Source: a virus | Strand: one strand, 5' to 3' | Virus record (IMG/VR): IMGVR_UViG_3300042938_000135 | Location: 1-37,755 of that record | Length of the DNA: 37,755 nt | Shown: positions 1 through 37,755 of the stretch, piece by piece | How positions within the stretch are numbered: position 1 is the first letter of the stretch | How the letters are laid out: every line of letters begins with the position of its first letter | The notes under the pieces: generated by a model | Database searches by the model: none | What the model saw: the letters and a program-made list of their open reading frames with translations, nothing else | What the model was told of the DNA's origin: nothing | Program-made: the position numbers and the translations under genes

Positions 1-58
1 TGGCAGAGGAAGAAGACTTAAAATCTTTTTGTTGTGGGTTCGACTCCCATCCTAGTCA
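1..58 (+). tRNA. tRNA, 3' portion, UUA-reading anticodon (TAA), cut by window start
   Basis: The 3' part of a cloverleaf is visible: anticodon stem 12-16/24-28 (outer pair G-T), seven-base loop 17-23 with T at position 33 and anticodon TAA at 19-21, variable region 29-33, T stem 34-38/46-50 around TTCGACT, acceptor 3' strand 51-57 and discriminator A at 58. No CCA is encoded. The 5' acceptor strand, which should read GACTAGG, and most of the D arm lie upstream of the window. The anticodon predicts leucine, but the variable region is only five bases, whereas bacterial tRNA-Leu has a long variable arm. It may be a phage-specific tRNA, or the 3' half of a host tRNA kept as an attachment site. 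No integrase is present to support the latter. Confidence 0.72.
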
Positions 59-66
59 TTAGAGTT

Positions 67-99
67 CCCAATAGTTGGGGCTAGAGATACGACAGTATC
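67..99 (+). promoter_or_regulatory. Copy A of the repeated 16-base motif, with two hairpins; candidate phage RNAP promoter
   Basis: GTTGGGGCTAGAGATA lies at 74-89. CCCAA (67-71) pairs with TTGGG (75-79), giving a hairpin over the left part of the motif. A second hairpin, GATAC/GTATC, occupies 86-99. Four further copies on the same strand make this a genuine repeated element. Placement before genes in an all-plus T7-like genome suggests a promoter for the phage RNA polymerase, or a transcript-processing site. The function is inferred. Confidence 0.6.
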
Positions 100-128
100 T
101 AATGGATAAGTCAAGAGAAAGTAAAGTT

Positions 129-281
129 ATGAGTCAACCTAAAAAGAAACAGTTTAAAAATAAAGATAGATACAAGTATAAGAATGTAGTTAAAAAAGGC
201 TGGGCTGATATTAAAGATAGGGAACTTAATCCTAAACATAAAGATCATATCATTAATCCTAATGACAGGGATCTTAAATAA
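129..281 (+). CDS. Small Lys/Arg-rich protein of unknown function
   Basis: This frame encodes 50 residues from ATG 129. It is very basic and hydrophilic: the first 25 residues are rich in Lys and Arg, followed by a region containing NPKHKDHIINPNDRD. ATG 102 in the same frame is possible but abuts the hairpin ending at 99 and has no ribosome site. A TTG at 75 would place the start inside the repeated motif. A weak purine-rich stretch (AGAGAAAG) precedes 129. The gene lies directly behind motif copy A, so it may be the first message of that unit. No family is recognised. A nucleic-acid-binding role would fit the charge but is only a guess. Confidence 0.55.
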   Translation: MSQPKKKQFKNKDRYKYKNVVKKGWADIKDRELNPKHKDHIINPNDRDLK

Positions 282-321
282 TCGTTTTTACTTTTTCACT
301 TACCTATAAGGAGATACTATT

Positions 322-1338
322 ATGGCGCATGAATTGATGGAGAATGATGGTGCGGTGTTTAATCGACAAGCTGCATGGCATGGTATTGGACAGACTATCA
401 CTGAGGATATGTCACCATTCCAAGCGTTGCATCTTGCGGGTTTGAATTGGAATGTTATTAAGTCACCTATGGTATACACTCAGTTGCCCAATGTGACTGA
501 GCCTGTGTTCAGTACGGACTATGCTGCTATTGTCCGTGAAGATACTAAGGATATCCTTAGCATTCAATCACCTGACTATGAGATCATTCAGAACTCTGAG
601 CATTTTGAGATGGCATACTCTATCAGTGATGATGTTAAAGTAGAGTCTGCATTGTCATTGAAGAATGGTCGTAAGGTTATCTTGTTATTGCGTGGTGAAA
701 CATTCAATGCATCTAATGTATCTATGAATGACGGAGATCCTGTTACTCAGTATCTTGCATTGATTAATTCGCATGATGGTAGTCTTGCATTCTGTGCGTT
801 GCCTACTAGCATTCGTATTGTATGCAATAACACATTGAGTATGGCGTTACAAGCAAGTCGTGGTAAGAATATGTATCGTATCACCCATAAGGGTACTACG
901 ATGGAAGATAAGATGCAAGCTATGCGTACTGCACTTGGTAAGTTTAAGGAAACTGGTGCGTTCTTTCAAGAGAAAGTACAAGCAATGGCTTCTACTGCAT
1001 TAACAAGTGATCAGATTAAATCATTCTGGATTGATATGTATGGAATGCTTGAGTCACCTGTTGTTGCTAACCCAACAACTGATGCCGAGTCTGAGAATTA
1101 TAAGAAGGCTTTGGTAACTATCGGTAGTTGGGCAGAAACATTCGATACTGAGCGTAAGGAAACTAAGGGTGAAGCAAGTCTTTGGCTTGCTGCTAATGCT
1201 GTTACTAAGGGTTTACAATTCAAGGTTGCTAGTCGTGGTCGTAAGACAACGCAAGCCAACCGTGTATGGGATAACCTTAGTGGTGGCGCACAAGATGATA
1301 CCCTTAAGGTATTCAAGCAAGCGTTACAACTAGTCTAA
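322..1338 (+). CDS. DUF932 / phage-plasmid-like (TIGR03299-type) protein
   Basis: The product is 338 residues, with a good ribosome site (AAGGAGAT) before ATG 322. The opening MAHELMENDGAVFNRQAAWH, followed by GIGQ, is the characteristic start of the DUF932/TIGR03299 family, found in many phages and plasmids. The middle, with ALINSHDGSLAFCALPTSIR then VCNNTL, is also typical of the family, and the length is usual. The biochemical role of the family is unknown. It is the last gene before the RNA polymerase leader and is separated from it by two hairpins, so it may belong to an early transcript made by the host polymerase. Family assignment is by recognised sequence pattern. No function is claimed. 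Confidence 0.82.
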   Translation: MAHELMENDGAVFNRQAAWHGIGQTITEDMSPFQALHLAGLNWNVIKSPMVYTQLPNVTEPVFSTDYAAIVREDTKDILSIQSPDYEIIQNSEHFEMAYSISDDVKVESALSLKNGRKVILLLRGETFNASNVSMNDGDPVTQYLALINSHDGSLAFCALPTSIRIVCNNTLSMALQASRGKNMYRITHKGTTMEDKMQAMRTALGKFKETGAFFQEKVQAMASTALTSDQIKSFWIDMYGMLESPVVANPTTDAESENYKKALVTIGSWAETFDTERKETKGEASLWLAANAVTKGLQFKVASRGRKTTQANRVWDNLSGGAQDDTLKVFKQALQLV

Positions 1339-1352
1339 GAGTCAGCTGCTAT

Positions 1353-1389
1353 GCCATGTAGGGGGTACGGAGGGTATCCCCTACATGGT
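1353..1389 (+). promoter_or_regulatory. Long hairpin with GGAGG loop upstream of the RNA polymerase gene
   Basis: Positions 1354-1364 and 1378-1388 are perfect inverted repeats (CCATGTAGGGG / CCCCTACATGG). The stem continues inward through 1365-1368/1374-1377 with one G-T wobble, to about 15 bp, leaving a GGAGG loop at 1369-1373. There is no run of T after it, so it is not a classical intrinsic terminator. An RNase III-type processing site, an attenuator before the polymerase gene, or an mRNA-stabilising structure would all fit. Confidence 0.6.
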
Positions 1390-1408
1390 GCGGCTAAGGG
1401 ACATCACT

Positions 1409-1431
1409 CCATATTTAGATGCTAGATATGG
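1409..1431 (+). promoter_or_regulatory. Leader hairpin just before the RNA polymerase ribosome site
   Basis: CCATATTTAG pairs with CTAGATATGG around an ATG loop, a 10-bp stem with one T-G wobble. The ribosome site AAGGAGA follows at about 1440-1446, and ATG is at 1452. A similarly placed perfect hairpin precedes the capsid gene. This suggests leader structures that protect or expose the ribosome site. Confidence 0.55.
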
Positions 1432-1451
1432 ATAACTAATAAGGAGATACT

Positions 1452-3947
1452 ATGCCTGATCTATGGAATATGCTATCACCTGTTGAGCAAGAGAAGCGTA
1501 AGAATCTTCAAGCTTTATATGAAGAAGAGATGATTAACCTATCATCAATGAGATACTGGGATGAGTATAACCGTGCGCCTGATGAGGGCTACCCCGAACA
1601 ACAGTTACTTGATACCTGTGTGGTACATTTAACACCTATCTACCAAGAGTGGATAGATACCATTGCTAAGAGTACTAAGACTCCTGCATGGGCTTACCCA
1701 TTGTTTGCTGTTGGTGCTGGTAAGATGGCAGATATTACATTGCGTTGCCTAATGCTTGAGTGGTTTAACTCTAGCGTGTGGGATCGTAAGGTAGAGGGCA
1801 AGGGTAGTGTAATGCATAACCTACCACTACCTTCGGCACAACACATGGCTCATGCTATTAGTAACATGGTCATTGAGATTGTATCCTATCAACAAGCTAA
1901 GGAAAGCTTTAGAGATGACTGGAATAAACAGTCACACTATCAGAAGTCTTGGACTACTAAGCGATGCCGTGCATTTGCTGAGAAGATGAGTCTTATTAAC
2001 CGTAAGCAATTTACTAGGAAACAACGAGAAGACTTTGGTCACCATATGCTACGCATTGCTGAGCTGTCCTCTATTATTGTTATGAAGAATCACCGTAAGC
2101 GTGTACACAATAGATGGTATGAGCGTGTGGTTGTAGGCTTTACTGATGAGGTATTGGAAGAGCTTAATAAAAACCATGCCGACTTGATTGCTAAGGCTAG
2201 TATGCTGTATCGACCTATGATTATTCCACCTGTACCACACAGTGCTACTGCTAGTGGTGGTAATCTTATGCCGTGGATACGCAAGCCTGTAGTTCAGAAG
2301 TTTAAAGATATCATATGGGATGAGACAGTAGTACAAAAGAACAGTACTCCTGGAGATCTTGTACTGCGTGGTATCAATGGACTGATGAATACTGAGTGGT
2401 CAATTAACTCTAAAGTGTTAATAGTGATGGTCAATATGTTCACCAATAACACTAGACAAGCTAACCTACCCGCATATGATTTCAGTGCGTTTGAATTTGG
2501 TGAGCCTTACCCTAAAGATGGGTCTAAAGAAGAGCAATCCAAATGGTGTAGTAAGAGAGAAGAATCCTATTCGTTATGGTATAAGGAAGAGCGTAGCCGT
2601 GGTCGTATGTTAGTACGATTAAAGTTAGCTCAAGATTTAATCAAACAATTATTCTTCTATCATGTCTATACCTGTGACTTTCGTGGTCGTGCTTACACTA
2701 CATGTGATCTATTATCACCGCAAGCATCTGACTTCGATAGGTCACTCATACACTTTGCTAAGCCTGTTAAGCAGACACCGCAAGGTACTCGATGGTTAAA
2801 GATTCACTTGGCTAATCTGTTTGACCAAGATAAGGAATCGTTTGAGGATCGTGTTAAGTGGGTAGATGATAACATGGCTACTATTATTGAGACTGCAAAA
2901 GATCCATATGATATGAGATCTTTTTGGGTTAGCAATAAGACAAAGAAGAATCCATCGTTTCAACGATTGTCTGCTATCTATGAGCTATGTCGTACTGATG
3001 GTATGACACAACTACCTATTCAAATAGATGGTTCATGCAACGGTGTTCAACACTGGGCTGCTCTGATGAAGGATGAGTACTTGGCATACAAGGTTAATCT
3101 TACTGGAACTAAAGATCCACAAGACTTGTATGGCTTTGTTGCTGATACCATTACAGATACAATGCAGAATGATGTTGACGATACTACGATTGATGATGAC
3201 ACTAAAGCTTGGGCTGTTAAGTTCCTTGAGCATTGGGAGAATAAGATTCCTAGATCAGTACCTAAGAGGGCTGTGATGACTGATCCGTATGGCGTTACAT
3301 TCTATGGTATCAGAAGATACTGTAAGTCTGAAGGTCATTTGGATTGGGTTCCTAAGGAAGAGTCGGCTGGTGCTGTAATGGAACTAGCTACCTATATTGA
3401 TGGTGCTTTAAAGAACACATTAACTAAGGCTAACGAGGGTAAGGTATGGCTAAAGGATATCGCTGATATCTCTAGCAATACTGGTAAGATTATGGAGTGG
3501 ACTACACCATGTGGATTCCATGTGGTGCATCAATACTTTGAGATCTTATCTCGTCGTTCAGTTGCTAAGTTATTTAATATGAAAGAGTTACACTTTGGTT
3601 CATCAGATGGTAAAACAATTGATAAGACTCAGGTTAATCTTGCTATCAGTCCTAACTACATTCATAGTTTAGATGCTAGTCATATGTGGATGACGACAGT
3701 TAGATGTATGAATGCTGGCATGGAAGATTTTAGTATGGTGCATGATAGCTTTGGTTGCTATGCACCAATGATACCTATGCTTAAACAATTTACAAAGGAA
3801 GAGTTTTATGAAATGCACAAGACACCGCTTCTCGAAACCCTCAAGGGTGAGGTCGAGAAGCAGATCGGGATTACGCTACCTACACCTCCCGAAGGGGGAT
3901 GTTTCAATGTATCATCCGTTCTTGAAGCAGATTATATCTTCCACTAA
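1452..3947 (+). CDS. T7-type single-subunit DNA-directed RNA polymerase
   Basis: This 831-residue protein is the phage transcriptase for middle and late genes. Conserved palm and finger motifs are present. Motif A is IDGSCNGVQH with catalytic Asp526 (T7 Asp537). Motif B is KRAVMTDPYG with Lys605 and Tyr613 (T7 Lys631 and Tyr639). Motif C is HDSFG with Asp765 (T7 Asp812). It is about 50 residues shorter than T7 RNAP, and the C-terminus reads ADYIFH instead of FAFA. AAGGAGA precedes ATG 1452. Its promoter specificity is unknown, and the repeated GTTGGGGCTANAGATA motif is the leading candidate. Two hairpins sit in its leader, so its own synthesis may be controlled at the RNA level. Its 3' end overlaps the next gene. 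Confidence 0.98.
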   Translation: MPDLWNMLSPVEQEKRKNLQALYEEEMINLSSMRYWDEYNRAPDEGYPEQQLLDTCVVHLTPIYQEWIDTIAKSTKTPAWAYPLFAVGAGKMADITLRCLMLEWFNSSVWDRKVEGKGSVMHNLPLPSAQHMAHAISNMVIEIVSYQQAKESFRDDWNKQSHYQKSWTTKRCRAFAEKMSLINRKQFTRKQREDFGHHMLRIAELSSIIVMKNHRKRVHNRWYERVVVGFTDEVLEELNKNHADLIAKASMLYRPMIIPPVPHSATASGGNLMPWIRKPVVQKFKDIIWDETVVQKNSTPGDLVLRGINGLMNTEWSINSKVLIVMVNMFTNNTRQANLPAYDFSAFEFGEPYPKDGSKEEQSKWCSKREESYSLWYKEERSRGRMLVRLKLAQDLIKQLFFYHVYTCDFRGRAYTTCDLLSPQASDFDRSLIHFAKPVKQTPQGTRWLKIHLANLFDQDKESFEDRVKWVDDNMATIIETAKDPYDMRSFWVSNKTKKNPSFQRLSAIYELCRTDGMTQLPIQIDGSCNGVQHWAALMKDEYLAYKVNLTGTKDPQDLYGFVADTITDTMQNDVDDTTIDDDTKAWAVKFLEHWENKIPRSVPKRAVMTDPYGVTFYGIRRYCKSEGHLDWVPKEESAGAVMELATYIDGALKNTLTKANEGKVWLKDIADISSNTGKIMEWTTPCGFHVVHQYFEILSRRSVAKLFNMKELHFGSSDGKTIDKTQVNLAISPNYIHSLDASHMWMTTVRCMNAGMEDFSMVHDSFGCYAPMIPMLKQFTKEEFYEMHKTPLLETLKGEVEKQIGITLPTPPEGGCFNVSSVLEADYIFH

Positions 3948-4212
3948 GCCTGTTAAGATTACTTGGTTAGATGCTGAGACCATCGGTGATGGTGGTTGGT
4001 TACCACTAGAGGAATGTATGGAAGAAATGGCAACACCATTGCCAACAGTAATTAGTATTGGATATGTATTGTGTAGAAATAAACAATGCATTACCATTGC
4101 TGATACTGTTAGCAGTGACTGTGTTGGTGTAATCAATCGCATACCATTGGGAATGATTGTCTCAATTGAAAGGCTAAGTGTAAATGTCAGAAAGAAAAAG
4201 AAAAGGAAATAG
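3907..4212 (+). CDS. Conserved small phage protein of unknown function
   Basis: The product is 101 residues. I chose ATG 3907, preceded by GAAGGGGGATG. An earlier ATG at 3808 in the same frame would lie deep inside the polymerase gene without a ribosome site. The first 13 codons overlap the 3' end of the polymerase gene in another frame. The segment KITWLDAETIGDGGW, then a stretch ending PTVISIGYVL, is the pattern of a small acidic/beta protein often seen in marine podoviruses beside early genes. The C-terminus is a run of Lys/Arg. No enzymatic motif is visible. The family resemblance is from memory of the pattern, so the function stays open. Confidence 0.72.
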   Translation: MYHPFLKQIISSTKPVKITWLDAETIGDGGWLPLEECMEEMATPLPTVISIGYVLCRNKQCITIADTVSSDCVGVINRIPLGMIVSIERLSVNVRKKKKRK

Positions 4213-4456
4213 AAAACTATTGCCTGTTCGTAGTGAGGCAGACATGGAAGCTGTGCTATCAAAGGTTATTGAGATGGCTTTGTCAACGGATGTTGAACGA
4301 GTTATTAATATATGGTTCCCTACAGATGGTATGTCAGATATCTTTTTAGAGAATTGCTTGATAGAGTTTAAGTTAAGAAACATAGAGGTTGCTGGTAGTA
4401 ATATGAATATGAATTTATTCATTGACGACCTCGATACAAAGGAAACAAATGGCTAA
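4184..4456 (+). CDS. Hypothetical protein, 90 residues
   Basis: ATG 4184 lies inside the 3' end of the preceding gene (29-base overlap), with AAAGG upstream, so translation is probably coupled. The N-terminus is basic (MSERKRKGNRK). The rest is a mixed alpha/beta sequence containing EAVLSKVIEMAL and VINIWFPTDGMSD. The C-terminus is acidic and overlaps the start of the phosphoesterase gene by 8 bases. No family is recognised. Its tight packing between the polymerase and phosphoesterase genes supports it being real. Confidence 0.6.
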   Translation: MSERKRKGNRKLLPVRSEADMEAVLSKVIEMALSTDVERVINIWFPTDGMSDIFLENCLIEFKLRNIEVAGSNMNMNLFIDDLDTKETNG

Positions 4457-5114
4457 GGTATTAGTAATTGGGGATACACATTTCCCTGCTGTTCACAAAG
4501 ATTACTTTAATTTTGTTAGTGGTATCTATTCAAAGTGGAAGTGTGATAAGGTAATCCATATCGGTGATGTTGTAGATCATCATAACATTTCATTCCATCA
4601 AAAGAATCCTGAGAATGAGGGAGCTATTGCTGAGTATGATGCTGCTCTTAAGTGTATTAAAAAGTGGTACAAAAAATTTCCAAGCATGAGCATATGCATT
4701 GGTAACCATGATGATCGTGTAAGTAGACTTGCATCTGATCGTGGTATTCCAAGAATGTATATCAAACCATTCGCTGCATTATATGCTACCCCAGGATGGG
4801 ACTGGAAAGATAGTACACTAGTAGATGGTGTACTGTACACTCATGGTACTGGTGCATCATCACAATACCCAGCGTTTAACTCTGCTAAGGTTAGTGCTTG
4901 CTCTACTGTGCAAGGACACCATCATTCTATTGCTGGTATTAACTGGTTGAATGGTCCATCTCATCGTGTGTTTGGTATGAATGTAGGTAGTGGTGTAGAT
5001 ATTACGCACCCAAGTATGTCATATGGTTCTTACTATGTTAAGAAACCAATGCTGTCTTGTGGAGTAGTAATCAATGGCTATCCTTATCTTGAAACAATGA
5101 GTACAATGCCATGA
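4449..5114 (+). CDS. Calcineurin-like metallophosphoesterase
   Basis: This 221-residue protein carries the two-metal phosphoesterase signature: GDTHFP (Asp9, His11), GDVVDHH (Asp40, Asp43), GNHDDR (85-90), a THG motif near 139 and QGHHHS near 158-164. These side chains are the expected metal ligands. ATG 4449 follows AAAGGAAACAA. An in-frame TTG at 4422 is less likely. The substrate cannot be told from sequence: related phage enzymes may act on nucleic acid ends, cyclic nucleotides or protein phosphates. The gene lies between the RNA polymerase and the SSB/RusA block and overlaps its downstream neighbour by ATGA, so it is probably co-translated with it. Confidence 0.92.
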   Translation: MAKVLVIGDTHFPAVHKDYFNFVSGIYSKWKCDKVIHIGDVVDHHNISFHQKNPENEGAIAEYDAALKCIKKWYKKFPSMSICIGNHDDRVSRLASDRGIPRMYIKPFAALYATPGWDWKDSTLVDGVLYTHGTGASSQYPAFNSAKVSACSTVQGHHHSIAGINWLNGPSHRVFGMNVGSGVDITHPSMSYGSYYVKKPMLSCGVVINGYPYLETMSTMP

Positions 5115-5482
5115 AGAATACCATTAAAGAATTAGAACAGTTGCTTAAGATTCAACGATCCCTTACTAGACTAGGTTTGAATAAAAATATAGAGTTAGAA
5201 AATAAAATTACTGATTTAACTAAGCCAACGCAACCAATGATCTTACCTAATAATTTTGGTAAAGCATTCATGGGTTATGTTGAATGCTTTGGTGGTAATT
5301 TACTAGCAGTATACTGTAAGGATACTATTCTTAGTATACTTCAAAAGAAAAACAAGATGTCTTATGAAGATGCTATTGAACATTTTAATTATAATATAGC
5401 TGGTTCGTGGGTTGGAAATGGAACACCATTATATCTTGAGAGATGTAGCATGGATGCATTTATGGATATAGTTGAACAATGA
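5111..5482 (+). CDS. Hypothetical protein, 123 residues
   Basis: ATG 5111 overlaps the stop of the phosphoesterase (ATGA), implying translational coupling. The N-terminal 40 residues are charged and helical (MKNTIKELEQLLKIQRSL), suggesting a short coiled coil. The rest contains FGKAFMGYVECFGGN and SWVGNGTPLYLERC. No known motif is evident. It ends 5 bases before the hairpin of motif copy B, so it closes the polymerase transcription block. Confidence 0.62.
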   Translation: MKNTIKELEQLLKIQRSLTRLGLNKNIELENKITDLTKPTQPMILPNNFGKAFMGYVECFGGNLLAVYCKDTILSILQKKNKMSYEDAIEHFNYNIAGSWVGNGTPLYLERCSMDAFMDIVEQ

Positions 5483-5487
5483 ATTAA

Positions 5488-5520
5488 CCCCAATGGTTGG
5501 GGCTATAGATACGAAGTATC
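5488..5520 (+). promoter_or_regulatory. Copy B of the repeated motif with two hairpins; candidate phage RNAP promoter
   Basis: GTTGGGGCTATAGATA is at 5496-5511. CCCCAA (5488-5493) pairs with TTGGGG (5497-5502) around TGG, and GATAC/GTATC (5508-5520) form a second hairpin around GAA. The ribosome site AAAGGAGA and ATG 5538 follow. It heads the replication gene block. This copy reads CTATAG, resembling the initiation region of T7 and SP6 promoters. That likeness is suggestive only. Confidence 0.62.
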
Positions 5521-5537
5521 GTAAGAAAGGAGACACT

Positions 5538-5768
5538 ATGGAAAGTAATATTATTGATGTAGAAGCTACGCCAGTTGAGACACCTCAACCAACGCAGCAG
5601 GTTCCACAAGTTAGTGGAGTCAGTGTAATCGAATACTTGTCAAACATTAGTTATGTATTGACAGGAATGGTTACAAATATTAACGAGCAAGTAACTCGTT
5701 TAATCGCAACAGGTAAACAACAGGAGAATGCAAATGGCAAAGACACGACTACCAGCAATGGTAACTGA
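5538..5768 (+). CDS. Hypothetical Thr/Gln/Pro-rich protein, 76 residues
   Basis: ATG 5538 follows AAAGGAGACACT, one of the better ribosome sites in the window. An in-frame ATG at 5472 would put the promoter-like hairpins inside the gene and is rejected. Residues 8-25 are rich in Pro, Gln and Thr (ATPVETPQPTQQVPQV). Residues 27-55 look like an amphipathic helix, and the C-terminus is Asn/Thr-rich. The last 35 bases overlap the SSB-like gene in another frame. No family is recognised. Because it is first behind motif copy B, it could be a highly expressed middle protein. Confidence 0.6.
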   Translation: MESNIIDVEATPVETPQPTQQVPQVSGVSVIEYLSNISYVLTGMVTNINEQVTRLIATGKQQENANGKDTTTSNGN

Positions 5769-6270
5769 GACACTTGAAGTCAAGTGGTCAAACTTAAATA
5801 AGCCTGATGTTAACTTTGGTGTACACTCAGCTAATCATAACATTACAGTTATGGTTACACCAACACTTCAAAAGCTTTTAACTGAGCTTACTAAGAAGTC
5901 TGGTGCTAAGAAGTTGAATGGTATGACTGAGAAGGATGATGTTAAGTATATTAAATTCAAGAGCAAGACTCATGTTGAATCAGCCGATGGTAAGTTCCCA
6001 TGCGTTGATGCTGCATCTAAGGAAACTGCTGCGGTTGCATTTGGTGGCGATAAGGTAAGACTTAAGCTGCAACCAATGGTTCTTGATCGTGATAACTCAT
6101 TAAGTCTTTATCTTAATGGCGTTCAGATTATTACAAAGGGTGAGTATAAACCATCTTCTGGTTTTGAACCAGTAGAGGGTGGCTTTGATGGCTCTAACTT
6201 TGTTGAATCTAAACCAACCGTTACTAAAGAAAAGGTTGATGAGCTTATCGAGGAAGACATTCCCTTTTAA
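5734..6270 (+). CDS. Single-stranded DNA-binding protein-like, acidic C-terminal tail
   Basis: The product is 178 residues. ATG 5734 is chosen over ATG 5728 because GGAG at 5723-5726 is seven bases before 5734 but only one before 5728. The protein is beta-rich, as expected for an OB fold. It is followed by a Gly/Ser/Pro linker and an acidic tail ending EEDIPF, nearly identical to the DDDIPF tip with which bacterial SSB recruits partner proteins. T7 gp2.5 also has an acidic tail and sits at a similar position, before its junction-processing endonuclease. No SSB sequence signature was recognised in the body, so the call rests on the tail, size and context. RusA starts on the last base of the stop codon. 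Confidence 0.68.
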   Translation: MAKTRLPAMVTETLEVKWSNLNKPDVNFGVHSANHNITVMVTPTLQKLLTELTKKSGAKKLNGMTEKDDVKYIKFKSKTHVESADGKFPCVDAASKETAAVAFGGDKVRLKLQPMVLDRDNSLSLYLNGVQIITKGEYKPSSGFEPVEGGFDGSNFVESKPTVTKEKVDELIEEDIPF

Positions 6271-6650
6271 TGGAATGGACTTTCAACATATCCCCTGTAG
6301 CTGCTAGTCGCCCTAGAGTCAGCAAGTGGGGAGCTTATTACACAGGTCCTTATAAAGAGTTTAAAGAGAAAGCTTCAGAAGAAGTTTATAGAGTGTTGGG
6401 TACAGAGCGTGAGTTGATCACCAAGCCCATCGTTGTATCTTTAGAAATGTATGTAAGACAACCTAAGAAAACAGAGTTGGAATACCCAAGAGGTGATGTC
6501 GATAATTATGTCAAGGCTGTGTTCGATGCAATGAATGGTAAACTTTGGAAAGATGATTCCCAAATCTTTGCTATGTTTGCATCTAAACAGTGGGCAGATC
6601 GCTCATCTGATGGATACTTCACACTGTCTATTAGTAATAAGATTAAGTAA
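6270..6650 (+). CDS. RusA-family Holliday junction resolvase
   Basis: This 126-residue protein matches RusA in length and motif. The metal-binding segment GDVDNYVKAVFDAMNG has Asp76 and Asp78, and WKDDSQI follows with Asp95/Asp96. N-terminal residues include PVAASRPRVSKWG, typical of the family. It should act as a dimer, cutting four-way junctions during replication and before packaging. The gene takes the place that T7 gives to gp3 endonuclease I, next to the SSB gene. Its ATG 6270 overlaps the TAA of that gene. Identification is confident from the motif. Confidence 0.93.
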   Translation: MEWTFNISPVAASRPRVSKWGAYYTGPYKEFKEKASEEVYRVLGTERELITKPIVVSLEMYVRQPKKTELEYPRGDVDNYVKAVFDAMNGKLWKDDSQIFAMFASKQWADRSSDGYFTLSISNKIK

Positions 6651-6655
6651 AGACG

Positions 6656-6723
6656 AGCCATGTTTGGTGTAACTGGTAGCATTCCGCTATGCGGAGGTGG
6701 GAGTTCGACTCTCCTAACTGGCT
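6656..6723 (+). tRNA. tRNA-like element, probably degenerate
   Basis: A typical T arm is visible (GGGAG TTCGACT CTCCT, 6699-6715) and a D-arm-like stretch GGTGTAACTGGTAGCA. Terminal pairing AGCCA/TGGCT closes the element (6656-6660 with 6719-6723). The anticodon arm is abnormal: TCCGC/GCGGA pair with only a three-base TAT cap. If a seven-base loop is forced, position 33 is C, the anticodon would be TAT and almost no variable region remains. The element fills the gap between rusA and thyX. It may be a decayed tRNA, a tRNA mimic or a processing signal. A working tRNA is doubtful. Confidence 0.42.
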
Positions 6724-6741
6724 TTATAAGGAGTAACTAAA

Positions 6742-7380
6742 ATGAGTATTGTAGAATATGTAAATCATATGGGTTCAGATAATAGTGTTGTAGATGCAGC
6801 AAGAGTATCGTTTGATAAGGTATCGTTTGCGTATTCAGATAATCAAAATGAGAAGTTAATTAGTTATCTCGCAGAACATAATCACTGGAGTCCTTTCTCT
6901 CATTGTTTTATTTCAATGAGATTCAAGGCTCCTGTTTTTATCGCACGACAACTAGCTAAGCATCAGATAGGTTTTAGTTGGAACGAAGTATCAAGACGCT
7001 ATGTCACATCTGACATATCGTTTTGGATACCTGAGTATCTTAGACAGAACTGTGCTAATAAAAAGCAAGGCTCATCTCTTGATGAAGTTGTTGATAATAC
7101 AAAGTTAATGCGACAGTATCTAAAGTTACAATTAGATTGCAAGGCTTTGTATGAGAAGATGATTGAGTCTGATGTGTGTGGTGAGCAAGCACGAATGATC
7201 CTGCCACAGTCTATGATGACTGAGTGGATATGGTCTGGCTCATTGTATGCATGGTCACGCATGTACAAGCTGCGATCACACGATGGTGTGCAACTTGAGA
7301 CATCTTTGTATGCTAAAGAAGTAGGAAAGATTTGTAAGGAACGGTTCCCTATATGTTGGAAATATCTGGAGATTCAATAA
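6742..7380 (+). CDS. thyX: Flavin-dependent thymidylate synthase ThyX
   Basis: This 212-residue protein makes dTMP from dUMP using FAD, NADPH and methylene-tetrahydrofolate. The family signature is present at 69-87: RQLAKHQIGFSWNEVSRRY. The usual RHR-x7-S reads KHQ-x8-S here (73-75 and Ser84), a phage-type variation at flavin/dUMP-binding positions. SPFSH at 50-54 and the C-terminal EVGKICKERFP also fit the family. ATG 6742 follows TAAGGAGTAACTAAA. The gene ends on the first base of the primase-helicase ATG. Together with the ribonucleotide reductase and dNMP-kinase-like protein it forms a DNA precursor supply route. Confidence 0.93.
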   Translation: MSIVEYVNHMGSDNSVVDAARVSFDKVSFAYSDNQNEKLISYLAEHNHWSPFSHCFISMRFKAPVFIARQLAKHQIGFSWNEVSRRYVTSDISFWIPEYLRQNCANKKQGSSLDEVVDNTKLMRQYLKLQLDCKALYEKMIESDVCGEQARMILPQSMMTEWIWSGSLYAWSRMYKLRSHDGVQLETSLYAKEVGKICKERFPICWKYLEIQ

Positions 7381-9119
7381 TGACAACTGGTATTAAGAAG
7401 CAATGTCCTAAGTGTGCTTCTGTTGGCAATGACAACAAGTGTAATAACTTTGTTGAGTATGATGATCATTGGTATTGCTTTGCATGTAAACACTACGAGA
7501 AAAAAGGAGGTCATACTGTGACCGAAAGAACTGAAGAGATTAAAGATGCTGGCGTACTGAAACCATCTAAGGGTACTATCATTGGATTACAACACCGTAA
7601 CATTGATCAGAAGACTTGCCGTTTGTATGGCTATGAGTCTGCTATCATCAACGGTAAAGAAGTAGAGATTGCTAATTACTATAACGGTACTGAACTTGTT
7701 GCTCAACATCTCCGAGGTCCTGATAAACAGTTCTTCTGGAAGGGTGATACAAAGAAGCTTGAGTTGTATGGTCAACACTTGTGGCGTACAGGTGGTGGTA
7801 AGCGTGTCATCATTACTGAGGGTGAGATTGATTGCATGACTGTGAACCAACTATTAGGTGGCACATGGGCAGTAGTTAGCTTGCCTAATGGTGCATCATC
7901 CGCTGTCAAATCTATCAAAGAGAACCTTGAGTTTGTTTGCTCATACCAAGAAGTTGTACTGTGCTTTGATAACGATACCCCAGGTCGTGATGCTGCTAAG
8001 GCTGTTGCTGATATCCTACCTCCTGGAAAATGTAAGATCGCTAAGCTTCCATACAAGGATGCTAATGAATGTCTTATGAATGCACAGGGCAAGGCTGTTG
8101 TCTCCGCTATATGGGAAGCACAACAGTATTCACCTGACGAGATTTTACATATCTCATCTATTGTCCGTGACTCAACTGATATCTCTAACACTAAGGTATA
8201 CCCATTCCCATTTGATACGCTATCAGAATACTTGATCGGTCAGCGTGGTGGTGAGATTACCTTGTGGGCTTCTGGTACTGGCTCTGGCAAGTCTACGATC
8301 CTCCGTGAGTTGATCTTGAATCATCTTGAGGAAGGAAGATCAGTCGGTGCGATCATGCTTGAGGAGTCACCACAGGAGACTATGGATGACATGATCAGTC
8401 TGATCTTGAACAAGCCTGTCCGTGCTATCATGGCTGGCAAGATGATGAACGATCTTCGTACTAAATTAGGTAAGCCTAGAATTAATATGGATTTTGTAAA
8501 TGACTTTACCAACGAAGAGTATGCACAAGCTAGACAAAAGTTAGCTGAGACTTCCTTATATGTGTACGACCATCTTGGTAATAACGCAATGAGTAATCTC
8601 TTAGCACGAATGGAATTCATGGCTGTGTCATTAAAGGTAGATGTGATTGTACTTGATCACATTACTGCTGCCGCTGCTGGCTTGCTTGGTATCACCAACA
8701 AGGATGTGGATGGTGGTAACTCAGAGCGTATCATCATTGATACACTTATGAAAGAACTACGAGCCATCTCTGTTCGCACTGGTGTGCATGTTGATATCGT
8801 ATCACAACTTAAGAAGACTGACAAAGCCTTTGAAGAGGGTGATCGTATCACGCTGCAAGATCTTAGAGGATCTGGTGCGTTATCTTCAGTACCTAATACT
8901 GTTGTTGCTCTTGAACGAGACCGACAGAACTCAGATGATACTGTTGCCAATACAACAATCATCCGTGTACTCAAGAATAGATTGACTGGTCGTGCTGGTA
9001 TTGCTACTGCACTATACTATGATCGTAAGAATGGTAGACTCAAGGAGATTGGGTTTGCTATGGATGATGGTGGTTCTGTAGTCTTTAACAATGAGGATAC
9101 AAATGCACAAGAAGTTTAA
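7380..9119 (+). CDS. Bifunctional DNA primase-helicase (T7 gp4-like)
   Basis: The product is 579 residues from ATG 7380, which has GGAGA upstream and overlaps the thyX stop. A start at 7353 lies inside thyX and lacks a site. A zinc ribbon has Cys9, Cys12, Cys33 and Cys36. The TOPRIM primase core follows, with TEGE (Glu147) and FDND (Asp197, Asp199). The DnaB-type helicase domain has Walker A GTGSGKST (299-306), Walker B VIVLDH, then VSQLKK and LRGSGALSS. The length is near that of T7 gp4 (566). It should unwind the fork and prime the lagging strand for the DNA polymerase encoded two genes later. All main catalytic motifs are intact. Confidence 0.97.
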   Translation: MTTGIKKQCPKCASVGNDNKCNNFVEYDDHWYCFACKHYEKKGGHTVTERTEEIKDAGVLKPSKGTIIGLQHRNIDQKTCRLYGYESAIINGKEVEIANYYNGTELVAQHLRGPDKQFFWKGDTKKLELYGQHLWRTGGGKRVIITEGEIDCMTVNQLLGGTWAVVSLPNGASSAVKSIKENLEFVCSYQEVVLCFDNDTPGRDAAKAVADILPPGKCKIAKLPYKDANECLMNAQGKAVVSAIWEAQQYSPDEILHISSIVRDSTDISNTKVYPFPFDTLSEYLIGQRGGEITLWASGTGSGKSTILRELILNHLEEGRSVGAIMLEESPQETMDDMISLILNKPVRAIMAGKMMNDLRTKLGKPRINMDFVNDFTNEEYAQARQKLAETSLYVYDHLGNNAMSNLLARMEFMAVSLKVDVIVLDHITAAAAGLLGITNKDVDGGNSERIIIDTLMKELRAISVRTGVHVDIVSQLKKTDKAFEEGDRITLQDLRGSGALSSVPNTVVALERDRQNSDDTVANTTIIRVLKNRLTGRAGIATALYYDRKNGRLKEIGFAMDDGGSVVFNNEDTNAQEV

Positions 9120-9300
9120 TCATATTGTTACACTAACTTTTAATATCTTAACTAACTCAGAAGATCTTGAGGGTATGACTAGGATGGAATTGGTTAATGC
9201 TTTGAATAGAGTATACGATCCCAAGTGGATACTTGAAGACGGTGGTAAAAAGTTTATTGAGAAGTTAGCTATACAAGAAACAATTGAAATTAATAAATAG
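9103..9300 (+). CDS. Hypothetical protein, 65 residues
   Basis: ATG 9103 has GAGG seven bases upstream and overlaps the helicase 3' end by 17 bases. ATG 9091 in the same frame is less well placed. The protein is helical: a hydrophobic start (FNHIVTLTFNIL) is followed by a segment containing MTRMELVNALNRVYD and a charged C-terminus. It sits between helicase and DNA polymerase genes and so is likely co-expressed with the replisome. No family is recognised. Confidence 0.6.
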   Translation: MHKKFNHIVTLTFNILTNSEDLEGMTRMELVNALNRVYDPKWILEDGGKKFIEKLAIQETIEINK

Positions 9301-9308
9301 GAGTCTAT

Positions 9309-11018
9309 ATGAAACTTGTTCTAGATGTTGAGTGCGATTCACTCAGTGAGATTTCTATTAGTGGTGATAAAATTATTAGAGAAGCCAAGACTATTTGGTG
9401 TGCTGTTGCGTATGATATTGATACAGAGAAAGTATATAGGTTTACTTCAGAGAATATGCATGAGTTACCTGATCTAATGGACAAGGCTGACCTGCTGATA
9501 GGACACAACATCTTATTTGATCTTGCTATTATTGATAGACTACTTCGCAAAACTAAGTGTCCTAACTATCGAGACAGCTTGATCATCAGTAGGCTAATGC
9601 ATCCTGATGTGAACGAGCATCCTCTTGGTGGCAACAGCTTGGAGATGTGGGGCAAGTTCCTTAAGAATCCTAAGATTGAATACAAGGGTGGGTGGGATCA
9701 TTACTCACAAGAGATGCTCACTTACTGTGAACAAGATGTCATGCTTAGTGCTGCTGTTTACAAGTATCAACTAGCGTGGTGTGCTGCACATGAGAACATC
9801 TTACCACCTGCTGTCATTAAACTAGAACACTTGGTATCAAAGATACTTGCTGAGCAAACTGATAATGGATTTAACTATGACTATCACAATGGAGATATTT
9901 TATATGGCACATTGCTATTACAAAAAGTTAGTATTGAAGATGAGATGCGTGTTGTGTTCCCTGATATCGTGCATGAGCGGGTGTCAGAAAAGACGGGCAA
10001 ACCACTAAAGACTAAGGTCGAGATCTTTAACCCAGGATCACGCACACAGATTGCTAGTAGACTAAAAGATAAATATAATTGGACACCACCCACAACCGAT
10101 AAGGGTAACCCAAAGGTTGATGAGGCTGTGCTTGCTGATCTAAACTATCCCGAAGCAAAGAAGTTAGTAGAGTATTTCAACTACATAAAACTTATGGGCA
10201 TGGTTCTTGATTGGAATACAAGAGCCAACCTAACTAGGGATGGGCATATACATGGATCAGTGAACGCACAAGGTGCGGCGACTGGTAGATGTACACACTC
10301 CCAACCTAACATGGCACAGGTAAGCAAGGATAAAGAAGCAAGAAAGTTATGGATACCTGATACTAATTGTGTGCTTGTTGGTGCTGATCTCAAGGGATTG
10401 GAACTAAGAATGCTTGCACACTTCATGGCTAAGTATGATGGTGGTAAGTATGGTGATAAGATCCTAACGGATGACATTCATACATACAATCAGAAGGCTG
10501 CTGGTTTACCTGATAGAGACGCAGCTAAGACATTCATCTATGCATACTGCTACGGTGCGGGTGATAAGAAGCTAGGTACAATCGTTGGTGGCACTAGTGC
10601 TGCTGGCAAAACAATACGCACGAAGTTTCAAAAAGAAATTCCTGCATTAGAAAAGGTTCATCAAGATGTTAAGTTCTCTGTTGCTAAGACTAAGGGTGTT
10701 AAGTTATTGGATGGAAGGATTGTTCCTGTACGCTCTGAACACGCCGCTCTTAATACATTGTTACAAGGATCTGGGGCAGTACTATCTAAGTTATGGATGT
10801 GCATTGCAAACAGGAACCTAAAGAAAACATATGGTACACTTGTTAAACAAGTGGCATACATTCATGATGAATTACAATTCACTTGTCCACCTGATATTGC
10901 AGACGCTGTTGGTAAGATTATTACCGAGGCTGCTACTGATGCTGGCGTAAGGTTGGGGCTAAAGATAAGGGTCGATGCGGGCTATTCCGTAGGTAAGAAC
11001 TGGAGTGAAACACATTGA
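9309..11018 (+). CDS. Family A DNA polymerase with 3'-5' exonuclease (T7 gp5-like)
   Basis: This 569-residue replicative polymerase has exonuclease motifs DVECD (Asp6, Glu8), NILFD (Asp71) and YCEQD (Tyr139, Asp143). Polymerase motif A is GADLKGLELR (Asp360), motif B is RDAAKTFIYAYCYGAG (Lys407, Tyr411), and motif C is IHDELQ (His519, Asp520). It parallels T7 gp5 closely but is about 135 residues shorter. Between roughly 213 and 238 only a short loop stands where T7 has its 76-residue thioredoxin-binding insertion, so thioredoxin is unlikely to be the processivity factor. GGAG precedes ATG 9309. Motif copy D lies inside the last 70 bases. The stop overlaps the next gene's TTG start. Confidence 0.97.
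   Translation: MKLVLDVECDSLSEISISGDKIIREAKTIWCAVAYDIDTEKVYRFTSENMHELPDLMDKADLLIGHNILFDLAIIDRLLRKTKCPNYRDSLIISRLMHPDVNEHPLGGNSLEMWGKFLKNPKIEYKGGWDHYSQEMLTYCEQDVMLSAAVYKYQLAWCAAHENILPPAVIKLEHLVSKILAEQTDNGFNYDYHNGDILYGTLLLQKVSIEDEMRVVFPDIVHERVSEKTGKPLKTKVEIFNPGSRTQIASRLKDKYNWTPPTTDKGNPKVDEAVLADLNYPEAKKLVEYFNYIKLMGMVLDWNTRANLTRDGHIHGSVNAQGAATGRCTHSQPNMAQVSKDKEARKLWIPDTNCVLVGADLKGLELRMLAHFMAKYDGGKYGDKILTDDIHTYNQKAAGLPDRDAAKTFIYAYCYGAGDKKLGTIVGGTSAAGKTIRTKFQKEIPALEKVHQDVKFSVAKTKGVKLLDGRIVPVRSEHAALNTLLQGSGAVLSKLWMCIANRNLKKTYGTLVKQVAYIHDELQFTCPPDIADAVGKIITEAATDAGVRLGLKIRVDAGYSVGKNWSETH
10952..10967 (+). promoter_or_regulatory. Copy D of the repeated motif, inside the DNA polymerase gene
   Basis: GTTGGGGCTAAAGATA matches all fixed positions of the motif. 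It encodes LGLKI near the C-terminus of the polymerase and lacks the flanking CCCC arm. It is 63 bases upstream of the gene at 11015, a plausible distance for a promoter serving the next three genes. The coding constraint means chance cannot be wholly excluded for this copy. Confidence 0.42.
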
Positions 11019-11488
11019 GAACAGATGTATATATTGCGTTCTATGATAATAGAAAAAGATGTAGTTATATTCATAAACTAGTACAACTATGCACTTGGTC
11101 TAATATAAGTCATGTTGCTTTAATATTTGATCTAGGGTTTACTAAGTTAACTCCAATGGTATTAGCTAAAGTTAAGCCAAGACTAATGACAGAAGATAGT
11201 TTGAACTCACAATCCAAATGCTTATATAAAAAATATGTTGGGTCATGTGATATGAATATAGAAAGTATTAAAAGTATATGCGATAACCACAAAGAAGTAT
11301 CCGTATTACAAGAAGTATTTTGTTTTACTATTGGTTGGATGTTTGGTTTTAAATCAAGTAGTTGTTGCACACTCGCTGTTGATTTTATGAATACAAAAAT
11401 GAATTACAATTTAAAAAATAGAAGTAACCCTAAGAAACTAATGGAGGAAATTCGCTATGATAGTAGTTATGATTGCGGGACAAGCTAG
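11015..11488 (+). CDS. Unknown protein; possible permuted NlpC/P60 (papain-like) hydrolase
   Basis: The product is 157 residues, starting at TTG 11015 with TGGAG upstream and overlapping the polymerase stop (TTGA). There is no in-frame ATG near the start. The segment WSNISHVALIFD (His33) followed much later by SSCCTLAVDF (Cys117/Cys118) resembles the His-before-Cys order of circularly permuted NlpC/P60 proteins such as the YiiX group. Those cleave amide or ester bonds, some in cell walls or lipids. There is no signal peptide or membrane segment. Because no other lysis enzyme was recognised in the window, an endolysin role is conceivable but not shown. It is Cys-rich and more AT-rich than its neighbours. 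The fold call is tentative. Confidence 0.45.
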   Translation: MRTDVYIAFYDNRKRCSYIHKLVQLCTWSNISHVALIFDLGFTKLTPMVLAKVKPRLMTEDSLNSQSKCLYKKYVGSCDMNIESIKSICDNHKEVSVLQEVFCFTIGWMFGFKSSSCCTLAVDFMNTKMNYNLKNRSNPKKLMEEIRYDSSYDCGTS

Positions 11489-12218
11489 AGTGGGTAAGAC
11501 AACGCTGTCTAATTACATAGCGGAGTATTGTGTACATAATAATCTAACTCCAAAGATTATTCCGTTTGCTCTTAGTATAAAGAAACAAGCTGCACTTGAG
11601 GGGTATACTAAAGATTCTAATCAAGAAGAGTATCGTTCATTTTGTCAGCACCTTGGTCAAGGTATGCGTGATATTAATCCAAACCACTGGGTAAACGAGT
11701 GGGAGAAATTAGTTAACGCTGTCTATGATGAAGAGGTTAGGTTATTAAACGAACAACCTGAGTTTTATAAAGAGCGTGTTGTTCTTGTAGATGATTGTAG
11801 ATATCTAAATGAATTAGAGATTGGTAAGAAGTACAAAGCTATTGATATATTTATCTCAGCTGGTACTAGAAAATTAGAGGAGCATAACGCTGAGTGGCGC
11901 AAGCACCGTAGTGAAGAGCTTGCTTATTCAATTGATAGACAAAGATCTAAAGTAATTGATAATTTTTATTATCATATTTATAATGAAAATAATCAAGAAG
12001 ACTTTAAGAAGTTCTGTACTAGACAGATACCTACATGGTTAGGTCTTGTTGCTGATGATAACAAAGCTAACTGTAACTGTGAGTTATGTAGGGCTGACAG
12101 GGAGAACCGTCACCCTAATAATAATACTGTACTAGAAGAAACCCTTGATTACTTAATGGATAAACTTCCAGAAGATTGGTTTAAATTAGGAGATAAAGAT
12201 GATAAAGATACCAACTAA
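11457..12218 (+). CDS. P-loop deoxynucleoside monophosphate kinase-like protein
   Basis: This 253-residue protein has GGAGG nine bases before ATG 11457. The P-loop GQARVGKTT spans 8-16, and VVLVDDCRYLNELE resembles the DxRxxNE segment of phage dNMP kinases. These phosphorylate dNMPs toward dNTPs for DNA synthesis. The C-terminal third adds a CNCELC cluster and an acidic tail, not usual for the family and possibly a small metal-binding knuckle. The gene overlaps both neighbours (32 bases upstream, 20 downstream). With ThyX and the ribonucleotide reductase it would complete dNTP supply. Other P-loop kinase functions remain possible. Confidence 0.72.
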   Translation: MIVVMIAGQARVGKTTLSNYIAEYCVHNNLTPKIIPFALSIKKQAALEGYTKDSNQEEYRSFCQHLGQGMRDINPNHWVNEWEKLVNAVYDEEVRLLNEQPEFYKERVVLVDDCRYLNELEIGKKYKAIDIFISAGTRKLEEHNAEWRKHRSEELAYSIDRQRSKVIDNFYYHIYNENNQEDFKKFCTRQIPTWLGLVADDNKANCNCELCRADRENRHPNNNTVLEETLDYLMDKLPEDWFKLGDKDDKDTN

Positions 12219-12966
12219 AGCTGTGCTTGATGGAGACATCTTGGCATATCGTATTGCCTTTAGAGCTGATACTGATGGTGTAGATGGCATCCAAGACTGG
12301 GTACAGGATGACCTTGTTAAGTGGACACCAGCAGGAGTGACTGATGTTACTGTGGCTTTCTCATGCTCTCGCAAAGATAACTATAGACGGACTGTCCTTG
12401 AGTCTTACAAGGCTCACCGTGATGTCAGTAGACAAGCACCCGAAAGTCTACCCATTGTCACCCAATGTATTAAGGATATGCTTCCTAATCATACAGGTAT
12501 CTGTATCGAAGCTGATGATATCATGGGTGTCAAGGCATCACAGTCTGACCGAGATACTATTGCGGTTACCATAGACAAAGACTTAAGATCAGTTCCAGGA
12601 TGGCATTGGAACCCTGATAAGGAAGAGTCTCCTGTTATGTTGACTGAGCAGGAAGCTGACCGTAACTTCCATATGCAATGGCTGACTGGTGATACTACCG
12701 ATAATATTGGTGGTATCTGGAAGATGGGTGCTGTTAAAGCTAATAAGTTATTGGACTCTACTACACCAACTAACTGGACAGCTGCCGTTATGGCTGCTTA
12801 TGAGACTGTAGTTAACAAAGATAAGGAACACTATGATATTGCTTATGCCTTAAAGATGGCTAGGTGTGTCAGAATCCTTAGGGCTGGTGAGGTTAAGTTC
12901 ATTATTAAGGATGGTTTAATTGTAAATAATAAGGTTATTCTCTGGACTCCCCATTGTTGGGGCTAA
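12199..12966 (+). CDS. 5'-3' exonuclease / flap endonuclease family (T7 gp6-like role)
   Basis: The product is 255 residues with AGGAG before ATG 12199. Acidic metal-binding motifs occur in family order: DGDILAYR (11-18), EADDIMG (104-110), TIDKDLR (124-130) and LTGDTTDNIGG (162-172). A helix-hairpin-helix-like stretch follows (GAVKANKLL). In T7 the equivalent enzyme removes RNA primers and degrades host DNA. Its last codons and TAA stop are formed by the hairpin and motif of copy C, so the C-terminus (WTPHCWG) overlaps the regulatory element. Identification by motifs is strong. Confidence 0.92.
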   Translation: MIKIPTKAVLDGDILAYRIAFRADTDGVDGIQDWVQDDLVKWTPAGVTDVTVAFSCSRKDNYRRTVLESYKAHRDVSRQAPESLPIVTQCIKDMLPNHTGICIEADDIMGVKASQSDRDTIAVTIDKDLRSVPGWHWNPDKEESPVMLTEQEADRNFHMQWLTGDTTDNIGGIWKMGAVKANKLLDSTTPTNWTAAVMAAYETVVNKDKEHYDIAYALKMARCVRILRAGEVKFIIKDGLIVNNKVILWTPHCWG

Positions 12967-12973
12967 GAGATAC
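12949..12973 (+). promoter_or_regulatory. Copy C of the repeated motif with hairpin; candidate phage RNAP promoter
   Basis: CCCCA (12949-12953) pairs with TGGGG (12958-12962). The motif at 12956-12972 reads GTTGGGGCTAAGAGATA, one base longer than the consensus. The following CGTAAGAAAG matches the sequence after copy B, but the GATAC/GTATC second hairpin is missing, as if eight bases were deleted. It precedes the dUTPase-like and ribonucleotide reductase genes and overlaps the exonuclease stop. Confidence 0.55.
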
Positions 12974-12992
12974 CGTAAGAAAGAGGATGGAT

Positions 12993-13451
12993 ATGGTTAT
13001 GTTTGATAAACTATTAAAATTTATGGGTAAGAAGGATAAGGTTAAGGTAGTTACTGAGTATATTAACCCCAATATTATTAATATTGTGGCTGAACATATG
13101 CCAGAAGCAACTAATAAATGTAACACTATCTTTAATTTAAAAGCAAATTTAAGTTCGATGCTAATAATTAAAGGAGAAGAATCAGCAATTTTATCTACAA
13201 ACTTAAGTCTTAAGTTACCTAAAAACTGTTGTGCTATAATTAGTTTAAAGGTTGATGGTTTAGTTATACCATCTGGGTTTACAATAATTACCCCAGATCA
13301 TACTACCGAGATAAAGATTCCTGTTAAGAATATATCAACTCAGAAGCGTGTTACACTTTATAATCAACAAGTTATTGCTGAGTTATTAATTGTTAGTTTA
13401 TATACGCCAGAGTTTATTAGAGTTAAAAGATTGAATGAGGTTACAAAGTAA
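12993..13451 (+). CDS. dUTPase-fold-like protein, apparently without the catalytic residues
   Basis: The product is 152 residues from ATG 12993 (AGAGG six bases upstream). ATGs at 12987 and 12999 are alternatives. The C-terminal 90 residues follow the beta pattern of trimeric dUTPases. LSLKLPKNCCAIISLKVDG stands for the lPkg-RSG segment, GFTIITPDHTTEIKIPVKN for the GvID-DYxGEi-v-l-N segment, and YNQQVIAELLIV for the kGdrIAQLv segment. However, the catalytic Asp and Tyr of the DxDYxGE motif and the RSG triad are not there. It may be an inactive dUTPase relative with a structural or regulatory role. The fold is inferred by eye. It sits directly before ribonucleotide reductase, with an overlapping stop/start. 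Confidence 0.45.
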   Translation: MVMFDKLLKFMGKKDKVKVVTEYINPNIINIVAEHMPEATNKCNTIFNLKANLSSMLIIKGEESAILSTNLSLKLPKNCCAIISLKVDGLVIPSGFTIITPDHTTEIKIPVKNISTQKRVTLYNQQVIAELLIVSLYTPEFIRVKRLNEVTK

Positions 13452-15331
13452 TGGATACATTTCAAAATTTCATAGCGTTAAGTCGCTATAGTCGCTGGGT
13501 TGAAGATAAGAATAGACGAGAAACTTGGGAAGAAACTGTGGATAGATGGTGGAATTACTTTACAAGTAAGACACCATTGCTGTTAACAAGACCTGATATT
13601 AAGGATGCTATCCTTAATCTTGAGGTGTTACCAAGTATGCGTGGTCTTATGACCGCTGGTCCAGCCTTGGATAAGGATCATACTGCCCTGTATAACTGTG
13701 CCTACCTTGAGATTGACTCAGTAGATTCATTCAGCAACCTCATGTATATTCTTATGTGTGGTACTGGTGTTGGCTACTCAGTTGAACACCGCTGTGTAGA
13801 TCAATTGCCTAAAGTATCTATCATAACAAAAGACTTTAATACGGTGGTTGTAGTAGAAGATTCAAGAGAAGGTTGGGCTAATGCCTTGTATTCCATGATG
13901 ACTTCTTTATACAACGGTAAGCATTATAAGTGGGATGTAAGCAAGGTTCGCCTGTCTGGTGAGAAGCTTAAGACCTTTGGTGGTCGTGCTAGTGGACCCG
14001 CCCCCCTTGAGGACACCTTTAAATTCATAGTACAAACTATGACTAATGCTCAGGGTCGTAAGCTTACAGCACTTGAGTGCCATGACATCTGTTGCAAGAT
14101 CGCTCAGTCTGTCATCGTCGGTGGCGTACGCAGATCAGCTATGATCTCATTGTCTGATCTATCTGACCGAGAGATGGCTAAATGCAAGAGCGGGTCTTGG
14201 TGGGGATCTAGCGGTCATAGAGCCCTAGCTAATAACTCCGCTATCTACCAATCAAAACCACCAATGGGACAATTCCTTGAGGAGTGGTCAGAGTTATACA
14301 ACTCTCACTCAGGTGAGCGTGGTATCTGTAACCGTAAGGCTATGCGTGACTTGGCTGTCAAGTCTGGTCGTAGTGCAGACTATGAGTATGGTACTAATCC
14401 CTGCTCAGAAATTATCTTACGCCCTAATCAATTCTGTAATCTAAGTACGGTTGTCCTTAAAGAAACCGATAACCTTAAAGATATCCGTCGTAAGATTGAA
14501 CAAGCAACTATCATTGGTACTATACAAAGTACCTTCACAAACTTTACATACCTACCTAAGGTGTGGAAAGACAACTGTAATGAGGAACGATTGCTTGGTG
14601 TATCTATGACTGGCATCTATGACAATGCCTTGATGAGTGGTAAATCTGGTCTTGGTAAGTTACAACAAGCGTTGGACTATCTCCAAGAAGTATCCACACA
14701 AACCAACCACACATGGGCTGCTAAGTTAAACATTCCTAATAGCAAGTCTATTACATGTATCAAGCCTGAGGGTACAACCTCTTGCTTGGCAAACTCAGCC
14801 AGTGGATTGCATCCTCGATATGCTCCGTTCTATCTGCGTCGTGTACGCATTGACAAGAAAGATCCCATCTATTCCTTTATGAAGGATCAAGGTGTATCTA
14901 GTGAAGACTGTGTAATGAATCCAGATGCGACTGGTATCTTTACCTTCCCACAGAAGAGTAGCAGCGGTGCTGTTACCCAAGATAAGCTTATGGCTATGGA
15001 TCATCTTAAGTTATGGGAAACATATCAAGATCATTACTGTCACCATAAGCCATCTATTACGGTATCATATGATGACACTGATTTCTTATCAGTGGGTCAA
15101 TGGGTATACGAAAACTTTGATAAGATTTCTGGTATATCTTTCTTACCTAAGTCTGACCATGTGTATACTCAAGCACCGTTTGAAGCTGTAGATGCACGAA
15201 CATACAATTTATTTCCTAAGGTGGAAGTTGATTGGAGTTTGTTAGAGAAGTATGAACTAGTAGATTCAACTAAGAGTTCTCATGCTTTGGCGTGTACTGC
15301 TGGTGCTTGCGAGATTGTAGATCTATCTTAA
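13451..15331 (+). CDS. nrdJ: Class II (B12-dependent) ribonucleotide reductase, monomeric type
   Basis: This 626-residue enzyme makes deoxyribonucleotides using adenosylcobalamin. NPCSEI (316-321) supplies the catalytic Asn316, Cys318 and Glu320. Cys329 (QFCNLS) lies 11 residues on, and Cys83 (YNCAYL) is its redox partner, matching the layout of Lactobacillus-type RTPR. The C-terminal CTAGACEIVDLS provides the reducing Cys pair. There is no ATP cone, and the protein is about 110 residues shorter than RTPR (739). No radical-bearing small subunit gene is present, as expected for class II. ATG 13451 overlaps the previous stop. The host must supply or import cobalamin. Confidence 0.94.
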   Translation: MDTFQNFIALSRYSRWVEDKNRRETWEETVDRWWNYFTSKTPLLLTRPDIKDAILNLEVLPSMRGLMTAGPALDKDHTALYNCAYLEIDSVDSFSNLMYILMCGTGVGYSVEHRCVDQLPKVSIITKDFNTVVVVEDSREGWANALYSMMTSLYNGKHYKWDVSKVRLSGEKLKTFGGRASGPAPLEDTFKFIVQTMTNAQGRKLTALECHDICCKIAQSVIVGGVRRSAMISLSDLSDREMAKCKSGSWWGSSGHRALANNSAIYQSKPPMGQFLEEWSELYNSHSGERGICNRKAMRDLAVKSGRSADYEYGTNPCSEIILRPNQFCNLSTVVLKETDNLKDIRRKIEQATIIGTIQSTFTNFTYLPKVWKDNCNEERLLGVSMTGIYDNALMSGKSGLGKLQQALDYLQEVSTQTNHTWAAKLNIPNSKSITCIKPEGTTSCLANSASGLHPRYAPFYLRRVRIDKKDPIYSFMKDQGVSSEDCVMNPDATGIFTFPQKSSSGAVTQDKLMAMDHLKLWETYQDHYCHHKPSITVSYDDTDFLSVGQWVYENFDKISGISFLPKSDHVYTQAPFEAVDARTYNLFPKVEVDWSLLEKYELVDSTKSSHALACTAGACEIVDLS

Positions 15332-15342
15332 GGAGATATGAT

Positions 15343-15549
15343 ATGTATTCAAAAGAACAAATTGATTTGAGATTAAGGGTTGGTTCTAATCTTACTACTA
15401 AAGAATTAGTAATTATTATTAAATCAATGATGCAAACAATTAATGAATTGGAAAAAAAGTATGATGAACTATCCAAGAATAGACGAGTCGCTTCTACACC
15501 TATTAGAGAAGATGTACAAGCAACTCCCATACGACCCCAAGTTAAGTAG
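15343..15549 (+). CDS. Small coiled-coil protein, 68 residues
   Basis: TTAAGGAGATATGAT precedes ATG 15343. The ATG at 15338 is out of frame, and an in-frame start at 15292 would lie inside nrdJ. The sequence is helical and charged (QIDLRLRVGSNLTTKELVII, then MMQTINELEKKYDELSK), suggesting a coiled coil with a flexible Pro/Arg tail. It overlaps the next small gene by about 89 bases in another frame. No family is recognised. Confidence 0.58.
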   Translation: MYSKEQIDLRLRVGSNLTTKELVIIIKSMMQTINELEKKYDELSKNRRVASTPIREDVQATPIRPQVK

Positions 15550-15655
15550 TGATGATTTTACTAGGGATGCTGCCTTTGCTGCTGGTCAAGTTGATGTTGT
15601 AAATAAACTTAGAATGATTTATGAAAAGCAACAGAAAGAAAAGTTAAATGGCTAA
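15461..15655 (+). CDS. Hypothetical protein overlapping its upstream neighbour
   Basis: This frame encodes 64 residues from ATG 15461 (GGAAAAAAAGT upstream). ATG 15464 and 15443 are alternatives. The C-terminal half, SSDDFTRDAAFAAGQVDVV then NKLRMIYEKQQKE, looks like a genuine helical protein and is the pattern of small phage proteins found just before structural genes. Its stop overlaps the ATG of the next gene at 15648. The first half shares DNA with the preceding ORF, an unusually long out-of-frame overlap for this genome. The true start could be further downstream. Confidence 0.5.
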   Translation: MMNYPRIDESLLHLLEKMYKQLPYDPKLSSDDFTRDAAFAAGQVDVVNKLRMIYEKQQKEKLNG

Positions 15656-16997
15656 TACAACCTTTACTTATTTAAGTGGGTTATTGACTGATGCCAATAA
15701 AATTACACAGCAGAGAGCGCAAAACTTACAGAATTTATCTGGGATACAGCGAGCTAATTCTATTGCTAATGCTGGGTATGCTGGTGGTTATAGACGATCA
15801 AACCAACCAACCCAAAAGTATACAGCATCTGAATCTGCTCAATTAAAAACATTAGCAGCTAATGCTGCTAATGTAAATATAAAAGTACCAGAAAATATAG
15901 TTGGTATGACCAGTATGCTTAGTCAAGAGTCAGTTAATAAACTTAAAAGTAGTTCTGACTTAACAAATAAAGTTGGTATGTATAATACATCTGTGTCTTT
16001 GTTTGGTCAAAATCCTAAAAATGTATCTAATAAAGATATGTTACGGAATCTTTTTGCAAATACTGCTAACACTAATTCATTAACTAATAAATTAAGTTTG
16101 TATAATACAAACCGTAATAAACAAGTATATAACCCAGTCACTAGAAACTTTCAATACGCTACAACCTTTAAACCATTATCAAAATCAGAGTTTGAAAAGT
16201 CTGTGTTTGGTGATAATATTACTAAGTCTAAATTTTCAGATGCTGAAAAGAATTTAATTAAAGCTTCTCAAAGTACAAAAGAATATCAAGCATTGTTTGC
16301 ACCATCACAAGAAGACCAAATTAAAGCAAGTAAGTCTGGTGCTATTGCTATTAATAGTAAAATGAACAACGCTAATTTCAGAGCCTATGTAAATTCAATA
16401 CAACAAAATAAAGAGTATGGTTCTAGTTTATTTAAAAACCAAGCTGAAGCAGCTCAAGCATTAGAAAGACAAACACTAACTAGTTCTGTATCTACTGGAT
16501 TATCTGATTTAGCTAAGAAAGAAAGTGAACTAATAGCTCAGCATATTAAGCAACCCTATTTATCTATGCTTGATACTACTAGTTATACAAACTATATCGC
16601 TGAGGCAAAAGCTAATGAAGAAAAACAAATAAAGAACTTACTGTTATATCAAGCAAAACCACAAGAAGTTAATATTAAAAAGGATGCTCAGAAGTTTGGA
16701 GACTTAGCTACTGGTGCTTATCAATCAGCCTATAATGAATTAGAAAAATCAATAGCTGCTGCCAAGACTTCTTATGATTCTTATGTACAAACTAAAAAGG
16801 CAACTAAGAGTGGATTTGAAGCTATTCTTGGTACTTTAGATTCTACTCCGACTACTGCATCGGCAGCACAACACTCGCTTGGTGATACTAATGCGGCAAC
16901 TAAAAGAAAAGAATTAATTAATCAACGCTTAGATAGAGTATCCCAGTTTACTGGAAGTTCTCAACCTACAGCACAATTCGTGGATAGACCACAATAA
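15648..16997 (+). CDS. Unknown protein upstream of portal, probable virion protein
   Basis: The product is 449 residues, with ATG 15648 inside the previous gene's end and AAAGAAAAG upstream. It is rich in Asn, Ser, Ala, Gln and Thr, mostly helical, without Cys or enzymatic motifs. Segments such as ITQQRAQNLQNLSGIQRANS and the C-terminal KRKELINQRLDRVSQF suggest long helices. It lies where T7 has genes 6.7-7.3 (virion and scaffold-associated proteins) before the portal. Because recognisable gp14-16 are absent, it is a candidate internal or ejection protein. That is inferred from position and composition only. Confidence 0.55.
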   Translation: MANTTFTYLSGLLTDANKITQQRAQNLQNLSGIQRANSIANAGYAGGYRRSNQPTQKYTASESAQLKTLAANAANVNIKVPENIVGMTSMLSQESVNKLKSSSDLTNKVGMYNTSVSLFGQNPKNVSNKDMLRNLFANTANTNSLTNKLSLYNTNRNKQVYNPVTRNFQYATTFKPLSKSEFEKSVFGDNITKSKFSDAEKNLIKASQSTKEYQALFAPSQEDQIKASKSGAIAINSKMNNANFRAYVNSIQQNKEYGSSLFKNQAEAAQALERQTLTSSVSTGLSDLAKKESELIAQHIKQPYLSMLDTTSYTNYIAEAKANEEKQIKNLLLYQAKPQEVNIKKDAQKFGDLATGAYQSAYNELEKSIAAAKTSYDSYVQTKKATKSGFEAILGTLDSTPTTASAAQHSLGDTNAATKRKELINQRLDRVSQFTGSSQPTAQFVDRPQ

Positions 16998-17007
16998 GGA
17001 GGATACT

Positions 17008-17355
17008 ATGGGTGGAGGACCGTCTATTTCTGGTGGTATGAGTAAGGCTGATTATGATGAGATGCTTACAAAGCAAGCAGACATTGCTAAAGAAGCTGAA
17101 GCAACACGCCAAGCTAATCTTATGAAGTATGAAGACCAGCGTAAGGCAAATGAAGCTGCTCAGTTACAGGCTTTAAAAGATACTGAGAAGGCAGCAATCA
17201 ACGCTAATCTTAATGCTGAAAGTGAAGTTGCTAAAGAGATTCAATCTCTTCAAGAAGATAAACCAGCACTAACAGCTGAAGAACTACAAAAACTACAAGC
17301 TGGTTTTGGTTCTCTGTATTCTGGTATGACTACATCACTTAAAACCCCAACATAA
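17008..17355 (+). CDS. Small helical protein, probable virion component
   Basis: A strong ribosome site, TAAGGAGGATACT, precedes ATG 17008. The 115 residues begin with a Gly/Ser-rich segment (MGGGPSISGGMSKADYDEML) and continue as an Ala/Glu/Gln/Lys-rich helix to about residue 80. The segment QADIAKEAEATRQANLMKYE strongly suggests a coiled coil. The C-terminus (LQKLQAGFGSLYSGMTTSL) is less charged. Composition recalls small internal virion proteins of podoviruses. No sequence family is recognised. Confidence 0.58.
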   Translation: MGGGPSISGGMSKADYDEMLTKQADIAKEAEATRQANLMKYEDQRKANEAAQLQALKDTEKAAINANLNAESEVAKEIQSLQEDKPALTAEELQKLQAGFGSLYSGMTTSLKTPT

Positions 17356-17371
17356 TAGTAGGTAATATAAT

Positions 17372-19003
17372 ATGCACGAACAAACACTTGCTGACAGGTT
17401 TAGATTATTCGATGGTAGGAGACAGACAAGAACTGATCTTGCTAGAAAGTGTGCTAGTTTAACCATACCATCTATCCTACCACCATCTGGATGGACTAGT
17501 GATACAGTACTACCACAACCATTCTCTTCAATTGCTAGTCGTGGTGTAACAGCTATGGCTAGTCGTATGTTATCTGCGCTTATGCCACTGAACGATTCTC
17601 CTTTCTTTCGGTTTGGTTTAAAGAATGGTGCAGAAGCTACCCCAGAAGTTAAAGGTTATTTAGAAACTTTATCCTACCAAGTATTTAATAAAGTTGTATC
17701 TCAGAACTTAAGAGAAACAATCTTTCAAGCACTACAAAATTTAATTATTTTGGGTGATGTCTTGGTTATTATGGATAATGATTTTTCTTTTAAGAATTTA
17801 AGAATTGATCAGTATGTCATTCAACGAAACATTCAAGGCAAGGTAATGGAAATTATCCATGTTGAGTATCAACCAACAGATACTGTTGATCAGTACGATG
17901 ATCGCAGTGATATTGGATTACAAACTAGAATGGGTTACAAAACAATCTATTGTCAATATTATCTAGATGAAGATAAAAAATTATGGCACTCAAAAAAAGA
18001 AGATACTGATGGTAATGTATTAGACGAAGGTGAGTACACAGTACTTCCACTGATTCCATTAAGATGGTATGGTATTACTGGTGAAAACTATGGTCGATCA
18101 CACTGCGAAGATATCTTAGGTGATCTTATTTCCCTAGAGAATTACACTCAGTCTCATATTGAGGGCATGGCAGCATCATCCACATTCTGGATTGGTGTTG
18201 ATCCTGCTGGTATGACTGAGTTAGATGATATTTCTTCTGCTAGTAATGGTACATTTATTCCAGCTAGACAAGCTGATATCTTTTGTATTAGCCCAGCACA
18301 AACTTTAAATCCACAAGTAGCATCTACTGCTAATGCAGTTGCTGAGATGCGCCGTGAGGTTGCTGATGCGTTTTTAATGACACGCTCTGCTATCCCATCG
18401 GGTGATAGAGTTACAGCCACAGCCATTCGTATGATTGGTTCTGAGCTTGAGACTGTATTAGGTGGTGCTTTCTCTGCTATTGCTAGAGATCTAATGGAAC
18501 CTATTATTAAAAGAACTATCTTTATCATGTTAAACAATGGTGATATGGATGAACGCATGTATGATCAGTTCTTTGATAAAGAAGGTACGCTACAGACTGA
18601 GATCATCACTGGTCTACAGGCTTTGTCACGGGATTCTGATCTTCAGAAGCTCATGCAAATGGGTGAGATGGTTCGTAACCTACCACCACAAGCATTGCAA
18701 ACATTTAAATGGGACTCATATGCTACTGCATTGATCTCATCACTTGGGTTTGACTCACGAATGTGGGTTAAATCTGCTGAAGAGGTTGCTCAAGAGCAAC
18801 AACAACAGCAACAACAAGCTATGCAAATGCAAATGCAACAGAAAGCTGGCGGTGCAGTTACTGATGGTGTTGTTAATACAGCAGCACAGGCAGCACAACA
18901 AGATATCCAACAGACTGGTGGTCAGAATGTTGGCGCAATGATGCAACAACTAGGTATTGATCCCTCACAATTAGGTATGGGTCAACAACAACAAGGTATG
19001 TGA
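17372..19003 (+). CDS. Portal protein (head-tail connector, T7 gp8-like)
   Basis: This 543-residue protein is close to T7 gp8 (536). The N-terminal region has LADRFRLFDGRRQTRTDLAR and a segment ending MASRMLSALMPLNDSPFF, the characteristic start of podoviral connectors. Later segments include IPLRWYGITGENYGRSHCED and SAIPSGDRVTATAIRMIGSE, both conserved family patterns. The C-terminus is a low-complexity Gln/Met stretch (EQQQQQQQAMQMQMQQ, about residues 473-490) and a Gly/Gln tail. Twelve copies should form the DNA gate at one capsid vertex. It lies before scaffold and capsid genes as in T7. The start is ATG 17372 behind a weak GTAGGTAATATA. Confidence 0.95.
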   Translation: MHEQTLADRFRLFDGRRQTRTDLARKCASLTIPSILPPSGWTSDTVLPQPFSSIASRGVTAMASRMLSALMPLNDSPFFRFGLKNGAEATPEVKGYLETLSYQVFNKVVSQNLRETIFQALQNLIILGDVLVIMDNDFSFKNLRIDQYVIQRNIQGKVMEIIHVEYQPTDTVDQYDDRSDIGLQTRMGYKTIYCQYYLDEDKKLWHSKKEDTDGNVLDEGEYTVLPLIPLRWYGITGENYGRSHCEDILGDLISLENYTQSHIEGMAASSTFWIGVDPAGMTELDDISSASNGTFIPARQADIFCISPAQTLNPQVASTANAVAEMRREVADAFLMTRSAIPSGDRVTATAIRMIGSELETVLGGAFSAIARDLMEPIIKRTIFIMLNNGDMDERMYDQFFDKEGTLQTEIITGLQALSRDSDLQKLMQMGEMVRNLPPQALQTFKWDSYATALISSLGFDSRMWVKSAEEVAQEQQQQQQQAMQMQMQQKAGGAVTDGVVNTAAQAAQQDIQQTGGQNVGAMMQQLGIDPSQLGMGQQQQGM

Positions 19004-19004
19004 T

Positions 19005-19301
19005 ATGAGAAAACCATTAAATAAAGCTAAGATGTCATGCAATAGCCCACAAAAATCTCCAAACCCAGCTAAGAAACGAGTTGTTAAGGCTTGTTCTAAT
19101 GGGACTGAAAAGATTATTCATTATGGTGCTACTGGTTATGGTAATAACTATTCGGCGGCTGCTAGAAAATCATTTAAAGCTAGACACAACTGTGCGACTG
19201 CTAAGGATAAGTTAACAGCAAAGTACTGGGCTTGTAAAGATCTTTGGGGTGGTCCAGGAAAATCTAAGACAAGTTGCCCTAAAAATAAAAGGTGTAAATA
19301 A
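19005..19301 (+). CDS. Small basic Cys-containing phage protein
   Basis: The product is 98 residues from ATG 19005, right after the portal stop, with no clear ribosome site other than GGTATGTGAT, so coupling is likely. It is strongly basic with five Cys. The central motif KSFKARHNCATAKDKLTAKY followed by WACK is a pattern I recognise from many phage proteins of unknown function encoded near portal or capsid genes. The N- and C-termini are Lys/Pro/Ser-rich. The Cys and His spacing could bind zinc, but this is not demonstrated. No specific role is assigned. Confidence 0.7.
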   Translation: MRKPLNKAKMSCNSPQKSPNPAKKRVVKACSNGTEKIIHYGATGYGNNYSAAARKSFKARHNCATAKDKLTAKYWACKDLWGGPGKSKTSCPKNKRCK

Positions 19302-19303
19302 TT

Positions 19304-19390
19304 ATGGCTAAATGTAAATGCTCTCACTCAAAAGACACTAAGAAGCAACCAGCAAAGACGGCTAAGTATGCGAAGAAAAAGAAAAAGTAA
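19304..19390 (+). CDS. Very small Lys-rich peptide, 28 residues
   Basis: ATG 19304 starts three bases after the previous stop. AAAGGTGTAAATAATT upstream gives a possible ribosome site. The peptide is MAKCKCSHSKDTKKQP followed by AKTAKYAKKKKK. The CxCxH start and Lys-rich tail repeat the composition of the protein just before it, suggesting a related small DNA-contacting or virion peptide. Its short length makes it uncertain. Confidence 0.45.
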   Translation: MAKCKCSHSKDTKKQPAKTAKYAKKKKK

Positions 19391-19484
19391 GTTTATTATT
19401 AACAACATTGACTTTATTAAGGCGTGTCGCAGAATGCGTATGCGTTATTCCAAACTATTAAAACGATTAAAGGACACACTATGA
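19368..19484 (+). CDS. Possible small basic peptide, 38 residues, overlapping both neighbours
   Basis: A frame from ATG 19368 to TGA 19484 encodes MRRKRKSKFIINNIDFIKAC followed by an Arg/Lys-rich helix ending LKRLKDTL. It overlaps the Lys-rich peptide gene by 23 bases and ends ATGA over the next start at 19481, the same coupling used elsewhere in this genome. No good ribosome site is visible. It would fill the otherwise empty 90-base gap, but it could be chance. Confidence 0.3.
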   Translation: MRRKRKSKFIINNIDFIKACRRMRMRYSKLLKRLKDTL

Positions 19485-20071
19485 TTAGAACATCAACATA
19501 TGCTACTCAGAAGTACGCTCTCAGCGATACTTATTTACTATCGCAAACAACTAATATTACTAGTGCTTCATTAAGTACTGCTCTTGAGGCACACTCTATT
19601 GCTACAGGAGCAATACCACAAACAACTGGTCATACAGTTATTCCATTAAATGGAAGTCCAAATATTAAATTTTCATTTTGGATTGATGTATTAACGGGAT
19701 CTATTCCAACTGGTTTATTAGTTAGGATTTCTGGTTGGAATAAAACAAGAGATAATAAGTATGTACCTTCTTTATTATATTATGGTACAATTACTGGAAG
19801 TGGAACACAGTCATCAACAATTAATGGTGTAGCTTTATATCCAGCAACAACTTTACTTCCTAGTGTTACAGTGGGAGCTTCATTTCAACCAGTATTAACT
19901 GGAGCAACAGCAACAGTAACTACTATTCCATATATGTATATTCCAGGAGGTGGAACTACGGGTGCGTCTTTAATTCTTAATACATTTGGATTTACCCATG
20001 TTGAAGTAGAGTTTGCTGCATCAACTGCTCTTACTGGAAAAAACTACAATGCCTATGTTACTGAATATTAA
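19481..20071 (+). CDS. Unknown beta-rich protein between portal and scaffold, 196 residues
   Basis: ATG 19481 follows AAAGGACACACT. An upstream GTG at 19424 in frame is less likely. The sequence is rich in Thr, Ser, Gly and Ile with almost no charge clusters and no Cys. Segments such as KFSFWIDVLTGSIPTGLLVR and GFTHVEVEFAASTALTG suggest a beta-sandwich. Position within the head gene cluster and composition suggest a virion surface or decoration protein. It shares character but no obvious sequence identity with the next gene. No family is recognised. Confidence 0.6.
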   Translation: MIRTSTYATQKYALSDTYLLSQTTNITSASLSTALEAHSIATGAIPQTTGHTVIPLNGSPNIKFSFWIDVLTGSIPTGLLVRISGWNKTRDNKYVPSLLYYGTITGSGTQSSTINGVALYPATTLLPSVTVGASFQPVLTGATATVTTIPYMYIPGGGTTGASLILNTFGFTHVEVEFAASTALTGKNYNAYVTEY

Positions 20072-20082
20072 GGAGTTGCTAA

Positions 20083-20610
20083 ATGTCTAATGTATTTACA
20101 GCATCTGTTAATAATCAGAAACAATTTATATTACCAGTAACTAATCTATTACCACAAGGTGGTACTGTTTTAGCTAATACTGGAACAGCACAATCATGGA
20201 CACAAATAATAATTCCAGATGCAATTAAGAATAATAATTATGATTATATTTCTTTTTCAAGTACAAGTTCTACTGCAACAGGTGATTCATCTATTTGTGT
20301 AGTTAATATTGAGTATTTATTACCATCGGGTATGGCAACTGTTTTATCAGTATTGCCATCTGGTTCAGATATTACATTGGTTGGTGGTAGATACAAAGTA
20401 GAAATTAGACCACAAAATGGTCAGTTGCTACCAATAGATATTAAATGTTTATATGCCATTTCTCCACCAGCATCTGGATATTCTTCATATGCACAAGTTA
20501 CTAATATTACTTTATGGAAAACATTCTTCACTAGTGATACTACAAATAGCAGTACATTTATAAAAGATGACTTGCTTTATCAAGGCGTTAATTTAAATGT
20601 TGCGCCATAA
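20083..20610 (+). CDS. Unknown beta-rich protein between portal and scaffold, 175 residues
   Basis: TAAGGAGTTGCTAA precedes ATG 20083. The protein is Ser/Thr/Ile/Leu-rich and beta-patterned, with segments AQSWTQIIIPDAIKNNNYDY and GGRYKVEIRPQNGQLLPIDI. Its neighbour upstream has the same style and its neighbour downstream is the scaffold, so both look like an accessory structural insertion in the T7 head cluster. A decoration or fibre-like role is inferred only from this. No motif is recognised. Confidence 0.6.
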   Translation: MSNVFTASVNNQKQFILPVTNLLPQGGTVLANTGTAQSWTQIIIPDAIKNNNYDYISFSSTSSTATGDSSICVVNIEYLLPSGMATVLSVLPSGSDITLVGGRYKVEIRPQNGQLLPIDIKCLYAISPPASGYSSYAQVTNITLWKTFFTSDTTNSSTFIKDDLLYQGVNLNVAP

Positions 20611-20630
20611 CCTTAAGGAGATACTTTACA

Positions 20631-21593
20631 ATGATTGATGAAACGAATGAGACTCAGACTTTTGAATATCAACAACCAGTTCCAACGAGCGAGGCTGATA
20701 TTCAAGTACGACAAACTGAACAATCTCCAACTAGTACCCCAGATGCAATGCAAGTTGCTAGGGAACACCAAGCGTTTGAGGCGTATGTTAAGAATCAGGG
20801 CTTAGAAATCCCTAGTAATTTTAAAGATACTTCAGCTTGGTTTAATTCTTTAAAGAATGCTCAAGGAGAGTATACTAAAGCTAGACAAGAACTTTCTGAG
20901 CTTAAAAAAACATATGGTAAAACAGAAGGTGGGGCTAATCCAGCCTTTATCCCAGAACCTACACCAGAAGTTGTTGCTATTACTAAGGTTCCAGAAGAAT
21001 TGCGTATTCCTAATACGCCACCAGAAGCTGCTAAGACCGAAGTACCAGCTACTGAACCTAAGTTTAATGATGCTGATTGGTCTAAATGGTCTATGGAAGT
21101 TGCTGTTAGTAATGACTTATCCGCAGAAACTAAAGCAGAGATTAAGACTAAGACTGGATTCTCTGATAAAATGATTGGTGATTACATGGAAGGTCAGAAG
21201 GCACGATCAAGAGAAGCCTTTGGTAAAGCTGCTGAGATTGTTGGCAGTAAAGATAAGTTACATCAGATCTTTTCATGGGCTGCTAAAACTATGTCTGTTC
21301 AAGAGCAAGCTGAGATTAATGCTACGCTTGCTAGTCCAAGTTGGGAAGTTGCCCTACTTGGTCTTTCCACTAAGTATGATCGTACTAGTGGTACGACAGC
21401 TAAGAATAAAGAAATGGCTACAAATAAAACACAACTAGCTGGTTCCCAAACTGAACAAGGAACAGCTGGATACAAAACAAAGCGTGAGTTCTATGCAGAT
21501 AGAGGAAACCCAAGGTACAATTCTGAACCTAAGTTTCGTTTAGCTGTAGAACAACGAATGCTAAAGACGGATTTTAATCGTCTACAAAACTAA
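20631..21593 (+). CDS. Capsid assembly scaffolding protein (T7 gp9-like)
   Basis: The product is 320 residues with TTAAGGAGATACTTTACA before ATG 20631. It is acidic and helical, starting MIDETNETQTFEYQQP, then Pro/Glu/Thr-rich disordered stretches (about 105-145) and a charged C-terminal helical region ending RLAVEQRMLKTDFNRLQN. Placement directly before the major capsid gene, length near T7 gp9 (307) and composition are those of podoviral scaffolds, which direct capsid assembly and then leave. Sequence motifs are weak in this family, so context carries much of the call. Confidence 0.85.
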   Translation: MIDETNETQTFEYQQPVPTSEADIQVRQTEQSPTSTPDAMQVAREHQAFEAYVKNQGLEIPSNFKDTSAWFNSLKNAQGEYTKARQELSELKKTYGKTEGGANPAFIPEPTPEVVAITKVPEELRIPNTPPEAAKTEVPATEPKFNDADWSKWSMEVAVSNDLSAETKAEIKTKTGFSDKMIGDYMEGQKARSREAFGKAAEIVGSKDKLHQIFSWAAKTMSVQEQAEINATLASPSWEVALLGLSTKYDRTSGTTAKNKEMATNKTQLAGSQTEQGTAGYKTKREFYADRGNPRYNSEPKFRLAVEQRMLKTDFNRLQN

Positions 21594-21774
21594 GTTGATC
21601 TAATAAATACAAACCCCCTACCTCGGTAGTAATGGGTGGTATAGTTAGTGAGACAACACAAGAAGACTCCTTTGGAACAATCTAATATTGTGTGTAGTTT
21701 CTATCGTTTACTTTTTTAATGTTACTACACTTTTCAAAAAGATTGAGACATCTCAATCTATAGGAGATACTACT
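21594..21774 (+). promoter_or_regulatory. 181-base leader of the major capsid gene
   Basis: No gene is convincing here. The segment holds a small hairpin CTACC/GGTAG (about 21617-21628), an imperfect ACAAT/ATTGT pairing near 21677-21692, and a perfect 9-bp hairpin just before the ribosome site. The T7 equivalent carries the strongest late promoter. The GTTGGGGCTANAGATA motif is not present, and the closest promoter-like text is TAATGGGTGGTATAGTTAG near 21630. The late promoter therefore remains unidentified. Confidence 0.4.
21740..21759 (+). promoter_or_regulatory. Perfect hairpin before the capsid ribosome site
   Basis: AGATTGAGA pairs with TCTCAATCT, nine base pairs with CA between them (in practice 7 bp around a tetraloop or larger). 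ATAGGAGATACTACT and ATG 21775 follow. Its position parallels the hairpin before the RNA polymerase gene. Likely roles are message stabilisation or RNase III processing. The inverted repeat is seen directly; the role is inferred. Confidence 0.6.
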
Positions 21775-23070
21775 ATGGCTTTTCCAGTTGATGCTGCTAT
21801 GGGTGCTGGCAATTTTGCTCCAGCACGAACCGCTGTTGGTGATATGACTGCTGGTGGTGTGACAGGGTTGAATAAACTCTGGCTGCCGCTGTGGAGCGGG
21901 GAGGTTATTCATGCTTACGATCAATTTAATTTGTTTGAAAGCTTGATTACAAATAAGCCACTTAGCGGTGGTGTATCGTATGACTTCCCAATTACTGGTA
22001 CTGTTGCTTTGAATGAATCTTGGGATGCGGGTGAAGAGTTGGCTGGTGGAACATCAGCAACGAACACCTTCAAGGTTACTTTAGATAAGCGACCTATGGC
22101 TGCTCATTTTGAAACCGATAATATTGATGCGTTGATTACGCAATGGGATTATCGTTCGGAGCTTGCTCGTCAAGCTGGTATGCGTTTGGCTAATACTAGA
22201 GATCGACAATTAGCAGAATCAATTTGTGTTGCTGCTATTTTGAGTCCACTTGGTTTCAATCACACTGCTGGTACTGGTAGTACGACTGATCCTAGAGGAT
22301 TAACTCAAGCTAATTTCCCACCTCCAGCTGTTGTTTCTACAGTTAATACTGGTGCAAACCAAGCTTCGGTAACCGCTACGACTGAAGCAGCTGCTCTTGG
22401 TATTCTTCAAGCAATTGAAGATTACTTTGTATTTATGCAACAGAATGATTACCCATGCATGAATGTAGTTTGCTGTGTTACTCCAAAAACTTTCCAAGTT
22501 ATTCGTAGTCTTGGTTTGGCTAGAGCGGGTGATACTACTGTTACTACTGCTGGTGGTAATTTCACTAAGTTACCAATGTTTGCTGGTTCTAGTGAGTACG
22601 GTGGTCTTGGTGCGCCATACAGTGTTGGTCTTAATGCAATGACCGACAGTCTTGAGTATATGGGTTGCAGAATTATTAAGAGTAACCATCTTCCTGGTGG
22701 TCAAGATTATTCTGCTTCTCCAATTGGTTCAAGCAAGTACAATCTCAAGTGGTCAACTGGTCCAGATATCTTTGGAGTAATCTTCCAACAAGAAGCTGTG
22801 GCTGGTTTGTCATTGATGGGTATGAAGGTTGACTCCGTACAAGATGTTCGTCGTAACACGCAATTCACAGTTGCGTCTATGATGAAGGGTACTGGTGTTC
22901 TTCGCCCAGAGTTGTGCCAATTGCTGATTGGTTTGAACTCAGTTACAACGGTTGATACTACTGCTGAAGTTGATACTCGATATGAGGTCAATGCAATTAT
23001 TAATACTGCATCTAGTTCAAATCTTGCAAACGGTTTCAATGCCGAGTACGCTGCTACGAGTACTTATTGA
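21775..23070 (+). CDS. Major capsid protein (T7 gp10-like)
   Basis: The product is 431 residues from ATG 21775, preceded by TAGGAGATACTACT. The longer in-frame extension to 21688 would translate the hairpin leader as hydrophobic residues (MCVVSIVYFF) and is rejected. The protein has the podoviral HK97-fold capsid pattern: GVTGLNKLWLPLWSGEVIHA near the start, then FNLFESLITNKPLSGG, GEELAGG and RPMAAHFETDNIDAL. The length is between T7 gp10A (345) and larger marine podovirus capsid proteins. It is followed by the strongest terminator-like hairpin of the window, as T7 gene 10 is. No frameshift product is evident. Confidence 0.95.
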   Translation: MAFPVDAAMGAGNFAPARTAVGDMTAGGVTGLNKLWLPLWSGEVIHAYDQFNLFESLITNKPLSGGVSYDFPITGTVALNESWDAGEELAGGTSATNTFKVTLDKRPMAAHFETDNIDALITQWDYRSELARQAGMRLANTRDRQLAESICVAAILSPLGFNHTAGTGSTTDPRGLTQANFPPPAVVSTVNTGANQASVTATTEAAALGILQAIEDYFVFMQQNDYPCMNVVCCVTPKTFQVIRSLGLARAGDTTVTTAGGNFTKLPMFAGSSEYGGLGAPYSVGLNAMTDSLEYMGCRIIKSNHLPGGQDYSASPIGSSKYNLKWSTGPDIFGVIFQQEAVAGLSLMGMKVDSVQDVRRNTQFTVASMMKGTGVLRPELCQLLIGLNSVTTVDTTAEVDTRYEVNAIINTASSSNLANGFNAEYAATSTY

Positions 23071-23090
23071 GTTGTTTAATTAGTGTTTAA

Positions 23091-23127
23091 CCCCCAGTCC
23101 CTTAAGTGGGGCTGGGGGATTTCTTAC
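23091..23127 (+). terminator. Terminator-like hairpin after the capsid gene
   Basis: CCCCCAGTCCC (23091-23101) pairs with GGGGCTGGGGG (23108-23118), 11 bp with one T-G wobble around TTAAGT, followed by ATTTCTT. It matches the place of T7 T-phi between gene 10 and gene 11. The short T tract suggests partial termination, so capsid message would exceed tail gene message. Confidence 0.82.
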
Positions 23128-23146
23128 AAAGAAGGAGGATGCTACT

Positions 23147-23806
23147 ATGGGTTTTATAACAAAGTTACAGGCTGTCAATCAAATGTTATTAGCTGCTGGG
23201 GAATCTATAGTATCAGACCTACTTGATAGTTCTGGTATTGATACTGGAGTTGCTCTTGTTATTTTAGAGCAAGCTAGTTTAGATTTCCAAATGAGAGGTC
23301 TTGCTAATAATAAAATTACTAAGAAATTTAATCCAGATTCTAATGGTAAAATCATATTCTCAACTGAAGACTCAGATGAAGAGGGAATGATCTCAGCTGA
23401 TCTATTATCCACACATCTTAATACTGATGGTAATGTTATTGTTGCTAAACTATACAACGACAACCCAACACGACTATATAACTATACAGATGATACTGAT
23501 ATCTGGAGTACTGCTGATTACTATGTAGAAGTAATTAGAAAACTTAAATGGGAACATTTGGATACCACAGCACAAAGAGCAATTCTTGCGTCTGGTGTTA
23601 GAGGATATCAAATTGTTACTCAGGGTGATGAGTCGGCTGATAGATTCCTAGAATCATATGAGTTTATGTATCATCTTAAGGGTAGAGCAGCTGACATTAA
23701 CAGCAAGAAAAGAAACATCTTTAAAACTGGTGATCTTAATGTTCGTGATGCTGCGTTCCGCAATCCATATGTTAATCCAATCTTTAAATATAGAGGTAAG
23801 GCGTAA
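23147..23806 (+). CDS. Tail tubular protein A (T7 gp11-like)
   Basis: The product is 219 residues with GAAGGAGGATGCTACT before ATG 23147. The start region LQAVNQMLLAAGESIVSDL and then LEQASLDFQMRGLANN is the typical beginning of podoviral tail tubular A. Mid-region YYVEVIRKLKWEHLDTTAQR and the C-terminal NVRDAAFRNPYVNPIFKYRG also fit. The protein forms the ring joining portal to nozzle. The length is near T7 gp11 (196). Its stop overlaps the start of tail tubular B (TAATG). Confidence 0.93.
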   Translation: MGFITKLQAVNQMLLAAGESIVSDLLDSSGIDTGVALVILEQASLDFQMRGLANNKITKKFNPDSNGKIIFSTEDSDEEGMISADLLSTHLNTDGNVIVAKLYNDNPTRLYNYTDDTDIWSTADYYVEVIRKLKWEHLDTTAQRAILASGVRGYQIVTQGDESADRFLESYEFMYHLKGRAADINSKKRNIFKTGDLNVRDAAFRNPYVNPIFKYRGKA

Positions 23807-26800
23807 TGGCAAAGAGACAACCTAATATTAGAAGAGCAGCTCCAACGGCAAGCACAAGAATTCCTATTCTAAGTTTATCAAGTGGTGTATCAACACAAGC
23901 ACCAAGCAAACGATTGCCATTGGAAGCACAGGATATGACGAACGCTCTTGTATCATTAGAAAGATCTTTTGAAAAACGCCCAGGATTTTCTATACTACCA
24001 TCATCTACTTGGAACGGTTCTAGTACTAATGGTGTTCTTGATGCAGACTCAACCAATAGATTAGACTTATGGAGATGTCTTGAAAAAACAACTGATGACT
24101 CTAAGAAAGATTTTTGGTGGTACTGGTTTACAATTAATGATAACAACAGATTCTTAATTGGTATAGACTATAAGGCATCAGCAACAAACGCTATACTATT
24201 TTATGTCTATAAAATTAATGAAAATAACTATACAGATATAACTCCAACTAGCGCAGCTGGACAACAGAATACTTCAATCGTATCTCAAACAACTAGAAAC
24301 TATATTACATATGGATCAGATTTAGGATACAATGCTAGAGATATTTTAAAAGCTACTACAGTTGGGTCTAGTATTGTTGTTCTTAATACTCTAGTTAAAG
24401 CTGGTTTTACCTCTAGTGATAATGGAGTTTTGTTTGGGTTAGATGGTAAAGAACCATCAAGCGGAGCCGTTCAAGATCCTAAAGGTAAAAAGGTTACATA
24501 CTATACGGCAAGTAGAGTTGCTGGCACTACTGGATCTTTAGAATCATCTACAGAGTCTAGTACAAGTACAACAAGTTTAACACCAAATTCAATCGATCCA
24601 TTCACGCTTGCTACAATAATCCCAAACACAGCCATAGTAAATCAAACAGTTGCTTTATATAATAACACTACAGCTAACTCAGCTACAAACTCACAGTATC
24701 TTACTGGTATTTTAACTAAAATTTATAATAGTGATGTAACAACACTAGGTTTTACAAACACACCAGCTGCATATCTTAAGTCAGTATCTACCTCTATTGT
24801 AGGAAGTACATCCTTAATAGATACAAATATTGCACTAACCGTAACAGTACCAGCAGATGTTCAAGTAGGTAGTTATGTTGTTGTTTACAAAGATTCTGAT
24901 ACATATTTTACTGGTACTATATTATCAAAAACTTCAACTACTGCTTGTACAATTAAAATCGCATATGCAAGTCCAGCAAGTAAAGCTTTAACAGTAACAT
25001 CTGTTGGTTGGTCTATTGGTTATGAGTGTGCTACTGTTGATATAAATTTTATTAGCTCCGCATTAATTGCTAATACAGCTGCTATTGCTGTCTGGGTAGT
25101 TCTATATAGTACTTTTGTACCAGTAGAAGACTTTGTATATAAGGATTCAACATCACCTTGGTTGGGACAATCATTTGCTGACTTCAGCGAGATTAGATTT
25201 CCACCAGAAGCAACAGAAGTATATGGTAATAACGGTAATTACATTGGTCTACATAGTATAGATACTACTGCTGCTACTATGTTAGATTCATTATATGATC
25301 CATTTCATCCACTAGATACCCTTAGTGCTTTAGCTGGTCGTGGAAAGATATACTTTACAGCTGGACCTTATCTAAGTCAATCAAGTGGATACTATAGAGT
25401 TGTAAATTTTCCAGATTCTATTTCATATAAAGATGGGGCAACTAAAATAAGTGGAACTGGTAGACCATATACTCAAAAGATTAGGTCTCCAGATATGTAC
25501 TCTGTTTTAGACGAAAGAAGATTACCACAAAAATTGATCTTTAATGAACTACCAGATGGTATTAATTCCGATTGGTCGTTTCAACCTATTAACTGGACAC
25601 CTAAAACAACAGGTACTCGTTATTCAAACCCAGGACCAAGTGTATTCTTAAGTTCAGATCAACGAACAGCTAAACAAGTAAACATAAATGCTATTGCTAC
25701 CTTTAGAGATCGCCTATATCTAGCAAGTGAAGATGTTATTTTCTCATCTCAATTAGGATCATATGAAGATTTCTTTTTAGCAGACCCAAGTAACATTGTG
25801 TCTTCTGATCCAATTGATATTAGAGCATCGTCTAATACATATGCTGAGATCTCATCCATAACGCCATTCAGTGACTTCTTATTTATCAATACAAAGGGTG
25901 ACATTCAGTTTGAGTTGCGTGGTTCAGAGAATCAAATTACTCCATTGACTGCACAAATTGCACCTACAGCTTTCTATTCAACGGCTAAATTAACTGAACC
26001 AATTCTAATGGGATCTTTGATTTACTTCTTTGATAAGCGTAGATTGTATATCTATATGCCACAACAGAATCAAAGTATTAGTTTAGCTCAAGAGATCTCT
26101 AGTCACTGTGGTGATTATCTTCCAACTAACTTTAGAGCTACCACTAGTTGCCCAGCTCAAAATACTATTGTTGCTGTTGATGATGATAGTCCTAATAATA
26201 TTTATTTATATACAACTAGATTTTCTGGTGATAGAGTTCTTCAGAATGCTTTCTATAAATACACTATTGAAGCTGATGCTGCTATAGAATCCTGTCAGGT
26301 ATATGATAATTATTTACACACTGTTGTAAAGAAAAAGTCAACTATCCAAGATGATGCTGTTGAGTATTATGAGTACTATATTCAAAAAACATATCTTCAA
26401 AAGCAAGGTATAAAATTACCAAGGTTAGATAATTTAATTAAAATAAAACTACAAAAAAACAATAACTGTTCTTATAACCCAGCCAGTAATGAGACATCTT
26501 TTTATTTAAACTATAGATATACAATTAAAGATAATGATAAATTATATTTAATTACAGATCCCGAAGATACTGGTTGGGGCGAAGATGCTTATACTATTTT
26601 TAAACCAGTCATTGTAAAGGGTGGTGGTAAATATATTCTTAAAGTAAGTGGTGATTATTCAACACAAAGTTCAAATATATATGTTGGTACTTCCTTTAAT
26701 ATGAATGTCGAGTTAAGTACACAGTTTGTTAGAGATCAAAATAATAATGCAATAGATGGTATTTTAAATTTAAGAACATTGTTATCAAGGCATATTGATA

Positions 26801-27060
26801 CTGGTAACTATGATGTCATAGCTACTCGTAGAAATAAGTCTATTCTTAAATCTTCGTTTACTGCACTCACAACAGATTCTAATAATGATATTTTAAGTTT
26901 AGAAAATACACAAACAAGTGGTGAGTTTGTTTCTAAAATATTTGGGTTCTCTGATACAACAAAGATTCAAATTGTATCTGATTACCCAACACCAGTTAAT
27001 ATTGTTAACCTTGAATTCAAGGGAAAATTTACACAAACATATTCATCACTTAATACTTAA
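23806..27060 (+). CDS. Tail tubular protein B (T7 gp12-like nozzle), enlarged
   Basis: The product is 1084 residues, ATG 23806 overlapping the previous stop. The N-terminal PILSLSSGVSTQAPSKRLPL and SFEKRPGF are typical of gp12-type nozzle proteins. The central FADFSEIRFPPEATEVYGNN, YYRVVNFPD and a stretch ending DRLYLASEDVIFSSQLGSYE are strong family markers. It is about 290 residues longer than T7 gp12 (794). Extra material seems to lie around residues 215-420, a Ser/Thr-rich region between conserved blocks. Such an insertion could add a surface domain to the nozzle. The protein forms the hexameric tail tip. Confidence 0.93.
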   Translation: MAKRQPNIRRAAPTASTRIPILSLSSGVSTQAPSKRLPLEAQDMTNALVSLERSFEKRPGFSILPSSTWNGSSTNGVLDADSTNRLDLWRCLEKTTDDSKKDFWWYWFTINDNNRFLIGIDYKASATNAILFYVYKINENNYTDITPTSAAGQQNTSIVSQTTRNYITYGSDLGYNARDILKATTVGSSIVVLNTLVKAGFTSSDNGVLFGLDGKEPSSGAVQDPKGKKVTYYTASRVAGTTGSLESSTESSTSTTSLTPNSIDPFTLATIIPNTAIVNQTVALYNNTTANSATNSQYLTGILTKIYNSDVTTLGFTNTPAAYLKSVSTSIVGSTSLIDTNIALTVTVPADVQVGSYVVVYKDSDTYFTGTILSKTSTTACTIKIAYASPASKALTVTSVGWSIGYECATVDINFISSALIANTAAIAVWVVLYSTFVPVEDFVYKDSTSPWLGQSFADFSEIRFPPEATEVYGNNGNYIGLHSIDTTAATMLDSLYDPFHPLDTLSALAGRGKIYFTAGPYLSQSSGYYRVVNFPDSISYKDGATKISGTGRPYTQKIRSPDMYSVLDERRLPQKLIFNELPDGINSDWSFQPINWTPKTTGTRYSNPGPSVFLSSDQRTAKQVNINAIATFRDRLYLASEDVIFSSQLGSYEDFFLADPSNIVSSDPIDIRASSNTYAEISSITPFSDFLFINTKGDIQFELRGSENQITPLTAQIAPTAFYSTAKLTEPILMGSLIYFFDKRRLYIYMPQQNQSISLAQEISSHCGDYLPTNFRATTSCPAQNTIVAVDDDSPNNIYLYTTRFSGDRVLQNAFYKYTIEADAAIESCQVYDNYLHTVVKKKSTIQDDAVEYYEYYIQKTYLQKQGIKLPRLDNLIKIKLQKNNNCSYNPASNETSFYLNYRYTIKDNDKLYLITDPEDTGWGEDAYTIFKPVIVKGGGKYILKVSGDYSTQSSNIYVGTSFNMNVELSTQFVRDQNNNAIDGILNLRTLLSRHIDTGNYDVIATRRNKSILKSSFTALTTDSNNDILSLENTQTSGEFVSKIFGFSDTTKIQIVSDYPTPVNIVNLEFKGKFTQTYSSLNT

Positions 27061-27071
27061 TAGGAGTTACA

Positions 27072-30000
27072 ATGCCCAATAACACAATCAAAGATACAAC
27101 ATTAACTGGTGCTTGGAATGGTAGTTCGTTTACTATTTCTACTATACCAGTAATTGCTGGAATAAACATATTAGATCAACTTAAAATAGAAAGAACATTT
27201 ACTCTTCCAAGTGGTTCAGAGTTAACTCAAACGGATTTTAGAAAAATCTTTGTAATTCCAAGTGGAAACATAACCCTAAATGCAGCTGGTACAGCTATTA
27301 TTGCTATATCAACACCATCAGCTATTACTATAAGCTCTGGAACTATTACGGTTCCAGCAATAGTATCTGGAGATATTCTTAGAATTAGTAGAAAGGGTGT
27401 TAGTAACGAAGCATTAGTAACTTGGGTTGAGGGAACTAGACTTACGGCTAAGCAATTAAACCTAGAAACAACACAACTACTCAGTCTTACACAAGAAATC
27501 CTTGCCAATCTTGAATACAATTATGTTACAGCTACGGATCTAGAATATAACTTTGGATATAAATGGTCAACTAGATCTTGGGTTGAGGGTCGCCTTGGAG
27601 CTATTACAACAGGGCAAACAGTAAAGACTTATGTAGACGCAATTAATACCGCATTAGTGGCAGCTGATGTTGTACTACAAGGTCAGATTACAACTAATAC
27701 TAACACAAACAATACACAGAACTCTAGATTAGATGCTGTTGAAGCAATCAATACAACTCAAACAAGTAACATTAGTACCGTTACTACAAGAGTAAGTCCA
27801 TCTACTTCCCTTACAGGAACCTATTCAGCGTCTAACTTATCAGCGGCTGTTAATGCTTTAGATACTAGAGCAACTGCTAGTGAAGCTACTGACGCTACTC
27901 AAACATCTAATATATCTGCATTACAAACAAAGGTTGGAACTGGTATTATTACTGGACCAATCGCAGCTGGTTCTGATTTAACAGCAGCAATTAACCTTGT
28001 TGATGAGTATGTTACTGCTTCCTTAACTACAAGCACGAATACCATCTTTAATGGTCATGCACAGGGTCGTATTGTTTATGCTGGTGCATCTGGAGCTAAG
28101 GATAGTACAGCTAATCTTACTGTTACCGCAAGTGGCACAAGCCCAACGGTAGTTACATTAGTAGGAAACTTAACGCAAACTGGTAACCATGTTATTACTG
28201 GTAACCTCGTACAAGCAACAGGCACAGCGTCTATTACTGGAACAACTGGTAGTGTGTTTAACCTAACTGGATCGTTCCTAATGACAGCAACTGGCTCTAA
28301 TGTTGCTACCTTCAAGGGAGTATCTACTAATAAATTAGTTGCATTCCAAAACGCAAGTGGTACTGAGGTTAATGCACTCGATCAATATGGAAATCTAACT
28401 GGTAGAGCAACATCTAGTTATGGTGCTAGTGCGCCAACTAACCCAATTGCTGGTACTACTTGGTATGACACTACAAACACAGCACTTAAGGTTTACAATG
28501 GAACAGCTTGGACTCAGATCAGCACTACGACATTAGCTAACTATGTTGGTCTTGCTGGAAATGAATCTGTGGCTGGAAATAAAACCTTTACTTCTGGTCT
28601 TGGTATTGTTACTAGCCCTGGCGTTATTACTTATAATGCTGCTACTTTACTGTATTTAAAAGGTGATCATGCTACTACTCAATTTAGAATGGAAGCTATT
28701 ACTGGAGTTGCATCACCAAACGATTCGTCTCATTTAGATTTCTGGTGTTCAGAACCAGCCTTAACATATTCAGGATCTGGTATTGGTTTTAACGCCTATA
28801 AACCCTCAAGTGGCGGTAGTGCAAATATTACCCAACGAAATGTTGCACAAGGATCTTCTTATATTAGGTCTACTAATACTGCAAGTAGTTCTGCTTTACA
28901 ATTTGGAACAGGAGCAGCTGGTACTACACCAACTGTAAAAATGTCATTACTTGAATCTGGTAATTTAGCTGTTGGTGGCTCACATACTCCAACTGTTACA
29001 CTAGATGTAGCTGGTAGTGGTAAGTTTACTGGTAAAGTTCTTGTAGGTCCTACAGCAAATTATAATAGTTTTATGGATAGTATTGGATTAGTTACTAATT
29101 CTGTTCCATACACTAATGTTGGAAGTCAATCTGTTATGGCTGCTTATGGTACTACAGCTGTTGGTATTAATTTAGGTGGTGGTATTGCTTTAGGTGGTAT
29201 TTGGAATGATACAACAGTACCAAGTACATTTGCAGAAGTTGTTGGTATAAAAGAAAACGCTACATCTGGAGATTATGGAGGATCTTTACAATTAAAAACA
29301 AGAGCTAATGGTGCAAATGTTACTGAAAAAATGCGTATCTCTAGTACTGGTAATGTTGGTATTAACACTGTTAATCCAAAAGCTAAACTAGATGTTACTT
29401 ATGAAACTGGTGGAACTTTAACTAAAAAGATATTTAAATCTTGGACTCAGGTTGGGGTTGCAGGATTCTCTCATCAATATTTAAAATTATTTAGAGTACC
29501 ACTAGCAAATACAGACAATTACAATGTGTACAATTACACGATACAAGGAACAATATCTGCTAATAGATCAAATGATCTTAGTGTATCTTGTTCCCAATAT
29601 GTGTATATTTCAAAGGGTTATGTAGCTACGACATATACGAATGCACAGCTTGAAGCAGCGGTTCTATATGGTTATATTGGGTTTAGACCAGCAAACTTAG
29701 CTGATACCTTTTCTATGGTAAAGGTTAATGATGGTGGTGTTGATTGGGTTTGTTTGTATCTTAACTGTCCTTCAGCTGGTATTACTAGTTGGACATTTGA
29801 TGGTACAGTATCAATGCTTGACGATGCTACTTCAGCTGGTAAACATTTCCTAGATTTAGCTGATCCGACTCTTAGTTTAGGACCAGTTGGGTATCCTGCA
29901 AGTACAACCATACCAGCAACTGGTTTACATACAGCTTTAGGTTTTACACCTAAACAAACAGAGATTAATGAGTTTGCTGGGCTTAGCTTAAGTCTTGGTG

Positions 30001-31667
30001 ATGGCGATGAAGTCTCAGCTTATTCGGCACTAACCCCACTTATGATAACAAACAATGGTGCAACTAACCTTGCTATTAGAAATAGTACAGATAATGTTGA
30101 GCTTATAAACGAAGCATCCACAGATCGTGGTCGTGTTGGTACTTATACAAGCCATGCTTTTGAAACTAGAACTGGCAATGTCGTTCGTAATATTATTGGA
30201 ACAGATGGTGTTCATAGTTTTGGTACTGCACAAGCAACAGCACCGCTCTCTATTACTACTGATGGTAAAATACAGTTGTACAATGGAGCATCTAAATCTG
30301 ATGCTATTGCTTTTGCAAGCAATCAATTTAAGTTTGGCGATATCACAAACGGTCTTACTTCCAGTGAAGTTGGTATTTACGCCAAAGACAATATGAAGTT
30401 ACTTATCAATAATAGCACAGCAGTATCTCTGAATAGTACTGGTTTAGTTGGTATTGGTACAGCAGCATCATCAGTTCCATTAGAACATAGATTGCATGTA
30501 CATGGTAGTACTAATTCAACACTAGAACAAGCATCTCTTGCTTTAACTAATGGTGTTGTTAATAAATATTTTAATATCGCTAGTTATTATGCCACTGGAG
30601 CAACTACTGGAACTATTAAAATTAAAATTCCATTTGGTTTAATAAGCTCAGCATCACCAGTAGTAAATATGATGATGAAAATTAAACTTTCTGGTTTTAA
30701 TTACCAAACAACTGTTGGTTGGACAGCAACAATTTCCACTTATTTTTGGGCTGCTGGTAACAGTTGGCACAGTTCAAGTTTAACAACAACTGGTCAATGT
30801 CCATTTACTTCATTTAGATTAGGTCGAGATACAGCTAATAGTAATCATGGAGTTATTTTATTAGGGACAACAGCACAAGCATGGAATTATTCACCTATAT
30901 CAGTAGAACAACTTGATATTCACCACAATCCAACTACCGCTAATTTTAGTAAGGGTTGGGCTATATCTTTAATTGCTGATGAAACTGGTATTGATCAAAT
31001 TGTAACTCTTACTCCAAATATCTTTACTAATACATCCAACTACACAGGTATTAATACTACAACACCAAACAGCCCGCTGACAGTAGCTGGTAATATGGAA
31101 GTAACTAGTGGCAATAAGATTATTTCACCAATAGTAGAAACACCAGTTATTCAAAGTACTGGTACTCTAGAATTTAAAGGTGACTATGATGCAGCTGGTG
31201 GTGGTACAGCTGATCTTACTATTAACGCTAGTGGTGTGGCTGTGTTTGCTAATCCTCCGTTATATAATACTTTGGCGTTGGCTTATTCTGAAGTAGCTGT
31301 TAATGCAGCAGCATCTAGTGGTACTGGTTTTAAATTTGGAACAGGTTTAACAAACTATGGTGGATATGTTGTAAGATATATAAAAACTGGAGATCTTGTA
31401 CAAGTAGAAGGTCTTATTACTAATGTTGCTACAACAGCTCTTGCATTAGCTTCTGGAGCAGTTGTATTAACTGGATTACCAGTTCCAAGAAGTGGTTCAG
31501 GAGCTATTATGTCTATTGGTCTACAAAGTTTTACTACTGTAGTACCAATGAGACTAAATCCAACTAATGGAGAACTTATTGTAGGAGCAGCAGTTACACT
31601 AGCTCTTGGTAATGGAACAACAACTGGTGGTTATATCGCAATTAATTTTTCATACCACACAACATAA
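27072..31667 (+). CDS. Tail fibre with T7 gp17-like N-terminal domain, 1531 residues
   Basis: AATAGGAGTTACA precedes ATG 27072. Residues 1-165 resemble the tail-attachment domain of T7 gp17, with ILRISRKGVSNEALVTWVEG and LTAKQLNLETTQLLSLTQEI. A helical trimer-stalk region follows (about 195-290) with repeated NTTQTSNIS and ATQTSNIS. Then come long beta-repeats, including GNLTQTGNHVITGNL, a TWYDTTNTALKVYNGTAW motif and two MS/MR-I/L-x-S/T-GN segments near 625 and 755. The C-terminal domain (GGYVVRYIKTGDLVQVEGLI) is a candidate receptor-binding tip. There is no obvious self-cleaving chaperone. It determines host attachment. Confidence 0.88.
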   Translation: MPNNTIKDTTLTGAWNGSSFTISTIPVIAGINILDQLKIERTFTLPSGSELTQTDFRKIFVIPSGNITLNAAGTAIIAISTPSAITISSGTITVPAIVSGDILRISRKGVSNEALVTWVEGTRLTAKQLNLETTQLLSLTQEILANLEYNYVTATDLEYNFGYKWSTRSWVEGRLGAITTGQTVKTYVDAINTALVAADVVLQGQITTNTNTNNTQNSRLDAVEAINTTQTSNISTVTTRVSPSTSLTGTYSASNLSAAVNALDTRATASEATDATQTSNISALQTKVGTGIITGPIAAGSDLTAAINLVDEYVTASLTTSTNTIFNGHAQGRIVYAGASGAKDSTANLTVTASGTSPTVVTLVGNLTQTGNHVITGNLVQATGTASITGTTGSVFNLTGSFLMTATGSNVATFKGVSTNKLVAFQNASGTEVNALDQYGNLTGRATSSYGASAPTNPIAGTTWYDTTNTALKVYNGTAWTQISTTTLANYVGLAGNESVAGNKTFTSGLGIVTSPGVITYNAATLLYLKGDHATTQFRMEAITGVASPNDSSHLDFWCSEPALTYSGSGIGFNAYKPSSGGSANITQRNVAQGSSYIRSTNTASSSALQFGTGAAGTTPTVKMSLLESGNLAVGGSHTPTVTLDVAGSGKFTGKVLVGPTANYNSFMDSIGLVTNSVPYTNVGSQSVMAAYGTTAVGINLGGGIALGGIWNDTTVPSTFAEVVGIKENATSGDYGGSLQLKTRANGANVTEKMRISSTGNVGINTVNPKAKLDVTYETGGTLTKKIFKSWTQVGVAGFSHQYLKLFRVPLANTDNYNVYNYTIQGTISANRSNDLSVSCSQYVYISKGYVATTYTNAQLEAAVLYGYIGFRPANLADTFSMVKVNDGGVDWVCLYLNCPSAGITSWTFDGTVSMLDDATSAGKHFLDLADPTLSLGPVGYPASTTIPATGLHTALGFTPKQTEINEFAGLSLSLGDGDEVSAYSALTPLMITNNGATNLAIRNSTDNVELINEASTDRGRVGTYTSHAFETRTGNVVRNIIGTDGVHSFGTAQATAPLSITTDGKIQLYNGASKSDAIAFASNQFKFGDITNGLTSSEVGIYAKDNMKLLINNSTAVSLNSTGLVGIGTAASSVPLEHRLHVHGSTNSTLEQASLALTNGVVNKYFNIASYYATGATTGTIKIKIPFGLISSASPVVNMMMKIKLSGFNYQTTVGWTATISTYFWAAGNSWHSSSLTTTGQCPFTSFRLGRDTANSNHGVILLGTTAQAWNYSPISVEQLDIHHNPTTANFSKGWAISLIADETGIDQIVTLTPNIFTNTSNYTGINTTTPNSPLTVAGNMEVTSGNKIISPIVETPVIQSTGTLEFKGDYDAAGGGTADLTINASGVAVFANPPLYNTLALAYSEVAVNAAASSGTGFKFGTGLTNYGGYVVRYIKTGDLVQVEGLITNVATTALALASGAVVLTGLPVPRSGSGAIMSIGLQSFTTVVPMRLNPTNGELIVGAAVTLALGNGTTTGGYIAINFSYHTT

Positions 31668-31681
31668 AAGGAATTACTATA

Positions 31682-31957
31682 ATGCCACCACAAAGACAAC
31701 AACTACTATTTTTAATTATTTCTAGTTTACAACTTGTTGCCTTAATTGGTGGCATTGCTGCAAGCTTTGTTTACATGGGTAGACGAGACGCTATGATTGA
31801 CTATAGCATGAGAGATCTTGAGACCCTTAAGGGTATCGTGCAGGATCTAACCAAAGCACAGGTCGTCAGCGTAAGCAACGACTCATTCTATTCAACAGCT
31901 CTTATAGAGATTAAATCTAGGTTAACCAAACTAGAAGATAAACAGGCTATGCGATGA
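31682..31957 (+). CDS. Small membrane protein with coiled coil; spanin-like or holin-like
   Basis: The product is 91 residues with AAAAGGAATTACTATA before ATG 31682. A single hydrophobic segment at about 8-31 (LLFLIISSLQLVALIGGIAA) is followed by RRD and a charged helix with ETLKGIVQDLTKAQ and a segment ending IKSRLTKLEDKQ. One N-terminal membrane anchor plus a coiled coil is the plan of inner-membrane spanins (Rz). The next gene, overlapping by ATGA, encodes a lipoprotein, which supports a spanin pair. The location after a fibre gene rather than beside the terminase differs from T7. The function is inferred from topology. Confidence 0.55.
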   Translation: MPPQRQQLLFLIISSLQLVALIGGIAASFVYMGRRDAMIDYSMRDLETLKGIVQDLTKAQVVSVSNDSFYSTALIEIKSRLTKLEDKQAMR

Positions 31958-32430
31958 AGTACTTATGGTTATTTTTATTGATGGGTTGCTCAGCTGTTAA
32001 AGAAATATCAACGAGTAACCATATCATACAAGAGAATGCAATGGCTATTATTGACACAAGAAGTATAGCTGTAGCTCACAAACACGCAGAGATTATCTTG
32101 GGTGAAACCAAGGATATCTCTGGTGCTGTTGGTGAGGTAGCAGATATAACCCCTTGGTGGGCTAATCTACTTAAGTACGGATTCATATCTATCAGTGGTA
32201 TCGCTGTGGTGGTAATACTCTGGCAGACTGGATTAGGTACTGTGATTAGATTAGCCGTTGGTTGGTTGCCAAGTCGTAAGGTCAATGAAGCTAAGCTTGC
32301 AGTCAGTGCATTAGATGATACAGACCCAGTAACAATGAGAGAATACATAGCAGTAAAGAGATCGTCAGATCCAATGTTTAATGCTGCATGGAAGAAGGAG
32401 GTTGACAATGCCAGGAAGAAAGCAAATTGA
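31954..32430 (+). CDS. Lipobox protein with internal membrane segment; spanin candidate
   Basis: The product is 158 residues, coupled to the previous gene by ATGA. The N-terminus MKYLWLFLLMGC is a short lipoprotein signal with lipidation Cys12 (LMGC, slightly off consensus). A periplasm-like helical segment (13-68) leads to a hydrophobic stretch at about 75-100 (GFISISGIAVVVILW, then TVIRLAVGWL) and a charged C-terminus. A lipid anchor plus a later membrane segment recalls single-protein spanins of the T1 type, though about 50 residues follow the membrane segment here. It may bridge outer and inner membranes during lysis. This is topology-based inference. Confidence 0.5.
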   Translation: MKYLWLFLLMGCSAVKEISTSNHIIQENAMAIIDTRSIAVAHKHAEIILGETKDISGAVGEVADITPWWANLLKYGFISISGIAVVVILWQTGLGTVIRLAVGWLPSRKVNEAKLAVSALDDTDPVTMREYIAVKRSSDPMFNAAWKKEVDNARKKAN

Positions 32431-33154
32431 TACTAGTCAAAGTTCAGCTGATAGGAATATTTTAAGACGCTCTACTGTTGGTGTTATAAAGTCAACACAA
32501 GCAGAAGATACTGTTGGCTTTGCTAAAAAGTCTGGTTCATTGGGACAATTTTCTGCTACTACATCTGCGGAATTAGCTGATATTATGTCTAATGAAACAG
32601 GATCTGGTCAACTTGTATTTAATACAGAACCACTATTTATATCTCCTAAGATTGGTAATAATCATTCTGTTATATTAACAAAGGATGCAGTAACTGGATC
32701 AACAACAGCTAATCAAATCTTAATGCAGTTTCCTATGTATGATGTTGAACACCCATTACCAGTATATGGTACAGCTGATATTTTAATTCAAGTTGATGTA
32801 GGAAAACTAACTGGTACATCTGTTTTCTCACAGAGTATAGTACAAAAAAGAGTTACTAAAATATTGGCTGTATTTGATAATGATACAAACTTTGAAGATG
32901 ATCCATTTCCAGAAATTATTGGTCAAAATAGAGATATTTTTCTTATAGAATATGCTACTGTAAATACTTCTGGATATAACTCTATTGGTACTATAGGTAC
33001 ATTTAACATAATTAAAAACACAGCTAACTTAACTTATGATCTTGTTGTTACTCCAGCTACTAATAACTATATGAAGTATAGAGTTATAGCTACTTGTGTA
33101 TTATCAAGTGATTATGATTTCCTTGTTCCAGTAACAGCAACACCAGAGGAATAA
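32408..33154 (+). CDS. Probable tail-fibre-associated structural protein, 248 residues
   Basis: GAAGGAGGTTGACA precedes ATG 32408. The in-frame ATG 32381 is inside the upstream gene without a site. The N-terminal GRKQIDTSQSSADRNILRRS is charged. The rest is beta-rich, including GQLVFNTEPLFISPKIGNNH and a segment ending KYRVIATCVLSSDYDFLV. It starts within the lipoprotein gene and ends one base before the second fibre gene. It may be an adaptor or short fibre. No known domain is recognised. Confidence 0.6.
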   Translation: MPGRKQIDTSQSSADRNILRRSTVGVIKSTQAEDTVGFAKKSGSLGQFSATTSAELADIMSNETGSGQLVFNTEPLFISPKIGNNHSVILTKDAVTGSTTANQILMQFPMYDVEHPLPVYGTADILIQVDVGKLTGTSVFSQSIVQKRVTKILAVFDNDTNFEDDPFPEIIGQNRDIFLIEYATVNTSGYNSIGTIGTFNIIKNTANLTYDLVVTPATNNYMKYRVIATCVLSSDYDFLVPVTATPEE

Positions 33155-33155
33155 T

Positions 33156-36100
33156 ATGACAATAAGAGCTTTCTATTCTAGGGGTGGCTTCTCAATCCAA
33201 GACCCACCAGTAACTGTTATCAATAATGTTGGTAACTATAACGGTGGCACAGGAACATTCAGTGGTACTGTTACAGCACCTAATTTTGTTGGTATGGTTG
33301 ATGGTTTAGATCTTGATAGATATAAAGAAAACTTACAGACTGGTGTTTTGTACGGTGGTATCATATCTGTTAACGCTAGTGATCCATCTAAAATAGATAT
33401 CACGGCTGGTGCTGGTATCATCTGTACTCCAGGAGCTTCGCTTGTTGCATTACCAGTTCCAGTAGTTACCACAGTAACTTGGACAGCAAAGATTGGTGTT
33501 ACTATAACTGGTCTCGCTAGTTCAGATGAAACTTGGTTCTCTATCAGTAGCACAGGCACAGTGGTACAACACTCAACTACTTGGACTGACGATCAGTTTG
33601 GTTCTGAGATTGCGATTGGTGCTGTGTATCACACAAACCACTCTACTGTAAGCTTAGTAAAGAACTATCCCCATGTTGCGTATGGTCAGGCTGCACAGAC
33701 AGACCCATTCATTAGAGCATTTGGTCCACTCAAGTTATCGGGGCATGAGATCTCTGCTAACGGTGCTAACTTATCTGTCAATCGAAGCAGTGGTAAATCA
33801 TACGCTATTGGTAGAAACTATCAGACAGATCCGAATAACCCAAATATTATTACAGATACAAATGCAGCACCAGCTACAGTTGTATGGAGATTCTATCGTA
33901 ATGGTGGTACTGGGTTTACTACGGTTATTAATTCAGTAGTAGATCCAAGTCACTATGATAATGGTAGTGGTACTCTAGCGTCTACATCTCAATGGACTAT
34001 ACAAAGAATATTCTATCTACCTAACCAACCAAACACACTTGGTATATACTATGGTCGTGAGACCTACGCACAATTAGCTGACGCAGAATTAGGTCTGTTA
34101 ACTGAATCATTTACCGAAAGTGAAAGCACTGCAACACAGGGAGTCTTTCTTGGATACCTTATTGTTAAAGGTAGCGTAACTGTTCTTAATGATAGTGCTA
34201 AAGCTAAGTTTATACAGGCTGGTTTATTTAGAAATCTTTCTGGTGCTGGTGGTGGTGGTCTTGCTGTAGCATTTTTAGATGATCTTTCAGATGTTACTAT
34301 TACAAGCGCAGCAAACAACGACCTACTAAAGTGGAACGGTAGCCAATGGGTTAACTCAACGATTGCATCTCTAGCCATTAGTTCTTTAGGTACAGTTACA
34401 ACTGGTACATGGAACGCTACGGCTATTTCAGATGCTTATATATCCTCAGCTGCCACTTGGAATACAGCGTCTACAGATAGACTAAAGTGGGATGGTGGGG
34501 CTACAGGACTTGTTGCGGCTACTGGTCGTACTAGTCTTGGTCTTGTTATAGGTACAGATGTACAAGCCTACAGTGCTACATTAGCCGCAGCAGCTGGTGG
34601 AACATACACAGGAAATGTTACTGGAAATGTAAGTGGCTCATCTGGCTCATGTACTGGCAACGCAGCAACAGCTACAAATGTTCCATATACAGGTCTTACA
34701 GGAACGGTTCCAACTTGGAATCAAAGTACAACAGGTAACGCAGCAACGGTTACTGATGGTGCTTATGTGAGTATTGACAATAACTTTAGTTCCTATCAAA
34801 CATTTCAATCGGATATTGATGTTTATGGTGATGCATATCTTGGAACATCATTAAGTGTTGGAACGACAATTACCAGCGGAGCAATCAATGGATTAACTGT
34901 AAGCATAGGAAGTGGTACAGGTAATACGGTTGTTGGTGAAGCATCAGGAACAGCTCTTACGAGTCTGGCACTTAATAATGTACTTGTTGGCAAGAACTCT
35001 GGAGATGCGATTACAACTGGAGATAACAATGTTGCCATTGGCAGCGATGCGTTGGGTGCTGCACAGACAACGACAGGATGTGTTGCTGTAGGTCATAATG
35101 CGTTGTTGCTTAATACCGCTGCTGATACAACTGCTATTGGATATTTAGCACTAGACGCAAACACAACTGCTGTACGAAACACCGCTGTTGGAGCATACTC
35201 ACTTAGCGCAAACCAAACTGCTGTTGATAATACTGCTGTTGGTTATAACGCTTTAAAATTAAATACTGGAGACACTAATGTTGCCGTTGGTTCTAATGCT
35301 TTGGCGGCGTGTACAACTGGATCTAACAATGTTGCGATTGGAACAAATGCGTTAAATGCACTTGGAATTGGTACTTACAATATGGCAGTTGGTGGATCAT
35401 TGCGAGCAGTTACAAGCGGTCAAAATAATGTTGCAATTGGACAATCAGCAGCAGTAACTATAACAACTGGAGTTAACAACATTGCTATTGGAACATTTGC
35501 TTTATATTATGCAAATACTACATCATCTGAAAATATTGCAATTGGAAATCAGGCTGGTGGTGCTGGTGCAGCAAGTGCAACAATTCAAAGTAAAAATGTA
35601 TTTATTGGAACTTCGTGTGCTAGGTTTATAACAACTGGCAGTCAAAATGTAAGTATTGGTCAAGAGTCTTTATATAATATTACAACCTCTGGAAACAATA
35701 CTGCAATTGGGTATCATGCTGGCAGATACATAGCAGATGGCGCAACTGCCATGACTGCAACAGCCAACGCCGTGTATGTGGGTTATGGTGTCCGTGGCTC
35801 AGCCAACTCAGTTACCAACGAGACTGCACTTGGATATGTTGCAATTGGACTTGGTTCAAACACGACTGCAATTGGAAATTCAAGCACACTTGGCAACCGT
35901 ATCTTTGGCGTTGCATCAACTGGTCAGGTAGCACCGACCATTGCAAGTGCAGCTACAATTGCTCCAACAACATCTATTGTATTTATCAGTGGAACCGCAG
36001 CCATTGCTACAATTACGGCTCCATCTACAATCGCAACTACTGGTGGTCGAATTACTTTAATTCCAACTGGAATTTTTACGACAACCGCCGCTGGAAATAT

Positions 36101-36185
36101 TGCATTGGCAAGCACGGCTGTTGTTTCCAAGGCATTGACTATGACTTATGATGCAACAACAACTAAATGGTATCCCTCGTACTAA
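33156..36185 (+). CDS. Second tail fibre / adhesin with YadA-head-like repeats
   Basis: The product is 1009 residues from ATG 33156, directly after the previous stop. The N-terminal part (1-330) is beta-rich and includes VYHTNHSTVSLVKNYPHVAY. A linker with FLDDLSDVTITSAANNDLLK then WNGSQWV is common in phage fibres. Residues about 590-920 are a run of 14-16-residue repeats of the type NNVAIGSDAL, NTAVGYNAL and NVAVGSNAL. This is the left-handed beta-roll pattern of YadA-type trimeric adhesin heads. The C-terminal 90 residues are Ala/Thr/Ile-rich. Base use in the repeat region looks richer in G+C than neighbouring fibre DNA. It is a likely receptor-binding fibre, perhaps modular and exchanged. 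Confidence 0.85.
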   Translation: MTIRAFYSRGGFSIQDPPVTVINNVGNYNGGTGTFSGTVTAPNFVGMVDGLDLDRYKENLQTGVLYGGIISVNASDPSKIDITAGAGIICTPGASLVALPVPVVTTVTWTAKIGVTITGLASSDETWFSISSTGTVVQHSTTWTDDQFGSEIAIGAVYHTNHSTVSLVKNYPHVAYGQAAQTDPFIRAFGPLKLSGHEISANGANLSVNRSSGKSYAIGRNYQTDPNNPNIITDTNAAPATVVWRFYRNGGTGFTTVINSVVDPSHYDNGSGTLASTSQWTIQRIFYLPNQPNTLGIYYGRETYAQLADAELGLLTESFTESESTATQGVFLGYLIVKGSVTVLNDSAKAKFIQAGLFRNLSGAGGGGLAVAFLDDLSDVTITSAANNDLLKWNGSQWVNSTIASLAISSLGTVTTGTWNATAISDAYISSAATWNTASTDRLKWDGGATGLVAATGRTSLGLVIGTDVQAYSATLAAAAGGTYTGNVTGNVSGSSGSCTGNAATATNVPYTGLTGTVPTWNQSTTGNAATVTDGAYVSIDNNFSSYQTFQSDIDVYGDAYLGTSLSVGTTITSGAINGLTVSIGSGTGNTVVGEASGTALTSLALNNVLVGKNSGDAITTGDNNVAIGSDALGAAQTTTGCVAVGHNALLLNTAADTTAIGYLALDANTTAVRNTAVGAYSLSANQTAVDNTAVGYNALKLNTGDTNVAVGSNALAACTTGSNNVAIGTNALNALGIGTYNMAVGGSLRAVTSGQNNVAIGQSAAVTITTGVNNIAIGTFALYYANTTSSENIAIGNQAGGAGAASATIQSKNVFIGTSCARFITTGSQNVSIGQESLYNITTSGNNTAIGYHAGRYIADGATAMTATANAVYVGYGVRGSANSVTNETALGYVAIGLGSNTTAIGNSSTLGNRIFGVASTGQVAPTIASAATIAPTTSIVFISGTAAIATITAPSTIATTGGRITLIPTGIFTTTAAGNIALASTAVVSKALTMTYDATTTKWYPSY

Positions 36186-36193
36186 GGAAACAA

Positions 36194-36445
36194 ATGGAAG
36201 AAAATAAGACACAAGAATATTTAAATGGGTTGGTAGATGTATGCGATGGTATTAATAATATATTAGCTGGTAACTATAGCCAAGCTAATACAATTAATCC
36301 AGAACCACTAACAACTATTATGAAACGACACACAGACCATGTTCGTATTATGGAAACACACATGGTCGGAACTGACTTAACTACTTACAGTAATATTGCC
36401 ACTATGGGTGAGCAATGGATTATTAACAATCAACAGGAGAACTAA
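36194..36445 (+). CDS. Hypothetical protein, 83 residues
   Basis: AAGGAAACAA precedes ATG 36194. An in-frame ATG at 36167 overlaps the fibre gene and lacks a site. The protein is helical and slightly acidic. It contains LNGLVDVCDGINNILAGNYS and a segment KRHTDHVRIMETHMVGTDL. No membrane segment or known motif is evident. It lies between the adhesin and the holin-like peptide, in a cluster of small genes before the terminase. Confidence 0.6.
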   Translation: MEENKTQEYLNGLVDVCDGINNILAGNYSQANTINPEPLTTIMKRHTDHVRIMETHMVGTDLTTYSNIATMGEQWIINNQQEN

Positions 36446-36446
36446 C

Positions 36447-36575
36447 ATGATTACAATCGCAACTATTTCATCTTTCGTCGGCAGCGTATTCTTTGGCGCA
36501 TTCCTCTTTGTAGCTGGCTATGTCATTGGCAACCTGATCTCGGTTGATAAGGTCAAGAGCTGGCTCGGAAAGTAA
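36447..36575 (+). CDS. Holin-like small membrane peptide, 42 residues
   Basis: CAGGAGAACTAAC precedes ATG 36447. The product has one long hydrophobic segment (about residues 10-32: FVGSVFFGAFLFVAGYVIGN plus LIS) and a short charged tail ending DKVKSWLGK. In T7 the holin gene 17.5 lies exactly between the fibre and small terminase genes, so position and topology support a holin. At 42 residues it is shorter than T7 gp17.5 (67). It is too short to be seen by a 60-residue ORF cutoff. Confidence 0.62.
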   Translation: MITIATISSFVGSVFFGAFLFVAGYVIGNLISVDKVKSWLGK

Positions 36576-36578
36576 TAC

Positions 36579-36800
36579 ATGAACTATGCTAAACAAATCC
36601 AAGCCTTAAACAACGGCTTAATCAAACAACTGTTATCAGACCTTGGTGATCCAACTAAGTGTACTCCAGGATTATACCTTGTTATTCGTGGTATGATCAC
36701 AGACAACAGGGATGTTTTAGATAACATTCCTAATTCAGCTCTAGATGAACTAGAGGCTAAGTTGGCAACTAAGGCTCCGTTTAAATTTAAGGTGGGATAA
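36579..36800 (+). CDS. Terminase small subunit (T7 gp18-like)
   Basis: The product is 73 residues from ATG 36579, three bases after the previous stop, with CTCGGAAAGTAATAC upstream. It is helical, with AKQIQALNNGLIKQLLSDLG and then a segment ending DELEAKLATKAPFKFKVG. Its size (T7 gp18 is 89), the position directly before the large terminase and the TAATG overlap with it support a small terminase that recognises concatemer DNA. Sequence motifs alone would not identify it. Confidence 0.75.
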   Translation: MNYAKQIQALNNGLIKQLLSDLGDPTKCTPGLYLVIRGMITDNRDVLDNIPNSALDELEAKLATKAPFKFKVG

Positions 36801-37755
36801 TGAATGTACCTAAAGAGATGGTTGATGATTTCCGTAATCATCTATGGGCTTGCTTCAAGTACTTAGGAATCGGGGAACCGACTCCATTACAGTACGCTAT
36901 GGCAGAAGCCATGCAGAACGGTCCTAAGGACTTCCAGATGCAAGCAGGGCGTGGAGCTGGCAAGAGCGTAATCAACGCTTGCTTCGCATCGTGGCGGCTT
37001 CTAATGGATGCTAATAAGACTATCATGGTCTTGTCAGCAACCTCTGGTAGAGCCATCTCTTTCATTGCACAGGTTAGAAAGATAATTGATGTGGTTCCTT
37101 ATTGTGAACACCTTAAGCCTAAGGAACACGATAAGGACAATGCATTCGGTTTCAATGTTGGATGCAAGACTACCTACGGACAAGATCTGTCCTGCTATGC
37201 CAAAGGTATAACAGGACAGATCACAGGTAGCCATGCCGATGATATCATAGTGGATGATATTGAGATCGAGAAGAACTCAGATACTCCTTATGCTAGAGAG
37301 CGGCTACTCAATAAGATAGCCGAACTAGAGCAGATTAGAAACAATACAACAGATGGGTGCATCCGTATCTTGGGTACATTCCAATCGACTGACAGCGTGT
37401 ATCTTAAGCTATCTAACAGTTACCCTATTATTAAGTTCCCAGCTATTATGCCAAACCCTGATATTGCTGGAGAAATAGATTACTGTTCCGATTATATCTT
37501 AAAGTTGGGGCTAGAGATAGGAGACAGTACGCAGCCTGAGCGGTTCCCTTTAGATGTCCTCAAGCAAAGGGAAGCTAAGATTGGCTTAAAGTTATTCTCA
37601 CTACATTACAAATTAGATCCATCCCTTAGCGATAGATCTAAGTATCCCCTTAAGTTAGAAGATTTAATTGTTATTGATGCTAGTCCTGAGCTGTTCCCTG
37701 AAAAGATTACTTGGGAGAAGAAGAACCACAACAAGACTATTGAGTCGTTTGGTAT
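36800..37755 (+). CDS. Terminase large subunit (T7 gp19-like), 5' part, cut by window end
   Basis: ATG 36800 overlaps the small terminase stop. The frame stays open for 318 codons to the window end. T7 gp19 has 586 residues, so roughly half is missing. The packaging ATPase is clear: Walker A GRGAGKS at 50-56 and Walker B DDIIVDDIEIEKNSDT at about 147-162, closely like T7. A segment with RILGTFQSTDSVYLKL matches the coupling region. The nuclease domain lies beyond the window. The protein drives DNA into the prohead and cuts concatemers. Motif copy E is inside the gene at 37504. Confidence 0.95.
   Translation, partial: MNVPKEMVDDFRNHLWACFKYLGIGEPTPLQYAMAEAMQNGPKDFQMQAGRGAGKSVINACFASWRLLMDANKTIMVLSATSGRAISFIAQVRKIIDVVPYCEHLKPKEHDKDNAFGFNVGCKTTYGQDLSCYAKGITGQITGSHADDIIVDDIEIEKNSDTPYARERLLNKIAELEQIRNNTTDGCIRILGTFQSTDSVYLKLSNSYPIIKFPAIMPNPDIAGEIDYCSDYILKLGLEIGDSTQPERFPLDVLKQREAKIGLKLFSLHYKLDPSLSDRSKYPLKLEDLIVIDASPELFPEKITWEKKNHNKTIESFG
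37504..37519 (+). promoter_or_regulatory. Copy E of the repeated motif, inside the large terminase gene
   Basis: GTTGGGGCTAGAGATA matches every fixed position. Two bases later the likeness to copy A continues as GACAGTA. The coding reads LGLEI. The CCC arm of the intergenic hairpins is absent. In T7 a promoter (phi-OR region) also lies around the end of gene 19, so a promoter firing into genes past the window end is plausible but not shown. Confidence 0.45.

Follow-up and report, generated by a model that had tools for sequence, protein, structure and literature searches.

The DNA polymerase of the virus record IMGVR_UViG_3300042938_000135, analysed here over its positions 1 to 37,755 (the window), is an ordinary T7 gp5-type enzyme as to fold and family. 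As a thioredoxin-dependent T7-type replicase it falls short in three of the four features compared: the thioredoxin-binding domain (TBD), the front hairpin and the Phe-ended helicase tail are missing, and the SSB tail is present. At the site of the TBD it carries a short, basic and conserved beta-hairpin. We propose, at about even chances, that the enzyme is a thioredoxin-independent T7 gp5-type replicase, in which the hairpin would grip duplex DNA and long runs would depend on the ring helicase and the SSB. The relevant features are listed in Table 1.

Table 1. Features of the window that bear on the polymerase and its possible partners (aa, amino acids)
Feature	Position	Strand	Basis
gp2.5-like SSB, 180 aa	5728..6270	+	PHROG 112, 1.4e-08; no Pfam match
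SSB acidic tail EEDIPF	codons 6250-6267	+	tail comparison
T7 gp4-type primase-helicase, 588 aa	7353..9119	+	Pfam Toprim/DnaB_C/Helic-prim_T7_N
Helicase C-terminus EDTNAQEV, without T7-type terminal Phe	last 19 codons, 9060-9116	+	tail comparison
69/65-aa ORF, processivity factor candidate of the original prediction, rejected	9091..9300	+	siblings L001-L003 only
T7 gp5-type family A DNA polymerase with 3'-5' exonuclease, 569 aa, without TBD	9309..11018	+	Pfam, PHROG, PDB sequence, fold, motifs
Basic beta-hairpin at the thumb site of the T7 TBD	codons 217-240, 9957..10028	+	AlphaFold, conservation
Site of the absent T7 14-residue fork-stacking beta-hairpin (W579) and front basic patch (V586-R591)	codons 458/459, 10680..10685	+	alignment
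157-aa ORF overlapping the polymerase stop	11015..11488	+	matches in 40 loci; invariant H33, C117; weak Foldseek matches

The polymerase matches Pfam DNA_pol_A (PF00476; 4.4e-44) and PHROG 17 (3.8e-113), and its best PDB match by sequence is T7 gp5. The same protein is the nearest solved fold to the AlphaFold2 model (mean pLDDT 94.4, pTM 0.90; 53-sequence alignment, no templates): in VIA-align, 1sl1 gives a Z of 38.9 and an rmsd of 2.8 over 546 aligned residues at 34% identity, and Pol I fragments give a Z of about 34; Foldseek ranks 2ajq first. The original prediction, made from the letters of the DNA, had the length and limits of the open reading frame right, and its statement that the motifs match those of T7 gp5 also holds. 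Thus, the exonuclease residues D6/E8/D71/Y139/D143 align one to one with T7 D5/E7/D65/Y170/D174, and the polymerase residues D360/R403/K407/Y411/D520/E521 with T7 D475/R518/K522/Y526/D654/E655. The shared Tyr of the O-helix (Y411, corresponding to Y526) makes the enzyme a Tyr762-type PolA. Like T7 gp5 of the Studiervirinae, which its fold matches over the full length, it is a family A replicase with a 3'-5' exonuclease, and genes for a gp4-type primase-helicase and a gp2.5-type SSB lie nearby.

In T7 gp5 the TBD comprises residues 258-333 (PMC3556154). This segment of 76 residues corresponds to 26 residues in the phage polymerase (about 214-239), and between the anchors F261 and F334 of T7, equivalent to F217 and F240, gap runs of 17 and 33 leave a net 50 residues absent. 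The gap is seen in three separate alignments; because these agree and AlphaFold gives an ordered hairpin at this position, it is not an accident of alignment. Of the 135 residues by which the protein is shorter than T7 gp5 (704 residues), 50 are due to the TBD; other T7-only stretches, of 13, 17 and 19 residues, lie in the exonuclease part, and two more, of 14 and 8, belong to the polymerase part. A search of the polymerase for a displaced TBD found none, the largest phage-only stretch relative to T7 being one of 10 residues after position 12. The predicted absence of the domain is therefore confirmed, both by the alignments and by the confidently modelled short hairpin, and no TBD-like loop elsewhere in the protein speaks against it. 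The accompanying description, "only a short loop", is correct as to the length of the site and inadequate as to its nature, since the modelled structure is ordered and conserved, and is itself an insertion when compared with E. coli Pol I: the latter has 6 residues at this site versus 22 in the phage polymerase, which thus also carries an insertion. With the TBD absent, no T7-type dependence on thioredoxin is expected; that thioredoxin still binds, at some site other than a TBD, is extremely improbable, as nothing was found in its favour and no phage-only insertion exceeds 10 residues relative to T7. The large fragments of Pol I (Klenow, Bst, Taq) likewise have the same fold and lack the TBD, although Pol I acts in repair and on Okazaki fragments and is not a gp4-coupled replicase. 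The opposite case is phiCbK gp123, a T7-like family A phage polymerase with a TBD that is 11 residues longer than that of T7 (PMC3556154).

In the model the hairpin consists of two strands (220-225 and 232-238) flanked by helices 192-216 and 245-256 (pLDDT blocks 92-93). Residues R224, S226, K228, T229, G230, K231, L233, K234 and K236 are invariant or nearly so. Within the class of polymerases with a 22-residue loop (n=53), K228 occurs in all 53 sequences, S226, T229 and K234 in 52, and G230 and K231 in 49; the class was picked by loop length and not by residue, and this conservation was therefore not forced. Among 28 sequences of less than 80% identity, the tip of the hairpin (226-234) ranks 15th of 448 nine-residue windows, with a majority fraction of 0.877 versus 0.604 overall. 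By these figures the degree of conservation of the hairpin is close to that of the active-site motifs. Its place, charge and conservation indicate that it may grip duplex DNA; a conserved element of this kind might just as well bind protein.

A parallel for a grip on DNA is provided by T7, where molecular dynamics describe a TBD segment (272-290), looped back on itself, that carries K281, K285 and R288; with thioredoxin bound, these residues touch the DNA backbone (PMC5984650). T7 residues 278-285 read RTGKPLPK, similar to KTGKPLK in the phage hairpin. Homology of the T7 RTGKPL to the hairpin tip was not significant, however, as shuffled sequences scored at or above the observed value in 28 of 500 cases for T7, 29 for PhiV-1, 55 for VP4 and 66 for KNP, and the likeness may serve as a lead. 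The corresponding test of the 33-34-residue loop class against the T7 TBD was mixed (0 of 500 for T7, 7 for PhiV-1, 55 for VP4, 148 for KNP and 0 for BB8), and homology is again a possible lead only. The notion that the short loop represents a decayed TBD is not favoured, since its tip is strongly conserved and the loop turns up in several branches; the root state in the Fitch reconstruction is ambiguous.

In the proposed mechanism, R224, K228, K231, K234 and K236 of the hairpin would hold the freshly synthesised duplex directly by its backbone, as a permanent, small-scale version of the action of the T7 TBD, which needs ordering by thioredoxin. Long runs would result from travelling with the ring helicase-primase and the SSB of the phage, with no dedicated small factor, and the contact between helicase and polymerase in this lineage would differ from the acidic-tail contact of T7. 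One observation counts against an explanation based on grip: of the lysines K545/K549/K553 that line the parental-DNA cleft in T7, one is kept in the phage polymerase (K434), which therefore has less positive charge there than T7. Expressed Tyr762-type PolAs from viromes extended primers on M13 without strand displacement, and their type adjoins gp4 helicases, in a study that makes no mention of thioredoxin (PMC9069017). These findings fit the mechanism, though the TBD status of the enzymes is not given there.

A second T7 element is missing from the polymerase. The 14 T7-only residues that fall between positions 458 and 459 hold the W579 beta-hairpin and extend into the sequence VKWKRR (586-591), which fits what we take to be the front basic patch, K587/K589/R590/R591. 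Of 98 polymerases, four have this 14-residue element, and each of them is from Studiervirinae. At the same site RHEph21 has an unlike insertion of 32 residues, and the row of E. coli Pol I has 12 additional residues in a doubtful alignment. Deletion of the W579 loop in T7 lowers strand displacement and abolishes synergistic binding of gp4 (PMC8835902), and the acidic tail of gp4 binds both the front basic patch and the TBD patch, with replisome processivity rising from 5 to 17 kb (PMC5997990). As the pair of TBD and front hairpin occurs only in Studiervirinae among the polymerases compared, most of the others must run in another way. The absence of both T7 stabilising elements would also suit a polymerase of low processivity that exchanges fast at the fork while the ring helicase sets the pace, making a grip or a factor unnecessary, and autonomous exchange of polymerases during replication has been reported (PMC11193749). 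We consider such exchange unlikely as the explanation, for it leaves the conservation of a surface hairpin at the level of the active site unexplained.

The partners of the polymerase differ in their C-terminal tails. Among distinct helicase sequences, which are related and not independent, so that these counts (and those for the SSB) are descriptive and no association was tested, the tail ends in F/Y in 0 of 20 members of the clade of the phage, in 37 of 41 other relatives and in both Studiervirinae. In a further clade 1 of 16 tails ends in this manner, and most end in Leu. The tails in the clade of the phage are still mildly acidic, with a mean net charge of -3.9 over 20 residues. The SSB tail, which stays acidic, ends in F/Y in all six distinct sequences of the clade of the phage, in 25 of 27 other relatives and in both Studiervirinae; no SSB of the gp2.5 type was recovered in the further clade with Leu-ended helicases. 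By these comparisons of sequence, the lineage of the phage has changed or lost the T7-type helicase tail together with both of its reported landing places. Unlike the studied phage, LUZ100, CRP-125 and HTVC120P keep the Phe-ended tail, and both T7 landing places are gone in them as well, which argues for another partner of the tail in those phages.

The main rival to a grip on DNA is that the basic hairpin docks an acidic protein tail, most likely EEDIPF of the SSB; such docking would be ancestral to the tail-docking of T7, and thioredoxin would have come later in the T7 line. This reading draws on T7, where the SSB contacts the TBD via its C-terminal tail (PMC7699545) and the gp4 tail binds the TBD basic patch (PMC5997990), and on the clade of the phage, where the SSB tails and not the helicase tails keep the terminal F/Y. 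The 22-residue hairpin is also present, however, in HTVC120P-like phages, whose helicase has a Phe tail too, and in the clade with mostly Leu-ended helicases that yielded no such SSB. Since the hairpin is present across these differing tail states, no single tail tracks it, and we regard docking as a minority possibility.

The original prediction also held that some further factor must supply processivity, perhaps a 65-residue product encoded at 9103. Neither part is supported. Intrinsic processivity, known for the replicative polymerases of phi29 and of yeast mitochondria (PMC7699545), and coupling to a helicase are both known routes. Homologues of the 65-aa ORF occur only in the siblings L001-L003, in which the polymerase is 98-100% identical, and the ORF has no match in Pfam, PHROG or NCBIfam. 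(The additional matches, in L028 and L033, are duplicates of the phage record and of the L001 contig.) In three loci (L037, L042 and L043) the polymerase starts directly after the stop codon of the primase, and L044 shows an overlap of these genes; in the seven relatives of about 69% that were inspected (L007, L008, L010, L012, L014, L017 and L024, with L012 truncated on the 5' side), the gap between primase and polymerase is filled by purA-like and GMP-reductase-like genes. All of these loci also have polymerases without the TBD, so that a replacement for thioredoxin ought to have persisted in them.

The purA-like gene of these relatives gave no support for a Z-genome (2-aminoadenine) interpretation: it scored 103.8 bits with the NCBIfam PurZ model (cut-off 300), and among PDB structures it matched ordinary adenylosuccinate synthetases best and PurZ (7odx) much less well. 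The DpoZ model gave the phage polymerase 56.2 bits (cut-off 500).

The other neighbour, the 157-aa ORF, adjoins the polymerase throughout the close clade (27 of 27 loci of one set) and has a match in 40 loci overall. It evolves fast, with identities of about 25-49% outside the siblings, and no counterpart was found in CRP-125, HTVC120P or LUZ100, phages with polymerases that are likewise without the TBD. In 21 sequences H33 (on strand 33-39) and C117 (in helix 117-128) are among the few invariant residues (model pLDDT 78.9); a conserved His on a strand before a Cys at the start of a helix is, we presume, the permuted papain-like layout, which this ORF displays. Foldseek matches of the model are weak, none reaching E <= 0.001: the cysteine peptidase 3kw0 (E 0.025) is followed by PPPDE1, a deSUMOylase (DUF862) and YiiX. 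The protein thus probably has a permuted papain-like cysteine-peptidase fold (YiiX/LRAT-like), and the invariant residues together with the peptidase matches led us to reject it as a processivity factor or thioredoxin-like fold. Despite the constant position of the 157-aa ORF beside the polymerase, a phage-encoded processivity factor in the form of either neighbour is highly improbable, given the peptidase-like features, low identity and limited occurrence of the one and the restriction of the other to near-identical siblings.

Neither thioredoxin (PF00085) nor a beta-clamp (PF02768) was found in 15 related virus records, which may be fragments; positive controls were detected in 13 and 11 of 14 genomes, respectively. 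PF00085 likewise had no match in the window, nor was one seen among those of its ORFs that were scanned with Pfam; the record is linear and probably truncated, so that a factor could be encoded outside it. These results would leave room for a host factor other than thioredoxin, e.g., the sliding clamp, as the source of processivity. Motifs that bind the clamp are of the type QLxLF, and the polymerase has none, apart from a chance-like QDVML at 142, inside an exonuclease motif; we thus hold a host factor to be very unlikely.

The absence of the TBD, by itself, does not set the phage apart. We compared 88 polymerases: that of the phage, 78 from IMG/VR loci, 5 from further loci and 4 from named phages. 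The IMG/VR loci were taken from the 80 top-ranking of 600 matches in a pattern search with an alignment that the phage polymerase heads, less 2 loci already retrieved. Since the sample was picked by similarity to the phage polymerase, its loop counts are not population frequencies: between the anchors 11 polymerases have 15 residues, 53 have 22, one has 23, 15 have 33-34, one has 39, two have 47, three have 58, one has 61 and one, T7, has 72. T7 is thus the only member of this similarity-picked set with a loop of at least 70 residues. Further named loops measure 72 residues in PhiV-1 and KNP, 63 in VP4, 62 in BB8, 66 in Lo5R7ANS, 95 in K1-5, 47 in a PaP3-like protein, 34 in HTVC011P and 33 in RHEph21; S-CBP4 and P-SSP10 belong, as judged by eye, to the 33-34 class. 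The T7 TBD was detected in 1205 of 50,697 phage records (E <= 0.01), mostly those of Klebsiella, Escherichia, Pseudomonas and Salmonella phages.

Like the phage polymerase, those of marine and other Autographiviridae outside the Studiervirinae (HTVC120P, HTVC011P, CRP-125, LUZ100, RHEph21, S-CBP4 and P-SSP10) lack a T7-type TBD, and its best named matches fall in this group (34.8-39.1% identity). HTVC120P has a loop of 22 residues, whereas the others, of the 33-34 class, have a longer and differently built loop. As most of the relatives compared are without the TBD, including LUZ100, HTVC011P and CRP-125, its absence is widespread. T7-like use of thioredoxin has been assumed for marine phages (PMC9860041; PMC4961962), and in the open-licence literature we found no statement that T7-like phage polymerases outside the Studiervirinae lack the TBD. 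Measured processivity of a close relative was not found either.

Trees were calculated with the loop removed, using FastTree (95 taxa) and IQ-TREE (60 taxa, LG+G4). In both, T7, PhiV-1, VP4 and KNP group together, followed by BB8 with its 62-residue loop (FastTree 0.91; IQ-TREE bootstrap 84) and then by the L067 group with 22-residue loops (FastTree 0.974; IQ-TREE bootstrap 78). The backbones differ, in that the clade of the phage joins the L050/L079 group at bootstrap 100 in one tree and not in the other. Fitch reconstruction yields 17 changes of loop class on either tree, with an ambiguous root. Within this sample the T7-type TBD lies in one clade, the ancestral state being ambiguous.

A broader and rather unlikely reading is that the hairpin, SEKTGKxLKDK, would be a DNA clamp intrinsic to the polymerase, independent of thioredoxin and common among T7-like phages. 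The T7 TBD would then have arisen late, by expansion at this position, and have come to need a host protein for its order; its appearance together with the front hairpin would have given a tail-coupled replisome, and the lineage of the phage would represent a second type of helicase-polymerase coupling, without docking of an acidic tail. For mutagenesis, the hairpin with its conserved residues and the helicase C-terminus without its Phe are two concrete sites, and a small thioredoxin-free Tyr-type polymerase could have practical use as an enzyme. A further likeness is found in the plant organellar DNA polymerases (AtPolI), also family A replicases, whose thumb carries insertions for which contact with DNA or with a factor has been proposed (PMC7699545); they differ in that the insertions are other ones and the enzymes are eukaryotic and perform lesion bypass. 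The organellar enzymes of rice and a red alga incorporate near 1000 nt per binding event (PMC7699545).

The single-stranded DNA-binding protein (SSB) encoded among the replication genes of the window (5728-6270), which is of the gp2.5 type, ends in EEDIPF, and its counterparts in related phages end in DDDIPF or DEDLPF. DDDIPF is also the C-terminal tail of bacterial SSB, which the tail in the window closely resembles, and the viral protein might recruit host SSB-binding proteins by this means. The neighbouring resolvase gene is of the RusA type (see the table below), whereas T7-like phages such as CRP-125 and LUZ100 carry endonuclease I at this position; no T7-type lysozyme gene was seen adjoining the resolvase gene in the window.

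Features in the window and in loci of related phages
Feature	Record	Coordinates	Remarks
RusA-type resolvase	window	6270-6650	
157-aa ORF	window	11015-11488	fast-evolving; start overlaps polymerase stop
DNA_Packaging_2 small protein	window	within 36579-37755	final recognisable gene
Adenylosuccinate synthetase-like and GMP reductase genes	L014	3892-5987	between primase and polymerase genes
DNA polymerase	L116 (S-CBP4)	289-2045	two overlapping frames, exonuclease part first, polymerase part second
DNA polymerase	L113 (P-SSP10)	357-2167	two overlapping frames, exonuclease part first, polymerase part second

The product of the 157-aa ORF contains an invariant His and an invariant Cys, and is probably a permuted papain-like enzyme. 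Pfam detected no large terminase among the scanned ORFs of the window, which probably holds a truncated genome.

In the relatives with about 69% identity, the pair of purine genes found in L014 occupies the same gap in L007, L008, L010, L017 and L024, and partly in L012. The GMP reductase scores 517 bits (NCBIfam cut-off, 397), and the synthetase-like protein falls under all curated NCBIfam cut-offs, including that of PurZ. Joined by host PurB, the two products would convert GMP to AMP.

In one clade (L048, L059, L061, L068, L075, L077, L078, L080, L083, L086, L095, L098, L101, L103, L104 and L110), the helicase mostly terminates in Leu in place of Phe. The hairpin at the thumb of the polymerase measures 22-23 residues throughout, and no gp2.5-like SSB was recovered nearby.

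The polymerases of the cyanopodoviruses S-CBP4 and P-SSP10, which lack annotation in both records, change frame by -1 at the identical place, and may represent a programmed frameshift, a split gene or a sequencing error. In DSL-LC07, the polymerase is annotated as two genes.
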